Notes under the pieces: generated by a model
Told to the model about the DNA's origin: nothing
Seen by the model: only the letters and a program-made list of their open reading frames with translations
Database searches by the model: none
In this document: positions 1-64,000 of the stretch, piece after piece
Numbering within the stretch: the first letter of the stretch is position 1
Layout of the letters: every line of letters starts with the position of its first letter
Position numbers and translations under genes: made by a program
From: Mogibacterium sp.
GTDB lineage: Bacteria > Bacillota > Clostridia > Peptostreptococcales > Anaerovoracaceae
Length of the DNA: 64,000 nt
Assembly: GCA_017510725.1 (NCBI GenBank)
Contig: JAFWMD010000048.1
Coordinates: 1-64,000 of the forward strand
Direction: 5' to 3'

Positions 1-162
1 AGGGATCTCGATCCCATACTCTTCCTCTTCTCCGAGGATGATCTCAACAGCATCAAGGGAATCTACTTCAAGGTCTTTCATGAAGTCTGTGTCCATTGTT
101 ACCAGCGAAGGATCAACATCGAGCTGTTCTACGATAAGAGCCTGAATTTTATCAAAAGTCAT
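1..162 (-). CDS. acpP: Acyl carrier protein, N-terminal 54 residues (3' end outside window)
   Basis: Carrier of growing acyl chains in type II fatty acid synthesis, attached through 4'-phosphopantetheine in the cytoplasm. The visible protein has the family pattern: a short helix I, an acidic body and the attachment motif DSLD (Ser about residue 35) preceded by MKDLEV and followed by AVEI. The ATG at 162-160 is preceded by an AAGGAG-type ribosome binding site. The gene has its own good promoter (206-234), so it need not depend on the ABC-F gene upstream. The 3' end runs off the window, so it is unknown whether it heads a fab operon. Alternative: an ACP of another pathway; the visible part cannot separate these. 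Confidence 0.85.
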   Translation of the reverse strand, partial: MTFDKIQALIVEQLDVDPSLVTMDTDFMKDLEVDSLDAVEIILGEEEEYGIEIP

Positions 163-205
163 ATTATTTCTCCTTTTTATTTTACGATTCAAAATATCTA
201 AAATA

Positions 206-234
206 ATTATAGACTACGGGTATATACGATTCAA
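206..234 (-). promoter_or_regulatory. Sigma-A-type promoter of acpP
   Basis: On the minus strand TTGAAT (plus 229-234) and a perfect TATAAT (plus 206-211) are separated by 17 bases. The predicted start lies near 199, giving a leader of about 37 nt with a normal ribosome binding site. No clear FapR-type palindrome was recognised. Confidence 0.75.
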
Positions 235-286
235 CGATTTGCGTAGAATTTTTAACAAAATTGTTTAAGTTTTTCACAAAGATTCT

Positions 287-2227
287 CTACTGAAGTTCCA
301 TCCACTCGTCGTAAAGATCCGTGACTTCCGCCTCCAAAGCCGCCATTTTTGAAGACATTTCATGCATCCAGCCCAGGTCGGTCGAGTTTTCAGGCAGAGT
401 CATCGCATCCTGAATATCAGCAATCTCAGCTTCTATCTCGTGGATCCTGTTCTCTACGCTTTCTGCCTTTCTGAGCCTGCGGCGTTCCTCAGCTTCGTTC
501 TGCTTCTTTGCCTTGCGCTCCGCCTCGGAGTCCTTCACCAGCTTTCGTGTGAGCTCAAGCTCATCCCTTCCCCGGTCTGCGGAAGTGCTGCCCGCTTCGG
601 ATGATGTACGGCCGAAGGTTTTTCCGGATTTCTCCAGATAGTAATCGAACTTGCCTTTATATTCCACCAGACCGTGCTCAGTGAGCTCGAGTATTCTGTC
701 CGGAATGGTATTAAGAAGGTATCTGTCGTGCGAAACTATCAGGAGCGTACCCTCGAATTCCATCAGAGCTTCCTCAACGATCTCCTTTGATTCGATGTCC
801 AGATGGTTTGTCGGTTCATCCAGGACCAGCGTGTTGGCACCTGAGAGCATCAGCTTGAGAAGTGAGAGTTTGGCCTTCTCTCCTCCTGAAAGATCTTTCA
901 CCTGCTTAAAAACGTCATCCCCCGTGAAGAGGAAGCGTCCGAGCAGTGATCTCATCTCGGTGTCCGTATAGAGATGATAGGCGTTTTTCATCTCTCCAAG
1001 CACAGTCTCATTCTCGTCAAGCAGGAGCTGTCCCTGATCGTAATATCCGAAACTGACATTGTAGCCTATCCTCAGATAACCTGCATCAGGCTTGTCGAGT
1101 CCCATGAGTATCTTCAGAAGTGTCGTTTTTCCGATACCGTTATCACCTATAATACATACTCTTTCGCCCTTGCGGATCATAAGACCGGCGTGGTCGAAGA
1201 GTTTTCTGGATCCGAAGCTCTTCGAGAGATCTTCAGCCTCGAGCACTTCTCCGCCGCTCTTGAAGTCTGCTTCAAAGCTTAGCTTCATCCTGCTCTGCTT
1301 CAGTTTAGGTTTATCCTTGATTTCGATCATAGCGAGGCGCTTCTCACGCGAAGCTGCACGCTTGGCCAGATGCTCCGTGCCGTGCTGCTTAAAGCGGCGT
1401 ATCATTTCCTCTTGTCTGGCTATCTCTGCCTGCTGCTTCTCGTATTCGCGGCGCATAGCCTCAAGATGCTCTGCCCGTTTTACGAGGAATGTCGAATAAT
1501 TACCGGTATACGCTTCGAGTGTTCCGCCTCCGAGATCGAATATTTTATTAGTTATGCGGTCGAGAAAATACCTGTCATGTGAAACTACAATGATTGTACC
1601 TTTGTAATTGTCGAGATATGTCTCAAGCCATTCCAGCATATGCAGATCAAGATGGTTTGTCGGCTCATCCAGCATCAGCACGTCTGGTTTGCTGAGAAGC
1701 AGGCAGCTTAACGCAAGCCTGGTTCTCTCTCCTCCGGAAAGCTTGCTGATCTCCTTGTTCTGCGCCTCTTCATCAAAGCCCATGTGTGTCAGCATTGCTC
1801 CGAGTTCACTCCTGTATGTGTATCCGCCCTTCTGTTCATACTCTTCCATCAGGCGGGTATATTCTTCGAGGTCTTTTTCAAAGCTATCGCTCTCGTGATC
1901 GGTAATAGCCAGCTGCAGGCTTTCGAGCCTCTTCTCCATTTCAAAGAAATGAGTGAAACTCTTCTCTGCCTGCGATCTTACCGTTCCGCTCCCGCCGAAA
2001 TGGTTCTGCTGGCGCAGGTACCCGATATTGAAATCGTTCCTGATATAAAGGTTGCCGGAAGTTGCCTCTATGTCACCGGCTATGATACCGAGCAAAGTCG
2101 TCTTGCCTGTTCCGTTGGCTCCGACTATGCCTATGCGGTCGCCCTTCTCCACGCCAAAACAGACATCCTCAAAAATGATGTCTGTTCCGTATGCTTTACT
2201 GATGTCCTTACCTGTGATTATAAGCAT
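287..2227 (-). CDS. ABC-F family ATPase (tandem ABC domains, no membrane part)
   Basis: Soluble ribosome-associated ATPase of the ABC-F group. The 646 residues hold two ABC cassettes: Walker A GANGTGKT at 36-43, signature LSGGE at 163-167 and Walker B ending DEPTNHLD about 194; then Walker A GDNGIGKT at 361-368 and LSGGE at 446-450. A charged linker joins them and a coiled-coil tail spans about 560-640, as in YdiF/Uup-like members. There are no membrane segments. The ATG at 2227 uses a GGAG inside the 3' end of tsaD, 3 bases away, so the two are co-transcribed. Family members relieve ribosome stalling or give antibiotic resistance; the housekeeping context favours the former (inference). The exact subfamily is not resolved. 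Confidence 0.9.
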   Translation of the reverse strand: MLIITGKDISKAYGTDIIFEDVCFGVEKGDRIGIVGANGTGKTTLLGIIAGDIEATSGNLYIRNDFNIGYLRQQNHFGGSGTVRSQAEKSFTHFFEMEKRLESLQLAITDHESDSFEKDLEEYTRLMEEYEQKGGYTYRSELGAMLTHMGFDEEAQNKEISKLSGGERTRLALSCLLLSKPDVLMLDEPTNHLDLHMLEWLETYLDNYKGTIIVVSHDRYFLDRITNKIFDLGGGTLEAYTGNYSTFLVKRAEHLEAMRREYEKQQAEIARQEEMIRRFKQHGTEHLAKRAASREKRLAMIEIKDKPKLKQSRMKLSFEADFKSGGEVLEAEDLSKSFGSRKLFDHAGLMIRKGERVCIIGDNGIGKTTLLKILMGLDKPDAGYLRIGYNVSFGYYDQGQLLLDENETVLGEMKNAYHLYTDTEMRSLLGRFLFTGDDVFKQVKDLSGGEKAKLSLLKLMLSGANTLVLDEPTNHLDIESKEIVEEALMEFEGTLLIVSHDRYLLNTIPDRILELTEHGLVEYKGKFDYYLEKSGKTFGRTSSEAGSTSADRGRDELELTRKLVKDSEAERKAKKQNEAEERRRLRKAESVENRIHEIEAEIADIQDAMTLPENSTDLGWMHEMSSKMAALEAEVTDLYDEWMELQ

Positions 2228-2230
2228 AAT

Positions 2231-3247
2231 TCAGAACTCCAGTCCCGGGACTGCATCCAGCTCGAGGTCGGGTTTTACACCTGGTCTGTATGCGTAATAT
2301 GCAGCAGAAGCTATCATGGCACCGTTGTCTGTGCAAAGCACAGGACTAGGCTTCAGCACATTTATGCCCCTGCATCCGGCCTTTTCTTCCATCAGGGTCC
2401 TGAGCCTTGAGTTGGAAGCGACCCCTCCTGCCATCACGATCTGCTTCTGTCCGTACTTTTCAGCAGCCATGACAGCCTTGTCGGCTATGACCTCGACTAC
2501 CGCTTCCTGGAAGCTTGCAGCTACGTTGTTCACGTCTATTTCACGGCCCGCCTGTCTCTCCTGGTTAAGATAATTGAGAGCCTGAGTCTTGAGGCCCGAA
2601 AAGCTGAAATCGAGACTTCCCTGCTCAAGATAAACACGCTTGAAAGCTATGCTGTCAGGATCGCCCTCCTTCGCCGCCTTGTCGATCTTAGGTCCGCCCG
2701 GATATCCGAGTCCTATTACCCTGGCAACTTTGTCGAAGGCTTCGCCCGCTGCATCGTCACGCGTTCCCCCGAGTTTCTCGCACTTGTTATAGTCCGGTAC
2801 ATTTACGATCTCTGTGTGCCCGCCCGAAACTATCAGAGCCATGAACGGAGGTTCAAGCTCCTTATGCTCGAGATAGTTTGCGGCAATGTGTCCATGCATG
2901 TGGTTGACTCCTACCAGAGGAATGTCGCATGCATATGCCATTGCCTTAGCAGCAGCGACACCTATAAGAAGAGCGCCTACCAGGCCCGGTCCGTATGTAA
3001 CTCCAATAAGATCTATATCTTTCGCACTTACGCATGCATCATCGAGAGCCTTGCCTATTACATCATTGATGCGCTCGAGGTGCTTTCTGGATGCTATCTC
3101 GGGTACTACTCCGCCATACGCGGTATGTATGTCGATCTGGGAGCTTATGACATTGCTCATGACAAAGCGGCCATCGGCTACCACCGAGGCTGCAGTCTCA
3201 TCACAGCTTGTCTCTATTCCGAGTGTAAGGAATCTTCCGTCTTTCAT
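2231..3247 (-). CDS. tsaD: tRNA N6-threonylcarbamoyladenosine transferase TsaD
   Basis: Transfers the threonylcarbamoyl group from threonylcarbamoyl-AMP to A37 of ANN-decoding tRNAs, working with TsaB and TsaE in the cytoplasm. The 338 residues match family length and begin with the IETSCDET motif. The metal-binding HMHGH lies at 116-120 (His116 and His120), followed by [12 protein letters not shown] and a C-terminal VMAGGVASN nucleotide-binding segment. The gene lies 5 bases after rimI in the run tsaE-tsaB-rimI-tsaD, the usual Firmicutes arrangement. The t6A synthetase TsaC is not in this window. Confidence 0.97.
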
Positions 3248-3252
3248 AACTC

Positions 3253-3732
3253 CTAAATCTCTATTTCTACTTCAACTTCTATCCTGCGGAGGTCCAGATC
3301 CATGAGCACGGCATCCTCGCCGCCCTTTGCATAATAGCCTTTGCGCCGTCCGACCTCACGGAAGCCAAGCTTCCTGTAGAGTGCCATGGCGGCCTCGTTG
3401 CTGCTTCTTACCTCAAGAGTGACCAGTACGCATCCGTCTTCTTCAGCCCTGGCGATCATATGACGCAGCAACGCCTCACCAATGCCCGCTCTTCTGAACT
3501 CAGGAGCGATAGCAATATTGTATATCTGAGCCTCTCCGGCAATCATTCTGATTTCACCGTAGCCTGCTTTTTCATCGCCATATTCTGCAACAGCAACATA
3601 AACATTGCCGCCCGCTGTTACGTCTTTTGTTATCTCTTCGGCGCTCCATGGGGAATCAAATGAATCCCTCTCAATGCGCGACATGGCAGGTACATCATAA
3701 AGTTTTGCCTGTCTGATCCTGATCTCTTCCAT
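3253..3732 (-). CDS. rimI: Ribosomal protein S18-alanine N-acetyltransferase RimI
   Basis: GNAT-fold acetyltransferase that acetylates the N-terminal alanine of ribosomal protein S18. The 159 residues hold the acetyl-CoA loop [10 protein letters not shown] (about 82-91), the [13 protein letters not shown] segment and the MDLDL C-terminal strand. A short acidic tail rich in E, V and I follows (last ten residues) and is not part of the core fold. The start ATG overlaps the tsaB stop, which implies translational coupling. Placement between tsaB and tsaD is the standard genomic context and supports RimI over a generic GNAT protein. Confidence 0.92.
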
Positions 3733-4514
3733 CAGATCCTCCCGGGTTTCCGTATCCTGTCGCTGAGCGTTCCTGCCCTCAGGCGCTGTTCTGCTTCAGC
3801 AAGCCGCATGTATTCAGGCATGAGCTCATCATATGTGAGCGTTTCGCCTGCCTTAGCCTTTCTGAGTGCTGTCTCGGCAACAGACTCCGCATGCTGATAC
3901 CTCAGTTTTTCATCTGCAAACACGAACGACCCTTCAGTCATGGTGTTTTCGATGATGTCACTATATGCATCGATGCCATCGCCCGTAAAGAACGCGACAG
4001 TTCCGTCATGCTCCGCCATCCTCGCTTTGAGTTCTTCAAGCAGTTCCTCTATCATATACTGCTTTTCTTCCATGACAAGGATAGCCGACTGTTGTTCGCA
4101 GTCCGTAGTGAATACCGCCTCATATACACCGGCATAAGTCTGGTGCCTTCTGGCGTTGATTACCGGTACCACATAAAGCGCGCCGGATGCTATGGCCCTG
4201 TCAAGTGACCGCTTTGCCATAGCCTCTAGCGTTGAAACTGCTATGCACGGTATGCCCAGCATCTGGGACATAATGCGTGCTGTCGTAACTCCGATCCTGA
4301 TGCCCGTGAATGATCCGGGTCCGATCGAAGCAGCGACGTAATCAAGCTCATTCTTTGTTGTGCCCGCTTCACGCAAAGCCTCATCTATAAGGGTGATCAT
4401 TCCCTTGAGATGATTCATCTCCTCGGTTGAGGCTGCACTGAAAACAAGGCCGGTCTCATCTATGACCGACGCCGATCCGTATTTGCCTGTAGTCTCTATA
4501 GCAAGTATTTTCAT
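3732..4514 (-). CDS. tsaB: t6A biosynthesis dimerisation factor TsaB
   Basis: Inactive paralogue of TsaD that pairs with it for t6A synthesis. The start chosen, 4514, gives 260 residues beginning MKILAIETTGKYGSASV, exactly where the family begins; the longer open frame to 4604 lies inside tsaE. The ASIGPGSFTGIRIG motif is present at about residue 70, followed by SMxxAxA-like helices. It lacks the HxxxH metal motif, as expected. The start lies 4 bases past the tsaE stop and the stop overlaps the rimI start, so translation is coupled along the operon. Confidence 0.94.
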   Translation of the reverse strand: MKILAIETTGKYGSASVIDETGLVFSAASTEEMNHLKGMITLIDEALREAGTTKNELDYVAASIGPGSFTGIRIGVTTARIMSQMLGIPCIAVSTLEAMAKRSLDRAIASGALYVVPVINARRHQTYAGVYEAVFTTDCEQQSAILVMEEKQYMIEELLEELKARMAEHDGTVAFFTGDGIDAYSDIIENTMTEGSFVFADEKLRYQHAESVAETALRKAKAGETLTYDELMPEYMRLAEAEQRLRAGTLSDRIRKPGRI

Positions 4515-4518
4515 TTCT

Positions 4519-4950
4519 TTACAGGAATTCAGCGACACGCTCTCCTTCATTTTCTCCATATTCCAGCTGTATAGCCACAGCATCATCGGGCAGTACATCA
4601 GCAACGATATCAGCCCACTCTATCACGCAGACGCCGTCTCCGTCGAGCATCTCTTCTGCTCCGATGTCCAGCAGTTCTTCTCCGCTTCCCAGCCTGTACA
4701 CGTCAAAATGATACAGGGGCAGTCTTCCGCTCCTGTATTCCTTAACGATGGTGAAGGTAGGGCTGTTAATCTCTCCGGTAACGCCGAGGCCTTCTGCAAT
4801 ATACTTTGTAAGAGCCGTCTTGCCTGTGCCGAGGTCACCGATGAGAGCAACAACATCGCCGGGCTCAAGAGCTTCTGCTATCTCGAGCCCGAACGCACGT
4901 GTATCTTCTTCATTATTCAGTTTTCTTCTGAACTGATCTATTGCTTTCAA
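4519..4950 (-). CDS. tsaE: t6A biosynthesis ATPase TsaE
   Basis: P-loop ATPase that resets the TsaB-TsaD complex during t6A formation. The 143 residues hold the Walker A GDLGTGKT at 38-45, then SPTFTIVKEY and YHFDVYRL, all diagnostic of TsaE. The best start is a TTG at 4950, only 6 bases after the ribU stop and with little Shine-Dalgarno signal, so translation probably depends on ribosomes finishing ribU. The gene is thus tied to a riboflavin transporter whose message begins with an FMN riboswitch. Confidence 0.94.
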   Translation of the reverse strand: MKAIDQFRRKLNNEEDTRAFGLEIAEALEPGDVVALIGDLGTGKTALTKYIAEGLGVTGEINSPTFTIVKEYRSGRLPLYHFDVYRLGSGEELLDIGAEEMLDGDGVCVIEWADIVADVLPDDAVAIQLEYGENEGERVAEFL

Positions 4951-4956
4951 ATAATA

Positions 4957-5523
4957 TTACGCTTTGGAAGCAACTGTCTTGCCGCTGCCATGCAGCAGGC
5001 CCGAGAGCCTCTTGTAGAGTAAAAATGTCAGGAGTGAGTTCACACCGGCCTTTACCAGGTTGAACGGAATAATGACGGTCGGAAGCATCGCCGCTACTGC
5101 GGACCTCGGAGCTCCCATGTATACAGGAGTCACTATTAAATTCATGACACACATGACTATAACCGCCAGAATAACGCCTACAACGAGAGCTTTGACAGCT
5201 GTCTTCTTTGTCTTCTGTTTTTTGTACATCATGCCGATAACAACAGCCACTATTCCGGTAGCAACAAAGTGCATTATGAACCCGTAGAATCCATCTCCTC
5301 CAAGACCGAAAGCCTGAAGAAGGCATACGACCAGAGTGACTATGAGGCCTTCTGCAGGTCCGAAGGCAAATGCCGTAATGTAGATAGGCACATCCGCCGG
5401 GTCATAGACCAGGAATGGTGCAGGCGGCCATGGAACTCTGATAAGAAAAAGCAATACGAGTGATACCGCTGTCATCATTGCGAGCTTTGCCAGTTTGGCT
5501 GTTGACATTTTGTTTTCGTTCAT
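4957..5523 (-). CDS. ribU: Riboflavin ECF transporter S component RibU
   Basis: Membrane substrate-binding subunit that captures riboflavin for an energy-coupling factor transporter; the shared EcfA/EcfT module is not in this window. The 188 residues form about six hydrophobic helices, starting MNENKMSTAKLAKLAMMTAVSLVLL, with the family features FLIRVPWPP and YDPADVPIYI near residues 26-50 and GFIMHF about 80-85. The ATG at 5523 has a strong AGGAGG-type site. The FMN riboswitch at 5630-5754 directly upstream makes the assignment firm: expression should fall when FMN is plentiful. Confidence 0.95.
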   Translation of the reverse strand: MNENKMSTAKLAKLAMMTAVSLVLLFLIRVPWPPAPFLVYDPADVPIYITAFAFGPAEGLIVTLVVCLLQAFGLGGDGFYGFIMHFVATGIVAVVIGMMYKKQKTKKTAVKALVVGVILAVIVMCVMNLIVTPVYMGAPRSAVAAMLPTVIIPFNLVKAGVNSLLTFLLYKRLSGLLHGSGKTVASKA

Positions 5524-5577
5524 AACACATTCCTCCTTTTCGATATCATGAACTGGTGGAATCTGTCAGGCATTAAT

Positions 5578-5605
5578 AATGGCCTTGATAAGGGTCAAGG
5601 CCATT
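5578..5605 (-). terminator. Hairpin serving as FMN-riboswitch expression platform
   Basis: An 11-base-pair stem (arms 5578-5588 and 5595-5605) with a 6-base loop lies between the FMN aptamer and the ribU ribosome binding site. On the transcript it is followed by an AT-rich run (ATTATTAATG) and not a clean U tract. It could be a weak terminator or a pausing element; which one cannot be told from sequence. Confidence 0.6.
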
Positions 5606-5629
5606 CATCACAAATCCAATTGCAATGTT

Positions 5630-5754
5630 GTTTCTTTCATCCGGACTATACCGTCGGTACCGGAATCTCACCGGTTCGGCCATAAGGTTCGCGGACTTAC
5701 GCAGGCTGCCTCCTGCGATCACCGCCGGTGTGGACTTTCACCACGCCCTGAAAC
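5630..5754 (-). ncRNA. FMN riboswitch (RFN element)
   Basis: The minus strand shows all conserved RFN blocks in order: P1 strand GTTTC with AGGGCGTGGTGAAAGTCC, then ACCGGCGGTGATCGC, then AGTCCGCGA, then CCGGTGAGATTCCGGTACCGACGGT and AGTCCGGATGAAAGAAAC. The P1 arms are at 5750-5754 and 5630-5634. It begins about 32 bases after the pepV stop, so its promoter lies inside the 3' end of pepV or transcription reads through from pepV. It controls ribU and probably also the tsaE-tsaB-rimI-tsaD genes downstream. Confidence 0.97.
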
Positions 5755-5786
5755 AGATTTAGTTTTGGTTTGCCGCATTGCGGCGC

Positions 5787-7220
5787 TTATTCACAACAGA
5801 GGGACTCGATTGCTCTTGCATAGACGCGTGCCATCTTCATGAACGATTCTACGCTGAACTTCTCATCCGCCTGGTGCATCGTGTTTTCGTCTTCCGGGAA
5901 TGCAGCCCCGAAAGCAAGAATGTTGTTGAACATCTTGGCGTAAGTGCCGCCTCCGATGGTCATAGGCTGTGCATCGCTGTCGCCGGTCTCATCGATATAG
6001 GCTTTCATATATGCCACTACCATAGGATCATCAAGGTCTTTATAAAGTGGCTCCTGCACCATCCTTGTCACTATCCCGACCGGGCTTCCCTCAAGCACCG
6101 ATTCAATACCTCCGAGCACCTGCTTGTCTGTACAGCTCACAGGATACCTGATATTGACAGCAACCGATGCGATGTCCTCGTTAATATTAGCGACTCCGAC
6201 ATTAAAAATCAATGGCCCTGAAGGTCCATCTTCAAAAAAGCATCCTATCTGCTCCCCGTGAAGGTTGAAACCTATCTTCTCATTGTAGAAAGCGACGAAC
6301 TCGTTTAGTTCCTCATTAGTAAAGCAAATCTTTCCGAGAAAGTCCATGAGAATGCTCACGGCATTGAGCCCAAGATCCGGATGAGCGCCATGCGCTGCAG
6401 TTCCGTAAGCCTCGACCACGAGCGAAGCTCCCTGTTTCTTTGTTTTAAGGCTGTATCCTGTCTCTTCAATAAAGAGCTTTGCTCTTCCGGCTATGATGTC
6501 ATACTGCTCCTTACTTCCTGTGATGACCGCCTTTGCATAAGCCGGTACGGCATTGTGAGCAGTGCCTCCCTCAAGCTTAGTCAGTCTGAGGTCATCCTTT
6601 CCAGGCTTTGAAGAGAATTTCCTGGCCAGCTCAAATACCAATATGCCCATCTCGCCGTTTACCAGTGGGAAGTCAGCATCCGGGGTGAAACCCATTGCAG
6701 GATGACCGCAGTGTTCAGTATAGTGCTCGGCACTGATGTGTCCTGTCTCCTCATCCAGGCCCAGAACCAGTCTGATATTCATCTTAGGCTTCATGCCTTC
6801 ATCTTTCAGTGCCTTGAGAGCATACAGGCTTGCAACCACAGGCCCCTTGTCATCAGATGTGCCTCTTCCGTATACGAAGCCGTCACCTTTGTCAGTCATC
6901 ACGAACGGGTCCGTAGCCCAGCCATTGTCTACAGGCACAACATCGAGATGTCCGACTATTCCGAAATAGTCATCGCCTCCGTTTTCTGCCTTCCACTCGA
7001 TGTGACCGGCATAGTTGTAATCATTATATACGTCAAAGCCGAGCTCTTTTCCCTTCTCGAGCATGCTGATGAGTGCCTCCTGAACACCCCGTCCGAACGG
7101 CATCAGCTCCCCTTCTTTTGTTTTTACAGGGTCTGCCTTTACGCTTGGCTTAGAAACCGACTCTGCAAGTGCCTTAAGCATATCCTCTTTATATGCGTCG
7201 ATTCTCTCAAGATATCCCAT
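5787..7220 (-). CDS. pepV: M20 family dipeptidase, PepV-like
   Basis: Zinc-dependent cytoplasmic dipeptidase that cleaves dipeptides from the N-terminus. The 477 residues show the M20 metal motifs: GHLDVVPV (His91, Asp93), GRGTSDDKGP (about 118-127), LDEETG (Glu157-Glu158) and FTPDADFP, then MTIGGGTYAK and a late MHQADE histidine. Length and the PDADFP motif match PepV. The ATG at 7220 has an AAGGAG site. It lies 13 bases after the lipoprotein gene; the FMN riboswitch starts just past its stop, so it ends the upstream message or feeds the ribU one. A carnosinase-like Sapep member is possible. Confidence 0.9.
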   Translation of the reverse strand: MGYLERIDAYKEDMLKALAESVSKPSVKADPVKTKEGELMPFGRGVQEALISMLEKGKELGFDVYNDYNYAGHIEWKAENGGDDYFGIVGHLDVVPVDNGWATDPFVMTDKGDGFVYGRGTSDDKGPVVASLYALKALKDEGMKPKMNIRLVLGLDEETGHISAEHYTEHCGHPAMGFTPDADFPLVNGEMGILVFELARKFSSKPGKDDLRLTKLEGGTAHNAVPAYAKAVITGSKEQYDIIAGRAKLFIEETGYSLKTKKQGASLVVEAYGTAAHGAHPDLGLNAVSILMDFLGKICFTNEELNEFVAFYNEKIGFNLHGEQIGCFFEDGPSGPLIFNVGVANINEDIASVAVNIRYPVSCTDKQVLGGIESVLEGSPVGIVTRMVQEPLYKDLDDPMVVAYMKAYIDETGDSDAQPMTIGGGTYAKMFNNILAFGAAFPEDENTMHQADEKFSVESFMKMARVYARAIESLCCE

Positions 7221-7233
7221 GTATTTCTCCTTA

Positions 7234-8529
7234 TCAGTTGCCGGAATCCTCAGGTACTACATTTTCGAGATCTTCGAGTTCCTGAGCCTCCGCTTCTCTC
7301 TTTGTGACATATTCTGTAACCGGTTTGCCGTCCTTTATGGTTGAGAGCGTAACAGATCTTACGACGTTTCCGGTCTCGTCGAAAGTAAACAGTCCGGTAG
7401 CGCATTTGAGTCCGTTGAACTCCATCATGGCTGCGCGTATATCAGCACCCTCTGTCGACTTCGCATTATGGAAGGCGTTTATCAGGAGCAGATACGAGTC
7501 GTAAGCAAGAGCAGCGTTGTCAGTAGGTGTATCATCATCACCATATCTGTTGGCGTACTCGATCTGGAATCTCTGTGCTTCCTCTGTGTATGTATCGGAG
7601 GTGTCATCGTTTTTTGTCAGTACCGACTCGTACGGGAACACCACCTTTATATTCTTATGCTTCTCCATCATTGATATGAATGCCGGCTCGCCCCAGCTTC
7701 TGGTACCGAGGAAAGTCACGTTCTCAAGGCCCATTTCTTCAGCCTTTGTGAAGAAGACATCCATTTCTTCGGATCCCATGGATACGAAGCACACTTCAAT
7801 TCTGTTTCTGCGGATCTCGGTAAGGACCGATCTCATTTCATCTTCAACAGGTAATATCTCCTTGGTCATAAGGACAGCCCTGTTTCGCTTACCGGCTATC
7901 CTCTTGATCCTTCTGTTGAAGCCGTCAAGCAGTGCTGAAGTGCTGCTGTCATTTTTAAGGCTTACTACCGCTATACGTCTCGATCCCAGCTGTTTGGCTG
8001 CATATTCAGCCAGTCCGTCTCCCATCTGGGATTCAGTTACACAGGCTCTGAAATAAAAGCTGCTGTTCTGAGTGATCAGAGGATTTGTAGCAGCCGGAGT
8101 TATCGCAGGGATCTGCGCTTCATCCACATACTCGCCTATCGTGAGTGATGATGCCTCACCAGCCGACCCGATGATAGCCACCGGATGCATTTCAGTAAGT
8201 GCTTTTATTGCTGTCTCAGTGCCCGCTACGGTCGACTGGGTATCGACTTTTACCAGATTTACCTTATAGCCGTCTACGTTGTTGTAGATACTGTTGGCCA
8301 GCTCAATGCCCTTGATCTCGTCCTTTCCCTTAGAAGCATATCTGCCCGACTGGGGCTCTATGACTCCGATAGTGATAGTCGGATCGGTCTCGCTCTGCGG
8401 CTCACTGATAAACGTTTGCCTGAAGCTGCTCCATGTTGAGCAAGCGGACAAGGCAAAAGCCACAAGGACCATAATGGCCGGGAGCAGCAGTTTTCTTATT
8501 AAGATTTTTGTAGTTTTCTTATCAGCCAA
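7234..8529 (-). CDS. Branched-chain-amino-acid-type ligand-binding lipoprotein (LivJ fold), orphan
   Basis: Extracellular solute receptor anchored by lipid. The 431-residue protein has a basic start, a hydrophobic stretch and the lipobox LSAC with Cys30 as lipidation site. The type I periplasmic-binding fold follows, beginning TITIGVIEPQSGRYASKGKDEIKGIELA, with PVAIIGSAGEASS and AVVSLKNDSSTSALLDGF. The start is TTG at 8529 with AAGGAAG upstream, overlapping the dusB stop by 8 bases. No LivHMGF permease or ATPase lies nearby, so it either serves a distant transporter or acts as a sensor. The ligand is unknown; a branched-chain amino acid or amide is only a family-level guess. Confidence 0.82.
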   Translation of the reverse strand: MADKKTTKILIRKLLLPAIMVLVAFALSACSTWSSFRQTFISEPQSETDPTITIGVIEPQSGRYASKGKDEIKGIELANSIYNNVDGYKVNLVKVDTQSTVAGTETAIKALTEMHPVAIIGSAGEASSLTIGEYVDEAQIPAITPAATNPLITQNSSFYFRACVTESQMGDGLAEYAAKQLGSRRIAVVSLKNDSSTSALLDGFNRRIKRIAGKRNRAVLMTKEILPVEDEMRSVLTEIRRNRIEVCFVSMGSEEMDVFFTKAEEMGLENVTFLGTRSWGEPAFISMMEKHKNIKVVFPYESVLTKNDDTSDTYTEEAQRFQIEYANRYGDDDTPTDNAALAYDSYLLLINAFHNAKSTEGADIRAAMMEFNGLKCATGLFTFDETGNVVRSVTLSTIKDGKPVTEYVTKREAEAQELEDLENVVPEDSGN

Positions 8530-9472
8530 TCTGTATGACTTCCTTCATTTCTTCAAGGCTAACTGCGTCGTTTGCCCTGCGCCTCACCGCAGCAGCTCCG
8601 TGCATGCCCTTAGTATATCTGATTATGAATTTTCTGAATTCCCTGACACCGGTCGTTTCTCCCTTGAGATCACACAGCATCTCAAGATGCCTGACCATCA
8701 TGGCTATCCTCTCCTCATCCGAAGGACGGGGAGGAATGTCAAGGCCTTTATATGCAGCATCAAGCTCCCTGAATATCCAGGGATAACCCAGAGCACCGCG
8801 TCCTATCATTACCATATCGCAGCCGGTCTCTGCCAGCATGCTCATACCTGATTCGGCATCGGTAACGTCTCCGCTGGCTATTACCGGTATGCTCAGCGCA
8901 TTTTTTACATCCTTTACAATGCTTCTGTCAGCTTCTCCGCTGTAGTACTGATCACGGGTCCTTCCATGTACGCAGACAGCTGACGCACCGCCCTCCTGGG
9001 CTGCAAGCGCCACCTCTACGGCATTAGGTCTGTCAAATCCTTTGCGTATCTTTACCGTTACAGGCTTCTCAGTAGCTGATGTTACAGCTTTTACTATCTC
9101 ACATACGAGTTCCGGATCCCGCATGAGGGCGGAGCCGTCCCCGTTCCTCACGACTTTTGGTACAGGACATCCCATATTTATGTCGAGCACTTTGTTCTGC
9201 AGGCTGTCAAGCTCGCGTGCTGCATATGCCATGATTTCTGGCTCGCTCCCGAATATCTGTATTGCCGTCGGGCCAGCGCTTTCCGGTATGTATGTGAGAT
9301 CGTTCGTCTTGCTCCCGCCGTAGTAAAGGCCCTTAGCACTCACCATCTCGGTGTATGTGAGCGCAGCCCCCTGTTCTTCACAGAGCGTGCGCATCACTGC
9401 ATCTGTAAAACCTGCCAGAGGAGCCAGAAGCCAGGGCGAAGCAAGCTCCAGCTTTCTGATCTTTATACTCAT
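8522..9472 (-). CDS. dusB: tRNA-dihydrouridine synthase, DusB-type
   Basis: FMN-dependent reductase that converts uridine to dihydrouridine in tRNA D-loops. The 316 residues form a TIM barrel starting LLAPLAGFTDAVMR, with VLDINMGCPVPKVVRNGDGSALM (about 91-113, including the catalytic Cys of GCPVPK), then KPVTVKIRKGF, VHGRTRDQYYSG and MIGRGALGYPWIF. These motifs mark the DusB/bacterial Dus group. The start ATG shares a base with the coaX stop (TGATG). The coaX-dus pairing also occurs elsewhere in Clostridia. Confidence 0.93.
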   Translation of the reverse strand: MSIKIRKLELASPWLLAPLAGFTDAVMRTLCEEQGAALTYTEMVSAKGLYYGGSKTNDLTYIPESAGPTAIQIFGSEPEIMAYAARELDSLQNKVLDINMGCPVPKVVRNGDGSALMRDPELVCEIVKAVTSATEKPVTVKIRKGFDRPNAVEVALAAQEGGASAVCVHGRTRDQYYSGEADRSIVKDVKNALSIPVIASGDVTDAESGMSMLAETGCDMVMIGRGALGYPWIFRELDAAYKGLDIPPRPSDEERIAMMVRHLEMLCDLKGETTGVREFRKFIIRYTKGMHGAAAVRRRANDAVSLEEMKEVIQIG

Positions 9473-10287
9473 CAGTCCTGAAGGACTCTTTTCTTATTGA
9501 GTCCCTTGTTTTTCACATACAGCATCTGCAGACCGTCGAGGGTGAGTCTCCTGTCGATCACATCTATGCAGTCGATTCCGCTCTCTACCATCGTTGCCAT
9601 ACCGCCGGTAGCTATTACTTTGATCGAATCAGCATCACATCCGAGTTCTCTGCTCATCTCCTGTTTCATGCCTTTTATCATGTGTTCAGTAAAGCCCATA
9701 TGGCCATAGATGAGTCCGGACTGCATGCCTTCCGTTGTGTTGCGTGCAATAAACCTGCCCGGGATCTCAAGATCGACATTCGGTAATTTGGCAGTGTGTT
9801 CGAAGAGAGCTGCAGCCTGTGTTTTCATGCCCGGCGCAATCGCGCCGCCAAGGAATGTACCGTCTGCTGAAACACAGTCGAATGTCGTGGCCGTACCGAA
9901 GTCTATCACTATGAGATTGCCGCCGTATCTGATGTGTGCGGCAACCGCATTGACAAGACGGTCAGCTCCAAGAGCCCGTGGGTTTTCATAATTGATCTTT
10001 ATACCTGTCTTGATGCCCTGTTCCACTACGATAGGTGTCTTTTCATAAAATTTGAGACACATGTGCTCGAGCGTAAACAGAAGCGACGGTACGACTGACG
10101 CGATTATGATGTCATCTATGTCGTTTTCTGTGATATTTATGCGCCTGTACATTGAACCGAGTATCGTGCCATACTCATCTGCTGAACGCCTGTTATCGGT
10201 AGCCAGTCTCCAGCTTTCCACCAGCTTTGAGCCTTCAAATACTCCGACTACTATATTCGTATTACCAACGTCTATTGCAAGAAGCAT
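9472..10287 (-). CDS. coaX: Type III pantothenate kinase CoaX
   Basis: Catalyses the first step of coenzyme A synthesis, phosphorylating pantothenate; the type III enzyme is not feedback-inhibited by CoA. The start at 10287 gives 271 residues beginning MLLAIDVGNTNIVVGVF, which carries the ASKHA phosphate motif. It has a GAGGAG site 8 bases upstream, located in the last codons of the regulator gene. Later motifs are NPRALGADRLVNAVAA and VIDFGTATTFDCVSADGTFLGGAIAPG. An in-frame extension to 10305 is less likely. It is co-transcribed with the PucR-type regulator and dusB. Confidence 0.95.
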   Translation of the reverse strand: MLLAIDVGNTNIVVGVFEGSKLVESWRLATDNRRSADEYGTILGSMYRRINITENDIDDIIIASVVPSLLFTLEHMCLKFYEKTPIVVEQGIKTGIKINYENPRALGADRLVNAVAAHIRYGGNLIVIDFGTATTFDCVSADGTFLGGAIAPGMKTQAAALFEHTAKLPNVDLEIPGRFIARNTTEGMQSGLIYGHMGFTEHMIKGMKQEMSRELGCDADSIKVIATGGMATMVESGIDCIDVIDRRLTLDGLQMLYVKNKGLNKKRVLQD

Positions 10288-10288
10288 A

Positions 10289-11869
10289 CTAATTCTCCTC
10301 TTCAAGTCTCTTCAGCGCGAGCGCAAGCGTCAGGCCCGGAATGACCCTGTTCGCCGTCATTTCAGCGCCGAGGATCTCATTTGCTTTCTTGAGCCTGTAC
10401 TGGACTGTGTTATTGTGTATTTCAAGGAATTCTGCCGTTCTGCCTGAATTCATTCCGGCATCGAGCACGAAAGTTGACAGAGTATCAACGAGCATCCTGC
10501 CCTTGTTCTGCGATACCTCGCGTTCAAAAGGCTCAAGGAGATCCAGATACATCTTGCGCTGCATCTGAGATCCGCTCTGCATGTATACGCAGTCGCTTAC
10601 CATGGAGATCTCATATTTTGAGAACACTCTCTTATACGGGAATACCTTTTCCATGTATCTTGCTGTCTTGTTTATCATTTTGAAGCCATCTACGCAGCTC
10701 TCGAGCCTCTCGAGGCCTGTCACATGGAATATTCTCTCGTCTTTCTTTACCGATTTCAGTTCGTCAAACATTTCCAGGCAGGCATTCTTGACTTCAATAC
10801 CTCTCTCCTGTCCGCCATCGGTATAGACGATACCGTAGATCTCGTTCGATTCCGTAGTAGTCAGCAGGCCGAAATTCGCTTTCTTCTTGTATGAAGCAAG
10901 TATGTCGAGGAAAGTGTTGACGTACTCGCCCGCATTTCTGATATAGAAAGCGCTCGTGAACTGCATTCCACGGAGACCGGATTCATCAAGCAGTGTGTGG
11001 CAGAACGAGATGTCGCCGCGAACCGCAGATTTGATAAATTCAGCTCTGGAGTCTCTGTCAGGAGTATACTTCCACATTCCTATGGCAAGTTCGATCGTCT
11101 GAGCAAGCTTGCTCATCTCGGCTGCCGAATATTCGTCTTCGTTGTCTACAATTACGAGGATGTACCTGCTGTCCTTGATGTTGATGAAGCCCCAGTAAGT
11201 AATAACGCCTTCTATCTCTACGCGGGTAAAGCCCGTCATCGAGAATGCATCCAGCTTACGTGCAGCCTGCACTGCATCTTCAATTTTTACCAGGTGTCTC
11301 GTTTCAACAGTAAGTATGGTGTTATACTCCTCTGTCATCAGCACCACCTGATAGTTGTTATTCAGAGCAGCTTCTCTCAGAGCAGCAGGGAAATTGCTGT
11401 GCTTTTCGAAGTTGAGAAGGTGGTAAATGGTGTTATTGAGGATGTTGTCAGTGTAATTCTCGCCGTAGAGGATCTTGTCGAGCACCTGCTCTATAAGCAT
11501 GCTGTAAGTTATGCTGCCGTTATCATCAATGACGATGAGCGGGAGACCGACTTCCTCAGCAGCTGCGACGACTTCAGGAGCTACAGCTTTGACCCCCCTG
11601 TCATTGAGATATATGACCAAAGCGCTTATACCCTTCTTTCCGAGGTCGGTCACTGCTTTCTTCTGTGCGCTTATGTCGTCTCTGCTGGACCAGAAATGCG
11701 TTATTACCATCTGATCCCTGGCGCCATTGCGCTCCACACCCATGTCAAGGTCATATTCATCAAGTACAGATACGGATCTGACACGTCCCGTACATTTGTC
11801 CTTGCACGAGAGAACGCGGCTTCCCCTGAATGCATCCAGCTTCAGGCAATCGTTTACATTTATTTTCAT
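10289..11869 (-). CDS. PucR/CdaR-type transcriptional regulator
   Basis: DNA-binding regulator of the PucR family. The 526-residue protein starts with a PucR N-terminal sensory domain (about 1-125, with the segment GISALVIYLNDRGVKAVAPEVVAAA) and ends with a PucR C-terminal helix-turn-helix (about 465-520) carrying the family hallmark HNNTVQYRLKKANEILG. The middle region resembles the degenerate GGDEF-like part of the family. The ATG at 11869 has a GGAG site. Members often respond to purine or amino acid metabolites; nothing here fixes the effector. The tight spacing to coaX (1 base) suggests co-expression, not necessarily a regulatory link. Confidence 0.85.
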   Translation of the reverse strand: MKINVNDCLKLDAFRGSRVLSCKDKCTGRVRSVSVLDEYDLDMGVERNGARDQMVITHFWSSRDDISAQKKAVTDLGKKGISALVIYLNDRGVKAVAPEVVAAAEEVGLPLIVIDDNGSITYSMLIEQVLDKILYGENYTDNILNNTIYHLLNFEKHSNFPAALREAALNNNYQVVLMTEEYNTILTVETRHLVKIEDAVQAARKLDAFSMTGFTRVEIEGVITYWGFINIKDSRYILVIVDNEDEYSAAEMSKLAQTIELAIGMWKYTPDRDSRAEFIKSAVRGDISFCHTLLDESGLRGMQFTSAFYIRNAGEYVNTFLDILASYKKKANFGLLTTTESNEIYGIVYTDGGQERGIEVKNACLEMFDELKSVKKDERIFHVTGLERLESCVDGFKMINKTARYMEKVFPYKRVFSKYEISMVSDCVYMQSGSQMQRKMYLDLLEPFEREVSQNKGRMLVDTLSTFVLDAGMNSGRTAEFLEIHNNTVQYRLKKANEILGAEMTANRVIPGLTLALALKRLEEEN

Positions 11870-11897
11870 ATTATTATTCTCCGGTTTGTAAGTAAGA

Positions 11898-13910
11898 TCA
11901 CTTCAGATCTTTGTCGTCTGTTTCGAAGCTTACCACTTCGCGGTCATCAGGCATCGCTGCGGCGTTGAGCTTCTGGAGTTCTTCTCTCATCAGTCTCTTT
12001 TCCTCTTCTTCAATACGCCTGGATTCCTCAGCTTCTTTTTTATTTTTGCGGGCAATCTCTTTGTTCTCGCTCTCTATCTCCTGCCTGATGGTCTCAGGAT
12101 CTGCCTCTCCCTTGTAGAGTCTTTCGAACTGATCACCATCAAGAGTCTCTACAAGCAGCAGAGCCTGAGCAACTCTTTCGAAGGCATCGTCGTTGTCCTG
12201 AAGTATCTTCCGGGTTTCGGCATAGCACTCAGTCAACAGTGTTCTTATCTCATGGTCGACTTCCGATGCTACTTCTTCTGAGTAGTTCTGACGCGTTGAG
12301 AAATCCCTTCCGAGGAAGACCTCGTCGCTTGAGCTGAACGATACAGGTCCGAGTTTTTCGCTGAAACCGTACTTTGTTATCATCTGACGTGCTATTCCGG
12401 TTGCACGCTCAAGATCATTGCTTGCCCCTGTCGAAATGTCGTCGAGTTTGAGCTCTTCAGCAACTCTTCCGCCAAGGAGATGCTTGATATTATCTATCAT
12501 GTGCCCCTTTGTTTCGAAGAATCTGTCCTCTTCAGGCAGCCACATCGTGAATCCGCCGGCCATTCCTCTCGGAATGATGGTGATCTGATGTACAGGGTCC
12601 GCACCCGGTGTAGCGCGCATCACTATAGCGTGACCGGCTTCATGATATGCCGTAAGTTTCTTCTCTGCATCGGAGATGACTCTGGACTTCTTCTGAGGTC
12701 CGGCCATTACCTTTGTAGTAGCCTCTTCGATCTCATCCATCCTGATTTTGGTTCCGTTCCTTCTTGCAGTCAGAAGAGCGGCCTCATTTATGAGGTTCTC
12801 AATGTCTGCCGGCGAGAAGCCCGGTGTTCTCTTAGCGAGGATCTCCGGTGAAACATCATCGTCGAGCGGCTTGTTCTTTGTGTAGAGTCTGAACAGTTCT
12901 TCCCTTGCCCTGATATCAGGCATGCCGATGACGATCTGTCTGTCGAATCTGCCAGGTCTCAGCAGAGCCGGATCGAGTACATCAGGTCTGTTGGTCGCAG
13001 CCAGAATGATAATACCGAGATTACCATCGAATCCATCCATCTCAACAAGGAGCTGGTTCAGTGTCTGTTCTCTCTCATCATTTCCGCCTCCGAGACCGGC
13101 ACCTCTGCGTCTGCCTACGGCATCGATTTCGTCTATGAATACGATGCAAGGAGCGTTCTTTTTAGCCTCGTTAAAGAGATCTCTTACTCTCGATGCACCG
13201 ACACCAACGAACATTTCAACGAAATCAGAACCCGAAATGGTGAAGAACGGTACTCCCGCTTCACCCGCGGTTGCACGTGAAATATATGTCTTTCCTGTAC
13301 CCGGCGATCCGACAAGCAATACGCCCTTCGGTATACGCGCACCGAGCTTGGTATACTTGCCCGGATTGCGCAGGAAATCTACGATTTCAGAAAGCTCTAC
13401 TTTCTCTTCCTCAAGTCCTGCTACATCCTTGAATGTGATCGACTTGGAGTCGCTCTTGTACAGCCTTGCTCTGTTCTTTCCGAACTGGAAGGCCTGTTTG
13501 TTGCCGCCCTGGCTCATCATGAAATAGAAGAGGAAGCCCATCGCTATCACCATGAGCAGCGTCGGCAGAATGTTCAGCAGAGTGTATTCGCTCTTAGGTG
13601 GCTCGCTGTCAAGTTCGATTTTGTGATCTTCAAGCATCGGATTGATGGTCTTCTCCTCGAGCCAGCTGATTTCAAGCAGCGACGGTGCATAGGTCACCTC
13701 TTTGGTACCGTCCTTCTTTTCACCGGTAAGTTTTCTGTCAGTTATGTTGATCGACTCAAAGTCCCCTTTTTCGAGATGCGTCGCAAACTGTGAGAACTTG
13801 ACCTCCTTGACGTCGGTACTGCCTGCCATTCCTCTTATCATCATGGACATGCTGAGCACGACTACAAAGATGATCAGGTACGTTCCTATACTGCGTCCGA
13901 TATTTTTCAA
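11898..13910 (-). CDS. ftsH: ATP-dependent zinc metalloprotease FtsH
   Basis: Membrane-anchored AAA+ protease for quality control of membrane and short-lived proteins. The 670 residues have two membrane helices (about 8-28 and 112-132) around an extracellular domain, Walker A GSPGTGKT at 201-208, Walker [10 protein letters not shown] (about 257-265), the second region of homology around [17 protein letters not shown], and the zinc site HEAGH at 423-427. The tail is long, charged and probably coiled. The start is a TTG at 13910 after an AGGAAAACAGGAA stretch. tilS lies just upstream as in many Firmicutes, but hpt, which usually sits between them, is missing. Confidence 0.97.
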
Positions 13911-13985
13911 TTCCTGTTTTCCTTTCTCTATCTAAAAAGTGGCACTAAAAAAGCCTCTTATTTTGTGTCCCGAGCACAAATTTTA

Positions 13986-15413
13986 TCATATTGACTCGTC
14001 GAGTTCAATCAAAAGAACTCTCCTGGTCGTGTCTGTTATATGAAATTTTGGTGAAAACCTTCCCTTGATCTTCTCATTCTCACCGGCAAAGTATTCGCTT
14101 GGAAGCACCCATAACACCTCGCTGTCGATGCAAACCATCAGTATGCTGTCTCTTGCCGACTTCCTGACCTTTGAGTCCACGAGCAGGTCCTGGATCTTTT
14201 TATTGCCGTGTTTCATAGGCAGATAATCGCCCTCGCGCCTTGTACGCAGCTTTATATCGCCTATCCTGCCCGGGTATTCCTCGCTAAATGCATCGAAGTC
14301 GAATGCAGCATAAGGCTCATCCTCGTCAGGAGCGAACTCCTTCGCCATCAGCACTCTCGGGTATATTGCAATGCTTTCATCCGGCTTTATGACTTCCTCT
14401 TCAGCTGAAAAAATTATCCTGTCATACTCCCTGCGGGCTCTGATACCGTAAGGCAGATCAATACCTGCAGACGGGTGTTCGCTGTATATAAGGCCGGTGA
14501 CAGCCGACACGTTTTCAAATGTAGCACAGTCTTCAAGTCTCAGCAGATCAAAAATCATGCTGACTATGCGGCTGTTGATCGAAGGTGGATTGTCCTTGAT
14601 TTTTGTAATGCTGAGGACTGCTTCTTCTTTTTCTCCGCTCACCTCTACGCATTCGAAGTAATCGTTCAGCGCAATATCCCTGAGAAGATTATCGTCAATG
14701 TAAGCAAGTCCGGCATAGCGTCTGAGATTTTCCTTGATCTTAGGATTGTAGTTCTTCTCCAGATAAGGAATCAGCTCATTGCGTATCCTGTTCCGGGTAT
14801 AGGTATTCTCATCGTTGGACTTGTCGATGTTAGGCTTAAGCTTGTTTTCCCTGATGTATGCTTCGATGTCCTTTCGCTCAACGTTGAGGAGAGGACGCAC
14901 GATGAGATAACCGGCTTCGGACATTCTCACCGCAGGGATCCCGGCAAGGCCGTGAGGACCCGTTCCGCGGATCAGTCTGAAGAGAACAGTCTCAGCCTGA
15001 TCATCGGCGTTATGCGCTAAGGCAATGACTATCTTCTCTGCAGGTACACCGCTTTCTTCAAGCTCAGCGGCTGCTTCGTCAAAGATCTGATACCTGATCT
15101 GCCTGCCCGCTTCCTCGACAGAAATACCGAGCTCATCAGAGATGTCCTTGCATGAGGCCTCGTAGATCCTTAGTTCCAGATCCATGCGTTCGCATATATC
15201 GGCAAGGTGCAGGCTTTCGTCGTATGCTTCAGGCCTGAGCATGTGATTTACATGCACGGGAACAAGGACCAGATCGTACATGTCCGCTATGCTGTTAAGA
15301 GCATGCAGCAGGCACAGTGAATCAGGTCCGCCGGAAACTCCGACTATGACAGCCGATGCAGGTGCAATAAGTCCGTTATCTATGATAGTGTCAATAATGT
15401 AGTTCCGTTTCAT
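13986..15413 (-). CDS. tilS: tRNA(Ile)-lysidine synthetase TilS
   Basis: ATP-pyrophosphatase that puts lysidine on C34 of the CAU-anticodon isoleucine tRNA so it reads AUA. The PP-loop SGGPDS is about residues 27-32 of the 475-residue form, followed by VPVHVNHMLRPEA, ALAHNADDQAETVLFRLIRGTG and RPLLNVERKDIEAYI, all typical of TilS. A C-terminal TilS_C-like domain includes the RRREGDY-like segment at about 390. The start at 15413 fits family N-termini; an in-frame ATG at 15440 adds nine residues and neither has a strong ribosome binding site. It lies between tatD and ftsH in one direction. Confidence 0.94.
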   Translation of the reverse strand: MKRNYIIDTIIDNGLIAPASAVIVGVSGGPDSLCLLHALNSIADMYDLVLVPVHVNHMLRPEAYDESLHLADICERMDLELRIYEASCKDISDELGISVEEAGRQIRYQIFDEAAAELEESGVPAEKIVIALAHNADDQAETVLFRLIRGTGPHGLAGIPAVRMSEAGYLIVRPLLNVERKDIEAYIRENKLKPNIDKSNDENTYTRNRIRNELIPYLEKNYNPKIKENLRRYAGLAYIDDNLLRDIALNDYFECVEVSGEKEEAVLSITKIKDNPPSINSRIVSMIFDLLRLEDCATFENVSAVTGLIYSEHPSAGIDLPYGIRARREYDRIIFSAEEEVIKPDESIAIYPRVLMAKEFAPDEDEPYAAFDFDAFSEEYPGRIGDIKLRTRREGDYLPMKHGNKKIQDLLVDSKVRKSARDSILMVCIDSEVLWVLPSEYFAGENEKIKGRFSPKFHITDTTRRVLLIELDESI

Positions 15414-15472
15414 AGTATTGTCATAAAAGGCTCCGCTCATTCCGGGCAGGATATGCTCCGGTGCGGGCGGTT

Positions 15473-16300
15473 TTATTTAATTCCAAAAAAATGTTTGCCG
15501 TTTTCTGTCAGTATTCCGGCAGTTTCTCCGTAATCGAGACCTTTCAGTATCGCCATGCGGCGCACTATATGTTCTATATACGGTGATTTGTTTGGCCGGC
15601 CGCGCAAAGGCTCCGGAGTCATGTACGGAGCATCCGTCTCGGACATCAGGTACTCAACAGGCAGCTGCCTGACTACTTCAGCAGCCTTTTTTCCATTTTT
15701 GAAGGTTACCGGACCTCCGAGAGACATGGTGGCGCCGAGTTTCACGTATTCGAGCGCTAGCTCAGGCGATCCCGAGAAGCAGTGCATCTGCACGCGTGCA
15801 TCAGGTACTTCCTTCCCCCCGACCATTCTTGGCTTAAACCATGATTTCCTCTCGTCAGAGAATGCTCCTTCTTCTTTCAGGATATCCATCGTCAGCTGAT
15901 GAGCATCACGTGAATGTATCATGACAGGCATTTTCAGCTCGTTTGCCAGCCTTATCTGTTTTCTGAAGAGTTCCTGCTGTTCCTCCCTGTCATCTGTTCC
16001 GTAATAGAAATCGAGTCCTATTTCACCTATCGCTACAGCCTTAGGATGAGCGGCAAGCTTTCTGATTTCTTCGATGTCCGCATCAGTATATGTCGATGCA
16101 TGATCAGGATGTATGCCAACCGCTGCATAGCACCACGGATAGTCATCCGAATCCTTCAGCGCCTGTATGGCAGTATCGACGCAGTCTGCCACGTCGATGA
16201 TATATCCGACATCAGACGCCTCTATCTCTGAAGCTATCCCGCGTCTTTCTTCTTCCGTATACTTTTCAAAATTCAGATGTGTATGTGCGTCAAACAGCAT
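15473..16300 (-). CDS. tatD: TatD family metal-dependent deoxyribonuclease
   Basis: TIM-barrel metal hydrolase with 3'-5' exonuclease activity, implicated in DNA repair or in processing of D-aminoacyl-tRNA-like substrates. The 275 residues begin MLFDAHTHLNFEKY, holding the first HxH metal pair. AIGEIGLDFYY, PVMIHSRDAH and MHCFSGS follow, with LMSETDAPYM near residue 230. The length is a little above the usual 255-260, with extra residues around 160-175. The start has only a weak AGGT ribosome binding site, and a large inverted repeat lies between it and metG. Confidence 0.93.
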   Translation of the reverse strand: MLFDAHTHLNFEKYTEEERRGIASEIEASDVGYIIDVADCVDTAIQALKDSDDYPWCYAAVGIHPDHASTYTDADIEEIRKLAAHPKAVAIGEIGLDFYYGTDDREEQQELFRKQIRLANELKMPVMIHSRDAHQLTMDILKEEGAFSDERKSWFKPRMVGGKEVPDARVQMHCFSGSPELALEYVKLGATMSLGGPVTFKNGKKAAEVVRQLPVEYLMSETDAPYMTPEPLRGRPNKSPYIEHIVRRMAILKGLDYGETAGILTENGKHFFGIK

Positions 16301-16322
16301 TTGTATTACCTGTATAAAACCT

Positions 16323-16368
16323 GAAAAGTGTACAAAAAGTCATTTATCTGATTTCATGTACACTTTTC
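16323..16368 (-). repeat. Perfect 12-bp inverted repeat with 22-bp spacer between metG and tatD
   Basis: Arms GAAAAGTGTACA (16323-16334) and TGTACACTTTTC (16357-16368) are perfect complements. On the tatD-side transcript they could form a 12-bp hairpin followed by AGGTTTTATAC, which is not a clean U tract. The inner TGTACA core is a palindrome, which would also suit a dimeric repressor. Function not known. Confidence 0.7.
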
Positions 16369-16402
16369 TGTAATCTCCGTTTTTTATTTTGTAAAATCTG
16401 CT

Positions 16403-17992
16403 CTATGCTCTGGCTGCTTCACCTATTGCGTAGAGTTCCTCGAGTTCCTTGTCGATGTCAAGTCTAGGGAAGAGCATGTCGCCCTTATGAGTCTCAGCAC
16501 CTTCCATCTGATAAAACTCAAAAGCATCTTCCCATACAGCAGGCTTATCTGCAAGTCCGAGCTGGTCTCTCATGCGCTCCGAAGTGGTATGCATGAACGG
16601 AACGATCAGTATCGAGACTATTCTGAGAGCTTCTGCAAGGTTTCTCATTACGGTATCGAGCTCAGCTTTCTTTGTCTCATCCTTTGCGAGCACCCAAGGT
16701 GTCTTTTCATCGATGTACTTATTTGCGCGTCTGATGAGTACCCATATCTCCTCGAGTGCCATGTTGAACTGGAACTGATCCATCTTTTCAGACACTCTGT
16801 CAGCAGTCGATGTCGCAAGAGCGATGAGTTCATCGTCGATCTCATCTCTTGTAGCTGCCTCAGGAACGATTCCGCCACAGTACTTCTTGATCATGCTGAC
16901 CGTTCTCGAGAGCAGGTTGCCCAGGTCATTTGCCAGATCGAAGTTCATTCTTTTCAGCATGACTTCGTTTGTAAAGATGCCGTCCTGTCCGAATGTGTAC
17001 TCACGGAGCAGGAAGTATTTGAGTGCGTCGATGCCGTAACGGTCGATAAGTACTACAGGGTCGATTACATCCTGTCCCTTTGCAGCCTTTGACTTCGACA
17101 CCTTCTCACCGCCGAGAAGGAGCCAGCCGTGTCCTCTTACCTGTTTAGGAATAGGCAGGTCTGCACTCATGAGCATAGCCGGCCAGATGAGCGAGTGGAA
17201 TCTTACGATTTCCTTGCCTACCAGATGGCAGTCGCAAGGCCAGTATTTGTTGAACTTTTCGCAGTCATCAGGTCCGCCAAGAGCCGTAACGTAGTTAGAA
17301 AGCGCATCGACCCATACATACATGACGTGTTTCGGGTCGTTAGGCACCGGGATTCCCCAATCGAACGAAGAACGGGACACGCAGAGGTCTTCCATGCCCT
17401 GCTCTACAAAAGCTACCATCTCATTGCGTCTTGTCTCAGGCACAAGGAAGTCCGGGTTTTCTCTGAACTCCTCAAGAAGTCTGTCAGCATACTTTGACAT
17501 TCTGAAGAAATAAGCAGGCTCGCTCGCCTTTGTAACAGGTCTGCCGCAATCAGGGCAGCAGCCGTTCACAAGCTGTGACTCAGTCCAGAATGCCTCGCAC
17601 TCCTTGCAGTAAAGCCCCTCATATGATCCGAGGTAGATGTCGCCCTTGTCGTACATCCTCTGCCAGATCTTCTGTACTCTCTCCATGTGCCTTGGCTCTG
17701 TAGTCCTGATGAAGTCATCGTATGAGATCTCCATGGTAGCCCACAGGTCCTTAATGCCTGCAACGATCTCATCGACGTATTCCTGCGGAGTAACGCCTTT
17801 TTCGATCGCCTTGGTCTGGATCTTCTGTCCGTGTTCATCGGTGCCCGTCAGGAACATGACGTCATAGCCCTGCAGCCTTTTGAAACGCGCCATGGCATCT
17901 GCCATGACAGTGCAGTAAGTATGTCCGATGTGCAGGTTTGAACTCGGATAGTATATAGGTGTTGAGATGTAGTAAGTTCCTTTGTTCTCCAT
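16403..17992 (-). CDS. metG: Methionyl-tRNA synthetase, short form
   Basis: Charges tRNA-Met with methionine. The 529 residues have the class I HIGH motif at 21-24, a zinc knuckle (Cys129, Cys132, Cys146, Cys149) and the KMSKS equivalent KVSKS at 297-301. The sequence stops soon after the anticodon-binding helices (…DKELEELYAIGEAARA), so the C-terminal dimerising tRNA-binding domain found in roughly 650-residue MetRS proteins is absent. The ATG has a GGAAGGA site. It lies 29 bases after the small membrane protein gene and probably shares its promoter at 18236-18264. No T-box was seen. Confidence 0.96.
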   Translation of the reverse strand: MENKGTYYISTPIYYPSSNLHIGHTYCTVMADAMARFKRLQGYDVMFLTGTDEHGQKIQTKAIEKGVTPQEYVDEIVAGIKDLWATMEISYDDFIRTTEPRHMERVQKIWQRMYDKGDIYLGSYEGLYCKECEAFWTESQLVNGCCPDCGRPVTKASEPAYFFRMSKYADRLLEEFRENPDFLVPETRRNEMVAFVEQGMEDLCVSRSSFDWGIPVPNDPKHVMYVWVDALSNYVTALGGPDDCEKFNKYWPCDCHLVGKEIVRFHSLIWPAMLMSADLPIPKQVRGHGWLLLGGEKVSKSKAAKGQDVIDPVVLIDRYGIDALKYFLLREYTFGQDGIFTNEVMLKRMNFDLANDLGNLLSRTVSMIKKYCGGIVPEAATRDEIDDELIALATSTADRVSEKMDQFQFNMALEEIWVLIRRANKYIDEKTPWVLAKDETKKAELDTVMRNLAEALRIVSILIVPFMHTTSERMRDQLGLADKPAVWEDAFEFYQMEGAETHKGDMLFPRLDIDKELEELYAIGEAARA

Positions 17993-18021
17993 TGTCTTCC
18001 TTCCCGCTCGAATGAGAGCTC

Positions 18022-18192
18022 CTAGTTGATACCGTATTCCTTCTCGTCTACGCTCCAGTCGCCGCTTCCGGGCTCACCTTCAGATACGAATGAGTCCACA
18101 AGCTTTGACGTAGCAATAGCGAGCGCCCATATAGCAGCGCTTATTACAATCGCTCCGAATACGGAAATCTCTATTTTTGTATTGGGTTTCAT
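18022..18192 (-). CDS. Small single-pass membrane protein (56 aa), unknown function
   Basis: A 56-residue protein beginning MKPNTKIEISVFGAIVISAA. One hydrophobic helix spans about residues 8-28 and is followed by an acidic, glycine-rich tail (SEGEPGSGDWSVDEKEYG) that probably faces out or sits at the membrane. The ATG at 18192 has a clear AAGGAG site at good spacing, so the longer open frame to 18231 is not needed. It has its own promoter and a 5' hairpin abutting the ribosome binding site, and leads into metG. I do not recognise the family. Confidence 0.7.
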   Translation of the reverse strand: MKPNTKIEISVFGAIVISAAIWALAIATSKLVDSFVSEGEPGSGDWSVDEKEYGIN

Positions 18193-18202
18193 AGTATTCT
18201 CC

Positions 18203-18224
18203 TTTGCAGTCGTTTTTCTGCAAA
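18203..18224 (-). promoter_or_regulatory. 5' leader hairpin next to the ribosome binding site
   Basis: In the leader of the small membrane protein, arms CTGCAAA and TTTGCAG (18203-18209 and 18218-18224) form a 7-bp stem with an 8-base loop that ends at the AAGGAG. It could affect ribosome access or mRNA stability. Role inferred only from position. Confidence 0.45.
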
Positions 18225-18235
18225 CTAACATTACA

Positions 18236-18264
18236 ATTATATCAAACGGGTCAAGTTATGTCAT
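18236..18264 (-). promoter_or_regulatory. Promoter for small membrane protein and metG
   Basis: ATGACA (plus 18259-18264) and a perfect TATAAT (plus 18236-18241), 17 bases apart on the minus strand. The -35 box overlaps the last codons of the upstream acetyltransferase gene. The transcript would start near 18229. Confidence 0.65.
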
Positions 18265-18265
18265 T

Positions 18266-18724
18266 CTATTTGTCTTCCGGCTCACGGATCATCTCGGCAT
18301 AAGGCAGGGTCGTGAACCCGTTCTTCTTGTATGTCCGGATAGCACGCAGATTGGTCTCCTCGATTTCAAGTCTATGGACATGATCAGGATACTTCTGTTT
18401 GACAAGGTTAAACAGCATGTCAGAGAGACCTTTGCTTCTCGCATCCTCTTCGATAAACAGGTCTTCGATCCATATGGCAGGTCTGCCGTACTCTGTACTA
18501 TAGCTATGAGCCAGCATCGAGTATCCGCAGATACTGCCGTCTTCACGCGTAAAGACATAGCCTGAAGCAAACGGATTGTCTGAAACGCACGCATCCACGT
18601 CGTTATTGAAGACTTCCTCGGATCCATTTGTGTGTACCGCCTCCGATGCGTAAAAACCACGCATCATCCTGATTACTTCCGCTTTATCAGGAGCCTCCAT
18701 TGGCCTTAATGAATAATTACTCAT
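18266..18724 (-). CDS. GNAT family N-acetyltransferase
   Basis: Acetyl-CoA-dependent acetyltransferase of unknown substrate. The 152 residues cover the whole fold: N-terminal SLRPMEAPDKAEVIRMM, central DGSICGYSMLAH, WIEDLFIEEDARSKGLSDMLFN carrying the acetyl-CoA loop (about 90-112), and RAIRTYKKNGFT near residue 128. The arginine/glycine loop is variant (DARSKGLSD in place of xRGxGxG/A). The start ATG has a GGTGAT ribosome binding site. It is divergent from the HEYGH protein at 18901 and separated from it by a 176-bp region with repeats. Confidence 0.85.
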   Translation of the reverse strand: MSNYSLRPMEAPDKAEVIRMMRGFYASEAVHTNGSEEVFNNDVDACVSDNPFASGYVFTREDGSICGYSMLAHSYSTEYGRPAIWIEDLFIEEDARSKGLSDMLFNLVKQKYPDHVHRLEIEETNLRAIRTYKKNGFTTLPYAEMIREPEDK

Positions 18725-18793
18725 AACATCACCACTTCTTTCCTGCCGGATTATTGTGATCCTTCACTGAGCGTAAGAATCTGCTATCCTGTC

Positions 18794-18856
18794 ACCTCGA
18801 TAATACACATTTCATTGTTAAATGGGAATACCTCGATTATCCTGCAATCGTTGCAG
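18794..18856. repeat. Repeats in the divergent region before the HEYGH gene
   Basis: Two near-identical copies of ACCTCGATWAT lie at 18794-18804 and 18830-18840, 36 bp apart. A perfect 15-bp inverted repeat, CTGCAA-TCG-TTGCAG (18842-18856), ends 3 bp before the predicted -35 box of the rightward promoter. Together they look like regulator sites, but no regulator can be named. Confidence 0.45.
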
Positions 18857-18859
18857 ACA

Positions 18860-18888
18860 TTGTATCACACAGAGCACTTTATTATGAT
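18860..18888 (+). promoter_or_regulatory. Promoter of the HEYGH gene; near-leaderless start
   Basis: TTGTAT (18860-18865), 17-bp spacer, TATGAT (18883-18888). The start codon at 18901 is only 12 bases past the -10 box, so the predicted 5' leader is about 4-7 nt. No Shine-Dalgarno sequence is present. Confidence 0.6.
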
Positions 18889-18900
18889 ATTATAAAGTTT

Positions 18901-19338
18901 ATGAAGAAACCAAACAGAAAAAAACTGAAAAAGCATGCATACACTGCTGCCCAATGGACCTGGGGCCTGCCTCAGACGCTGATCGGAGCAGCTCTTTATG
19001 CTGCACACCGCAAGGACGACCACTTCGACTACAGAGGCGCAAAGGCTACTGCGTGGGACCGGGATGCGGGTGTATCTCTCGGCAAATTCATATTTGTGCC
19101 GCGAAGAGCCGGAGGAAACGCAGGCAGGTTCCTGCTCGAGCATGAGTATGGTCATACGCTTCAGTCGCTCATACTCGGTCCATTCTATCTGCTGGTTGTA
19201 GGAGCCCCGTCCATGCTCTGGAACAGGCTGCCGTACTTTAAAAGGAAAAGAAGACGAACGGGAAAATCGTATTACTCGGCACCATTCGAAAAAACAGCAA
19301 ACATACTGGCTGCTCATGCGCACCAACACGAACAATAA
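18901..19338 (+). CDS. Putative HEYGH-motif protein, unknown function
   Basis: A 145-residue basic protein. The single striking motif is EHEYGHTLQS at about residues 80-89, matching the HExxH zinc-protease signature, so a small metalloprotease or a degenerate relative is possible. A hydrophobic segment follows (LILGPFYLLVVGAPSMLW, about 90-108), then a strongly basic stretch rich in K and R. No signal peptide or third metal ligand is obvious, although a second histidine cluster (AAHAHQHEQ) closes the protein. No ribosome binding site is present; the promoter places the transcript start almost at the ATG. Function not recognised. Confidence 0.7.
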   Translation: MKKPNRKKLKKHAYTAAQWTWGLPQTLIGAALYAAHRKDDHFDYRGAKATAWDRDAGVSLGKFIFVPRRAGGNAGRFLLEHEYGHTLQSLILGPFYLLVVGAPSMLWNRLPYFKRKRRRTGKSYYSAPFEKTANILAAHAHQHEQ

Positions 19339-19367
19339 AAATCACGCCTCGCGGCGTGACTTTTATT
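19334..19367. terminator. Bidirectional terminator
   Basis: Stem TCACGCC/GGCGTGA (19342-19348 and 19353-19359) with a TCGC loop, extended by AATAAAA/TTTTATT across one mismatch. It gives a T-rich tail on both strands and lies between two convergent genes. Confidence 0.85.
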
Positions 19368-19379
19368 GTCCTTCTTTTA

Positions 19380-19928
19380 TTATTTAGCCTGTGCCTTTCC
19401 GATCTCAAGGCCCATTCTGAACGCTTCTACGTTAGGTGCAATCAGCTTCTCTTTCTTTGCAAACTTGTGAGCAATTCCCTTCTCGATTACTTCAGGTGGA
19501 ACTGCATTTGTTGCGCCGACATACACACCAAGCATGATAACGTTGAGCGCTCTCGGGTTTCCGATATCTATGGACATCTGTGTTACAGGCGCCTCGATGA
19601 TGTTGATGTCATCTCTGTCGACAGGATCTGTAACGATGGTGCTGTTCACAAAGAGGTTTCCGCCCGGTTTCAGGTTAGGCAGGAACTTGTGCAGCGACGG
19701 TCCGTTCATTACCACGAGGTCCTCGAGGCTGTAGCTTACAGGAGCTCCGATCGGATCATCCGAAATAACTACGTAGCAGTTTGCCGTGCCGCCTCTCATG
19801 GCAGCGCCGTATGAAGGGAAGAATGTGACGTTGAGGTCTGTTGCCTGCGATGTCGCTTCCGCGAGGAGCTTACCCATTGTCATAACTCCCTGTCCGCCGA
19901 ATCCGGCGATCATAAGATTTCTTTCCAT
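19380..19928 (-). CDS. 2-oxoacid:ferredoxin oxidoreductase, gamma subunit
   Basis: Gamma subunit of a four-subunit 2-oxoacid:ferredoxin oxidoreductase (KorC/VorA type) that oxidatively decarboxylates 2-oxoacids to acyl-CoA with ferredoxin as acceptor. The 182 residues begin MERNLMIAGFGGQGVMTMGKLLA, the glycine-rich family hallmark, and continue with FPSYGAAMRGGTANCYVVISD and NPRALNVIMLGVYVG. It is the last gene of a delta-alpha-beta-gamma operon, 10 bases after the beta gene. Sequence motifs alone do not choose between 2-oxoglutarate and branched-chain 2-oxoacids. Confidence 0.9.
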   Translation of the reverse strand: MERNLMIAGFGGQGVMTMGKLLAEATSQATDLNVTFFPSYGAAMRGGTANCYVVISDDPIGAPVSYSLEDLVVMNGPSLHKFLPNLKPGGNLFVNSTIVTDPVDRDDINIIEAPVTQMSIDIGNPRALNVIMLGVYVGATNAVPPEVIEKGIAHKFAKKEKLIAPNVEAFRMGLEIGKAQAK

Positions 19929-19938
19929 GGTTTACCTC

Positions 19939-20700
19939 CTATTGCTTCTTCTCTCCGCCGTCTCTGAATACTCCGAGAGGATATTCAGCAAACATCTTCT
20001 CTCTCAGGAAGTCGAGCGACTTCAGAGGATCGAGTCCCCAGTTTGTAGGGCAGGATGTAACGATCTCAACGATCGAATAGCCCTTACCCTCGAGCTGATA
20101 TTTGAATGCCTTCTTGATGGCATTTCTTGCCTTGATGACGTTCTGCGGTGTGTCGCAGCTTACTCTCTCAATGTAGTAAGGAGCTGTCAGCTGGTTGATG
20201 ATCTCGCTCATGTGCATCGGATAACCGTGCTCCTCAGGATCACGTCCGCCCGGTGTGGTCGTGGACTTCATGCCTATGAGTGTTGTAGGAGCCATCTGTC
20301 CGCCTGTCATGCCGTAGATACCGTTGTTTACGAAGATTACTGTGAAATTCTCGCCTCTGTTGGCTGCCGAGAGTGTCTCAGCAAGTCCGATGGCAGCGAG
20401 GTCTCCGTCACCCTGATATGTGTATACGAGCGAGTTAGGGGACGATCTCTTGATACCTGTTGCAACGGCGCCTGCTCTGCCGTGAGCAGCGATGGTCTCA
20501 TCGCATGTTACGTAGAACTGTCCGAGTCCGCAGCATCCTACGCCCTCTACTCTTACGAGGTTGTCGAGCTGTCCGAGTTCCTCAGCAGCCTCTCCGATGA
20601 GCTTGTGGATCGTGCTGTGCATGCAGCCCGGGCAGAATCCGGAAACCGCACCTTCTATGATACCTTTGGTCCTGGTATAGACTTTCTTTTCTTCAGCCAT
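19939..20700 (-). CDS. 2-oxoacid:ferredoxin oxidoreductase, beta subunit (TPP-binding)
   Basis: Thiamine-diphosphate-binding subunit. The 253 residues show FCPGCMHSTIHKLI at about 21-34, GVGCCGLGQFYVTCD, AHGRAGAVATGIKR and the TPP motif region YQGDGDLAAIGLAETLSAANRGENFTVIFVNNGIYGMTGGQMAPTT (about 94-139). The start ATG shares a base with the stop of the alpha subunit gene (TAATG), so the two are coupled. Subunit order and sizes fit the four-subunit Kor/Vor class, not a single-chain pyruvate:ferredoxin oxidoreductase. Confidence 0.92.
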   Translation of the reverse strand: MAEEKKVYTRTKGIIEGAVSGFCPGCMHSTIHKLIGEAAEELGQLDNLVRVEGVGCCGLGQFYVTCDETIAAHGRAGAVATGIKRSSPNSLVYTYQGDGDLAAIGLAETLSAANRGENFTVIFVNNGIYGMTGGQMAPTTLIGMKSTTTPGGRDPEEHGYPMHMSEIINQLTAPYYIERVSCDTPQNVIKARNAIKKAFKYQLEGKGYSIVEIVTSCPTNWGLDPLKSLDFLREKMFAEYPLGVFRDGGEKKQ

Positions 20701-21779
20701 TACAGCACCTCCTTAATGAATTCTTTTGCGCCCTTCAGTACCTGATCGTTGGTCAGCAGCTGACCGCCGGATCTCAGTACTTCATGGATCGGGCATCTGC
20801 CCTGTACTGCAAAGTCGACATCCCATCTCATCTGAGCAGGAATGGACATTTCTACATCGATGATGCCCTTGACTCTGTCGAAGTCGAGGTTTCTGAATGA
20901 ATCATATGGGAACGGCGAGATAGTGATCGGTCTGATCATGCCCGCCTTGATTCCCTCCTCGCGGAGCTGTCTGATGACTGCTCTCGAGATACGTGCGCTG
21001 ATTCCGTATGCAGCGAATACGATCTCTGCATCGTCCATCATGAACTCTTCGACTCTGATGTCCTTGTCCCATGTCTCATACATTGCAGCAGCTTCTATAT
21101 TTGCCTGTTCCTGGCCGTCGCCTACCGAACCCGGTCTGCAGGTTGCCTGCTGTCCGAGCGGATGTCCGATGATAGCTCTAGGAAGGAATTTTGCCCTGCA
21201 CTCTGCGAGTTCTTCGTCTGTCTTCATAGGCGGAAGAACTACAGGCTCCATCATGGTTCCCATAACACCGTCTGTAAGAACGAGTACCGGATTCTGGTCT
21301 CTTTCAGCGAGGTCATATGCCTCATATACCATGTCAACGCACTCTTGGACTGAATCCGGAGCGAGTACGATCATTCTGAAACCGCCGTTGCCCGATGCCT
21401 TTGTTGCCTGCATGTAGTCCTGCTGTGCCGGCTGGATGGCTCCGATTCCAGGGCCTCCTCTCTGAACGTTTACGTATACCATAGGGATACGTGCCGATGC
21501 GCAGTATGATACGCCTTCGCTGTAGAGTGAGATTCCGCATGACGAGGACGAGCTCATTGCTCTGATGCCTGTCGAAGCTGCGCCGTACAGCATGTTGACG
21601 GAAGCGACCTCGCTCTCGCCCTGTACGAAAGTGCCGCCTACTTCAGGAAGCCTTCTTGCCATATACTCAGGAATCTCGTTCTGAGGAGTGATAGGATAGC
21701 CTGCGAAGAAGCGGCAGCCTGCTCTTACAGCAGCCTCAGCTATCGCTTCTGTTCCTTTCATGAATACTCTTTCTGCCAT
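20700..21779 (-). CDS. 2-oxoacid:ferredoxin oxidoreductase, alpha subunit (VorB-like)
   Basis: Alpha subunit carrying the pyrimidine-binding and transketolase-C parts of the enzyme. The start at 21779 (359 residues, MAERVFMKGTEAIAEAAVRAG) has an AAGGAG site; a longer frame to 21803 would overlap the ferredoxin gene and is rejected. Motifs are GYPITPQNEIPEYMA, QGESEVASVNMLYGAASTG, SSSCGISLYSEGVSYCA and NVQRGGPGIGAIQPAQQDY. The overall form resembles proteins annotated as 3-methyl-2-oxobutanoate dehydrogenase VorB, so oxidation of branched-chain 2-oxoacids in amino acid fermentation is a reasonable guess. 2-oxoglutarate remains possible. Confidence 0.9.
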   Translation of the reverse strand: MAERVFMKGTEAIAEAAVRAGCRFFAGYPITPQNEIPEYMARRLPEVGGTFVQGESEVASVNMLYGAASTGIRAMSSSSSCGISLYSEGVSYCASARIPMVYVNVQRGGPGIGAIQPAQQDYMQATKASGNGGFRMIVLAPDSVQECVDMVYEAYDLAERDQNPVLVLTDGVMGTMMEPVVLPPMKTDEELAECRAKFLPRAIIGHPLGQQATCRPGSVGDGQEQANIEAAAMYETWDKDIRVEEFMMDDAEIVFAAYGISARISRAVIRQLREEGIKAGMIRPITISPFPYDSFRNLDFDRVKGIIDVEMSIPAQMRWDVDFAVQGRCPIHEVLRSGGQLLTNDQVLKGAKEFIKEVL

Positions 21780-21793
21780 ATCGATCTCCTTTC

Positions 21794-21997
21794 CTATCTC
21801 CACACCTCTATTGCGGACTCAGGGCAGATCTGGGCACACATCGCACATCCGATGCAGTCCTCAGGTCTTGCGGAAGTCGCATAGAGATAACCCTTGGAGT
21901 TAACTTTCTCGCCGATCTCAAGGCACTTTTTAGGGCACGAGATGACGCAGTAGGAGCATGATTTGCAGGCTTCAGTCGTGATTTCGATTCTTGCCAT
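21794..21997 (-). CDS. 2-oxoacid:ferredoxin oxidoreductase, delta subunit (2[4Fe-4S] ferredoxin)
   Basis: A 67-residue ferredoxin-type subunit that passes electrons from the TPP centre to external ferredoxin. It has two complete clusters: Cys11, Cys14, Cys17, Cys21 and Cys48, Cys51, Cys54, Cys58, each followed by Pro. It is the first gene of the operon, with a GGAGGAATATTA leader before the ATG at 21997. The next gene upstream is the P-loop NTPase, 37 bases away, so the whole group may be one transcript from the NTPase promoter. Confidence 0.93.
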   Translation of the reverse strand: MARIEITTEACKSCSYCVISCPKKCLEIGEKVNSKGYLYATSARPEDCIGCAMCAQICPESAIEVWR

Positions 21998-22034
21998 TAA
22001 TATTCCTCCTTCTTAGCAATACCTATGTTTTATT

Positions 22035-22736
22035 CTAATCAACCCACGAGTAGGTCAGGAAGAGGTCGAGAGGCACCAGAGACTTGCCGGTCATGGCCTG
22101 CGCGTCTTCGAAGATCTCCCTTCTGACGCAGGCGCTGTTGACGACCGTAAAGCCGTCAAACAGCTCATCGATCCTGTCCAGTCCTTCCATGAATTCATTA
22201 ACTGATGTAGTGTATCCGAGATTCGGATTTCCCAGAATGTATATGTGATCGAGCCTCATGGACCCGAGAATATGCCGCATGGTGCCATCTATGGCATCAA
22301 CGCTTTTTGTCCACGGCCTGTACGGATTGACGATATAGACCGGAACTGCATCATCCCTGCTCAGCAGATCACTGTATGCACCCGCAAACTTGGCTGCCTG
22401 ATGGCCTCCTCCTATGTCGAGGAGCGTGTAGTGATCGGAGATGAGAGATACCCTGACTCCGCCTACCATTACAGGCGCATCGAGATACTGCTCCTGATAG
22501 ATGATATTAACACCCCTGCTGGCGAATTCCTGCTGCATGTCGCGCGACCTGTAAAGCGGTTTTGTCTGATCAAGGTCGAACAGATCCACCTGCTTCCCGG
22601 TCTTCTGCGCCAGTTTGTTCGCAATATTGAGGATTATCTCGCTTTTTCCCGAGCCGGCTTCACCGATGAATACGAAATTCTTCTTTTCATCCATGAGCTG
22701 CTCAAATGTTTTATCTGCTTCGTAAAAGAGTCCCAT
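22035..22736 (-). CDS. P-loop NTPase of unknown function next to the oxidoreductase operon
   Basis: A 233-residue soluble protein with the Walker A GEAGSGKS at about 25-32. It continues with VDLFDLDQTKPLYRSRD, LLDIGGGHQAAKFAGAYSDLL (a possible Walker B variant ending in glycines) and YILGNPNLGYTTSVNEFMEGL. The order of elements and the D-x-D-Q-T-K-P loop recall SIMIBI-class ATPases that act as maturation or activation factors. Position directly upstream of the four oxidoreductase genes suggests a role in that enzyme's assembly or in a related pathway (inference). No ribosome binding site precedes the ATG; TATATA lies 6 bases upstream. A specific family was not recognised. Confidence 0.75.
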   Translation of the reverse strand: MGLFYEADKTFEQLMDEKKNFVFIGEAGSGKSEIILNIANKLAQKTGKQVDLFDLDQTKPLYRSRDMQQEFASRGVNIIYQEQYLDAPVMVGGVRVSLISDHYTLLDIGGGHQAAKFAGAYSDLLSRDDAVPVYIVNPYRPWTKSVDAIDGTMRHILGSMRLDHIYILGNPNLGYTTSVNEFMEGLDRIDELFDGFTVVNSACVRREIFEDAQAMTGKSLVPLDLFLTYSWVD

Positions 22737-22742
22737 AAGCTT

Positions 22743-22770
22743 TATATAATCTTACAAAAACAGCTGTCCC
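22743..22770 (-). promoter_or_regulatory. Candidate promoter of the P-loop NTPase gene; leaderless start
   Basis: GGGACA (plus 22765-22770), 16-bp spacer, TATATA (plus 22743-22748). The start codon at 22736 is 6 bases past the -10 box and no Shine-Dalgarno is present. Both boxes are 4/6 matches, so confidence is moderate. Confidence 0.4.
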
Positions 22771-22887
22771 CCTTTATGTTGGAACAGCCTCATTCGATAT
22801 TACCCCTTGGTATTCATTTCGCTATTTATTTATACAATAGTATTCGAACTTTTGCAAGTAAAGATTATGTGAAGAAAGTCCCGTGTT

Positions 22888-22904
22888 TATGATAATATAT
22901 TGCC
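22888..22904 (+). promoter_or_regulatory. Candidate -10 region of the glycosyltransferase gene at 22905
   Basis: TATGATAAT lies at 22888-22896, 8-11 bases before the ATG, with no Shine-Dalgarno in between. The -35 region is poor. If this is the true promoter the mRNA is leaderless or nearly so. Confidence 0.4.
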
Positions 22905-24179
22905 ATGAAAATACTAAGCATCACGGCACAGAAGCCGCATTCAACCGGAAGCGGCACATACATGACTGAGCTTGTAAAAGCTTTTGACCGCATGGGACAC
23001 AGCCAGGCTGTCGTCTGCGGTATCTTTCCGGATGATACCATAGACTTTCCGGAGGGAGTTTCATGCTATCCTGTCTTTTTCTCTGAAAAAAGGACGGATC
23101 TGCTTGCTGCGCCTTGCAAAGCTGCGAATTGCGCTTCGGTACAGACCCGGTTCAAGGCTTTGCCGTTCCCTGTTGTCGGCATGTCGGATATAATGCCGTA
23201 CACATCGACGAGATACCGCGATCTTACTCCGGATATGATCTCTCAGCTTGAAGAAGCATTCATCGATGCCGCAGGCCGCGCCATAGCAGACCTTGATCCT
23301 GATCTTATAATTTGTCATCACCTGTTTCTGCTTACTGCTCTTGTGAGGAAGCATTTCCCTGACAGGCATATCGCCGGCATCTCGCACGGTACAGACCTCA
23401 GGCAGATGATAAACTGCGACAATCTGCGTGAAGTCGTGAGGCCATATATAAGAGAACTTGATGCAGCTCTTGCCCTGCATGCTGAGCAGCGGGCTCAGAT
23501 CATTGAGATTTTCGGAATGGATGAAAGCCGCGTTTCAGTCATAGGGAGCGGCTACAACAACAAGCTGTTCAATACTGAAGGCAGAGCTGAACGCGAAGCC
23601 GGTAAGCCGCTTCGCATTGCCTATGCCGGCAAGATAAGCAGGCCAAAAGGTGTACCTGAAATGCTCGCCGCACTCGGCAGGCTGGCCGCAGACACTGATG
23701 TCCCTTCTTTTAAGCTCACAATGGCAGGAGGCTGCCAGGATGAGCTGCTGATAGAAAAACTCGACGATCTTCCGCCATGGGCGGAATGGCTCGGGCAGAT
23801 CCCGCAGCCCGCACTGGCGGAGCTGCTGCGCCAAACGGACATCTTTATTCTTCCGTCGTATTTCGAAGGACTGCCGCTGGTACTTATAGAGGCAATGTCC
23901 GCCGGCGCGGTGCCTGTAAGCACCGATCTGCCCGGTATCAAAAGCTGGATAAACGCGAATGTAGACGGTTCAAATGCCGTATTCGTACCTATGCCTCAGA
24001 TGAAAAGCATTGACGAGCCGACTGATGCCGGCCGCAGCTCTTTCATCGATGATCTGACAGCTGCCCTGAAGCACACCATGACAGCCTTTTCTTCAGGTTC
24101 CCTGCCCGGTAAACTGCCCGACACTTCTGCAATTACCTGGGACGGACTGGCCGCCAGACTCCTCAGCATTTGCAAATGA
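22905..24179 (+). CDS. Glycosyltransferase family 4 protein
   Basis: GT-B-fold transferase using an activated sugar. The 424 residues start MKILSITAQKPHSTGSGTYMTELVKAF, the usual acceptor-domain opening with a glycine-rich loop. The C-terminal donor domain has IAYAGKISRPKGVPEMLAAL (about 244-263), AEWLGQIPQPALAELLRQTDIFILPSYFEGLPLVLIEAMSAG (about 289-330) with the EX7E motif, and VSTDLPG. Acceptor and product are unknown; a cell-envelope or glycolipid role is likely for the family. It is monocistronic with a strong terminator at 24187-24209, and is divergent from the P-loop NTPase gene. Confidence 0.85.
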   Translation: MKILSITAQKPHSTGSGTYMTELVKAFDRMGHSQAVVCGIFPDDTIDFPEGVSCYPVFFSEKRTDLLAAPCKAANCASVQTRFKALPFPVVGMSDIMPYTSTRYRDLTPDMISQLEEAFIDAAGRAIADLDPDLIICHHLFLLTALVRKHFPDRHIAGISHGTDLRQMINCDNLREVVRPYIRELDAALALHAEQRAQIIEIFGMDESRVSVIGSGYNNKLFNTEGRAEREAGKPLRIAYAGKISRPKGVPEMLAALGRLAADTDVPSFKLTMAGGCQDELLIEKLDDLPPWAEWLGQIPQPALAELLRQTDIFILPSYFEGLPLVLIEAMSAGAVPVSTDLPGIKSWINANVDGSNAVFVPMPQMKSIDEPTDAGRSSFIDDLTAALKHTMTAFSSGSLPGKLPDTSAITWDGLAARLLSICK

Positions 24180-24186
24180 AACAGAC

Positions 24187-24209
24187 GCCGCTCATGAGCG
24201 GCTTTTTTT
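24187..24209 (+). terminator. Rho-independent terminator
   Basis: GCCGCTC/GAGCGGC stem (24187-24193 and 24196-24202) followed by seven T, just after the glycosyltransferase stop. Confidence 0.9.
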
Positions 24210-24301
24210 ATAGAAAAAACTATCTATAAGTTTTATTAAAGTTCCATACTTATACGTAAGCCTTATGTTAAGATGTTACCCATCAAAGCAAGGAGTTGAC
24301 A

Positions 24302-25486
24302 ATGGACAGGGATCAGGCTGCAACACTGATGACGAAAGCTCTGAAGGGCTTTCACGGTAAATTCAAGGCTATGTATGGCCAGCTTTGTGTGCGTGTAGAT
24401 TCAAACACCTTCCTCAGCACCGGAGGTAATAAGATCCTTGCCGAGATCACCGAAGACAGTTACGAGCTTTGTGTTATCGATTCGGGTGATCTGGGAGAGA
24501 TCTTCACAAAGAGAAGCGATATCAACGCCATCCTCTTCGGCTGTTCAGCCGATGCTGTTGCCGTGTCTGAAAAGGCTGACGCAATCCCTGTCACACTCGA
24601 AGACCTCGCGAGGCTCACCGGGTCTGAGCTTAAAGTGATTCCCGATGCTTCTGCCTCCAGCATACTGGCAGCACTGAAGGATACGTCCGTCTGTCTCATA
24701 AAGGGAACAGGCGCTATCGCAGTGGGCTCAAACAGCAGAAAAGCCGTTGCAGGTATCCAGATAGTCGAAAAAGCCTGTGAAGCTGAGGTTCATGGAGAGA
24801 TCCTTGGCGGTACTGTACCATTAGAAAAAGCCCTTGCTGATGATCTCAGAAAGGACTTTCTGTCGGACTATATCAACCGCAATGAAGAACCGTATGCGGA
24901 ATATGTCAAATATAATGAAGAGGAGTTCGCGATCAGAGGCAGCCTCATCGATCATGGCAAGGAGCTTGTTAAGCGTGACCTCTCATACGGATCATGGGGC
25001 AACCTGTCAGTCCGGCTGAACGATGATGAAATGCTCATCACCCCTTCATCGATGGATTACTTTGATATAAAGATCGAAGACATCGTTAAGGTAAACATAC
25101 ACACCCTTGAATATGGCAATCAGCGCATACCGAGCACTGAAGTCAGGATGCACGCTGCAGCTTACAGAAATCTTCCCGACTGCAAAGCCATAATACAGAC
25201 CAGATCAAACGCAATAAGCGTGTTCGCTGCATGCAGAGCCGGTTTTGCGCTTGGAGGCGGAGAGCTGCAGGAGCTGATCGGCGATGTAAAGGTCACAGAG
25301 TACGCTCCTCCGGGTTCGGAAGAACTTTGCGAAGCGGTGGTCTCAACTTTCAGTAACACGCACGCCTGTATCATTCCTCACCATGGAGCGGTGTTTTACG
25401 GTCCGTCACTCGACGTGGTACTGGCAATTGCCGAGGCTGTCGAGATGAAGGCGCGCAACCTGCTCTCATTCGACTCAGGAATCTGA
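24302..25486 (+). CDS. Tandem class II aldolase/adducin-family protein with degenerate metal site
   Basis: A 394-residue protein that looks like two class II aldolase/adducin domains in series. The N-terminal half (about 1-185) is diverged: it keeps FLSTGGNKILAE-like and IKGTGAIAVG-like elements but no metal ligands. The C-terminal half (about 200-394) keeps SYGSWGNLSVRL, ITPSSMDYFDIKIEDIV, STEVRMHAAAYRNLPDC and PHHGAVFYGPSLDVVLAIAEAVE. The metal-binding HxH of active enzymes is replaced by Q-T-R (25196-25204), while the Glu and the late His remain. Catalysis as a normal zinc aldolase is therefore doubtful. The start ATG at 24302 has a GGAG site. Its 3' end overlaps convergent rarD by 12 bases. 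Confidence 0.8.
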   Translation: MDRDQAATLMTKALKGFHGKFKAMYGQLCVRVDSNTFLSTGGNKILAEITEDSYELCVIDSGDLGEIFTKRSDINAILFGCSADAVAVSEKADAIPVTLEDLARLTGSELKVIPDASASSILAALKDTSVCLIKGTGAIAVGSNSRKAVAGIQIVEKACEAEVHGEILGGTVPLEKALADDLRKDFLSDYINRNEEPYAEYVKYNEEEFAIRGSLIDHGKELVKRDLSYGSWGNLSVRLNDDEMLITPSSMDYFDIKIEDIVKVNIHTLEYGNQRIPSTEVRMHAAAYRNLPDCKAIIQTRSNAISVFAACRAGFALGGGELQELIGDVKVTEYAPPGSEELCEAVVSTFSNTHACIIPHHGAVFYGPSLDVVLAIAEAVEMKARNLLSFDSGI

Positions 25487-26398
25487 CTGCTCAAGATTGT
25501 TTTTATATTCTCCATAGCTGAAGAAAACCAGGCCGATCCAGATAATGGCAAAGGATATCACCTGAACCCTGTCGATCGGCTCTTTATATGCAAATATTCC
25601 GAGCAGAAGCGTAATCGTAGGGCTTATATACTGAGCAAGTCCTATCACGAAGAGCGTCACTTTCTTTGCAGCGCTGCCGAAAAGCGCTATCGGTATCAGC
25701 GTGATGAGCCCGCTCAGGAACATGAGCGCATACTTACCCGGTACCCCGTAGCTCAGTGCACCTATCCCCTTAGTCTCTATGTAAAAGATTGCTGCAACCG
25801 CAATCACAGCATAAAACATTGTCTCATAAACGAGTTCTATCAGCGGCGGCCTGTCCGTCGATTTTTTAATTGCTGAATAACACGCCCATGTGAACGCCAG
25901 GCCGAGCGCTACTCCCGGGATCTGTCCGTAGTGGATAAGCATGGCCGTGAGCGCTATCAGTGCAAGTCCCATAGCCGTTGCATTATACTTTGTGAACTTC
26001 TCCCTGAAGATCACAACACCAAAAAGGCATATGACGATAGGTTCAATGTAGTATCCTATGGAAGACTGTATCATGTGACCGGTCGTCATCGCCCAGATGT
26101 ATGTACTCCAGTTTGCAGTGAGCAGAAGACCTGCCGCCAGATATCTGGTGATCACGCCCTTCTCCCTCAGAGGTCCCCATATTTCCTCTCTTGAATATCT
26201 CATTCTGGCTGCTATATACGAGTACACGAACATGGTCACCATACGGTAGAGAATAATGATCCATGACGGTATAGGCACCAATGCCTGCCAGTAGATCGGA
26301 CAGAATCCCCAGAACAGCTGGCATGCAAGTACGCAGATCAGCCCCGTCCTGTAGTCGCTGTTATTCTTTTTATTAACCCCTATACTCTTTTCGTTCAT
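25475..26398 (-). CDS. rarD: EamA/RarD family transporter
   Basis: Inner-membrane permease of the drug/metabolite transporter superfamily. The protein has ten predicted helices in two EamA repeats. RarD hallmarks include GLICVLACQLFWGFCPIYWQAL near the start, ANWSTYIWAMTTGHMIQSSIGYYIEPI (about 95-120), and ISPTITLLLGIFAYKEPI late in the protein. Substrate is not known. I chose the ATG at 26398 (307 residues); a TTG at 26425 would overlap the previous gene. It is 16 bases after the Cys-rich redox protein gene and convergent with the aldolase-like gene, with no terminator between them. Confidence 0.87.
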   Translation of the reverse strand: MNEKSIGVNKKNNSDYRTGLICVLACQLFWGFCPIYWQALVPIPSWIIILYRMVTMFVYSYIAARMRYSREEIWGPLREKGVITRYLAAGLLLTANWSTYIWAMTTGHMIQSSIGYYIEPIVICLFGVVIFREKFTKYNATAMGLALIALTAMLIHYGQIPGVALGLAFTWACYSAIKKSTDRPPLIELVYETMFYAVIAVAAIFYIETKGIGALSYGVPGKYALMFLSGLITLIPIALFGSAAKKVTLFVIGLAQYISPTITLLLGIFAYKEPIDRVQVISFAIIWIGLVFFSYGEYKNNLEQSDS

Positions 26399-26414
26399 CA
26401 AAGCATTCAGCCCT

Positions 26415-26822
26415 TTACAGGCCAAGTTCCTCCTCTACGAGTCTTACAGCGATCTTTATGCAGTCATCGCAAGATGTGAACGCCTTGCCGTCATTTCCCG
26501 TCTTGATGTCCTTGCAGATGAGAGCCTTGGCGCGCTCTACGAATTTCTTCTGCATGATGCCTGCGATCCTTGTTGTCTTTGCCTTTGTGAGGCCTGCTCT
26601 TTCGGTGTTGCCGTCGCTGTGTACAAGTCCTGCCAGCATGGCAGCTCCGCTCAAAGCACCGCACACACCCTGTGTTGTGCCCATTCCTGCTCCGAAGCCT
26701 TCACCCATTTTATAGAGAAGGGATTCATCGATTCCCACTTCATCAGCAAACACACATACTACCGACTGGCAGCAGTTGTATCCGTTTCTGTGCTTTGCGG
26801 AAGCTAATTCAGCTCTGTCCAT
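26415..26822 (-). CDS. C_GCAxxG_C_C family redox-type protein
   Basis: A 135-residue member of the small Cys-rich family named for its conserved pattern. Visible are GYNCCQSVVCVFADE (about 14-28), the GEGFGAGMGTTQGVCGALSGA block (about 41-61) and a closing SCDDCIKIAVRLVEEEL (about 116-132). Members are thought to be redox-active or metal-binding, but no reaction is established. The ATG at 26822 has an AGGAGG site. It is followed by rarD and is divergent from the sigma factor gene. Confidence 0.85.
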   Translation of the reverse strand: MDRAELASAKHRNGYNCCQSVVCVFADEVGIDESLLYKMGEGFGAGMGTTQGVCGALSGAAMLAGLVHSDGNTERAGLTKAKTTRIAGIMQKKFVERAKALICKDIKTGNDGKAFTSCDDCIKIAVRLVEEELGL

Positions 26823-26961
26823 AATTATGTCCTCCTGTCAGGTTCTTTGATTTACGACGAATATGATACCATATTTTTTTGCAACACTTTACCCTTTTTA
26901 CGATACTATATATATGAGAGCTCTTGAAAAGCATCTTAATTGCTTAAACGAGGATAATCTG

Positions 26962-27468
26962 ATGGATGAAAAACGAATCAATGAAGCGTTAGCCGGGAGC
27001 AAGGAAGCATTCTGCTCGCTCTATGGCGATTATAAGGACAGGCTTTACCGCTATGCGCTCTACAGATTAGGCGACCCGACTGAAGCAGAGGACGCCGTAA
27101 GTGAGTGCGTGCTTGCTGCATGGCAAGGCATAGGCAGGCTCAGAAGCGAAAAAGCATTCGGAACGTGGATCTTCAGGATCCTGTCGAATTGCTGCGCCTC
27201 GAGAATCAGAGAAATGATCGGAATACGTGAAAATCTCGAACGCATCCATGAATCAGGCACAGGCAGTGCATCTGCCCCACCTTCCCTGTCAGTCGAACTG
27301 ACGGAAGCACTCTCACAGCTCAGTGAAGATGAACGCAACATCGTATTGCTCAGCATCATAGGCGGATTCAGCAGCACGGAAATAGCTGCCCTGACAGATC
27401 TGGCACCGGGAAGCGTAAGATCAAAGCTGTCGAGAAGCCTCGCAAAGATGCGTGAGTTCTTATCGTAA
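26962..27468 (+). CDS. ECF-type RNA polymerase sigma factor
   Basis: A 168-residue alternative sigma factor. Region 2 is FCSLYGDYKDRLYRYALYRLGDPTEAEDAVSECVLAAWQ… (about 14-70, with the DAV/E core-binding helix and the WIFRILSNCCASRIREM promoter-melting part). Region 4 is LSQLSEDERNIVLLSIIGGFSSTEIAALTDLAPGSVRSKLSRSLAKMREFL at the end. The start at 26962 has GAGGA 7 bases upstream; an upstream in-frame ATG at 26914 sits 4-6 bases after a TACTAT/GATACT box and could give a longer leaderless product. The next gene, 11 bases on, is the membrane beta-propeller protein, probably its regulator. Confidence 0.88.
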   Translation: MDEKRINEALAGSKEAFCSLYGDYKDRLYRYALYRLGDPTEAEDAVSECVLAAWQGIGRLRSEKAFGTWIFRILSNCCASRIREMIGIRENLERIHESGTGSASAPPSLSVELTEALSQLSEDERNIVLLSIIGGFSSTEIAALTDLAPGSVRSKLSRSLAKMREFLS

Positions 27469-27479
27469 GGAGAATCAAG

Positions 27480-29516
27480 ATGAGCAAAGACCATGAATAT
27501 ATAAAGGAACTGTTCGACAGTGACGGCATAAAGGCTCCGGAAAGTCTTTCCGAAGACAGCATGCTTGCCATGCTGAATGCAGCAGAAGAAAAGCAGACCA
27601 CCGAGCAGAATAATAATACAGACACCAGACAGTTTGAAAACAGGCGTGCCAAGGCCCGCCCTTCACTGAAGAAATGGGTTGCAGTTGCTGCTGCAGCAGT
27701 TGTCGCCGTCTTTGGCATCAGCGGGCTGATGGACATAGTGACAGGCCCTCCTGATACATCTCTTGCAGGTGATAATCTCTACACATTCAAAAGTGAAAAA
27801 GAGATTGAAAGGCTTCTGAAAAGCATGGACGGCAGCCCGCGGCACGGGCTTATAAGACTGGGCAGAGGAGCTTCTGATGATCTGGTTGAATACGAAACGG
27901 AAGAGATGGCAGACACGGACATGGCAGACACAGGAACTACCGGAGCCGTCAGCAATTCCGGGATGCCAAAGTCTGCGGAGACCGGCAGTTATTCAGAGAC
28001 ATATTTGCAGGTCGACAATGTAGATGAAGCAGACATTGTCAAGACCGACGGTAAATACATATATTATGTAACTGACGGACGGGAAGTAGTCATTCTCTCC
28101 GCAAAAGACGGAAAGACGAAAAAACTCTCTACGGTAGGCAGCAGCGGGATCGAAAACTACATCAACGATATCTACGTTAAGGGTGACAGACTCATTACAG
28201 TCGGTACCATTTACAAAGACGACAGCGATGAATCCTCTTCAGCCATAGTCGTATATGATATCAGTGACCGCAGCAAGCCTGAAGTGCTTTATGACTTCAG
28301 CCAGACAGGCGATATACTCTCGAGCCGCATGGTCGGAGATAACGTGTACCTCGTTACCAATTACTACGTCTACAGAGGCGGCCGTGTAGTGCCTGCATGC
28401 GGAAGCATCGCAAATCCCAAGAAGCTTGATGCAGCTGATATCTGCTGCGTTCCTGATCCTGATACACCTTCACTGATAGTCATCAGTGCGGTAGATGTAT
28501 CTTCAGGTGATCAGGGTATCTCCACAACAAAGGCCGTCTTCGGTGCAAGCTCAGAGATCTACTGTAACGATCACAACCTGTACTGCACTTCGGCGGAATA
28601 TGACAGAGACAGCAGCACGTCTTACACCCGCATAGTCCGTGCAAGTCTGGACGGTCTCAAAGTCAATGTCGATGCTACTGCCAGAGTCCGCGGTTATGTA
28701 GATTCACAGTTCTCCATGGATGAACGCGGCGGATACTTCCGCATCGCGACCACATCGGAGCGTGCCGGCATCGATGTCAACAACCTGTACGTGCTCGATT
28801 CAAAACTGAAAGAAACCGGAAAGGTCACAGGCTTTGCCCGCAACGAGAGCATCAAGGCCGTCCGCTTCATCGGTGATAAGGCATACGTGATCACATATGA
28901 GGCAATTGATCCGCTCTTCATAATCGACCTTTCAGATCCTGGAAATCCGCGCATCGAAGGAGAAGTCAAGATTGACGGATTCTCCACGCTGCTCATCCCT
29001 GTGAGCAAGGACAGACTTCTCGGGATCGGTCACGCGACCGGTGACAACGGCTACGGCGGAGAGTACGACAGCGGTCTCAAGCTTGCCCTCTTCGACATCT
29101 CCGATCCGTCGGAGCCTAAGGTCCTCGACAGCAAGGAGTTCAGGGACATGTCGAGCGAAGCACAGTACGATCACCACGCGCTTATGGTCAACAGTGAAGC
29201 CGGATACTTCGCTATCCCTTACGAAATCTGGCATAATACTGAAATAGATGGCTCCGAGGTCATCGAAGATATTGAAGAATCTTCGGAGACAAGCGACACG
29301 GAAGATTCTGAAACAGTTATACTGGTCGATCACCCGGACGAACAGGAAGACATCTATGATACAGGACTTCTTCTTTTCAAAGCCGGCGATAAAATCAATT
29401 CAGTAGATAAGCACAAACTTGACATTTCAGCAGTACGCAGAAGTGTATATATCGGCGACTGGGTCTATGCTCTTGATGCCGATGGAAACGTACAGAGCTT
29501 CAGGCCGGCTCTCTGA
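27480..29516 (+). CDS. Membrane-anchored beta-propeller protein paired with ECF sigma factor (possible anti-sigma)
   Basis: A 678-residue protein: a 65-residue cytoplasmic N-terminus, one membrane helix (about 66-88) and a large extracellular region. That region resembles the secreted C-terminal beta-propeller family (COG4880-like): the entry motif YLQVDNVDEADIVKTDGKYIYYVTDGREVVILSA (about 176-210) and several repeats such as DRLITVGTIYK, GDNVYLVTNYYVY, KAYVITYEAIDPLFIIDLSDPGNPRIEGEVKI and DRLLGIGHATGDNGY. An acidic insert (EDIEESSETSDTEDSE) lies near residue 600. An AAGGAG site precedes the ATG at 27480. Linkage to the sigma factor suggests an anti-sigma/sensor role (inference); a ligand is unknown. 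Confidence 0.85.
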   Translation: MSKDHEYIKELFDSDGIKAPESLSEDSMLAMLNAAEEKQTTEQNNNTDTRQFENRRAKARPSLKKWVAVAAAAVVAVFGISGLMDIVTGPPDTSLAGDNLYTFKSEKEIERLLKSMDGSPRHGLIRLGRGASDDLVEYETEEMADTDMADTGTTGAVSNSGMPKSAETGSYSETYLQVDNVDEADIVKTDGKYIYYVTDGREVVILSAKDGKTKKLSTVGSSGIENYINDIYVKGDRLITVGTIYKDDSDESSSAIVVYDISDRSKPEVLYDFSQTGDILSSRMVGDNVYLVTNYYVYRGGRVVPACGSIANPKKLDAADICCVPDPDTPSLIVISAVDVSSGDQGISTTKAVFGASSEIYCNDHNLYCTSAEYDRDSSTSYTRIVRASLDGLKVNVDATARVRGYVDSQFSMDERGGYFRIATTSERAGIDVNNLYVLDSKLKETGKVTGFARNESIKAVRFIGDKAYVITYEAIDPLFIIDLSDPGNPRIEGEVKIDGFSTLLIPVSKDRLLGIGHATGDNGYGGEYDSGLKLALFDISDPSEPKVLDSKEFRDMSSEAQYDHHALMVNSEAGYFAIPYEIWHNTEIDGSEVIEDIEESSETSDTEDSETVILVDHPDEQEDIYDTGLLLFKAGDKINSVDKHKLDISAVRRSVYIGDWVYALDADGNVQSFRPAL

Positions 29517-29523
29517 TGACTAT

Positions 29524-29552
29524 TTGCAATAGTGCACTCGTGATAGTAAAAT
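29524..29552 (+). promoter_or_regulatory. Promoter of rqcH; leaderless start
   Basis: TTGCAA (29524-29529), 17-bp spacer, TAAAAT (29547-29552). The ATG follows 9 bases later, at the expected transcription start. No Shine-Dalgarno is present. Confidence 0.7.
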
Positions 29553-29561
29553 ATACGGGAT

Positions 29562-31286
29562 ATGGCTTACGATGGAATCATTACATATGCAGCTGCAAAG
29601 GAATTAAAAGAACGTATCGTGCCAGGCAAGATAGAAAAAGTCTATCAGCCGGGTCCCGAGGATCTTTTGGTGCACATTCACACCCAGCGCGGGAATGTGC
29701 GCCTTTTCATTTCCTGCAACAGCAGTGCCGCCAGGGTCTGCCTTACCGGAGGCAGCTATACCAATCCCGAACAGCCCCCTACATTCTGCATGCTGCTCAG
29801 AAAGCACCTTCAGGGAGGGCGCATAACCGATGTGAGGCAGAAAGATGCCGAGCGAATAATAGAAATAGACATAGAAGCTCAGAACGAGCTCGGATTCTCG
29901 GTATGCCGCAGACTGATAGTCGAGATAATGTCGAAACACAGCAACATAGTACTGGTCGACATTGAAAGCGGAAAGATAGTTGACGCAATAAAACGCATTT
30001 CCATCGACGTGAACAGATACCGCCAGCTTCTGCCGGGAATAATATACAAATACCCGCCTGCGCAGGAAAAGCTGCCGTTCACCGAAGTGAACGAGGAGAC
30101 TCTGCTTCCTCATGACGACCGCGCACTCATGGCACGCATCGCCGGTATCTCTCCTTCCATCAGCCGCGAACTGCTTGCACGATGCTACACGTCACACGAT
30201 GCCTCTGTCGTTTCCGTAGTTCCTGCGCGAAAGCTGATGGATATCGTAGCGTCCATTGATGACGGCAGTGCAAAGCCTCGTGTCTATGTCGATGATGAAG
30301 GAACACCGCGAGAGTTTCACATAACTGATCTTACGGAATTCGAAGAGCTCGATAAGATATACTTCGATACTGTTTCGGAATGCATCGATTATTATTTTAC
30401 GAACCGGGTTGCGTCCAACATGGTGCGCCAGAAGTCAATGCCGCTTCTGAAGTCTGTACAGACTTCCCTCAGCAAGGCACTTCTGAAAAAGAAAAGACTC
30501 TCTGAAGATCTCCTGAGTGCTGAAAACTCCGATAAATACAGATTATACGGAGAACTCCTCACGGCAAATCTCCATCTGGTAAAGCCCGGCGACCGCAGAG
30601 TCAGAGTCATCAACTACTATGACGGCAGCGAGCTCGAGATCCCTCTCGATGAGAAGATCTCCGCATCAGCAAATGCGCAGAAGTTTTTCAAGAAATACTC
30701 CAAGGCAAGGACAGCCATTCACGAAAAGCAGTCCCAGCTTGAGGACAATGACAGAGATATCGAATATCTCGAGTCCGTTATTCAGAACATAGAGTCCGCG
30801 GACAGCGTTCCCCTGCTCGAGTCCATAAGGGACGAACTCGAACAGACCGGCTATGTCAGAAGGCGCCAGAAAGCCTCACAGCGCAGGAAAAAGAACCGCA
30901 GGCCAGAGCCATTAAAATACACGTTAAGCGACGGTACAGAGGTGCTGGTGGGCCGCAACAACATTGATAATGACTGGCTCACCATGAAATTCGCATCCAA
31001 GACCGATGTATGGATGCACACCAAGGACATCCCGGGATCGCATGTTATAGTCAGACTTGAAGACGGGCGGAATGTGAATGACCTGAGTGCAGAGCTCATA
31101 TACGAAGCTGCATCCATAGCGGCTTATCACAGCAAGGCCGCAGGCAGTGACAACGTACCTGTCGATTACGTGCCGGTCAGATATGTAAAGAAACCAAATG
31201 GCTCAAAGCCGGGCATGGTTATATTCACCCATAACCAGACGGTATATGTTGCTCCGAAACTGCCGGAAGCAAAAAAAGAAAAGTAG
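29562..31286 (+). CDS. rqcH: Rqc2/NEMF homologue RqcH (NFACT family)
   Basis: Ribosome-associated quality-control factor that binds peptidyl-tRNA-bearing 50S subunits and directs alanine tailing of stalled chains; older annotation calls the family fibronectin-binding FbpA. The 574 residues start MAYDGIITYAAAKELKERIVPGKIEKVYQPG, the NFACT-N opening, continue with a coiled-coil middle (about 300-430) and end with the NFACT-R domain: VLVGRNNIDNDWLTMKFASKTDVWMHTKDIPGSHVIVR (about 465-500). The start has a promoter immediately before it and no ribosome binding site. It is followed by tRNA-Val. Confidence 0.93.
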   Translation: MAYDGIITYAAAKELKERIVPGKIEKVYQPGPEDLLVHIHTQRGNVRLFISCNSSAARVCLTGGSYTNPEQPPTFCMLLRKHLQGGRITDVRQKDAERIIEIDIEAQNELGFSVCRRLIVEIMSKHSNIVLVDIESGKIVDAIKRISIDVNRYRQLLPGIIYKYPPAQEKLPFTEVNEETLLPHDDRALMARIAGISPSISRELLARCYTSHDASVVSVVPARKLMDIVASIDDGSAKPRVYVDDEGTPREFHITDLTEFEELDKIYFDTVSECIDYYFTNRVASNMVRQKSMPLLKSVQTSLSKALLKKKRLSEDLLSAENSDKYRLYGELLTANLHLVKPGDRRVRVINYYDGSELEIPLDEKISASANAQKFFKKYSKARTAIHEKQSQLEDNDRDIEYLESVIQNIESADSVPLLESIRDELEQTGYVRRRQKASQRRKKNRRPEPLKYTLSDGTEVLVGRNNIDNDWLTMKFASKTDVWMHTKDIPGSHVIVRLEDGRNVNDLSAELIYEAASIAAYHSKAAGSDNVPVDYVPVRYVKKPNGSKPGMVIFTHNQTVYVAPKLPEAKKEK

Positions 31287-31314
31287 TGAAATCGCCTTGC
31301 AAAAGGAGTACAAT
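31286..31314 (+). promoter_or_regulatory. Candidate promoter of tRNA-Val
   Basis: GTGAAA (31286-31291), 17-bp spacer, TACAAT (31309-31314), beginning at the last base of the rqcH stop codon. A small GTGCG/CGCAC stem lies in the short leader before the tRNA. Confidence 0.5.
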
Positions 31315-31345
31315 AGTCGTGCGCGATAAAAAACGCACGCTGCAT

Positions 31346-31421
31346 GGTCTGTTAGCTCAGCTGGGAGAGCGCATGGGTCACAACCATGATGTCGCGGGTT
31401 CGAGTCCCTCACAGACCACCA
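31346..31421 (+). tRNA. tRNA-Val (anticodon CAC), CCA encoded
   Basis: Complete cloverleaf of 76 nt including the encoded CCA. Acceptor GGTCTGT pairs with ACAGACC; D-arm GCTC/GAGC; anticodon stem CATGG/CCATG with loop GTCACAA, giving anticodon CAC (reads GUG); T-loop TTCGAGT. The T-stem has one C-U mismatch (GCGGG against CCCTC). Followed by a strong terminator. Confidence 0.93.
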
Positions 31422-31425
31422 TAAA

Positions 31426-31460
31426 AGCGCTGAAGCCTATAAGACTTCAGCGCTCTTTTT
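31426..31460. terminator. Terminator after tRNA-Val, usable from both sides
   Basis: Ten-bp stem AGCGCTGAAG/CTTCAGCGCT (31426-31435 and 31445-31454) followed by CTTTTTG on the plus strand and by TTTT on the minus strand. It separates the tRNA from the convergent phosphatase gene. Confidence 0.9.
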
Positions 31461-31470
31461 GTTTGATTTT

Positions 31471-33072
31471 TCAGGCTTCCCCAAGGCCTTCGTAGTTAAA
31501 GATCATCATGGTGATGTCATCAAACTGCGGAGCATCACCAACGAATTCATCGATGGCGGCCTTTACAACAGGAAGTATCTCTGCAGTCCTCACCTCTGAA
31601 TTCCTGTTCAGAGTTTCAACCAATCGGTCTTCTCCGAACAGTTCCTCTTCAGCATTGGTAGCTTCAGTAACTCCATCGGTATATACGAAGAGCGAGTCTC
31701 CAGGTCGGAGTTCAAATTCATGCTCTCTGAACGGTATGTCTTCAATGGTTGACAGAGCCGGAGAATGTCTGTATTTGATCAGCTCGTACTCACCGTCCTT
31801 GCGCCTGAGCACCGGATGCATGTGACCGGCATTCGCAGCAATTCCTTTTCCCGTAGTGATATCTATCACTGCTATCCATACCGTAACAAAGAGACCGGTA
31901 TCATTCCCTTCAAGCAGCTGATTATTCACACGTTCAAGAGTCTCACTCGGACCGCGGCCTGACTGCATACTTGTTTTGAGAAGCACTTTGGATATCGCCA
32001 TGAAAAGTGCTGCCGGCACTCCCTTGCCTGATACATCGGCCATTACGAGTGCGATATGAGTTTCATCTACCATGAAGAAGTCATAGAAGTCGCCTCCGAC
32101 CTGCTTGGCCGGAATCATGGATGCGTACAGTTCAAATTCGCGCCTTTCAGGGAAAGGCGGGAAAATACTAGGCAGCATGCTCTCCTGGATGCGTTTTGCA
32201 ACATTCAGCTCGGTTCCTATACGCTCCTTTTCTGCTGTTACAGCTGAAAGTTCGCGGATATATTCGTGGAGATCTCCATCCATCTTTTTGATTGCATCCG
32301 CAAGGTTTTCTATTTCATCCCCGGTATGTATGTCGATATCTACCTCTCTGTCTCTTTCGAGATTATCTATCATCTCTCCGGCGCTCTTTGTCAGTATGCC
32401 TATCGGCTTTATGATGTTCTTTTCTACAGATGAATAGAACACTGCCAGGGCTATTATGGTAATTGTGAATATTGCCGCCAGTACGAGCAGCATGTACATG
32501 ACAATGGTCTTTCTGAATCCCGGTATCGAAAGGTCAACTCCAACTACTGCCACCGGATCTCCGGAACTGTTGAATATAGGTGAATAAGCCGATGCTATAT
32601 GTCCGTATTTTTTGTCCTTCTGGATACTGATCTTCTCGGGAGGATTCTGACGGAATATCTCAAAAGTATCTGCCTTGCTTTTTTCACTCATGTATGCTTC
32701 GTGATGGCCCAGATCACACGCACCTTCGACATTGACTGCATCCCAGACATATACCAGGTCGTTCTCATATGGCACAAAGACATAGTAATACTTGAGGTTG
32801 GTTTCATATTGAGTGGCATTCAGAAAATCCAGGATCTCATAATAATACTCATCCTTTTCTTCTGTTTCTACATATCCCAGTACTCTGTCGCCGTCTATGA
32901 CGCTTGCTGCAGTACGCGCAAAATCGAAAGCCTGCTCGCTGTATTGCTGCTTCTGCGAAAAATAATACTGAATGCAAACAAGGGCTCCGGTGGTAATAAC
33001 AAGCACCAGGGCAAACAGAACGATGCTATTGAGTACTTTTTTATTCAGACTCGTTTTTTTTGTTTTCTTCAT
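31471..33072 (-). CDS. Membrane sensor PP2C-type phosphatase (SpoIIE domain) with HAMP
   Basis: A 533-residue signalling phosphatase. It has an N-terminal membrane helix (about 15-36), an extracellular sensor region of about 160 residues with Cache-like features (YYYVFVPYENDLVYVWD, SPIFNSSGDPVAVVGVDLSI), a second helix (about 190-212), a HAMP segment, a short coiled coil, then a SpoIIE/PP2C catalytic domain: AKQVGGDFYDFF, LVMADVSGKGVPAALFM, ANAGHMHPVL, PGDSLFVYTDGVTEATN and FVGDAPQFDDITMM. Members dephosphorylate anti-anti-sigma proteins; no partner is in the window. Its start overlaps the acyltransferase stop (ATGA). Confidence 0.92.
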   Translation of the reverse strand: MKKTKKTSLNKKVLNSIVLFALVLVITTGALVCIQYYFSQKQQYSEQAFDFARTAASVIDGDRVLGYVETEEKDEYYYEILDFLNATQYETNLKYYYVFVPYENDLVYVWDAVNVEGACDLGHHEAYMSEKSKADTFEIFRQNPPEKISIQKDKKYGHIASAYSPIFNSSGDPVAVVGVDLSIPGFRKTIVMYMLLVLAAIFTITIIALAVFYSSVEKNIIKPIGILTKSAGEMIDNLERDREVDIDIHTGDEIENLADAIKKMDGDLHEYIRELSAVTAEKERIGTELNVAKRIQESMLPSIFPPFPERREFELYASMIPAKQVGGDFYDFFMVDETHIALVMADVSGKGVPAALFMAISKVLLKTSMQSGRGPSETLERVNNQLLEGNDTGLFVTVWIAVIDITTGKGIAANAGHMHPVLRRKDGEYELIKYRHSPALSTIEDIPFREHEFELRPGDSLFVYTDGVTEATNAEEELFGEDRLVETLNRNSEVRTAEILPVVKAAIDEFVGDAPQFDDITMMIFNYEGLGEA

Positions 33073-34223
33073 GATGATCCGAGTTCCTGCAGGCGCTCTT
33101 TTCTTTTTGCCTGACGGCCTGTTTTGAATATCTTATAGTAGTGTGCGATGATCAGCGTCACTATGAGAATTGCCAGTGAAATCAGCATGGTCTCCCATAA
33201 CGGAAGTATCTGTGTTCCATTCCTGATATATATTATAACATTTGTGATCGTCCTTACGAGCACCCAATGAATACAATATATCGCAGTTATGTTGTTGCTT
33301 ACCTCATAAAAAAATCCTTTGGTGTGGTTACTCATATAACGCGACAAAAGGTGCCATATTCCGAGCATTCCCAGATCAAGACACAGGCATACTGCTACAT
33401 CCCATATCATCATGTGATAGTAGCAGTTCTGTCCCTCGCCGAACATTCCCCATCCGAAATGGATGCCTATAGGAAAATATATCAGCGGTACAAGCATGGC
33501 CCACGGAGAGATGATACGATAGAAAGCCACTTTGTCCCTGACTCTTACATGGACCTTTCCGAACACATATCCCGCGACCGGAAATATCAGCCACGTAAGC
33601 AGAGGAAAGTCTGAGATCACATATCCGGTAGCATCATCGGTTCCAATGATATAGCCGAGAAAAATATTACCGAACATGGAATGTGTGTCCACATCACCTA
33701 TAAGGGTCGCGGATATAGTCATCACCCCTGCGATCCCGAGCATGGCTTTATCACTCAGTTTGAAATACCTGAATACTCCCATCACAATGATGGCCAGGCC
33801 GGCAAACAGAAGAACGTCATTGCCGAGCCACCTGTAGAACAGAGGCTCCAGGAAATGCTCCCTGTCCCCGCTTATCCTGTAGCCTATAAGATAAGGTATG
33901 AGGAACCTGCACGTGTTGCTCAGATAGAATACTCCAATAAGCCTTATGCCGCGTTTAAACCACAGCTCCGGTGTCTGTCTGTGACTGTAAACGAAGCACA
34001 TTCCCATGGCGAATAAATACATCGGAGCACTGAAAGGTCCGCCGATAATGGTATCGAAAAAATAAGGGATGCCACCGCAGAGTCCCTCTTCGCTTGTACA
34101 CTCTATTATGCAATGTATGAAAGGCAGCATCAGCACCATTTCGGCTTTTGCTATATCTATGTCGAGCTGCCTTCCCCTATTTACCGGCTCATCTGCCAGT
34201 AGTTCTCTCATTTGTTTCAGCAT
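33069..34223 (-). CDS. Multi-pass membrane protein, acyltransferase-3-like
   Basis: A 384-residue integral membrane protein with about ten helices. After a soluble start comes GRQLDIDIAKAEMVLMLPFIHCIIE, which resembles the opening R-x-x-x-I-D…H motif of acyltransferase-3/DUF1624-type proteins that acylate envelope sugars. Pieces such as FLIPYLIGYRISGDREHFLEPL and NNITAIYCIHWVLVRTITN also fit. The substrate is unknown. It is the first gene of a two-gene operon with the SpoIIE phosphatase (4-base overlap). I chose the ATG at 34223 since TAAAAT at 34230-34235 ends 6 bases before it; the other ATG (34229) touches the -10 box. Confidence 0.7.
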   Translation of the reverse strand: MLKQMRELLADEPVNRGRQLDIDIAKAEMVLMLPFIHCIIECTSEEGLCGGIPYFFDTIIGGPFSAPMYLFAMGMCFVYSHRQTPELWFKRGIRLIGVFYLSNTCRFLIPYLIGYRISGDREHFLEPLFYRWLGNDVLLFAGLAIIVMGVFRYFKLSDKAMLGIAGVMTISATLIGDVDTHSMFGNIFLGYIIGTDDATGYVISDFPLLTWLIFPVAGYVFGKVHVRVRDKVAFYRIISPWAMLVPLIYFPIGIHFGWGMFGEGQNCYYHMMIWDVAVCLCLDLGMLGIWHLLSRYMSNHTKGFFYEVSNNITAIYCIHWVLVRTITNVIIYIRNGTQILPLWETMLISLAILIVTLIIAHYYKIFKTGRQAKRKERLQELGSS

Positions 34224-34229
34224 GAGCAT

Positions 34230-34258
34230 ATTTTACCAACTTTTGCATATCATTGCAC
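34230..34258 (-). promoter_or_regulatory. Promoter of acyltransferase-phosphatase operon; leaderless start
   Basis: On the minus strand GTGCAA (plus 34253-34258), 17-bp spacer, TAAAAT (plus 34230-34235). The ATG at 34223 lies 6 bases past the -10 box. No Shine-Dalgarno is present. Confidence 0.6.
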
Positions 34259-34267
34259 TCAAAATCG

Positions 34268-34297
34268 TTGAAGGATGCCCCATTTCAATAGTATTAT
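34268..34297 (+). promoter_or_regulatory. Promoter of lspA-rluD; leaderless start
   Basis: TTGAAG (34268-34273), 18-bp spacer, TATTAT (34292-34297). The ATG at 34305 is 7 bases past the -10 box, and no Shine-Dalgarno is present. Confidence 0.65.
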
Positions 34298-34304
34298 TCT
34301 GTTT

Positions 34305-34769
34305 ATGAAAAGATTTATTTACCCATTGATAGCGGCGCTCGTCATCGCCCTGGACCAGTTTACAAAATATCTCGTGAGAGCAAGCATGCAGCCTGGTGAC
34401 AGAATCCCTGTCATAGGAGACTGGATGAGCATCTATTATGTGCAGAACACCGGCACGGCGTTCAGCATGTTCAGCGGGAATCAGTTCGTTACTGTTTTTC
34501 TGACATCCGCGCTCATCATATTCTGCATAGGTTTCATTATTAAGGAAGCCCGCGACGGTAAGATGCTCGTGCCTCTCCTTTTCACTTTTGTTGCTGCAGG
34601 CGGAATTTCCAACATGATCGACAGGTTAACGCTCGGATTCGCGACCGACATGATCTCATGCGGCAGTTTCGCAGTCTTCAACGTCGCAGACATAGGCGTT
34701 ACATGCGGTTGTATCCTCGCCATGATAGCGCTGATAATCATGTATAAGGATGAGGAAAAGGAGGCTTAG
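34305..34769 (+). CDS. lspA: Lipoprotein signal peptidase LspA
   Basis: Membrane aspartyl protease that removes signal peptides from prolipoproteins after lipidation. The 154 residues have four helices and the catalytic aspartates Asp106 (GGISNMIDR) and Asp129 (FNVADIGVT), plus the early LDQFTKYLV and YVQNTGTAFSMF motifs. The start at 34305 matches the family N-terminus; the frame open to 34275 runs through the predicted promoter and would not be transcribed. A substrate is available here in the lipoprotein at 7234-8529. rluD follows directly, as in many bacteria. Confidence 0.95.
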   Translation: MKRFIYPLIAALVIALDQFTKYLVRASMQPGDRIPVIGDWMSIYYVQNTGTAFSMFSGNQFVTVFLTSALIIFCIGFIIKEARDGKMLVPLLFTFVAAGGISNMIDRLTLGFATDMISCGSFAVFNVADIGVTCGCILAMIALIIMYKDEEKEA

Positions 34770-35714
34770 ATGTCAGATTACATTCTTACTGTTGCAGCCT
34801 CCGCCGATGATGCCGGCTCAAGGCTCGACGCCTTCATAGGATATAATACGGATGAGCTCTCAAGGAGCTACGCTGTTAAGCTGATCGAAAAGGGACGCGT
34901 AAAAGTGAATGGCGAGACCGTCAGATCAAAAAAGCATTCAGTATCCGAGGGCGATATTATCACCATAGACATGCCGGAACCTGAGCCTCTTGAGGTAACT
35001 GCAGAAAACATCCCTCTCGATATAGTCTACGAAGACAGTGATGTGGCGGTAATAAACAAACCGCGAGGCATGGTGGTACATCCAGGTCCGGGCAACTCAT
35101 CGGGCACCCTCGTTAACGCTATCATGTATCACATGGGTGATTCCCTGTCATCAATAAACGGCGTGATACGTCCCGGAATAGTGCACAGGATAGACAAGGA
35201 CACCAGCGGGCTTCTGATGATAGCCAAGAACGACAAGGCACATGAATCGCTCGCCGCCCAGCTCAAGGAGCACAGCGTCACAAGGGAATACACCGCCCTT
35301 GTTTACGACAACATACGGGAAGACGAGCTGACCATCGATGAGCCGATAGGCCGTGACGAGCGCAACCGCATGCGTAATGCAGTAAACGGAAGCGCCGCAA
35401 GAAACGCGGTCACTCACATAAAAGTTCTCGAGCGCTTCGGTAAGTATACATTGGTAAGGGCAAGACTCGAGACCGGACGCACCCACCAGATAAGAGTTCA
35501 CATGGCATACATGCACCACCCTCTTGCAGGCGATGAATTATATGGGCCGCGCAGGCAGTCGTCAAAGATAGAAGGCATCGAGGTACGAGGCCAGCTGCTT
35601 CACGCAGGCACGCTCGGATTCATCCATCCCTCGACCGGTGAATATCTCGAATTCCATTCGGAGCTCCCGGAAGTCTTCAAAAATGTGCTTGCTAAGCTGC
35701 GCAATTGCAAATAA
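34770..35714 (+). CDS. RluD-family 23S rRNA pseudouridine synthase
   Basis: Isomerises uridines to pseudouridine in large-subunit rRNA. The 314 residues start with an S4 RNA-binding domain (about 15-70: SRLDAFIGYNTDELSRSYAVKLIEKGRVKVNG), then the catalytic domain with VINKPRGMVVHPGPGN, the active-site HRIDKDTSGLL (Asp142) and LETGRTHQIRVHM. This fits the RluA/RluC/RluD group; RluD is the best guess given the lspA-rluD context. The lspA TAG is immediately followed by the ATG, with AAGGAGG spanning the end of lspA, so translation is coupled. Confidence 0.93.
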   Translation: MSDYILTVAASADDAGSRLDAFIGYNTDELSRSYAVKLIEKGRVKVNGETVRSKKHSVSEGDIITIDMPEPEPLEVTAENIPLDIVYEDSDVAVINKPRGMVVHPGPGNSSGTLVNAIMYHMGDSLSSINGVIRPGIVHRIDKDTSGLLMIAKNDKAHESLAAQLKEHSVTREYTALVYDNIREDELTIDEPIGRDERNRMRNAVNGSAARNAVTHIKVLERFGKYTLVRARLETGRTHQIRVHMAYMHHPLAGDELYGPRRQSSKIEGIEVRGQLLHAGTLGFIHPSTGEYLEFHSELPEVFKNVLAKLRNCK

Positions 35715-35736
35715 AAACCGGCATAAGCCGGTTTTT
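35713..35736. terminator. Bidirectional terminator after rluD
   Basis: AAAAACCGGC-ATAA-GCCGGTTTTT: a GC stem flanked by A and T runs, so it works for rluD and for the convergent membrane protein gene. Confidence 0.88.
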
Positions 35737-35755
35737 GCATTTATTCAGTTGTTTT

Positions 35756-36322
35756 CTATTCGGTTACATCCTGATTGAAGTCGAATTCCACTTCACTCGC
35801 ATCCTTTGGTGCTACAGGCTCCACTTTTGGTGTTACAGGCTCCACCTTTTCTACTACCGGCGGCTGCTGCTTAACTACGTCAAAGTCAACTGTTCTGGCC
35901 TGACGGGCTTCACCAGTGCGTCTGTCGCCTTCGCCATAAGGCCCATAGTAGCTGTACTGACTGCTGAATCCGGTGATGCAGTAGAATACCGGTGCAAGGA
36001 ATGTGTAGCCCCACGCCCATGCTTCAGGCTGTCCGTAAGCTTTGGCTGTAGCCTTTCCCATCTGATATGCAAAATAGAAATACATGAACCATCCAACGAT
36101 CGGCACTATAACGACGAACAGTCTCAACCAGTACCATGGATTGTTCATAACCTTCTCGCAGAGCTTATACTGGTTATAGAACGGTACAAAACCGATCCAG
36201 CCCTGCTCTCCGGCTTTCTCGAACATCTTCCAGAGTCCGACAGCCATTATGATATACCATATTCCTGAGCCACCGGAAGTAGTCGAACTGTTCTCCTGTG
36301 CATATGCCATTAATGAATCCAT
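35756..36322 (-). CDS. DUF5684-like small membrane protein with Pro-rich tail
   Basis: A 188-residue membrane protein. After a short exported-looking start come several helices with family features WYIIMAVGLWKMFEKAGEQGWIGFVPFYNQYKLCEKVM (about 23-60), LRLFVVIVPIVGWFMYFYFAYQMGKATAKAYG and FLAPVFYCITGF. The K-A-G-x-x-G-W…P-x-Y-N pattern is typical of DUF5684 proteins, whose function is unknown. The tail holds heptads of the form VEPV(T/A)PK made by a 21-bp DNA duplication. The ATG has an AAAGGAG site. It is preceded by the 81-residue protein in the same direction. Confidence 0.75.
   Translation of the reverse strand: MDSLMAYAQENSSTTSGGSGIWYIIMAVGLWKMFEKAGEQGWIGFVPFYNQYKLCEKVMNNPWYWLRLFVVIVPIVGWFMYFYFAYQMGKATAKAYGQPEAWAWGYTFLAPVFYCITGFSSQYSYYGPYGEGDRRTGEARQARTVDFDVVKQQPPVVEKVEPVTPKVEPVAPKDASEVEFDFNQDVTE
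35806..35847 (-). repeat. Two-copy 21-bp tandem repeat in the DUF5684-like gene
   Basis: Units 35806-35826 and 35827-35847 differ at two positions and encode VEPV(T/A)PK heptads in the cytoplasmic or surface tail of the membrane protein. This is a possible site for copy-number variation. Confidence 0.75.
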
Positions 36323-36364
36323 ATCCCTGTCTCCTTTTCTGTTATTATATTTTCTATGCCCGAA

Positions 36365-36610
36365 CTATTGCTCATTCGGATCGTTTTCCACAATGCGTCT
36401 GACTGCTTCCTTGTCAGCAGCACGCTGATCATCAAGCTTTTTCTTATCACTTTCCTGCTTGTCCAGCAGTGCTTCTCCGACCTGCTTTGCTCCGCTGATA
36501 AGAAGTGCTCCGCCTGCTACACCGTATGCAACTATCTTAAGCAGAGTACCTGCGAGATTTTTGCCTGCACTTGCATTCAGATTATCGATCCCTGTTTTAT
36601 TGCTTGCCAT
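36365..36610 (-). CDS. Small protein (81 aa) with one hydrophobic segment, unknown function
   Basis: An 81-residue protein. Residues about 18-44 (KNLAGTLLKIVAYGVAGGALLISG) form one weakly hydrophobic glycine-rich segment, and the rest is a charged helix (DKQESDKKKLDDQRAADKEAVRRIVEND) likely to be coiled-coil. The ATG at 36610 has a textbook AAGGAGG site. The spacing and direction suggest co-expression with the DUF5684-like gene 42 bases downstream, though an AT-rich TATAAT box lies between. No family recognised. Confidence 0.65.
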   Translation of the reverse strand: MASNKTGIDNLNASAGKNLAGTLLKIVAYGVAGGALLISGAKQVGEALLDKQESDKKKLDDQRAADKEAVRRIVENDPNEQ

Positions 36611-36660
36611 TCTAAGTCCCTCCTTAGATGTATTGATTAACTAAGACATTATAGCACAAA

Positions 36661-37482
36661 TCAGCGCAATTCATATATATCTGTCCTGCGTGCTGAGAGA
36701 AGCGGCAGTCTTTGTCTTACTGTATCTATATAATCGAGATCGATCTCTGTTATTTCATGACCTTCCTTTTCATCCATCTGCATCAGCACCCTGCCCCAAG
36801 GATCCGTGATAATGGAGTGTCCATATGCTATATAACCCGCATCAGGATCCCGTGCTGTTGCCGTGCCTACCATATACAGCTGATTTTCAATGGCTCTCTG
36901 ACGGAAAGACACCTCCCAGTGCGCCGGTCCCGTCGTCATATTGAAAGATGCGGGGTTGAAAATGACCTTTGCACCCGCAAGCGCCGGTATGCGCGAGCTT
37001 TCCGGAAATCTTATGTCGAAGCATATGTTGACAGCCATTTTACACCACTCCGTCTCGAAGGTATCAAAAGTATTTCCGGCACTAAGAGTATCAGACTCCT
37101 TGAAAACCTGCTCGCCGTGAGCATATATGTCGAAAAGATGCACTTTGCGGTGCTTGCCTATCTGTCGTCCTTCCCTGTCGAACACATAGCAGGTATTATA
37201 GATCTTTCCGTCTTCACCGAGCTCGGGAATTGATCCGCCAACTATGTACACTCCGTTTTTGCGTGCTATCGTAGACATGGCAAGCCAGCTGTCTCCCTGC
37301 TCCGGCTCAGCATTCACCGGAAACAGATCAGTCTGATATGGGCTGTTCCATATCTCTGGCAGGCTTATTATATCTGCCCCTTCGGCTGCACCGTCTGCGA
37401 TCAGCTCAGCCAGCCGCTCAATGTTCTCATATTTATCATCGTATACTTTCAGCTGAAGGCTGGCTATCTTTATTTTCCGCAT
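36661..37482 (-). CDS. Carbon-nitrogen hydrolase (nitrilase superfamily, omega-amidase-like)
   Basis: Cytoplasmic amidase-type enzyme. The start at 37482 gives 273 residues (MRKIKIASLQLKVYD) with an AAGGAG site; the long open frame to 37731 lies inside the upstream transporter gene. The catalytic triad is complete: Glu43 (LPEIWNSPY), Lys113 (HRKVHLFD) and Cys154 (NICFDIRFPE). The KxHLFDI and CFDIRFPE motifs are closest to the Nit2/omega-amidase branch that hydrolyses 2-oxoglutaramate-like compounds; the substrate is not proven. It is the last gene of the run that follows pyrE. Confidence 0.88.
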   Translation of the reverse strand: MRKIKIASLQLKVYDDKYENIERLAELIADGAAEGADIISLPEIWNSPYQTDLFPVNAEPEQGDSWLAMSTIARKNGVYIVGGSIPELGEDGKIYNTCYVFDREGRQIGKHRKVHLFDIYAHGEQVFKESDTLSAGNTFDTFETEWCKMAVNICFDIRFPESSRIPALAGAKVIFNPASFNMTTGPAHWEVSFRQRAIENQLYMVGTATARDPDAGYIAYGHSIITDPWGRVLMQMDEKEGHEITEIDLDYIDTVRQRLPLLSARRTDIYELR

Positions 37483-37496
37483 ACATTGCTCCTTTC

Positions 37497-38429
37497 CTAA
37501 AGAAATGATATCAGCGCCGTTCCTGCCAGCATGAGCAGCATTCCGGATATCTTTCTGAACGTCGCAGGCTTCTTCTCGATCCCGAGGAAACCCACTGCAT
37601 CTATGACGAGTCCCGATGCCATCATGCCGATCAGATTCATTATCGTGTTTAACCCTGTACCCAATATCGGTGCAACTGCAGCATTTCCGCTTACCACGGT
37701 AAGTGCAAACAGTCCGCCTGTCACCATCCATGGTTTGAAGCTTACCCTGCTGCCGGTGGACTGATCGAATATTCCTTTTCTTCCCCTGAGCAATGTAAGC
37801 ACCAGCACGACCAGCAATGTTGATATAATGGCTACCGACATGGATATAATAGTTGCCTTGCTTACAGAATCAACAACCAGCCTGAGCGAACCGTTGACCG
37901 CTATCTGCGTTGAGCACGCTATCCCTGATATGAATGAAAGCAAAACGTAGAAAAAAGGCAGCCTGCCGCCGGATCCATTAACATCTTTCTTTTCCCGTGT
38001 GACCAGCATCATTCCCGCCAGCACCATCAGTGCCCCGGCAAATCTTGTTAATGACATACGCGCTTCATCAGAACCGAATAAGGCAAAATGATCGATGACA
38101 AGCCCTGTAACGATCTGCCCGAAGTTAAGGACCATTACATTGCCTGCAGCTCCGAGTTTTGGCACACACAGTATCCCCATGGTCACTATGATGATGGCAC
38201 ATACTCCCCCCAGCCATATCCACGGCGGATTCTCTGCAACATCTCCAAGAGGTATATGGAAGCTGTGCTCAGTGAAAATAATAAAAGCGGCGAGGATCAG
38301 CCACGCCACTGTAAAATTCAGTCCCGCAACAATAAATGGAGATCTGAAAAACTTTCTTGACTCCGTATTGATACTCGCCTGCACCGTTGTAGCAATGCCG
38401 CCTATAACACCTATTGCTAAAGCCAGCAT
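37497..38429 (-). CDS. DMT-superfamily transporter, duplicated YdcZ (DUF606) type
   Basis: A 310-residue membrane protein with about ten helices in two repeats. Each repeat has the DUF606 signature: GVIGGIATTVQASINTESRKFFRSPFIVAGLNFTVAWLIL at the start and ISGIACSTQIAVNGSLRLVVDSVSKATIISMSVAIISTLLVV in the second half. GLVIDHFALFG and GLVIDAVGFLG are the matching repeat ends. Many relatives are single-repeat proteins acting as pairs; here they are fused. It starts 3 bases after the pyrE stop, so it may be co-regulated with pyrimidine synthesis. Substrate unknown. Confidence 0.82.
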   Translation of the reverse strand: MLALAIGVIGGIATTVQASINTESRKFFRSPFIVAGLNFTVAWLILAAFIIFTEHSFHIPLGDVAENPPWIWLGGVCAIIIVTMGILCVPKLGAAGNVMVLNFGQIVTGLVIDHFALFGSDEARMSLTRFAGALMVLAGMMLVTREKKDVNGSGGRLPFFYVLLSFISGIACSTQIAVNGSLRLVVDSVSKATIISMSVAIISTLLVVLVLTLLRGRKGIFDQSTGSRVSFKPWMVTGGLFALTVVSGNAAVAPILGTGLNTIMNLIGMMASGLVIDAVGFLGIEKKPATFRKISGMLLMLAGTALISFL

Positions 38430-38432
38430 TAT

Positions 38433-39083
38433 TTATTTGCCTATCCAGCTCTCGTCGGAAGGATTGTCTCTGAAAGCCCTGAGTCTGGATATATCTCCGT
38501 CTGAGATATATCCGTTTTCGGCAGCTGCTGCTATGACTTCATCGAAGTTGGTAAGCGAGACCCATTCGATGCCGGCTTCAGCCATGCGGTCGATACCCTT
38601 CTTCATGCCGTAGGTCATGATTGAGACCACTCCAAGCACCTCAGCTCCGGCATCCCTGAGCACATTAACAGTGTCTATGCAGCTTCCGCCAGTTGAGATC
38701 AGGTCCTCTACCACAACGACCTTCTGGCCCGGCTCAAGCCTGCCCTCTATCTGATTGCCCCTGCCGTGATCCTTGGCTCCCGATCTTACGTATCCCATCG
38801 GAAGTCCCATAAGATGGGCAGTTATGGCTGCATGAGCGATGCCAGCCGTAGCAGTCCCCATGAGCACTTCCACTTCAGGAAATCTTTCCCTGATAGTAAG
38901 TGCCAGTGCTTCCTCAACATCTGTCCTTACATCAGGTGCAGTAAGTGTCAGTCTGTTGTCACAGTAGATAGGGCTCTTGATACCGCTTGCCCATGTAAAG
39001 GGATCCTCAGGCCTCAGAAATACAGCCCTGATACTGAGGAGATCCTCTGCTATCAGTCTTTTGATATCGGTATTCTTATCCAT
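38433..39083 (-). CDS. pyrE: Orotate phosphoribosyltransferase PyrE
   Basis: Converts orotate and PRPP to orotidine 5'-monophosphate. The start at 39083 gives 216 residues (MDKNTDIKRLIAEDLLSIRAVFLRP), with a GGGG-type site behind the pyrF stop; a frame open to 39119 would overlap pyrF and has no site. Motifs are FTWASGIKSPIYCDNR (about 28-43), MGTATAGIAHA, the lysine loop YVRSGAKDHGRGNQIEG and the PRPP-binding VVVVEDLISTGGS (about 121-133). Last pyrimidine gene of the cluster. Confidence 0.95.
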   Translation of the reverse strand: MDKNTDIKRLIAEDLLSIRAVFLRPEDPFTWASGIKSPIYCDNRLTLTAPDVRTDVEEALALTIRERFPEVEVLMGTATAGIAHAAITAHLMGLPMGYVRSGAKDHGRGNQIEGRLEPGQKVVVVEDLISTGGSCIDTVNVLRDAGAEVLGVVSIMTYGMKKGIDRMAEAGIEWVSLTNFDEVIAAAAENGYISDGDISRLRAFRDNPSDESWIGK

Positions 39084-39097
39084 TTTTTCTTTTTCCC

Positions 39098-39853
39098 CTA
39101 GAGAAATTCTTCCTTGCATCTCGTATATGCATCAATAGGTCTGTCCGCTGCAGTGATCGGTCTTCCGACCACAATGTAGTCCGAGCCTGCCAGTTTAGCC
39201 TGAGCAGGTGTCATCACTCTCTTCTGATCATCATTCGTGTTATCAACGAATCTGATTCCAGGCGTCACTGTAATGAAGTCCGCGCCACAGGCTTCATGGA
39301 TCTCAGCAGCTTCAAAGGCCGAGCAAACCACTCCGTCAAGACCTGCTTCTCTGGCATTGAGAGCATACTTCCTTACTACCTCGTTCATAGGTCTGTCGAT
39401 CAGCAGCTCATTGTGCAGAGTCTCTTCGTCTGTCGATGTCAGCTGGGTCACGGCGATCAGCTTAGGCTTGTCGGCAAACCTTGCAGCACCCAGCATCAGT
39501 CCTTCCTTTGCGGCCTTCATCATCGCAACTCCGCCTGAAGCGTGCACGTTCACCATGTCAACGCCATATCCACCAATAACCTGCATTGACTTTTTTACAG
39601 TATTTGGAATGTCGTGAAGCTTGAGATCGAGGAACACCTTGTGCCCTCTCTTCTTAAGAAGCTTTATCATCTCCGGCCCCTCAGCATAGAAAAGCTCCAT
39701 GCCGATTTTCACATACGGTCTCCCGGTTCCGATTCTGTAATCGTCACAGCTGACGACTTCATCTCTGATCCTTGTCAGCCTGTCCAGGAATTTGATTGTC
39801 TCATCAGCGCACTTAAAATCACATGCGATTATTACATCCCTCTGACTAGCCAT
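39098..39853 (-). CDS. pyrF: Orotidine 5'-phosphate decarboxylase PyrF
   Basis: Decarboxylates OMP to UMP, the last step of de novo UMP synthesis. The start at 39853 (251 residues, [14 protein letters not shown]) has a GAGGTG site; six extra residues are possible from 39871. The catalytic cluster [13 protein letters not shown] (Lys/Asp array) is at about residues 73-85, followed by [17 protein letters not shown] and [17 protein letters not shown]-like box sits between pyrD and pyrF, but with no good -35, so co-transcription is preferred. Confidence 0.95.
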
Positions 39854-39899
39854 ATCGCACCTCACATTCATATATTAATCTCCCTGATGTAATTATACA

Positions 39900-40796
39900 T
39901 TAAAAGCTGTCGATTCCATACTTTTTCATCGCAGCAGGAAGATCTCTGACTATATTTCTTGATGCATATGGATCCACCAGATTTGCAGCGCCTACTTCTA
40001 CGGCTACTGCTCCTGCCATCATCATCTCGAGCACATCTTCGGCTGATGATACTCCACCCATTCCTATCACAGGTATATTCACGGCCTTTGCTGTCTGATA
40101 GACCATGCGGAGAGCTACCGGGAATACTGCCGGACCGGACAATCCGCCTGTAACATTCGCCAGTATTGGCTTTTTTGTACGCAGATCGAATCTCATGCCC
40201 ATAAGCGTATTTATGAGGCTGATACCGTCAGCGCCTTCCGTTTCGCAGGCTCTTGCAATCTCCGTGACATCTGTCACATTAGGAGACAGCTTCATGATGA
40301 TCGGCTTGTCAGTCATCCAGCGTACGGCTTTTACGACTTCAGCAGCCATCTTTGCATCAGTTCCGAAACTCATGCCTCCGCCGTGCACATTAGGACAGCT
40401 GATGTTTATCTCGTACCAGCCTATCATGTCCGACACGGCAGATCTGTCGAGTCTCTTCACTACCTCAGCATATTCATCAGTCGAGAAACCGCTGACGTTT
40501 GCCATAACAGGCTTATGAAATACTCTCTCCAGCTTTGGAAGTTCCTCCCTGATTACATCATCCACTCCCGGATTCTGCAGTCCTACTGAATTGAGCATGC
40601 CTGAAGGACACTCCGCAATACGGGGCGTATCGTTTCCGAATCTCGGATCAAGAGTGGTTCCCTTGAAGGAGAACGTTCCCAGGCAGTTTATATCGTAAAG
40701 CTCTGCGAATTCATATCCGTAGCCGAAAGTCCCTGATGCAGGTATGACCGGATTATCGATGGTGATGCCGCAAAGATTGACTCTTGTATCTACCAT
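39900..40796 (-). CDS. pyrD: Dihydroorotate dehydrogenase, class 1B catalytic subunit PyrD
   Basis: Oxidises dihydroorotate to orotate, passing electrons to NAD+ through PyrK. The 298 residues (start 40796, GGAGG site) begin MVDTRVNLCGITIDNPVIPASGTFGYG. They hold NSVGLQNPG, the class 1 catalytic-cysteine segment YEINISCPNVHGGG (about 129-142), IIMKLSPNVTD, and the FMN-binding IPVIGMGGVSSAEDVLEMMMAGA. The start codon lies inside the end of pyrK, implying coupling of the two subunits of the heterotetramer. Confidence 0.96.
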   Translation of the reverse strand: MVDTRVNLCGITIDNPVIPASGTFGYGYEFAELYDINCLGTFSFKGTTLDPRFGNDTPRIAECPSGMLNSVGLQNPGVDDVIREELPKLERVFHKPVMANVSGFSTDEYAEVVKRLDRSAVSDMIGWYEINISCPNVHGGGMSFGTDAKMAAEVVKAVRWMTDKPIIMKLSPNVTDVTEIARACETEGADGISLINTLMGMRFDLRTKKPILANVTGGLSGPAVFPVALRMVYQTAKAVNIPVIGMGGVSSAEDVLEMMMAGAVAVEVGAANLVDPYASRNIVRDLPAAMKKYGIDSF

Positions 40797-41542
40797 ATTA
40801 TCTCCTCCGTTCTGAGCACCGGCCCTTCCTTGCATATGCGCTTGTTGCCGTTCTTTGTTTTTGTGCTGCAGCCCATGCAGGCTCCGAAACCGCATCCCAT
40901 GCGCTCCTCAAAGCTCATCTGGCCGCTGATACCTGCTTTTTCGTATACCCTGTCATATACCGCTTTCAGCATCGGTTCAGGACCGCAGGTATAAAAATGC
41001 GTGAAGGTTTCGCCCTGATTGAGCAGTTCCCTGAAAGCATCAGTAACAAATCCGCGCACGCCCTGACTTCCGTCAGCTGTCGCCACTATGACGTGTGCAC
41101 CAAGTTCTTTAAACTCGTCCACATAATATACCTCATCTCCGCTGTTGAAACCGAGTATCACCGTGACATCAGCTTTTGTGAGACAGCGGGTAAGAAGATA
41201 CAGCGGCGGTATCCCTACTCCTCCTCCTATAAGGAGTGGCCTTTCTCCGGCATCACTGAGATCATAGCCGTTGCCCAGTCCTGTAAGCACATCGAGTTCC
41301 GCTCCAGGAGTCAGGCATGTCATTTCCTCTGTACCATGTCCGAGGACTTTATAGATTATGGTTATGCAGTCTTTTCGGGCATCGCATATGCTGATCGGGC
41401 GCCGCAGAAAATGACCGTCCAGTTTTATGTTGATGAACTGTCCCGGCGCCTTTATTCCGCTCACGTCGCCCGTCATCTTCATCAGCCATGTCGTAGGAGT
41501 GAGCTTTCTGTTCTCTGTTATTCTGAATAATCCCTGTTTCAT
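40790..41542 (-). CDS. pyrK: Dihydroorotate dehydrogenase electron transfer subunit PyrK
   Basis: FAD- and [2Fe-2S]-containing partner of PyrD that delivers electrons to NAD+. The 250 residues have the FAD motif HFLRRPISICDA (about 44-55), the NAD-binding PLLIGGGVGIPPLYLL (about 102-117) and four cluster cysteines, Cys217, Cys222, Cys225 and Cys237. It sits between carB and pyrD, the common Firmicutes order, and overlaps pyrD by 7 bases. Confidence 0.96.
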   Translation of the reverse strand: MKQGLFRITENRKLTPTTWLMKMTGDVSGIKAPGQFINIKLDGHFLRRPISICDARKDCITIIYKVLGHGTEEMTCLTPGAELDVLTGLGNGYDLSDAGERPLLIGGGVGIPPLYLLTRCLTKADVTVILGFNSGDEVYYVDEFKELGAHVIVATADGSQGVRGFVTDAFRELLNQGETFTHFYTCGPEPMLKAVYDRVYEKAGISGQMSFEERMGCGFGACMGCSTKTKNGNKRICKEGPVLRTEEIIW

Positions 41543-41554
41543 GTTTATTGCCTG

Positions 41555-44500
41555 TTAAGCGTCGATTGTTGAAATGGTTTGTGTTGTTTCTTCGAGCACG
41601 TCCAGGAGCACGCTTACTGTGTCGAGCGAGGTGAACAGCGTCGCATTGTTTTCGCTTGCGCATTGTCTTATCAGGGCTCCATCATTTGCCGTGACGTGAT
41701 CGCCCACCTTACGCGTATTGATTATATAAGCAATATGCCCCATCCGGATGGCTTCGAGAATCTCTTCAGACCCCTCACTTATCTTCTTCAGCTGACGTGT
41801 CTTTATTCCGTTCTCCCTGAGGAATCTTGCAGTACCCGTAGTACCCACTATGTTGAATCCGAGATTATAGAAGCGGCGGATCAGCGGAAGCGCCTCAGCT
41901 TTGTCGTCGCCTGCAAGCGTTGCAAACACAGTGCCGTAGTTGCGAAGCTTAGTGCCTGACGCTGTCAGAGCCTTATAGAGAGCTCTGTTCAGTTTATTGT
42001 CGTATCCTATAGCCTCACCTGTCGATTTCATCTCAGGCGAAAGATAGGAATCAAGGCCCTTGATCTTATTGGAGCTGAATACCGGCACCTTTACATAGTA
42101 TCTCTTTTTCTCCTCAGGATAGAGGTCAAATATTCCTTGCTCCTTTAGAGATTTGCCAAGCATGACCTCCGTAGCAATGTCGGCAAGGCTGTAGCCTGTC
42201 GACTTCGAGAGGAACGGTACCGTTCTTGATGATCTCGGATTTACTTCGATTATATATACCTCTTCATTCCCGTCCACTATGAACTGGATGTTGTAGAGGC
42301 CGATTATGCCGATCCCCGGGCCGAGCTTTTTCGCATACTGAAGGATCTTACCTTTTACCTTATTGCTGATTGAGAACGTCGGATATACCGAGATGGAATC
42401 GCCGGAATGTACGCCTGTCCTTTCAACGAGTTCCATAATGCCCGGTACAAACACATCGCGGCCGTCGCAGACAGCATCGACTTCAACTTCCTTTCCGAGT
42501 ATGTATTTATCTACCAGAACCGGCTTGTCTTCATCTATCTCTACTGCAGTCTTGAGATACTGTCTGAGCTGAGCTTCGTCACTTACGATCTGCATTGCGC
42601 GTCCGCCCAATACGAACGATGGTCTGACCAGAACAGGATATCCTATATCTTCCGCAGCCTTTACTCCATCTTCGATATTTGTGACCGCATGCCCCGGCGG
42701 CTGAGGTATTCCAAGCTCATCAAGTACTTTCTCGAATCTGTCTCTGTTCTCCGCCCTGTCGATAGCTTCACAGTCAGTACCTATGAGTTTGACGCCCCTC
42801 TCCATGAGCGGTTCTGCAAGATTGATAGCCGTCTGCCCGCCGAGTGTAGCGATCACGCCCTCAGGCTGTTCGAAATCGATTATCGCCATTACATCTTCGA
42901 CTGTCAGCGGCTCAAAGTAGAGCTTGTCTGCTGTAGTGTAGTCAGTCGAGACTGTTTCAGGATTGTTGTTGATTATGATTGCTTCGTATCCTGCACGCCT
43001 TATGGTCTGTACTGCATGGACGGTTGAATAGTCGAACTCAACTCCCTGTCCTATCCTTATAGGGCCGGCTCCGAGCACTATTATCTTTTTCTTATCCGTA
43101 AGTCTGGACTCATTCTCTCCGGTATATGAAGAGTACAGATATGCTATATATTTACCGGTATGAAGAGTATCCACCATCCTGAAAACAGGAGTTATTCCGT
43201 TGGCTTTCCTCTTCTGATATACCTCTACTTCGCTCAGGTTCCATAGCCTTGCGATCTCCTTGTCGGAGAATCCGATGATCTTTGCTGCAGTGAGTGTCTT
43301 TACATCATTGACACGCTCCCTGAGGATCTTCTCCATATCAATTATGGTTCTGAAGGCTTCAAGGAAGATTCCCGTGATCTTTGTTACTTCGTGAATATCT
43401 GCTACGCTTATGCCGCGTCTGAGAAGTTCCGCGATCGCATACATGTTGTCATCCCTGAATTCAGAGATGTACTCCATCAGGCTATTGCGGCTCATTCCGT
43501 CAAATTTAGCAAGATGCAGATGACAGACGCCTGTCTCGAGAGACCTTATTGACTTGAGGAAACTCTCGGTGAGGGTTGAGCCTATGCCCATTACCTCTCC
43601 GGTCGCCTTCATCTGTGTGCCCAGAACGTTTGTGGCGTCACTGAACTTGTCGAACGGGAATCTCGGGAATTTAGCTACTATATAGTCGAGGCTCGGTTCT
43701 GTCGATGCCAGCCCGCCTGCAACCTCGATCTCATCGAGAGTCATTCCCATCGCTATTTTTGCAGTGACCCTGGCGATAGGATAACCGGAAGCCTTTGATG
43801 CCAGCGCGGACGATCTCGACACTCTCGGGTTGACCTCGATCAGATAATATTCGCTTGTCTCCGGATGAAGTGCAAACTGAACATTGCATCCGCCCTCTAT
43901 CTTCAGCTCGCGGATTATTTTTATTGCAGAGTCGTTCAGCATCTTAAGGTCCTGATCATTCAGGGAAAGAATCGGCGCGACAACGATGGAGTCGCCTGTA
44001 TGTACACCCACAGGATCGACGTTCTCCATTCCGCAGATCGTTATGGCTCTGTCGGTACCGTCACGCATTACTTCAAACTCGATCTCTTTATATCCCCTGA
44101 CGGATTTCTCTATCAGGACCTGGTGCACAGGTGAAAGATTGAATGCGTTTATCGCAATGTCCTCCAGCTCCTTTTCATTGTTTGCGAAGCCTCCGCCCGT
44201 GCCTCCGAGCGTGAAGGCAGGCCTCAGTACTACCGGATATCCGATATCTACGGCAGCTTTCTTTGCCTCTTCTATGCTGTATGTGATCTCGCTAGGAATG
44301 ACCGGCTCGCCGATGGATTCACACATTTCCTTGAAGAGCTCTCTGTCTTCCGCTCTCTCAATAGAGTCAGCCGGTGTTCCCAGCAGCTTCACCCCGCACT
44401 CGGCAAGTACGCCTTTGCGATCGAGCTGCATTGCCAGATTAAGTCCCGTCTGTCCGCCTATGCCCGGAACTATAGCGTCCGGTCTCTCATATCTGAGAAT

Positions 44501-44728
44501 CTTCGCTACGTATTCGAGTGTCAGCGGTTCCATATAGACCTTATCTGCAATAGATGTGTCAGTCATGATCGTTGCAGGATTGGAATTGCAGAGTATTACT
44601 TCATAACCCTCCTCCTTGAGGGCCAGGCATGCCTGAGTTCCCGCATAGTCAAATTCCGCAGCCTGACCTATAACGATCGGACCGCTTCCGATAATAAGTA
44701 CTTTTTTGATATCTTCTCTTTTTGCCAT
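41555..44728 (-). CDS. carB: Carbamoyl-phosphate synthase large subunit CarB
   Basis: Makes carbamoyl phosphate from ammonia, bicarbonate and ATP. The 1057 residues form two homologous ATP-grasp halves: KVLIIGSGPIVIGQAAEFDYAGTQACLALKEEGYEV at the start and IIVLGAGPIRIGQGVEFDYSTVHAVQTIRRAGYEA at about 550. An oligomerisation linker lies between them and an MGS-like allosteric domain at the C-terminus (about 930-1057). The length is normal. The glutaminase subunit CarA is not adjacent, so it must be encoded elsewhere if this enzyme uses glutamine. It starts 21 bases after pyrC with an AAGGG site. Confidence 0.96.
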   Translation of the reverse strand: MAKREDIKKVLIIGSGPIVIGQAAEFDYAGTQACLALKEEGYEVILCNSNPATIMTDTSIADKVYMEPLTLEYVAKILRYERPDAIVPGIGGQTGLNLAMQLDRKGVLAECGVKLLGTPADSIERAEDRELFKEMCESIGEPVIPSEITYSIEEAKKAAVDIGYPVVLRPAFTLGGTGGGFANNEKELEDIAINAFNLSPVHQVLIEKSVRGYKEIEFEVMRDGTDRAITICGMENVDPVGVHTGDSIVVAPILSLNDQDLKMLNDSAIKIIRELKIEGGCNVQFALHPETSEYYLIEVNPRVSRSSALASKASGYPIARVTAKIAMGMTLDEIEVAGGLASTEPSLDYIVAKFPRFPFDKFSDATNVLGTQMKATGEVMGIGSTLTESFLKSIRSLETGVCHLHLAKFDGMSRNSLMEYISEFRDDNMYAIAELLRRGISVADIHEVTKITGIFLEAFRTIIDMEKILRERVNDVKTLTAAKIIGFSDKEIARLWNLSEVEVYQKRKANGITPVFRMVDTLHTGKYIAYLYSSYTGENESRLTDKKKIIVLGAGPIRIGQGVEFDYSTVHAVQTIRRAGYEAIIINNNPETVSTDYTTADKLYFEPLTVEDVMAIIDFEQPEGVIATLGGQTAINLAEPLMERGVKLIGTDCEAIDRAENRDRFEKVLDELGIPQPPGHAVTNIEDGVKAAEDIGYPVLVRPSFVLGGRAMQIVSDEAQLRQYLKTAVEIDEDKPVLVDKYILGKEVEVDAVCDGRDVFVPGIMELVERTGVHSGDSISVYPTFSISNKVKGKILQYAKKLGPGIGIIGLYNIQFIVDGNEEVYIIEVNPRSSRTVPFLSKSTGYSLADIATEVMLGKSLKEQGIFDLYPEEKKRYYVKVPVFSSNKIKGLDSYLSPEMKSTGEAIGYDNKLNRALYKALTASGTKLRNYGTVFATLAGDDKAEALPLIRRFYNLGFNIVGTTGTARFLRENGIKTRQLKKISEGSEEILEAIRMGHIAYIINTRKVGDHVTANDGALIRQCASENNATLFTSLDTVSVLLDVLEETTQTISTIDA

Positions 44729-44749
44729 TGATCTACCCTTATAAAACTT

Positions 44750-45952
44750 CTATTGATCTGTCATTATGTTATAAGCTATCCTGCCGTCACAGACAGTAAG
44801 ATAATTCCGGCCCATTACCCTCCAGCCTTCGAAAGGTGTAGCCTTGCCCATCGAGAGCAGTTCTTCCTTCTCTATTGTCCACTCCTCAGTGAGATCCCAG
44901 ACTGAATAGTCGTTGCCCAGAGGTATGCCGAAGCGCCTGCGCGGGTTATATACGAGCAGCTGCTCAAGTCTGTCCATGGTGATGATGCCAGGCAGTACCA
45001 GATATGTATAAATCAGCGGGAACGCGGTCTCTATGCCGACTATCCCGAATGCTGACTTCTCAAGCCCGCGGGACTTCTCCTCTGCTGAGTGAGGCGCATG
45101 ATCTGTCGCAATGCAGTCTATTGTGCCGTCAACTATACCCTCCAGCAGGGCATCCCGGTCTGATGCATCGCGCAGTGGAGGATTCATCTTCCATTTACCG
45201 TCTTCCTGCAGCATGCTGTCATCGAGCAGCAGGTAGTGCGGACCTGTTTCGCAGGTAACATCTACCCCGCTCTTCTTCGCATCTCTTATTATGCTGACAC
45301 TCTCCTTTGTTGAAATGTGACATACATGATATGCGCATCCAGTCTCATCAGCGAGCTTTAGATCACGCTCTATCTGGCGCCACTCCGACTCAGAGCATAT
45401 CCCCCTGTGTCCATGCTCTGCAGCATACTTACCATCATGAATATATCCGCCCTTCAGCAGGCTGTTCACCTCACAGTGAGCAGTTATTATCTTTCCCAGA
45501 GACTTTGCAGTCATCATGGCCTCTCTCATCATGCCATCCGACTGCACGCCGTGCCCGTCGTCAGAGAACGATATGCAGTTTCCGGCCATACCTGCGAGAT
45601 CCGCAAGCACTTCTCCCTTCTGTCCCACCGTTATGGCAGCATAAGGATAAACATTTATGCATGCATCCCTGTCAATGATATCCTGCTGCATCTTCAGATG
45701 CTCTATGGAATCCGATACCGGAGCGAGATTCGGCATGGTGCAGACTGCAGTATATCCACCGTGTGCTGCTGCCTTTGAGCCTGTCGCTATTGTCTCTTTA
45801 TATGAAAAACCCGGTTCCCTGAAGTGCACATGCACATCGCAAAAACCGGGTAATATGGTGTATGTTGAAGAGAGACCGATCCCCGCATCCCTCAGAATCT
45901 TTGTATCTATCGTAGGGCTGAAAGTCAGTTCCGTAGCTCCTGTTTTGATCAT
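44750..45952 (-). CDS. pyrC: Dihydroorotase PyrC
   Basis: Closes carbamoyl aspartate to dihydroorotate with a binuclear zinc centre. The start at 45952 (400 residues, MIKTGATELTF) has a strong AAAGGAGG site. Metal motifs are GFCDVHVHFREPG (about 37-49), ITAHCEVNSLL, CHISTKESV and IATDHAPHSAEEK. The family's usual N-terminal beta domain is short (about 30 residues before the HxH motif, against about 50-60). It is the first visible gene of the pyrimidine cluster; TATACT (5/6) lies just upstream but the -35 is weak and no PyrR-type attenuator was seen. Confidence 0.94.
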   Translation of the reverse strand: MIKTGATELTFSPTIDTKILRDAGIGLSSTYTILPGFCDVHVHFREPGFSYKETIATGSKAAAHGGYTAVCTMPNLAPVSDSIEHLKMQQDIIDRDACINVYPYAAITVGQKGEVLADLAGMAGNCISFSDDGHGVQSDGMMREAMMTAKSLGKIITAHCEVNSLLKGGYIHDGKYAAEHGHRGICSESEWRQIERDLKLADETGCAYHVCHISTKESVSIIRDAKKSGVDVTCETGPHYLLLDDSMLQEDGKWKMNPPLRDASDRDALLEGIVDGTIDCIATDHAPHSAEEKSRGLEKSAFGIVGIETAFPLIYTYLVLPGIITMDRLEQLLVYNPRRRFGIPLGNDYSVWDLTEEWTIEKEELLSMGKATPFEGWRVMGRNYLTVCDGRIAYNIMTDQ

Positions 45953-46033
45953 TTGCTGCCTCCTTTCCATTCAGTATAGTCTATCACGAAATAAAAGGAG
46001 TTATCAACGAGAAGCACCCTACTGATCTGCCCG

Positions 46034-46693
46034 TCAATTGATTTTTATTAAAAGCAAGCGGCCGTCTTCTACCGTGATTTCCGCAGTTTTTCCCGGCAGG
46101 ACCTCATTGCTTGTAGCATACTGGTAGTCCGGCCCTATTACAGCATCCTCTATCTCAAATTTGGCATTCCTGATGGTGACACCGTGTGCTGCTCCTTCGA
46201 GGGCAACGAGTGAAAAGAACGGGTATCTCTCCTCGACTGATGCCTTTCCCTGATGGCATATTCCTTCTTCATCTGTCCACGACGATATAAGCTCCATCTC
46301 AGAGTAATCATCCAGTATCGTGCCGTGACAACCTCTGTTTTCAAGCGCTGTCAGTATGTAAGCATTCACAAGTGTGTGATCCAGTCTTTCACCTATCACG
46401 CCGATGAGGAGAAACTCTCTGAAGCCCCTCTTCATTCCCTCACGCATGGCGTAAACCGTATCGGTATCGTCCTTTGCGACAGGGAGAGTGATGGTTTCCA
46501 CATCCATATACGGATTGTCACAGGAGTCCCAGTCTCCGATTATAAGTGATGGAGCAGCTCCCAGCCTCTCCATATGCTTCAGCCCGCTGTCGCAGTAAAC
46601 GATAAAATCGTACCCTCTCAGATGCGAGCGTACCTTTCTGTAGTTACCTATCCCGGCACCGCCGACAATTACAAACCTTTTTTTCTCACACAT
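46034..46693 (-). CDS. thiN: Thiamine pyrophosphokinase
   Basis: Transfers pyrophosphate from ATP to thiamine to make the cofactor TPP, needed here by the 2-oxoacid oxidoreductase at 19.4-22 kb. The start at 46693 gives 219 residues (MCEKKRFVIVGG). Family motifs are YCDSGLKHMERLGAAPSLIIGDWDSC (about 33-58), the DDTDTVYAM segment and IGVIGERLDHTLVNAYIL (about 96-113), where the RxDH motif marks the active site. The C-terminal thiamine-binding domain is present. It starts 4 bases after the flavin-binding protein stop. Confidence 0.92.
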   Translation of the reverse strand: MCEKKRFVIVGGAGIGNYRKVRSHLRGYDFIVYCDSGLKHMERLGAAPSLIIGDWDSCDNPYMDVETITLPVAKDDTDTVYAMREGMKRGFREFLLIGVIGERLDHTLVNAYILTALENRGCHGTILDDYSEMELISSWTDEEGICHQGKASVEERYPFFSLVALEGAAHGVTIRNAKFEIEDAVIGPDYQYATSNEVLPGKTAEITVEDGRLLLIKIN

Positions 46694-46697
46694 GCTG

Positions 46698-47180
46698 CTA
46701 TGCCTCATGTACCAGTTTGCCATTCATGTTTTCAATATTGATTGCTATAACGAGTGTCCTCGGAGCATCCTTTTCAATCTCCTTTTCTACGTATTCCGGA
46801 GGGCAAGGGAACTTGTCGCAGAGAAGCCTGCTGATCCTGACTATCTCACCGGCGTCTTCTATCAGCTCGGCTTTGCCGAACACGATGACACTCTTAACGT
46901 ATTTTGCCCAGTCGCCCTCTTTCTGATAATCTCCTCCGAAAACGCAGTAAGATACTTTCGGATCATTCTTTACGGCGCTTACCCTGTGACCGAAACTCGC
47001 TCCATGGATGTAGATCTTATTCGCTTCTTCATCGTAGTAATGATTGATCGGAAATCCATATGGATATCCGTTATCGCCCTGAACCGACATTACTCCCCTT
47101 GTCTCTGTTTTCAGAAGATCGATCATCTCTTCATGGCTGAGCGCCTGCACGCTTCTTCTCATCTTTCTGAACATCCCCAT
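46698..47180 (-). CDS. Pyridoxamine 5'-phosphate oxidase-like flavin protein (NimA-like)
   Basis: Split-barrel FMN-binding protein of 160 residues. It begins MGMFRKMRRSVQALSHEEMIDLLKTETRGVMSVQGDNGYPYGFPINHYYD, the pattern of the NimA/pyridoxamine-oxidase-related family, with KIYIHGASFGHRVSAVKNDPKVSYCVFG (about 55-82) and a closing PPEYVEKEIEKDAPRTLVIAINIE. Relatives include 5-nitroimidazole reductases and general flavin reductases; no specific substrate can be assigned. It is co-directional with hslO upstream (6-base gap) and thiN downstream. Confidence 0.85.
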   Translation of the reverse strand: MGMFRKMRRSVQALSHEEMIDLLKTETRGVMSVQGDNGYPYGFPINHYYDEEANKIYIHGASFGHRVSAVKNDPKVSYCVFGGDYQKEGDWAKYVKSVIVFGKAELIEDAGEIVRISRLLCDKFPCPPEYVEKEIEKDAPRTLVIAINIENMNGKLVHEA

Positions 47181-47186
47181 TGCCTC

Positions 47187-48062
47187 CTATCTTGCCGAGA
47201 TCATTTCTTTCAGTTCTTCAACGCTGAATTTATAAGCTGAGTTGCAGAAATAGCACTTCACCTCTATCTCCTCTCCATCGTTGATTATTTCGTTCAGATC
47301 TTCCGTGCTTATTGTTGCCAGTGCTCCGGCGACCTTCTCCTTTGAGCATCCGCAATAATACCTTACCGGAAGCTTTTCATTGATCTTAAGCCCCAGATCT
47401 CCGAGGTAGTACTCCAGAATGTCTTCCGGGCTCATGCCATTATCCATCATCGTGGTGACCGGATCTGCTGCTGCAACTTTAGCTTCGAGAGCAGATATAG
47501 TCTCTTCGGAGGCATCAGGCATTACCTGCAGAATAAATCCGCCTGCGTGCTTTACGGAACTGTCCGTGTCTACCATGACACCGAGTCCTACCACGGACGG
47601 AGTCTGTTCGGATACTGTGAAATAGTACGCCAGATCGTCGCCTATCTCGCCCGTCTGTATCTCTACCTGCCCGTTATATGGCTCCTTAAGTCCGAGATCC
47701 ATTATAACGGTAAGGAAGCCCTTGCCTACTGCTCCGCCTACATCAAGTTTTCCCGCACGCTTCAGCGGGATGTCAACTGACGGATTCGCAGCAAATCCTT
47801 TCACATTGCCGTGGCTGTCGGCCGTGACAGTCATCTGTGCTATCGGTCCGTCGCCCTTCATCTGAAGAGTAAGCTTATCATCTTCACCCTTCATCATTGA
47901 ACCCATCATGGCCCCCGCACTCAGCAGCCTTCCCAAAGCTGCAGTTACCACAGGGAATGTATGATGCAACTCTCGCGCCTCTGCAGTCAGTCCGGTGGAT
48001 TTGATGGCAAATGCCCTCACTGTCTCTCCTGCTGCAGTCGCTCTAACAATATAATCACTCAT
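47187..48062 (-). CDS. hslO: Redox-regulated chaperone Hsp33
   Basis: Holdase that becomes active when its zinc cysteines are oxidised, protecting proteins under oxidative and heat stress. The 291 residues start MSDYIVRATAAGETVRAFAIKSTGL, with the conserved LTLQMKGDGPIAQMTV and QVMPDA segments. The zinc site is CGC at about 239-241 and CYFC at about 269-272 (CxC…CxxC). The ATG has an AAGGAAG site. A redox chaperone beside a flavin reductase fits stress defence in an anaerobe (inference). Confidence 0.95.
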   Translation of the reverse strand: MSDYIVRATAAGETVRAFAIKSTGLTAEARELHHTFPVVTAALGRLLSAGAMMGSMMKGEDDKLTLQMKGDGPIAQMTVTADSHGNVKGFAANPSVDIPLKRAGKLDVGGAVGKGFLTVIMDLGLKEPYNGQVEIQTGEIGDDLAYYFTVSEQTPSVVGLGVMVDTDSSVKHAGGFILQVMPDASEETISALEAKVAAADPVTTMMDNGMSPEDILEYYLGDLGLKINEKLPVRYYCGCSKEKVAGALATISTEDLNEIINDGEEIEVKCYFCNSAYKFSVEELKEMISAR

Positions 48063-48077
48063 AATATGTACACTTCC

Positions 48078-49220
48078 TTAATCTGTTATATCTATGTCTG
48101 CTACGATGATCAGCTTGTAACCAGGATACCTTTCCGCTATCTCATCTTTCAGTATTTTTATTCCTTCACTGTGAGAAATATCAAAACTCATTACAACGTC
48201 AAATCTTATGATCTTTCTTTCTTCGTCTACATAGAAGCCGTGCATCTGAAGCGCCCACTCGTGTGTCAGCACTATCTCTTCAATTGCGGATCTCATGTTC
48301 TCAGCTTTCGAGTCAGTTTTCCGTGAATAAACACCGACTCCGGTCAGCACCACACCGGTCTCCCTGTATACTCTTTCGGTGAGTCTCCTGGTGAGCACGT
48401 CTACCTGATCCACTGTCATATTGTCCGGCAGTTCCACGTGGACAGAGGCGTATTCCCGGTCCGGCCCGTAGTTGTGCACAAAGAGATCGTATGCGCCAAG
48501 CACGGCAGGCTCGCCGGTAACTATTTCCTTTATCTTCTTTGAGACTTCCACATCAGCCCGTCTGCCCAGTATATCGCTGGTAGTGTCACTTATCATTTCG
48601 TATCCGGCTTTGATGATTAGGCCGGATATAATGACACCCATATATGCCTCAAGAGAAATACCTTTGAACGCATAAATCAGAGCTGTGATAAGTACTCCAA
48701 GAGAGATTGCCGCATCCGACAAAGCATCGGTTCCAGAAGCAATCAGCGCTCCCGATCCTGTCTGCTCACCCTTTGCCTTTACATATCTTCCGAGCAGTAT
48801 CTTTGTAACAACAGCAACTCCGATAATGACGAGAGCAACTGTTGAGTAGTGTGCCGCCTGCGGATGGATAATCTTTTTTATCGATTCAACCAGGGAGGTA
48901 ATACCGGCATACATGACTATTCCGGCCACGACAAGCGCTGATATGTATTCACTGCGTCCGTGCCCCAGCGGGTGATCCTTATCGGGCTTCTTCCCTGCTA
49001 CTTTTGCACCAATTATGGTTATTATCGACGAAAGCGCATCTGACAGATTGTTTACAGCGTCAAGTACGACGGCGATGGAATTTGAAATCAGTCCGACTGC
49101 AGCCTTGAATGCCGCAAGCATCAGATTTACGACGATTCCGATCGCGCTCGTCCTCACTATTATCTTTTCCCTTTGCTGCCGTTCACTCATTCCGTTCACT
49201 CTTTCAAATACGTTTCTCAC
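48078..49220 (-). CDS. Cation diffusion facilitator (CDF) transporter
   Basis: Secondary transporter exporting divalent metals such as zinc, iron or manganese. The 380 residues hold six helices and a cytoplasmic dimerisation domain with a C-terminal extension. Metal-site motifs are VLDAVNNLSDALSSI (about 56-70) and SGTDALSDAAISLGVL (about 160-175), with DHPLGHGRSEYI between them. The best start is GTG at 49220: TAAAAT ends 7 bases upstream and there is no Shine-Dalgarno, so the mRNA looks leaderless. An in-frame ATG ten codons later is the alternative. It is divergent from the glycosyltransferase gene. Confidence 0.9.
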   Translation of the reverse strand: MRNVFERVNGMSERQQREKIIVRTSAIGIVVNLMLAAFKAAVGLISNSIAVVLDAVNNLSDALSSIITIIGAKVAGKKPDKDHPLGHGRSEYISALVVAGIVMYAGITSLVESIKKIIHPQAAHYSTVALVIIGVAVVTKILLGRYVKAKGEQTGSGALIASGTDALSDAAISLGVLITALIYAFKGISLEAYMGVIISGLIIKAGYEMISDTTSDILGRRADVEVSKKIKEIVTGEPAVLGAYDLFVHNYGPDREYASVHVELPDNMTVDQVDVLTRRLTERVYRETGVVLTGVGVYSRKTDSKAENMRSAIEEIVLTHEWALQMHGFYVDEERKIIRFDVVMSFDISHSEGIKILKDEIAERYPGYKLIIVADIDITD

Positions 49221-49227
49221 GAATGTG

Positions 49228-49256
49228 ATTTTACTTCAAAAAAAACGCTCAGGCAA
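49228..49256 (-). promoter_or_regulatory. Promoter of the CDF transporter gene; leaderless GTG start
   Basis: On the minus strand TTGCCT (plus 49251-49256), 17-bp spacer, TAAAAT (plus 49228-49233). The GTG start codon at 49220 is 7 bases beyond. Confidence 0.65.
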
Positions 49257-49266
49257 TGCTGTAAGA

Positions 49267-49295
49267 TGGGAATCATGCAGTGAATCTGCTACAAT
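49267..49295 (+). promoter_or_regulatory. Promoter of glycosyltransferase gene at 49302; leaderless start
   Basis: Weak -35 TGGGAA (49267-49272), 17-bp spacer, extended -10 TGC-TACAAT (TACAAT at 49290-49295). The ATG is 6 bases beyond and there is no Shine-Dalgarno. Confidence 0.6.
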
Positions 49296-49301
49296 ACAAG
49301 C

Positions 49302-50762
49302 ATGGAAAAGAAACAGACTATTTGCTTACTTAATGACTCGTTCCCGCCGATAATTGACGGCGTTGCTAACGCAGTCCTCAACTATGCGCGGATAATTGAA
49401 AAGGATCACGCACACTCACTTGTAGTGACTCCACAGGTACCTGATGCGGACGACAGCGCATATGACTTCTCTGTAGTAAGGTATCCGAGCATCGATACCA
49501 GAAAGCTCATCGGATATGTTACGGGCTATCCGTTCTCGCCCGAGGCGGCACACGAGATAGAGGCGCAGAATGTATCACTCCTTCATGTACACTGTCCGGT
49601 CGTCTCATGCCTGCTTGCCCGGCAGCTCGCCGAAGCATACGGGCTGCCCCTGGTGCTTACATGGCACACCAAGTATGACATAGACATCGCAAACGCGGTA
49701 AAAAGCAAGCTGCTGCAGGAGGGTGCCCTTCAGGCCCTGCTGCGCAACGTGAATGCCTGTGATGAGATATGGACAGTCAGCAAGGGAGCCGGTGAAAACC
49801 TCAGATCGATTGGGTTTGAAGGCGATTATATCGTTATGCCTAATGGCGTAGATCTGCCCAGGGAAAAGGTGTCTGAAGACTTCATCATGCAGACAACAGT
49901 CGGATACGATCTGCCGGCCAAAGTTCCATGCTTTCTCTTTATAGGAAGGCTCATGTGGTACAAAGGCCTGCGGATCATACTCGATGCGCTTAAGCTTCTC
50001 GACAAAAGCGGTACTGACTTCCGCATGGTATTCGTCGGCGGCGGAGGAGATGAACAGGAAGTGCGTGAGTACACGAGAGAACTCGGCCTCGACCGCAAGG
50101 TGATCTTCACAGGAGCTATATCAGACAGGGAGAAACTGCGCGCATGGTACAGCCGTGCAAACCTCTTCCTCTTCCCTTCGACTTTTGATACAAACGGGCT
50201 GGTAGTGAGAGAGGCTGCTGCTTCCGACACCGCTTCGGTGATCGTAGCAGGAAGCTGTGCATCAGAAGGTGTGACAGACGGGCAGAACGGATTTCTCATC
50301 GACGAGAATGCTGAGTCCCTGGCTGAAAAACTCACTGAACTATGTGCAGATCCCGAAATCATGAAAGCCGTCGGTAAGGGTGCAGGCAATGAGCTGTATA
50401 TATCCTGGACTGATGCTGTCGCTCACGCATATGAGCGTTATGAGACTGTTATCGATAATTACAGGAGCGGCTTCTACGGCAAGCGCGATCCAATAAAAGG
50501 ATCATGGATGCAGTCTCAGGGTGAATTGATGCAGATACTGGGAGATATCAACGCTGCAGGCAAAGCTCTCAGGCAGGATTTTGCGGAAACACAGGAGGAA
50601 ATCGAAACATCCCTTCGCTCGATGCGCAACAAGGCAATCGTAGATGCAATTACCACCGGCTATGAGGCCCGGGAAAACCTTCGCTCGATCGGCAAAGGAA
50701 TCAGGGATCAGATCATAGAGGCCAGTGAAGACCTGTGGGAGAAGCTCGACCGCTATCTGTAA
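49302..50762 (+). CDS. Glycosyltransferase family 4, glycolipid-synthase-like
   Basis: A 486-residue GT-B transferase. The N-terminal domain starts with TICLLNDSFPPIIDGVANAVLNYARII, an opening seen in diacylglycerol glucosyl- and mannosyltransferases. TWHTKYD follows at about 126-132. The donor domain holds FLFIGRLMWYKGLRIILDAL (about 209-228), VFVGGGGDEQEVREY and NLFLFPSTFDTNGLVVREAAASD (about 285-307) with the E of the EX7E-type site. After about residue 390 a 95-residue helical extension (QGELMQILGDINAAGKALRQDFAETQEEIETSL) is unusual and may anchor it to the membrane. A role in membrane glycolipid synthesis is inferred. It is monocistronic. Confidence 0.85.
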   Translation: MEKKQTICLLNDSFPPIIDGVANAVLNYARIIEKDHAHSLVVTPQVPDADDSAYDFSVVRYPSIDTRKLIGYVTGYPFSPEAAHEIEAQNVSLLHVHCPVVSCLLARQLAEAYGLPLVLTWHTKYDIDIANAVKSKLLQEGALQALLRNVNACDEIWTVSKGAGENLRSIGFEGDYIVMPNGVDLPREKVSEDFIMQTTVGYDLPAKVPCFLFIGRLMWYKGLRIILDALKLLDKSGTDFRMVFVGGGGDEQEVREYTRELGLDRKVIFTGAISDREKLRAWYSRANLFLFPSTFDTNGLVVREAAASDTASVIVAGSCASEGVTDGQNGFLIDENAESLAEKLTELCADPEIMKAVGKGAGNELYISWTDAVAHAYERYETVIDNYRSGFYGKRDPIKGSWMQSQGELMQILGDINAAGKALRQDFAETQEEIETSLRSMRNKAIVDAITTGYEARENLRSIGKGIRDQIIEASEDLWEKLDRYL

Positions 50763-50765
50763 AAT

Positions 50766-50799
50766 AAAAAAGGATACTGGTAACTCAGTATCCTTTTTT
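50766..50799. terminator. Bidirectional terminator between glycosyltransferase and tsf
   Basis: Perfect 14-bp stem AAAAAAGGATACTG/CAGTATCCTTTTTT around a 6-base loop. Serves both convergent genes. Confidence 0.95.
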
Positions 50800-50819
50800 G
50801 GTTATTCAGCTTGTTCAGA

Positions 50820-51917
50820 CTACTTGTTAGCTGCTTCCATCTGAGCAGCAACCTCAGCTGCGAAGTCTTCTTCCTTCTTCTCGATGCCTTCGCCTACTTC
50901 GAATCTTACAACCTTAACAAGTGAGAGATCATTATCAACAGTCTTCAGATACTGTGCAACAGTCTGCTTACCGTCTTCTGCTCTTACATAGGTCTGATCC
51001 AGCAGGCACATCTCCTTCAGCTGCTTATTGATACGTCCATCAACAAGGCTCTTGAACATCTTGCTTTCAACGATCTCCAGCTTGGCAGCAATTGCAAGAC
51101 CTGCAAGTTTTGTCTTTGCTTCCTCTGAAAGGAAATTCGGCAGATAGTTGAAGTTAAAGCCCTTGTCTGCTCTCTTCTCGGCCAGAGTGTCTACATCCTC
51201 CTTGCCCCATACGCCTTCAACCTTATCAAGCAGTCCATTCAGGATCGGCTTAGGAAGTGTGAACGGGTCATTCAGTGCGCTTTCCAGAGTGATCTTTCTC
51301 AGGTTGGAAAGCTCGTCTTCAGAGATCTCATCCCTGCTTACATACTGTGGGTTCATTGCTGCAACCTGCATTGCAATGTTCTTAAGAGCAGCCTTGTTCT
51401 CATCATTGTCTGCACCATTAGCAGCAACGATAACACCAATGTTTCCACCACCGTGAATGTAAGTAGCCAGAACTTCTCCGGAAGCCTTGTCGATTCTTCT
51501 GACTGACATGTTTTCACCGATTTTTGCGATGAGGGCTGTCAGAGCTTCTCCGACTGTTGAGCCATCAAAAGGCATAGCCTTGAATGCATCCATATCATTG
51601 CTTTCAGCCTCAAGAGCCAGCTTTGCCAGTCTCTCTACGAATCCGATGAATTCATCGTTCTTGGCAACAAAGTCCGTTTCAGAGTTTACTTCTACAATAG
51701 CAGCTGTCTTGCCATCTTCTGAGCATGCAGTTCTGACAAGACCCATGGCAGCGATTCTGCCAGCCTTCTTAGCGGCCTTTGAAAGTCCCTTTTCTCTCAG
51801 AACCTCTACAGCTCTGTCCATATCACCATCAGCTTCAACCAAAGCTTTCTTGCAGTCCATCATACCTGCGCCTGTCATATCACGCAGTTCTTTCACCATC
51901 TTTGCCGTTACAGCCAT
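50820..51917 (-). CDS. tsf: Elongation factor Ts with extra internal segment
   Basis: Nucleotide exchange factor for EF-Tu. The N-terminal UBA-like domain (MAVTAKMVKELRDMTGAGMMDCKKALVEADGD) and the EF-Tu-contacting VEVNSETDFVAKNDEF (about 76-91) are normal, as is AMQVAAMNPQYVSRDEI. At 365 residues the protein is longer than usual (about 280-310). The excess lies between ALN (about 216) and GRINKQLKEMCLLDQ (from about 294), where most relatives have only a dozen or so residues. The insert includes WGKEDVDTLAEKRADKGFNF and FLSEEAKTKLAGLAI. It follows rpsB by 38 bases. Confidence 0.95.
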   Translation of the reverse strand: MAVTAKMVKELRDMTGAGMMDCKKALVEADGDMDRAVEVLREKGLSKAAKKAGRIAAMGLVRTACSEDGKTAAIVEVNSETDFVAKNDEFIGFVERLAKLALEAESNDMDAFKAMPFDGSTVGEALTALIAKIGENMSVRRIDKASGEVLATYIHGGGNIGVIVAANGADNDENKAALKNIAMQVAAMNPQYVSRDEISEDELSNLRKITLESALNDPFTLPKPILNGLLDKVEGVWGKEDVDTLAEKRADKGFNFNYLPNFLSEEAKTKLAGLAIAAKLEIVESKMFKSLVDGRINKQLKEMCLLDQTYVRAEDGKQTVAQYLKTVDNDLSLVKVVRFEVGEGIEKKEEDFAAEVAAQMEAANK

Positions 51918-51955
51918 TTTTTCCTCCTGTTATTTAAAGAATCTTCAGAATCGGA

Positions 51956-52708
51956 TTACTCGTCGACTTCAGCTTCCTCTTCTGCTTCAGCCTCTGGAGC
52001 CTCTGCAGGAGCTTCCTGGAAGCTCTCGCCCTGCTTAGCCTCGATGATAGCATCAGCCATGCAGCTTGTGATCAGCTTGACGGCTCTGATAGCGTCATCG
52101 TTTGCAGGAATTACATAGTCTACGTCATCAGGATCGCAGTTGGTATCTACCATACCTACTACAGGGATACCGAGGATAGCGGCTTCCTTGACAGCGATTC
52201 TTTCCTTCTTAGGGTCAACAACGAAGATTGCACCAGGCATTCCCTTCATGTCCTTAATTCCGCCGAGATACTTCTCGAGCTTGTCAGCTTCAGCGATCAT
52301 CTTCAGAGCTTCTTTCTTGGCATACTTGTTGATAGTGCCGTCTTCCTGCATCTGTCTGATCTCAGCGAGTCTTTCGATTCTCTTGCTGATGGTCTTGTGG
52401 TTGGTGAGCATTCCGCCCAGCCATCTCTCGTTTACATAGAACATTCCGCATCTCTCAGCCTCATCCTTGATGGCAGCCTGAGCCTGCTTCTTTGTTCCTA
52501 CGAAAAGAACCGGCTTGCCGGTCTCTCCGACCTTTCTCATGAAATCATATGCGTCATCGATAAGTCCCAGCGTCTGCTGAAGGTCGATGATGTAGATTCC
52601 GTTTCTCTCTGCGAAGATATAAGGAGCCATCTTAGGGTTCCATCTTCTTGTCTGATGTCCGAAATGGACGCCTGCTTCGAGCAGCTGTTTCATTGATACT
52701 ACTGACAT
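51956..52708 (-). CDS. rpsB: 30S ribosomal protein S2
   Basis: Small-subunit ribosomal protein needed for late 30S assembly. The 250 residues start [43 protein letters not shown], the standard S2 opening, and hold [21 protein letters not shown] and VDTNCDPD. The C-terminal 25 residues are very acidic ([15 protein letters not shown]), a variable region in S2. The ATG has a GGAGG site behind a long structured leader, and tsf follows in the universal rpsB-tsf order. Confidence 0.97.
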
Positions 52709-52841
52709 TTTTTTAACCTCCGGTTAATCAACTTCCACTGAGTCTCAGCCCTTGGGCCATACGCCTTAAACCCCTGAATTTCAGGGCACCGCGGCCGACT
52801 GCAGTGTGACAAATAAATACGGGCGCGCAAGACGCGCGCCC
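52709..52841 (-). ncRNA. Structured 5' leader of rpsB-tsf mRNA, candidate autoregulatory element
   Basis: The leader of about 130 nt begins almost at a GC-rich hairpin (arms 52821-52828 and 52834-52841), then carries CCCTG/CAGGG, GCCC-AA-GGGC and CTGAG-A-CTCAG stems before the GGAGG site. Such compact pairing ahead of a ribosomal protein gene suggests autoregulation by S2. No known leader family was recognised with certainty. Confidence 0.5.
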
Positions 52842-52845
52842 ATAT

Positions 52846-52874
52846 ATTATAGGTAATCACTTATGCAATTGCAA
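52846..52874 (-). promoter_or_regulatory. Promoter of rpsB-tsf
   Basis: On the minus strand TTGCAA (plus 52869-52874), 17-bp spacer, perfect TATAAT (plus 52846-52851). The transcript would start near 52839. Confidence 0.75.
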
Positions 52875-52963
52875 GGGTTTTCAATTGTTTTTTTATTGAT
52901 TCAGCCGCATCTTTCCGGCTGTATCCAGCGATCAATTTACCTTGTTTGCCGGTGCTTCTCCCT

Positions 52964-53599
52964 TTATCTGTCCTCAGCTTTCAATGCAGCTCCGATGAAC
53001 TTCATCATCTGTTCTTTGACTGCCTCGTCTTTATCCAGAGCGTCTTCACCGAAATACAATCTGAACCTGTCTTTATAATAATCACATGCATATGAAAAAT
53101 GAAGCATCATAAGCAGATCATCGATCAGAAAGGCGAAGGCTGCAGGATCCATGTCACTCCGTATCTCTCCTGACTCCGATGCCCTTTTGATATATTCTTC
53201 ATATATTCTTGCGGTACCGCCCTCTATGAGTTCGGCGCTGCGCATCTTTCCGGCAGGTGAGCCGGATACGGTTATCTGATGATATAGCCGTATGTACTCA
53301 GGATTGTCCTTTGCGAAGTTCTGTGCTCTGGTAATCAGATGTTCTATCATATCCATCAGCGTTCCGCCCATGCTTCCGGTCATATCCAGGACCTCTTCCA
53401 TGCACTCAAGGCTCTTCCTGACACAGGCGTTAAACAGGTCTTCCTTGCCGGAATAGTATTTGTATATTACTCCGACACTGACACCTGCCTTCTTTGCGAT
53501 CGATCCAATGGCAGTACCGGCAAACCCTTTATCCGCGAACTCTTCTGCGGCAATAGACAGTATCCTGTCCGTCTGCTCTTTTGTCAAAGGTTTGAGCAT
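52964..53599 (-). CDS. TetR family transcriptional regulator
   Basis: A 211-residue repressor-type protein. The N-terminal helix-turn-helix is classical: RILSIAAEEFADKGFAGTAIGSIAKKAGVSVGVIYKYYSGKEDLFNACV (about 12-60). The C-terminal ligand-binding domain is all-helical and variable. It lies 13 bases after the aminotransferase gene and probably represses that operon through the palindrome at 55118-55139 (inference). The MATE pump upstream in the same direction is a second possible target. Ligand unknown. Confidence 0.9.
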   Translation of the reverse strand: MLKPLTKEQTDRILSIAAEEFADKGFAGTAIGSIAKKAGVSVGVIYKYYSGKEDLFNACVRKSLECMEEVLDMTGSMGGTLMDMIEHLITRAQNFAKDNPEYIRLYHQITVSGSPAGKMRSAELIEGGTARIYEEYIKRASESGEIRSDMDPAAFAFLIDDLLMMLHFSYACDYYKDRFRLYFGEDALDKDEAVKEQMMKFIGAALKAEDR

Positions 53600-53612
53600 G
53601 TCTTACCCATCC

Positions 53613-55097
53613 TTACTTATCCAGTTTTCCGCACTTCGAGAACACTCTGTCGAATCTGGCGATGACATCGTCTATCATTTCTTCATTGTATGCAGCACTG
53701 GTGTAAAGCCTCGATCCGGCGAGAGTTATTATGCCTTCTGCCATATATGCGGCTCCTATATGCTCCATCTCGATCTGTCTTCTCGAAGTTTCTTTCAGTA
53801 CGATCGGCAGCGTCCACGGCTTGCTCCAGTCAACTGCGAAATGCATGGTACCTACTGTATCTACATGGCAGATGGATCCCTGGTTGAATACAACGAACGG
53901 AAGGCCATGTCTCTCGACAGATGCCTTAATGCCCTCTGTCAGACGGTCAGCAAGGCGGCCTGCCTTTTCGCATGCATTGGTCCTTTCGATTTCCTCGAGA
54001 GTATAGTAACCCGCGCAGCAGCTTATCGGTGTAGCAGCCATTGTGCCTCCGCAGAGTGCCTTTTTGACCTTTTTGCCTGATGAATCGAGCCCGGCGCCCA
54101 GATGCTGCATGCAGTCTCTGTGACCTCCTATGCCGCCGGCTCCCGGATATCCTCCGGCAATGACCTTTCCGAATACAGTAAGATCCGGATCGATACCGAA
54201 GTACCCCTGCGCACCTGAGAGGCCGATACGGAATCCCGTTACCACCTCATCAAAAATGACGAGCGCGCCGTATCTGTGGGCAAGCTCCACCGTACCTTCT
54301 ATGAATTCCTTTGTGACTGGCCATGTTCCGCTCTCAGGGCCTACCGGCTCCACATAAACGGCAGCTGTTCCGCCTGTAAGCCTGTTTCTTCTGAGCTTTT
54401 TCTCGAGGTCATCAAGATCTCCCGGGAAGAATTCATCCGTGTGGCTGAATGCATAATTAGGCACTCCCCTGGACTGCAGTCCCTTTGTCCCCGGTATCCG
54501 GATGCCATAGCAGAGCATGTCGGACCAGCCGTGATAAGCACCGCCCATCTTCAGTATGTTCTTGTTTCCCGTCTTAAGTCTGGCAACTCTTGCGGCTACC
54601 ATATCCGCCTCAGTACCTGAACCCAGCATGCGGAACATCTCTACAGACGGAACGAGATCAGAGATCTTCTTTGCAAGTTTGTATTCGTATTCATGAAAAA
54701 GGCCGGTCGACGGTCCGCAGGTGTTAAGCAGGTCGATAACCTTCTCCCTGATGCACTCAGGATTGCTTCCGAGCACGGTAGGCCCGCCTGCCTGCAGCAG
54801 GTCATAGTACTCATTGCCATCTATGTCGTAGAGCTTCGCTCCGTCAGCTTTGGTAATGACTATAGGAAACGGATAGTTGAATGCCAGATTGTGCTGCACT
54901 CCGCCCGGGATTATTTTCTTTGCCTCGCTGATTTCCGCCTTGGAGCGTGCGCACTTCTTTTCAAAGTAATCTCTCTCGTATTCCTCAAGAGCGTCAGGCA
55001 GCACGCCATATACAGGGCTTTTTATGAGTTTGTCGAGCTGAGCGTTGACCGCATCAGCATCAAGATAATTATCTATCGCAAATCCGTTGTATGCCAT
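53613..55097 (-). CDS. Class III PLP-dependent aminotransferase, glutamate-1-semialdehyde aminomutase-like
   Basis: A 494-residue PLP enzyme. The body matches the GSAM-like branch: PGGVQHNLAFNYPFPIVITKADGAKLYDIDGNEYYDLLQAGGPTVLG (about 65-111), MFRMLGSGTEADMVAARVAR, GAYHGWSDM, LVIFDEVVTGFRIG (about 278-291) and the PLP lysine in VFGKVIAGGYPGAGGIGG (about 307-324). An N-terminal extension of about 60 residues precedes the core. With no hem genes near and a TetR gene behind it, it is more likely a catabolic or secondary-metabolism transaminase than HemL; the substrate is unknown. The ATG has an AGGAGG site. Confidence 0.85.
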   Translation of the reverse strand: MAYNGFAIDNYLDADAVNAQLDKLIKSPVYGVLPDALEEYERDYFEKKCARSKAEISEAKKIIPGGVQHNLAFNYPFPIVITKADGAKLYDIDGNEYYDLLQAGGPTVLGSNPECIREKVIDLLNTCGPSTGLFHEYEYKLAKKISDLVPSVEMFRMLGSGTEADMVAARVARLKTGNKNILKMGGAYHGWSDMLCYGIRIPGTKGLQSRGVPNYAFSHTDEFFPGDLDDLEKKLRRNRLTGGTAAVYVEPVGPESGTWPVTKEFIEGTVELAHRYGALVIFDEVVTGFRIGLSGAQGYFGIDPDLTVFGKVIAGGYPGAGGIGGHRDCMQHLGAGLDSSGKKVKKALCGGTMAATPISCCAGYYTLEEIERTNACEKAGRLADRLTEGIKASVERHGLPFVVFNQGSICHVDTVGTMHFAVDWSKPWTLPIVLKETSRRQIEMEHIGAAYMAEGIITLAGSRLYTSAAYNEEMIDDVIARFDRVFSKCGKLDK

Positions 55098-55117
55098 GTC
55101 TATTTCCTCCTGTTTTT

Positions 55118-55139
55118 CTCGTGAATATCAATTCACAAG
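55118..55139 (-). promoter_or_regulatory. Candidate TetR operator
   Basis: Inverted repeat CTCGTGAAT-ATCA-ATTCACAAG, 8 of 9 arm positions paired, lying between the -10 box and the start codon of the aminotransferase-tetR operon. Size and place suit a TetR-family dimer. Confidence 0.6.
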
Positions 55140-55148
55140 CTCAACTAC

Positions 55149-55177
55149 ATAGTATTTCAACGGCTTGCTGCTGTCAA
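55149..55177 (-). promoter_or_regulatory. Promoter of aminotransferase-tetR operon
   Basis: Perfect TTGACA (plus 55172-55177), 17-bp spacer, TACTAT (plus 55149-55154) on the minus strand. Confidence 0.7.
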
Positions 55178-55192
55178 GCGAATTTTCGTTCA

Positions 55193-55219
55193 CGTAAAAA
55201 ACCGCCCTCTGCGGGCGGT
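55193..55219 (-). terminator. Terminator of the MATE pump gene
   Basis: ACCGCCC/GGGCGGT stem (55201-55207 and 55213-55219) followed on the minus strand by TTTTTT. Confidence 0.88.
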
Positions 55220-55234
55220 CTGTATCGGTATACG

Positions 55235-56608
55235 CTATATGATTGCTTTGTTTTTCCAGCGTCCTGTTTTATATACGATGAATGTCATCGTCGCTCCTAT
55301 CAGCCATGTCACAAGAAGTGAAACAAACATCATGTAAAAGTGGCCGTGAGGTTCTTCAGGCGACCTCGTCATCCATGTCATCAGGTATGCCAGCGGTACA
55401 CGTATGACTACAGTAGATATCATGGACAGCCACATCGGCGCCATTGTATCACCTGCTCCACGCATTATGCCCTGCAGGCATTGTGTCACTTCCATGGCTA
55501 TGTATCCGAAGCCCAGTATCATCATCATGTGATAACTCTGTTCGACCAGTTCATCCGTATTGGTGAACAGCATCATCAGGTATTTGCCGAAAAGGAGTAT
55601 GAGTACGGTAATCACCGCTGAAGTCGCCATGGCAACATACGTCCCTTTCTTTGCACCAATCTCAACACGGTCCAGCCTACCGGCTCCGATGTTCTGCCCT
55701 GCGAATGTGGTCATCGCTGCTCCGAACGAGAATGCAGGCATCATTACGAATCCGTCGATCCTCATGACAATGACGTTGGTCGCTATGCACATCGGGCCGA
55801 AGCTGTTGGTGAGCGATTGTACGACTACCATCGACAGCGAGAAAATAGCCTGCGTGATACCCGATGGAAGACCCAGTCTTACCAGTTCACTCAGGTACTT
55901 CCGCGTAGGTTTCAGATAGGACGCCTTCATATCGAAGCAGTCAGTCCTTCTGCGCAGCTTCAGGAATGCCAGAACAGCTGAGAAGGTCTGTGCTATGACC
56001 GTAGCCAGCGCTACACCCGGGACTCCCATCCCGAGCTTTGCCACGAAATAGATGTCCAGGAATATGTTCAGTATTGTTGCTATCACAAGGTAAAGGAGAG
56101 CAGATACAGAATCCCCGAGGCCTCTGAGCATTCCGCCAAGGATGTTATAGAATGCGCAGCCCGCTATTCCCAGGAAAATAGTCATAAGGTATCTGTCGCA
56201 CCAGTCTATGATCTCCGCAGGAGTGTTGAGCAGCTTCAGCAGCGGCATCGTAACGAGCGGAGCTATAGCCATCACTATCAGTGATGCAACAAATGTCATC
56301 GTTATACACGTTCCGATGGTACTGGAAAGAGCCTTGCGCTGCTTTGCACCGAAATACTGGGATACCATGATCCCGGCTCCGACAGATATTCCCATGAACA
56401 GGACCAGCAGAAGATTGAGGATCGGCCCTGCGCTTCCTACAGCAGCAAGGGCATTGTCTCCGACATATTTTCCCACAACAATGCTGTCAACAGTGTTATA
56501 TAACTGCTGAAATACATTACCTATGAGCATAGGTATCATGAATTTGACGATCTGGCGTACCGGATCGCCCTGCGTCATATCTACCGGTTCAAATAGTTTC
56601 TTCCACAT
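55235..56608 (-). CDS. MATE family efflux transporter
   Basis: Cation-coupled multidrug or metabolite exporter with twelve helices in two bundles. The 457 residues show the family opening MIPMLIGNVFQQLYNTVDSIVVGKYVGDNALAAVGSAGP (about 29-67), the repeat-2 counterpart RLGLPSGITQAIFSLSMVVVQSLTNSFGP (about 241-269), and GQNIGAGRLDRVEIGAKKG. It follows the iron alcohol dehydrogenase gene by 48 bases and ends in a terminator. Substrate unknown. The nearby TetR protein may control it. Confidence 0.92.
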   Translation of the reverse strand: MWKKLFEPVDMTQGDPVRQIVKFMIPMLIGNVFQQLYNTVDSIVVGKYVGDNALAAVGSAGPILNLLLVLFMGISVGAGIMVSQYFGAKQRKALSSTIGTCITMTFVASLIVMAIAPLVTMPLLKLLNTPAEIIDWCDRYLMTIFLGIAGCAFYNILGGMLRGLGDSVSALLYLVIATILNIFLDIYFVAKLGMGVPGVALATVIAQTFSAVLAFLKLRRRTDCFDMKASYLKPTRKYLSELVRLGLPSGITQAIFSLSMVVVQSLTNSFGPMCIATNVIVMRIDGFVMMPAFSFGAAMTTFAGQNIGAGRLDRVEIGAKKGTYVAMATSAVITVLILLFGKYLMMLFTNTDELVEQSYHMMMILGFGYIAMEVTQCLQGIMRGAGDTMAPMWLSMISTVVIRVPLAYLMTWMTRSPEEPHGHFYMMFVSLLVTWLIGATMTFIVYKTGRWKNKAII

Positions 56609-56656
56609 AATTCAATCAAAAGTCCTTCTCTGTCCCTTTTCTCTCCTTTTTAACGA

Positions 56657-57874
56657 TCACCAGCATTCTTTGTATATATCCAGAATCTCTTCTGTTGTCA
56701 GCGGTCTGAACGCACCCTGTGAAATGAAACAGGATTCCGCGATCTCAGGAAGCATTTCATATTCTTCACTGCCAAAGCCGAGCTCACGTAATGTAGTCGG
56801 CAGGCCGGTTTCCTTAATCAACGATGCAAGTTCCTCTACTCCCGCAAGGGCAAAGTCTTCATCGCTGTCATAGTTTTTACGGTCAAGGTCCCATACTCTT
56901 TCAGCGAATCTCACGAACTTACCAAGCCCGTCCCTGCATATATGCCTGTAATACACCGGATGAATGACAGCCAGTCCTTCACCATGGTTGCAGTCCGTAT
57001 ATGCCGAAAGCTGATGCTCCATGTTATGAGCCTGAAAGTCCTTTGTCTTGCCTGTCTTGATAATGCGATTCTCTGCCAGGGATGCAGCCCACATGATATT
57101 GCTCCTGGCACGGTAATCAGCAGGATCCGCAACTGCAGCCCTGAAATCCCTTACGAGGCCTCTCATCAGGCCTTCAGCCACATCGTCCGAGGGATTGTCT
57201 TCTACAGGGTAGCTGAAGTATGTTTCCATTATATGGGAAAGTATGTCAAACGTACCAGCCCTGAGCTGCCTGAGCGGCATCGTAAGCGTGTATGACGGAT
57301 CCATGAGCGCAAATACCGGATTCATTTCCGGATAATCACGGTCAGTCTTGATGCGCGTGTCTTCATTCGTGAGCACTGCGCAGCCGTTTACTTCACTTCC
57401 CGTCGCCGGCATGGTCACTACCACTCCGCAGGGGATCACATTATGGGTCATGGGTTTGCCCTGTATCCAGAAATCCTCCCAGGCATCGCCGTCATAGCCA
57501 GCCTGCACGGATATCGCCTTACAGCAATCCATGACAGAACCGCCGCCAATACCGATTATGAGGCCTGCATCCATCTGAGCAGCAAGCTCGGCTCCCTCCT
57601 TCATTTTTGCCAGAGTAGGATTCGACATTATTCCCGGAAATTCAACTATGAGGCTGCCTTCTGAAGCATTTCCGTCCCTTCTGTATCCCAGTGACTCCAG
57701 CACATTCACGACATCATCGTAGGCGCCGTTCCTTTTGACGGAGCCGCTGCCATAACCAATCATTATGTTACGTCCCGGCAATGCAAACTCTTTTACAAAC
57801 CCGGCAAGATGCTCCTTTACGCAACCTTTTCCAAACCTGACTTTTGTTCTGCATTCCCAGATGAAATCGTTCAT
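56657..57874 (-). CDS. Iron-containing alcohol dehydrogenase (YqhD/butanol dehydrogenase-like)
   Basis: NAD(P)H-dependent aldehyde/alcohol oxidoreductase. The start at 57874 gives 405 residues (MNDFIWECRTKVRFGKGCVKEHLAG), matching the YqhD/Bdh N-terminus; the longer frame runs through the predicted promoter. Motifs are MIGYGSGSVKRNGAYDDV, IGIGGGSVMDCCKAISVQAGYDGDAWEDFW (about 106-135), MPATGSEVNGCAVLTNEDT and the metal segment HNMEHQLSAYTDCNHGEGLAVIHP (about 282-305). It likely reduces aldehydes formed in fermentation. It is first in an operon with the MATE gene. Confidence 0.92.
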   Translation of the reverse strand: MNDFIWECRTKVRFGKGCVKEHLAGFVKEFALPGRNIMIGYGSGSVKRNGAYDDVVNVLESLGYRRDGNASEGSLIVEFPGIMSNPTLAKMKEGAELAAQMDAGLIIGIGGGSVMDCCKAISVQAGYDGDAWEDFWIQGKPMTHNVIPCGVVVTMPATGSEVNGCAVLTNEDTRIKTDRDYPEMNPVFALMDPSYTLTMPLRQLRAGTFDILSHIMETYFSYPVEDNPSDDVAEGLMRGLVRDFRAAVADPADYRARSNIMWAASLAENRIIKTGKTKDFQAHNMEHQLSAYTDCNHGEGLAVIHPVYYRHICRDGLGKFVRFAERVWDLDRKNYDSDEDFALAGVEELASLIKETGLPTTLRELGFGSEEYEMLPEIAESCFISQGAFRPLTTEEILDIYKECW

Positions 57875-57916
57875 GTCCTGTCCCCTGTTTACTGCAAACT
57901 GTATCCTTTGCATCCA

Positions 57917-57946
57917 AGTATACGCTGTTTCCATACGGACGGGCAA
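57917..57946 (-). promoter_or_regulatory. Promoter of the iron alcohol dehydrogenase gene
   Basis: On the minus strand TTGCCC (plus 57941-57946), 18-bp spacer, TATACT (plus 57917-57922). The leader is about 35 nt. Confidence 0.55.
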
Positions 57947-57977
57947 TAAAAACTGAAGGCATCCTTAACGGATGCCT
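57945..57977 (-). terminator. Terminator after the PrdA-like gene
   Basis: AGGCATCC/GGATGCCT stem (57957-57964 and 57970-57977) with a 5-base loop; the minus-strand transcript then reads TCAGTTTTTATTG. Confidence 0.85.
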
Positions 57978-58026
57978 CCTATATTTATTTGCTATTTATT
58001 TGCTGATCTGATTCGGTCTCTTCTGC

Positions 58027-58434
58027 TTATACCGGAAACTCGATTGCGATGTCCTTGCCTTCTGCGATGTAGAGCTTAACAACTCCGCCGCCGAATGTCA
58101 TCTGTGTGCCTGCAGGAACTGCAAGTGCAGGAGCTGCTGCCTCTGCCGGAGCTTCTTCTGCTGCTTCTTCTTCACCTGCAGCAGGATCCTGGATATTGTC
58201 TACGATCTCAGCTGTGAGAGGTGTCAGGGAATCGGATACTTCCTTGAGGGTAGCACCGAGGCACTGTCCGATAGTAAGGCATCCGTCCAGCTTCAGAAGT
58301 CCTGTATCTACCAGGTCCGGGAAAATAGCAGGGTCTTCAAGATTGTGATGCGAGATCTCACCCGGCTCCATTCTGCAGCAAAGTACCGCAGGATCATTCT
58401 TATGTTCTAATGCATATTCCAGTTCGATTGACAT
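58027..58434 (-). CDS. Stand-alone protein resembling the N-terminal part of D-proline reductase proprotein PrdA
   Basis: A 135-residue protein (start 58434, GGAGG site). Its order of elements, ALEHKNDPAVLCCRMEPG, NLEDPAIFPDLVDTGLL, CLTIGQCLGATLKEVSDSLTPLTAEIV, then an acidic Ala/Pro-rich linker and a closing VVKLYIAEGKDIAIEFPV, matches my memory of the start of PrdA, the proprotein of the selenoenzyme D-proline reductase. Here it stops before the catalytic part. The gene has its own promoter and terminator. It may be a paralogue of a prd cluster elsewhere, a regulator or an orphan remnant. Similarity is from recall and was not searched. Confidence 0.5.
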   Translation of the reverse strand: MSIELEYALEHKNDPAVLCCRMEPGEISHHNLEDPAIFPDLVDTGLLKLDGCLTIGQCLGATLKEVSDSLTPLTAEIVDNIQDPAAGEEEAAEEAPAEAAAPALAVPAGTQMTFGGGVVKLYIAEGKDIAIEFPV

Positions 58435-58497
58435 ATCATTTCCTCCGTTTTCTTTCAATCAAATTCCGGGATACAGAGATACCCCGCCTACATTATC

Positions 58498-58526
58498 ATT
58501 GTAGTTTCAGCCTCTGGTTTAAACAA
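58498..58526 (-). promoter_or_regulatory. Promoter of the PrdA-like gene
   Basis: On the minus strand TTGTTT (plus 58521-58526), 17-bp spacer, TACAAT (plus 58498-58503). The leader would be about 57 nt. Confidence 0.6.
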
Positions 58527-58544
58527 ATAAACGCTTTCAATATT

Positions 58545-58581
58545 GTAAAATAATAAAATAATCCTTATCAATAGATAAGGA
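58545..58581 (-). terminator. Terminator of the dnaE-flavodoxin-phosphorylase run
   Basis: TCCTTATC/GATAAGGA stem (58562-58569 and 58574-58581) followed on the minus strand by TTATTTTATTATTTT. A second small palindrome, TTCAGTT/AACTGAA, lies at 58603-58617. Confidence 0.8.
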
Positions 58582-58638
58582 CTGAAGGTTTGTAAACAGT
58601 TGATTCAGTTGAACTGAACATAAATCCCGGAATTTTTA

Positions 58639-59388
58639 TCAAAGCTTATTGATAATTGCAAACGCCGCTTCAAGTTTGTGTACGTCATGATTCGCCTCAC
58701 TGAGAGTCGATATGTCATATCCCCCGACTTCCACAACATCGCCTGTTTCAAGGAAGTCATAGAGACGCCAGCCATAATGCTCACATACAGCCTGAACGCC
58801 GGCAAGTTCCATGTCGACAGCGAGGCAGCCTTCGCTTTTGCGGTCAGTTACCAGACGTTCGGTCTCCCGATAGAAAGCATCTGTTGTCCACACCGGACCT
58901 GTCACATAAGGGATGCCTGCGTCCTCGAAGCACTTCGCAACTTTGTCTGCACCGCTTATCTTAATATAGTCAGAAGGTTCGGCATAATAGAACGACATTC
59001 CCTCACCTCTGTATGCCATGCTTGGAACGACGTACCTTCCGGCAGTCCTCTTGCTGTCGAGCGTCCCTGCTGATCCGAACATGATAAAAATCTCAGCACC
59101 GGTGAGCCAGTTAGCTTCGATAACCTGATGGGATGCAATAGCAGATCCGATCGCAGATAAATAGAAGGCAATCCGCCTGCCATTGTATTCAAATACCTGT
59201 ATAGGAGTGAACATATTGCAGCCGGTCATTTCTCCGCACTTCACACAATCAAAACGTTCGAGCATGTGAGCGTATATACGGCGCGAAAAAATCACTATGC
59301 ATATGTCTGCACAATCGCGCTTTGGCCCGTAGAAATCCTCCGGAGTAAAAAGCGGCTTTGTTTCCGGATCGTAAAACTCATTCATCAT
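58639..59388 (-). CDS. Nucleoside phosphorylase family protein
   Basis: A 249-residue protein with the PNP/UDP phosphorylase fold. Recognisable parts are NGRRIAFYLSAIGSAIASHQVIEANWLTGAEIFIMFGSAGTLD (about 70-113), PVWTTDAFYRETERLV (about 163-178) and CLAVDMELAGVQAVCEHYG (about 188-206), where the acidic E of DME binds ribose. Members split uridine, purine nucleosides or methylthioadenosine; the substrate here is unclear. ATGs at 59388 and 59385 are both possible, with AGGTGA upstream in the flavodoxin stop region; a GTG at 59397 is less likely. A Cys-rich patch (CVKCGEMTGC) near residue 50 is unusual. Confidence 0.8.
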   Translation of the reverse strand: MMNEFYDPETKPLFTPEDFYGPKRDCADICIVIFSRRIYAHMLERFDCVKCGEMTGCNMFTPIQVFEYNGRRIAFYLSAIGSAIASHQVIEANWLTGAEIFIMFGSAGTLDSKRTAGRYVVPSMAYRGEGMSFYYAEPSDYIKISGADKVAKCFEDAGIPYVTGPVWTTDAFYRETERLVTDRKSEGCLAVDMELAGVQAVCEHYGWRLYDFLETGDVVEVGGYDISTLSEANHDVHKLEAAFAIINKL

Positions 59389-59393
59389 AAGAG

Positions 59394-59957
59394 TCACCTG
59401 TCGGTCTGATTGTCTGCCTTCTTCTTAGCATCCTTAACGAGCGATGCGATGTTCTCCCTCTTCACCAGATCACAGCCTTTGTCTATGCGGTCCCTCATCA
59501 TGTTTGCCTGTGATTTTGCATCTGCCGTGCTGCCCGAGAGAAGAACCGTCCTCATGGTCTTCATGAGAAACTTATCGAGTCCCGTAACAGCTGCGGGATC
59601 GTATCTGCCGCCGAGAATGTACATCAGCACTCTGTGCTCGTTCTTAGGATCGATCTTTCCGATGCTGTATCCCCATACCTGAGCGTAGTTCTCCGCTGTT
59701 TCATCGGCAAAGCCTACACCATATACTATGAGTCTTTTCATAAGCTCATAGTCGAGCATCTTTGCGAACTTGTCGAAATCTACTATGCCGGATCCGCGGA
59801 TCCATCCTCCGTAAATAATGCAGTCGTATTCGTGAAGGTCAATTCCTTTTGCATCGGAAAGAGGCACAGCCCTGCAGCCGAGATCTTCAGCGATCCATTC
59901 CGCATACTGCCTGGTAGATCCTCTTTTTGATGTATAAACCACTATGCTTTTTGCCAT
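59394..59957 (-). CDS. Flavodoxin-domain protein
   Basis: A 187-residue FMN-binding protein. The phosphate-binding loop is YTSKRGSTRQYAEWIAEDLG (about 8-27), with DCIIYGGWIRGSGIVDFDKFAKML (about 45-68) and LIVYGVGFAD as the flavin-contacting strands, as in Flavodoxin_5 / HemG-like proteins. The C-terminal third is helical and basic. It is coupled to dnaE by a TAATG overlap. A function in electron transfer is likely for the family; a link to replication is only positional. Confidence 0.85.
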   Translation of the reverse strand: MAKSIVVYTSKRGSTRQYAEWIAEDLGCRAVPLSDAKGIDLHEYDCIIYGGWIRGSGIVDFDKFAKMLDYELMKRLIVYGVGFADETAENYAQVWGYSIGKIDPKNEHRVLMYILGGRYDPAAVTGLDKFLMKTMRTVLLSGSTADAKSQANMMRDRIDKGCDLVKRENIASLVKDAKKKADNQTDR

Positions 59958-62900
59958 TATCCTTTTACATTCTCCGCTCCTAGGAGCCTTATGAGCCTGG
60001 TTTTCAGATCATCCGTGAAAGCCACACGGTTTTCGGCATTACATCTTACCGCTTTCTGTCCCGGCAGATAAACCAGCACATCGCGTCCGCCCGGATACAG
60101 GCTGAACATGTCCGTAAGATGCATCAGCACCTTGCGTGCGCTTCCGTGTGACCTGAGCACAGCTTCAGGGATCCTGAGCTTGACAGGATCATTCAGCGGT
60201 GCTGCGGGTCTGTTCTTTGCTCTGCGCGGCGGCTCCGGTGCATACCTTTCGTCGGCCGGATAACCGTAGAGCTCAGCCTCTCTGCCATTCTGCGATCTGC
60301 TCCTGGCCAGACTTGCTATGTTTTCGATCGGAACTATATCCTCTACAAGGATCTCAGCTTCACTCTCATCCTTGAAGCTGACACGTCCGGATATGCCCAC
60401 TATCATGTCATTTTTGACAAGATTTCTCTTGCGCTCATACACCTTAGGGAAGACTATGGCGTCAATGACTCCGTCGAAGTCCTCCAGTGTCATTCTGGCC
60501 ATCTCCTGCGACTTACGCGTGATCATGGTACGCACACCGTTTATCATGCCTGCCATTATGACCGCGTCTCCGTCTTTATATGTGGAGGTGTTGATCACCA
60601 TGCTGTCGGCATCATCTCCCTCAGCGGTAAACTCCTCGCCGCCTCCGGTAAGTTCTGCCGTACCCACACTCGTATTGTCTCTGATCAGGGCAGCATACTC
60701 ATCGAGAGGATGTCCCGAGAGATATACCCCCAGCATCTCTTTCTCCATGGCAAGCTTTGTTTCCTTGCTGAAATCTGCCACTTTAGGAAGTTCGGGGCCG
60801 GCAATGGCTTCATCAGCAAAATCTTCCAGCTGGAACAGACTTATCTGCGCCCGGTTGCCCTGTTTTGCCTTCTTCTGAGCTCTCTGCACGGCATCGTCAC
60901 ATACTGCCATCAGCTGAGCTCTGTTTGGATTTATGTCATCGAAAGCGCCTGCTCTTACCAGCGATTCGATCGCTTTTCTGTTAAGTTCGCCCGCATCAAT
61001 TGCCTCGACGAATTCATAAATGTCATTAGTTCCCTCTACAGACTTGCGGCCTTCTATTATGGCTTCGATTATGCCTTCGCCCACATTTTTAACCGAAAGC
61101 ATGCCAAATCTGATGCGGCCGTTTTTTGTCGAGAAGTTCTTTTCACTCTTTACCACTGATGGCGGTTCCAGGACTATGCCCATCTCTCGGCAGTTTCTTA
61201 CATAATCTGCCGTATGTCTGGCGTCTCCTGCCATGCTTGTCATCAGGGCAGCCATGAACTCTGCCGGATAGTGAGCCTTGAGATAAGCGGTCTGGTATGA
61301 GATCACTGCGTATGCGGCTGCGTGTGATTTGTTGAACGCATACGAAGCAAATGTGACCATGTCTTCGAATATGGTCTCAGCAGCCGCAGCCGGCACGCCG
61401 TTCCTGGCGCAGCCCGCGATTTCGACATTACCTTCATCATCCGTTTTACCGTTTATGAAGTACTGCTTTTCCTCGAGCATCACCTGCATTTTCTTTTTGC
61501 TCATCGCACGGCGCACCAGATCGGACCGGCCGAATGAATAGCCGCCGAGGTCACGCACGATCTGCATCACCTGCTCCTGGTATATGAGGCAGCCGTAGGT
61601 GACGCCGAGTATGGGCTCAAGATGCGGATCCACGTATTTCACGTGATCAGGGTGCTTCTTATTGTCTATGTATTTAGGGATCGAGTCCATCGGACCAGGT
61701 CTGTAGAGCGCTATCCCCGCGACTATATCTTCGAAGCAGCTTGGCCTGAGGTTCTTCATGAAGTCTGTCATGCCGCCGCTCTCCAGCTGGAACACTCCCT
61801 TAGTGTTTCCTTCAGAGATAAGCCTGTAGACCTCGGGGTCATCAAAATCCATGGAAGAAAAGTCGATATCTATGCCGTGGTTCTCCCTTATCATGCGGAG
61901 AGCATCACGTATGACAGTAAGGTTTCTGAGTCCGAGGAAGTCCATCTTGAGCAGGCCAAGTTCCTCTATGGTCGTCATGTTGAACTGCGTCGCGACGCCC
62001 TTATCGGATGAGTAGAGAGGTACGTACTCATCGAGCGGCATCTTCGAGATAACGATGCCGGCGGCATGAGTCGAGGCGTGGCGAGGCAGGCCTTCGAGAG
62101 CCATGGACAGATCGAGCACCTGCTTTACAAGAGGTTCGTTCTCATATCTCTGCCTGAGGTCGGGGTTCACTTCAAGAGCCTTTGCAATGGTGATGCCAAG
62201 CTCGTTTGGAATGGCTTTAGCGATCGCGTCACCTTCCGCATAAGTAGCGTCGAGGGCCCTGGCAATATCTCTGACAGCTGCCTTGGCCTTCAGCGTACCG
62301 AAGGTTATGATCTGCGACACTTTGTCTTTGCCATATTTGCGTATTACATAATCGATGACCTCCTGCCGTCTTTCGATGCAGAAGTCAATGTCTATATCCG
62401 GCATGCTAACACGCTCCGGATTCAGGAACCTCTCAAAGATGAGGCTGTATTTTATAGGATCTATCTCGGTGATATCAAGGCTGTAGGCCACGATGCTTCC
62501 TGCAGCAGAACCTCTCCCCGGCCCTACTGCTATGCCATGGGATTTGGCATAATTTATGAAATCCCACACTATGAGGAAGTACTCCACATAGCCCATGCCC
62601 TCTATAACCTTCAGCTCAGTCTCGAGCCTCTGACGGTAGATGCTTTCCGGGTCCATCGCTTCGGCTCCGTAGCGCTTTACCAGACCTCTGTAACAGAGCT
62701 CTCTCAGATATTCATCCGTTGCCTTTCCGTCCGGAGGTATGTACTCCGGCAGATGGTAATTGCCGAACTCAAACTCCACATTGCATCTCTCGGCTATCTC
62801 ATGCGACCGCTCGACCACATCAGGCATATCCGGGAAGAGTTCTCTCATCTCAGCTTCAGACTTCACGTAAAACTCGTCGTTTTCGAACCTCATGCGGTTC

Positions 62901-63592
62901 TCATCTGTCACCTTTGCCTGTGTCTGGATGCACATCAGGACATCCTGAGCTGTAGCATCGCTGCGCCTCATATAATGAGCATCATTCGTAGCTACGATCG
63001 GTATGCCCGTCTCCTCGCTGATCATTCTGAGTCCGGTCATTACTGTTATGTCTTCTTCGAGATGATGGTTCTGTATCTCGAGGAAGAAATTGTCCCGGCC
63101 GAAGATATCCCTTAACTCAAGGGCTTCCCTTTTTGCGCCGGCATAGTCCCTTGCAAGCAGCATTCGCTGTACGTTGCCCGCCAGACAGCCTGAAAGACAG
63201 ATAAGTCCTTCGCTGTACTGTCTCAGTAGCTCCTTGTCGACTCTCGGCTTATAGTAAAAACCGTCAACATAGCTTTTTGATACGATCTTTACAAGGTTGC
63301 TGTACCCCTTCTGATTCTCTGCAAGGAGTATAAGATGTCCGTAGCCGCGGTCCTTGTCAGGATCCTTGTCATAAAGAGTGCGTGCAGCGGTGTATACCTC
63401 ACAGCCAATGACAGGCTTGATACCTGCTTTTTTGCACGCCTTATAAAAATCGACAACACCAAACATGGCTCCATGGTCTGTAATGGCGCATGAATCCATA
63501 CCGAGCTCCTTGACATATTCAGGGAGCTCGGATATCCTGCTCATTCCGTCAAGCAGGCTGTATTCAGTATGCAGATGCAAGTGAGTGAACAT
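59957..63592 (-). CDS. dnaE: DNA polymerase III alpha subunit DnaE
   Basis: Replicative polymerase of the C family. The 1211 residues run: PHP domain (MFTHLHLHTEYSLLDGMSRISELPEYVK…), the polymerase palm with GPGRGSAAGSIVAYSLDITEIDP (about 358-380) and the catalytic PDIDIDF (Asp399, Asp401, Asp403), the thumb/fingers, tandem helix-hairpin-helix, an OB fold near residue 1000 and a C-terminal extension. There is no 3'-5' exonuclease insert, so it is DnaE and not PolC. The ATG overlaps the stop of the damaged phosphatase gene (TAATG), with a weak GGA site. Confidence 0.97.
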   Translation of the reverse strand: MFTHLHLHTEYSLLDGMSRISELPEYVKELGMDSCAITDHGAMFGVVDFYKACKKAGIKPVIGCEVYTAARTLYDKDPDKDRGYGHLILLAENQKGYSNLVKIVSKSYVDGFYYKPRVDKELLRQYSEGLICLSGCLAGNVQRMLLARDYAGAKREALELRDIFGRDNFFLEIQNHHLEEDITVMTGLRMISEETGIPIVATNDAHYMRRSDATAQDVLMCIQTQAKVTDENRMRFENDEFYVKSEAEMRELFPDMPDVVERSHEIAERCNVEFEFGNYHLPEYIPPDGKATDEYLRELCYRGLVKRYGAEAMDPESIYRQRLETELKVIEGMGYVEYFLIVWDFINYAKSHGIAVGPGRGSAAGSIVAYSLDITEIDPIKYSLIFERFLNPERVSMPDIDIDFCIERRQEVIDYVIRKYGKDKVSQIITFGTLKAKAAVRDIARALDATYAEGDAIAKAIPNELGITIAKALEVNPDLRQRYENEPLVKQVLDLSMALEGLPRHASTHAAGIVISKMPLDEYVPLYSSDKGVATQFNMTTIEELGLLKMDFLGLRNLTVIRDALRMIRENHGIDIDFSSMDFDDPEVYRLISEGNTKGVFQLESGGMTDFMKNLRPSCFEDIVAGIALYRPGPMDSIPKYIDNKKHPDHVKYVDPHLEPILGVTYGCLIYQEQVMQIVRDLGGYSFGRSDLVRRAMSKKKMQVMLEEKQYFINGKTDDEGNVEIAGCARNGVPAAAAETIFEDMVTFASYAFNKSHAAAYAVISYQTAYLKAHYPAEFMAALMTSMAGDARHTADYVRNCREMGIVLEPPSVVKSEKNFSTKNGRIRFGMLSVKNVGEGIIEAIIEGRKSVEGTNDIYEFVEAIDAGELNRKAIESLVRAGAFDDINPNRAQLMAVCDDAVQRAQKKAKQGNRAQISLFQLEDFADEAIAGPELPKVADFSKETKLAMEKEMLGVYLSGHPLDEYAALIRDNTSVGTAELTGGGEEFTAEGDDADSMVINTSTYKDGDAVIMAGMINGVRTMITRKSQEMARMTLEDFDGVIDAIVFPKVYERKRNLVKNDMIVGISGRVSFKDESEAEILVEDIVPIENIASLARSRSQNGREAELYGYPADERYAPEPPRRAKNRPAAPLNDPVKLRIPEAVLRSHGSARKVLMHLTDMFSLYPGGRDVLVYLPGQKAVRCNAENRVAFTDDLKTRLIRLLGAENVKG

Positions 63593-64000
63593 TATTTTCC
63601 GTTATATCTGAAAGCAAGCATGGTGATGTCATCAAACTGCGGTGCATCACCAACGAATTCATCTATTGAAGTTTTGACACTGTTCAGGATCTTATCCGGA
63701 TCTGCCCCGCAGTCCTCATTGAGAGCATTGATAAGACGTTTCTCGCCGAAAAGCTTCTTTTCACTGTTGGTCGCTTCAGTGACGCCGTCTGTATAAACGA
63801 AGAGTGAATCACCAGGGTCAAGCCTGAATCTTCGCTCTTTATATGTCATATCTTCAAGAGCTGCAAGGGCCGGTGAGTGTACGTATCTGACGAGTTCAAA
63901 GCTGCCGTCTGATTTTCTGACAGCCGATTGTGAAAACGATGATTCCTATCATCATTCTGTGTCCTATGCTTTTTCTTTCTCTTTTAGCCCCGTGCATGGC
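63592..64000 (-). pseudogene. SpoIIE-type phosphatase gene with apparent internal deletion and frame change
   Basis: The 3' part (63592-63945, no in-frame stop) encodes the end of a SpoIIE/PP2C phosphatase: ELVRYVHSPALAALEDM, PGDSLFVYTDGVTEATN and FVGDAPQFDDITML, closely matching the intact enzyme at 31471-33072. Just upstream this frame meets a TAG at 63946-63948. The adjoining frame reads AKRERKSIGHRMMIGIIVFTIG (64000 down to about 63930), a basic stretch plus membrane helix like the N-terminus of the same protein class, and then stops. So the N-terminal helix and the last catalytic third abut, with the middle missing and the frame shifted. A real deletion or an assembly chimera are both possible; the part beyond 64000 is unseen. 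Confidence 0.6.

Follow-up and report, generated by a model that had tools for sequence, protein, structure and literature searches.

The 81-bp gap between two divergent genes, encoding a cation transporter and a glycosyltransferase, raises the question of whether both mRNAs begin at their start codons and thus lack a leader, as the first-pass annotation of this DNA had claimed. The gap is located in the window, the 64,000-nucleotide stretch of a Mogibacterium sp. contig that was analysed, and it separates the GTG at 49220 (minus strand) from the ATG at 49302 (plus strand). Two divergent promoter-like arrangements are found inside it. The features of the locus are as follows.

48078..49190, minus strand: CDF-family cation transporter (cation diffusion facilitator), 370 amino acids, corrected start ATG 49190-49188 (TIGR01297, 6.2e-51)
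49218..49220, minus strand: GTG named as the transporter start in the first-pass annotation, probably within the CDF leader
49228..49233, minus strand: -10 box TAAAAT of the CDF promoter, 7 nt before the GTG and 37 nt before ATG 49190
49251..49256, minus strand: -35-like TTGCCT of the CDF promoter, 17-nt spacing to TAAAAT
49267..49272, plus strand: weak -35-like TGGGAA, 17 nt from TACAAT, matching TTGACA at 3 of 6 positions
49287..49295, plus strand: extended -10 box TGC-TACAAT, 6 nt before the glycosyltransferase ATG; the predicted transcription start is the A of the ATG
49302..50762, plus strand: GT4-family glycosyltransferase, 486 amino acids, ATG start, predicted leaderless (Pfam Glycos_transf_1, 4.7e-30; Glyco_transf_4, 5e-17)

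The motifs were found as the annotation had described them: TTGCCT (49256-49251), 17 nt, TAAAAT (49233-49228), 7 nt and GTG (49220-49218) in the leftward direction, and TGGGAA (49267-49272), 17 nt, TACAAT (49290-49295), 6 nt and ATG 49302 in the rightward direction, where the 17-nt spacer ends in TGC. Its statement that neither start has a Shine-Dalgarno (SD) sequence also holds, with no match of at least 4 nt at GTG 49220 or at ATG 49302. Two divergent sigma-A-type promoters are the best explanation of the 81-bp stretch. We consider it highly probable that the glycosyltransferase gene is leaderless and is one of a small set of leaderless-type genes in the genus, with leaderless and leadered states that have probably been switched, and that the CDF transporter is translated from ATG 49190 behind a leader of about 30 nt.

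Start codons of the two divergent genes

Orthologs were taken from at most 40 genomes per search, with at most the best 30 loci used for each, and their starts were anchored by tblastn. The mRNA of the glycosyltransferase gene is very probably leaderless and begins at the start codon. This start can hardly be moved, because the conserved TICLLND, the first strand of the fold, follows within five codons; ATG 49302 is the only in-frame start listed near TICLLND in the window. The duplex energy with the anti-SD sequence is -0.7 kcal/mol. The window and 14 named orthologs (L063, L067-L074, L076, L077, L080, L081 and L084) combine a -10 box 6-7 nt from the ATG with the lack of any SD match reaching 5 nt, which bears out at the level of sequence what had been claimed for this gene. 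Among these 15 rows, the box of L084 is without the TG extension, and a 4-nt SD match occurs in L069. The sequence upstream of the gene in L077, L080 and L084 is unlike that of the window, and the spacing is nonetheless equal. A "CTGTTACAATACA"-like block aligns through both leaderless-type and leadered orthologs, and a GGGAATC-like block around the -35 element recurs, by eye, in part of the aligned orthologs.

The count was made on 44 distinct rows, 16 of which were scored as leaderless-type. L066 was not accepted, its TATGAT being a chance match beside an SD, and neither was L091, which had been counted at an upstream ATG; L073 had been dropped from the 44 rows as a duplicate upstream region and was restored in the accepted 15, which include the window. 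Left out of the counts were 18 further rows, largely duplicates, and L021 and L108, which have no usable start. A -10 box at 6-8 nt and an SD tend to exclude each other in this family (Fisher p 2.8e-5, not a true probability because the rows are related). The median anti-SD pairing energy is -1.3 kcal/mol in the 15 leaderless-type rows versus -6.6 kcal/mol in 30 others.

We propose that transcription from the rightward promoter would begin at the ATG, or 1-2 bases from it, and that the glycosyltransferase mRNA would therefore have no leader. It would probably be read by a ribosome that binds the 5′-terminal AUG, which is a known mechanism. The transcription start and the mode of translation are what we infer from features that sequence and comparison display directly, namely the motifs, the constraint on the start codon, the conserved spacing, the absence of an SD, the similar leaders of sister species and a genome-wide excess of such starts.

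The product of the leftward gene passed the curated cut-off of TIGR01297 (173.3 bits, cut-off 82.35). Its orthologs suggest that the CDF transporter is probably not leaderless. Their conserved start is ATG 49190-49188, 30 nt inside GTG 49220, and no -10 box stands 6-8 nt from it in any of the 26 rows, window included; the claim of a leaderless mRNA from the GTG was thus not upheld. In 16 of the 26 rows, TAAAAT or TAGAAT precedes the conserved ATG by 30-51 nt, the distance in the window being 37 nt. SD matches reach at least 4 nt in 21/26 rows and at least 5 nt in 9/26; the window has only a weak SD, GTGA (-5.1 kcal/mol). A start codon in frame just behind the box occurs only in the window (GTG) and in L066 (ATG), and 24 of the 26 rows have none. 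GTG 49220 most likely lies inside the CDF leader, because the conserved ATG lies further in, the box precedes that ATG by 30-51 nt in orthologs, and in-frame starts behind the box are rare. The leftward promoter would thus give an ordinary CDF mRNA with a predicted leader of about 30 nt and translation from ATG 49190, and the start of the gene was corrected. A start at an internal codon with an SD, which the first-pass annotation had named as evidence against its reading, is in this way probable for the CDF transporter and not for the glycosyltransferase. The count excludes 20 further rows, largely duplicates, and L040, L077 and L086, which have no usable start; L043, one of the further rows, has both TAAAAT at 7 nt from the ATG and a 5-nt SD match.

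Two other readings of the leftward side were considered. That both genes are leaderless, with the CDF transporter starting at GTG 49220, is suggested by TAAAAT-7-GTG, whose GTG in the window reads in frame into the gene without a stop, and by L066, where an in-frame ATG likewise stands 7 nt after TAAAAT. This reading is nevertheless improbable: these two rows are the only ones of their kind, the orthologs start at the downstream ATG with no -10 box at the leaderless distance, and all 60 accepted leaderless-type rows of the four other families (glycosyltransferase, ruvC, asparaginase and lspA; the lspA of the window is counted twice) use ATG. The ATG that several CDF relatives have at the leaderless position could also open a tiny leaderless upstream frame, coupled to translation of the CDF gene and fused with that gene in the window. 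An ATG does stand 7 nt after TAAAAT in L063, L064, L065, L066, L067, L069 and L099, and by eye the end of the frame overlaps the CDF start in L063, L064 and L099. As judged by eye, however, the frame varies in length, with only ATG-stop in L065 and L069 and a run of a few codons in L067, and the peptides predicted from it do not resemble one another; L068, L071 and L075 have no start codon there, so this version appears very improbable. A leader that contains GTG 49220 remains our preferred reading for the CDF gene.

Probable gain and loss of the glycosyltransferase leader

Five close relatives (L064, L065, L066, L075 and L099) carry the same "ctgTTACAATaca" 36-41 nt from the first ATG of the glycosyltransferase gene; in L065, the distance between box and ATG is 36 nt. 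An SD of at least 5 nt is present in L065, L066 and L075 and one of 4 nt in L099, and L064 has none. The leaders of these genes are alike: over the ten pairs, 0-23 of 500 letter shuffles scored as high, with the L065 piece extended 9 nt into the coding sequence. What sets the leaderless-type rows apart from the leadered ones in the alignment is a gap between the -10 box and the ATG, which is 35 nt for L066/L067.

These sisters bear directly on a further alternative, in which the glycosyltransferase mRNA is leadered from another, unseen promoter, TACAAT is a chance match, and translation follows a non-SD route. Single -10 matches do arise by chance, with 3.0 expected at 6-7 nt among the 272 starts of the genome count described below. 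Chance alone, however, would have to place the box at 6-7 nt in the 14 named orthologs, including L077, L080 and L084 with their different upstream sequence, and the same box recurs 36-41 nt upstream in the leadered sisters. Because of this last position, the -10 box appears to be tied to transcription and not to the start codon. We regard the chance match as unlikely and retain a leaderless glycosyltransferase mRNA.

In the glycosyltransferase protein tree (47 rows), all 15 leaderless-type rows fall inside one supported clade of 22 rows. The tree has six changes of state, at least four of which are forced by well-supported (starred) branches. The AU test on 27 proteins rejects monophyly of the five leadered rows, of the 12 inner-clade leaderless-type rows, and of all 15 leaderless-type rows. 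When applied to the first 450 coding bases from 22 rows, it again rejects the first two of these groupings; the starred branches of these data force only two changes. Without the L066/L067 pair, the tree needs three changes, one of them forced, and a single leadered clade becomes borderline (AU p 0.051), with a p of 0.014 for a single leaderless clade. L066 and L067 have a common promoter and gene, and of the 20 differences between them over the first 1440 coding bases, 12 lie within the first 150; because of this distribution, recombination may have taken part in the history of the pair, further downstream. As judged from these trees, the leaderless and leadered states have likely switched repeatedly, in a number and direction that we infer. 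Switching would have proceeded through insertions or deletions of about 30-35 nt between the ATG and a -10 box that stayed in place.

Closely related species thus have the same gene and promoter with or without a similar leader. Because sister species share both, what the leader does can be examined against a single background. As a tentative proposal, which we hold to be possible but not the more probable case, leaderless initiation may be actively selected for a small gene set in this Mogibacterium-like genus: the leader of about 30 nt of the glycosyltransferase gene would have been removed several times independently, each loss keeping the -10 box and placing the ATG 6-7 nt after it, and both leaderless spacings of the lspA/acyltransferase pair described below would have been retained across species. 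Two of the rows, L063 and L066, belong to a single assembly (RGIG2535), possibly a mixture of two species.

Leaderless-type genes in the genome

The assembly comprises 2,406,681 bp (2.41 Mb) in 91 contigs. Genome-wide counts were made on a sample of 679,018 bp with 583 called genes; the gene caller was home-made, based on codon usage, and not Prodigal. A -10 box was defined as TAnnnT matching TATAAT at 5 or more of its 6 positions. Among 272 candidate ATG starts without an SD of at least 5 nt (199 genes), 13 have such a box at 6-7 nt, versus a mean of 3.03 in dinucleotide shuffles (none of 200 reached 13) and 2.04 per position elsewhere at the same starts. The extended form TGN-TAnnnT was observed at 6-7 nt in 8 cases versus 0.56 after shuffling (0/200). 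A control of 251 out-of-frame intergenic ATGs gave two plain and no extended boxes, and none of the 157 starts with an SD of at least 5 nt has a box at 6-7 nt. The excess over shuffled sequence, for which the first-pass annotation had proposed a count, is present, and it amounts to about 10 per 583 called genes, a little under 2%. In 200 kb of another genome of the same order (G036), the extended box is in excess (3 versus 0.20, 0/200) and the plain box weakly so (5 versus 1.98, 6 of 200 shuffles as high); its out-of-frame control gave seven plain and no extended boxes in 107. No excess was found in 200 kb of a further genome of this order (G024), with 3 plain boxes versus 2.17 and no extended ones, and 6 and 2 in 86 control ATGs. 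Samples of this size do not suffice to chart the distribution of the trait.

Single -10-like matches are weak evidence, and a -10 box close to a start codon should be trusted only once orthologs back it. From 21 listed starts with a -10 box at 5-8 nt, seven were picked by eye for a convincing start and examined through orthologs, which supported five (glycosyltransferase, ruvC, asparaginase, lspA and acyltransferase) and did not support the CDF transporter or a sigma factor. The sigma-factor candidate, L135:13083, was rejected since the orthologs nearest to it show either a strong SD or a different start. L146:1300 and L113:13104 were set aside by eye, with an internal or distant coding start being likelier.

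The ruvC gene is leaderless-type in 14 of 30 rows (the best 30 of 35 matched genomes), with a spacing of 7 in all 14. Eight leadered ruvC rows, L190-L197, have a GAACATAGACA-like block and a TAAAAT or TAGAAT box 31-39 nt from the ATG; an SD of at least 4 nt is present in four of the eight and missing in L190, L192, L193 and L197. The type I asparaginase gene is leaderless-type in 13/28 rows, in every case with a spacing of 6; these rows come from the best 30 loci of 31 matched genomes, L223 and L229 having no usable start. The remaining two genes adjoin each other in the window.

33069..34223, minus strand: Acyl_transf_3 membrane acyltransferase (PF01757, 4.8e-10), TGG-TAAAAT 6 nt before the ATG, leaderless candidate
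34305..34769, plus strand: lspA, signal peptidase II (TIGR00077, 8.9e-27, above cut-off), TATTAT 7 nt before the ATG, no SD, leaderless candidate

For lspA, 29 distinct rows were counted, window included, and 18 of them have a -10 box at 6-8 nt, one of the 18 (L252) being doubtful; the rows derive from the best 30 loci of 40, and L258 has no usable start. For the acyltransferase, with all 16 loci covered, the spacing is exactly 6 in 10 of 16 rows, namely the 10 closest. The starts at 34223 and 34305 are separated by 81 bp in the window; nine other genomes have a gap of 79-83 bp, and G047 has one of about 95 bp. Both -10 boxes lie at 6-8 nt in 10 of the 11 genomes where the two genes adjoin, at 6 nt for the acyltransferase and 6-8 nt for lspA; in the eleventh, G047, the distances are 9 and 7 nt, respectively. 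This is a divergent pair of predicted leaderless-type promoters and fits the description given to 49218..49304 better than that locus does: a divergent leaderless-type pair, unsupported there on the CDF side, is present at 34223/34305.

The glycosyltransferase, ruvC, asparaginase and lspA families were selected for having the box in this genome. Pooled over the four, rows that have the -10 box at 6-8 nt carry an SD of at least 4 nt in 3 of 61 cases, versus 51 of 70 for the others, with the caveat that the rows are related to one another. What had been called a distinct translation class thus holds as a small leaderless class, predicted from sequence and supported by the statistics (13 boxes versus 3.03) and by the orthologs of four further genes. 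It is an ordinary class, and the small leaderless gene set recurs in related gut bacteria.

Comparison with known leaderless systems

The view that leaderless mRNAs are uncommon in Bacillota needs to be tempered, as they are not very rare. In the part of Zheng et al. (2011, PMC3160421) cited here, leaderless genes are reported in 56 of 209 Firmicutes genomes, with an average of 4.2% of genes in those. Transcription start mapping in three solventogenic clostridia gave about 2-3% leaderless transcripts (PMC9045289), compared with the excess of about 10 per 583 genes here, and leaderless transcripts are also reported for Clostridium acetobutylicum (PMC4533764). These organisms are Clostridia as well, but the evidence in both reports is measured RNA, whereas ours is sequence and comparison. 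In Streptococcus agalactiae, which belongs to another class of Bacillota and was likewise studied by measured RNA, 8% of mRNAs (78) are leaderless, all with AUG as here, and 90% start at the A (PMC4448216). The map of Clostridioides difficile, of the same clostridial class, has only 15 potentially leaderless genes (PMC7438776). Leaderless genes at a few per cent in Bacillota are therefore already known; the present case adds an instructive evolutionary record to this known kind.

The closest parallel is the TANNNT group of PMC3160421, whose genes, like those described here, have a TA-like -10 element about 12 bp upstream (the first T is at 12-13 here) and no SD. As far as that account goes, a TG precedes the box in several low-GC genomes such as Lactococcus, and orthologs that switch between leaderless and SD-led modes are already described. 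Its Firmicutes cases are concentrated in Lactobacillales and Mycoplasma, whereas the present ones come from a clostridial, Mogibacterium-like genus. In that account, switches are expressed as distances between genomes, whereas in our data the indel can be seen directly, next to a conserved promoter. The added value is this series of leader gains and losses next to a fixed promoter, an unusually clear record.

A search of one literature collection for leaderless together with Mogibacterium or Anaerovoracaceae returned no paper. The nearest named relatives of the genome are assemblies labelled Mogibacterium sp. or Clostridiales, many of them from ruminant gut, and the taxonomy attached to the tree places Mogibacterium within Anaerovoracaceae.

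Divergent acyltransferase and lspA promoters, and the ruvC promoter

A second divergent promoter region is found in the window between the acyltransferase gene and lspA, which are separated by a gap of 81 bp:

34190-34340, both strands: divergent promoter region of acyltransferase and lspA
ATG 34223, minus strand: acyltransferase start; its -10 box has leaderless spacing
ATG 34305, plus strand: lspA start; its -10 box likewise has leaderless spacing

Of the 11 genomes that have these genes side by side, 10 retain leaderless spacing on both sides of the pair. Among the ruvC rows compared (L170-L199), 14 of 30 carry a -10 box at 7 nt. The following block is common to the leaderless-type ruvC rows and to the leadered rows L190-L197, in which the box lies farther upstream, and it may include a regulator site:

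L135:3200-3272, contig C19 of the window's own genome: ruvC promoter block GAACATAGACA

Reach of the leaderless class

In G036, a genome of the same order and a different family (L150-L159), three extended -10 boxes were found at leaderless spacing, versus 0.20 in shuffles. The leaderless class may therefore extend beyond the genus of the window.

Glycosyltransferase and CDF copies

The assembly RGIG2535 contains two copies of the glycosyltransferase gene, one leaderless-type and one leadered (L063 and L066). Either the two copies are paralogs or the assembly is mixed. In the CDF leader, an ATG follows the -10 box by 7 nt in L063, L064, L065, L066, L067, L069 and L099. The frames starting from it are tiny and differ in length among relatives; this ATG is possibly a chance occurrence or the start of a leaderless mini-frame. 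The window's own genome also encodes a further family member, which has a single in-frame TAA about 80 codons short of its end:

G000:C13:22800-23897 (L134:2755-3900): second CDF-family copy, 61% identical
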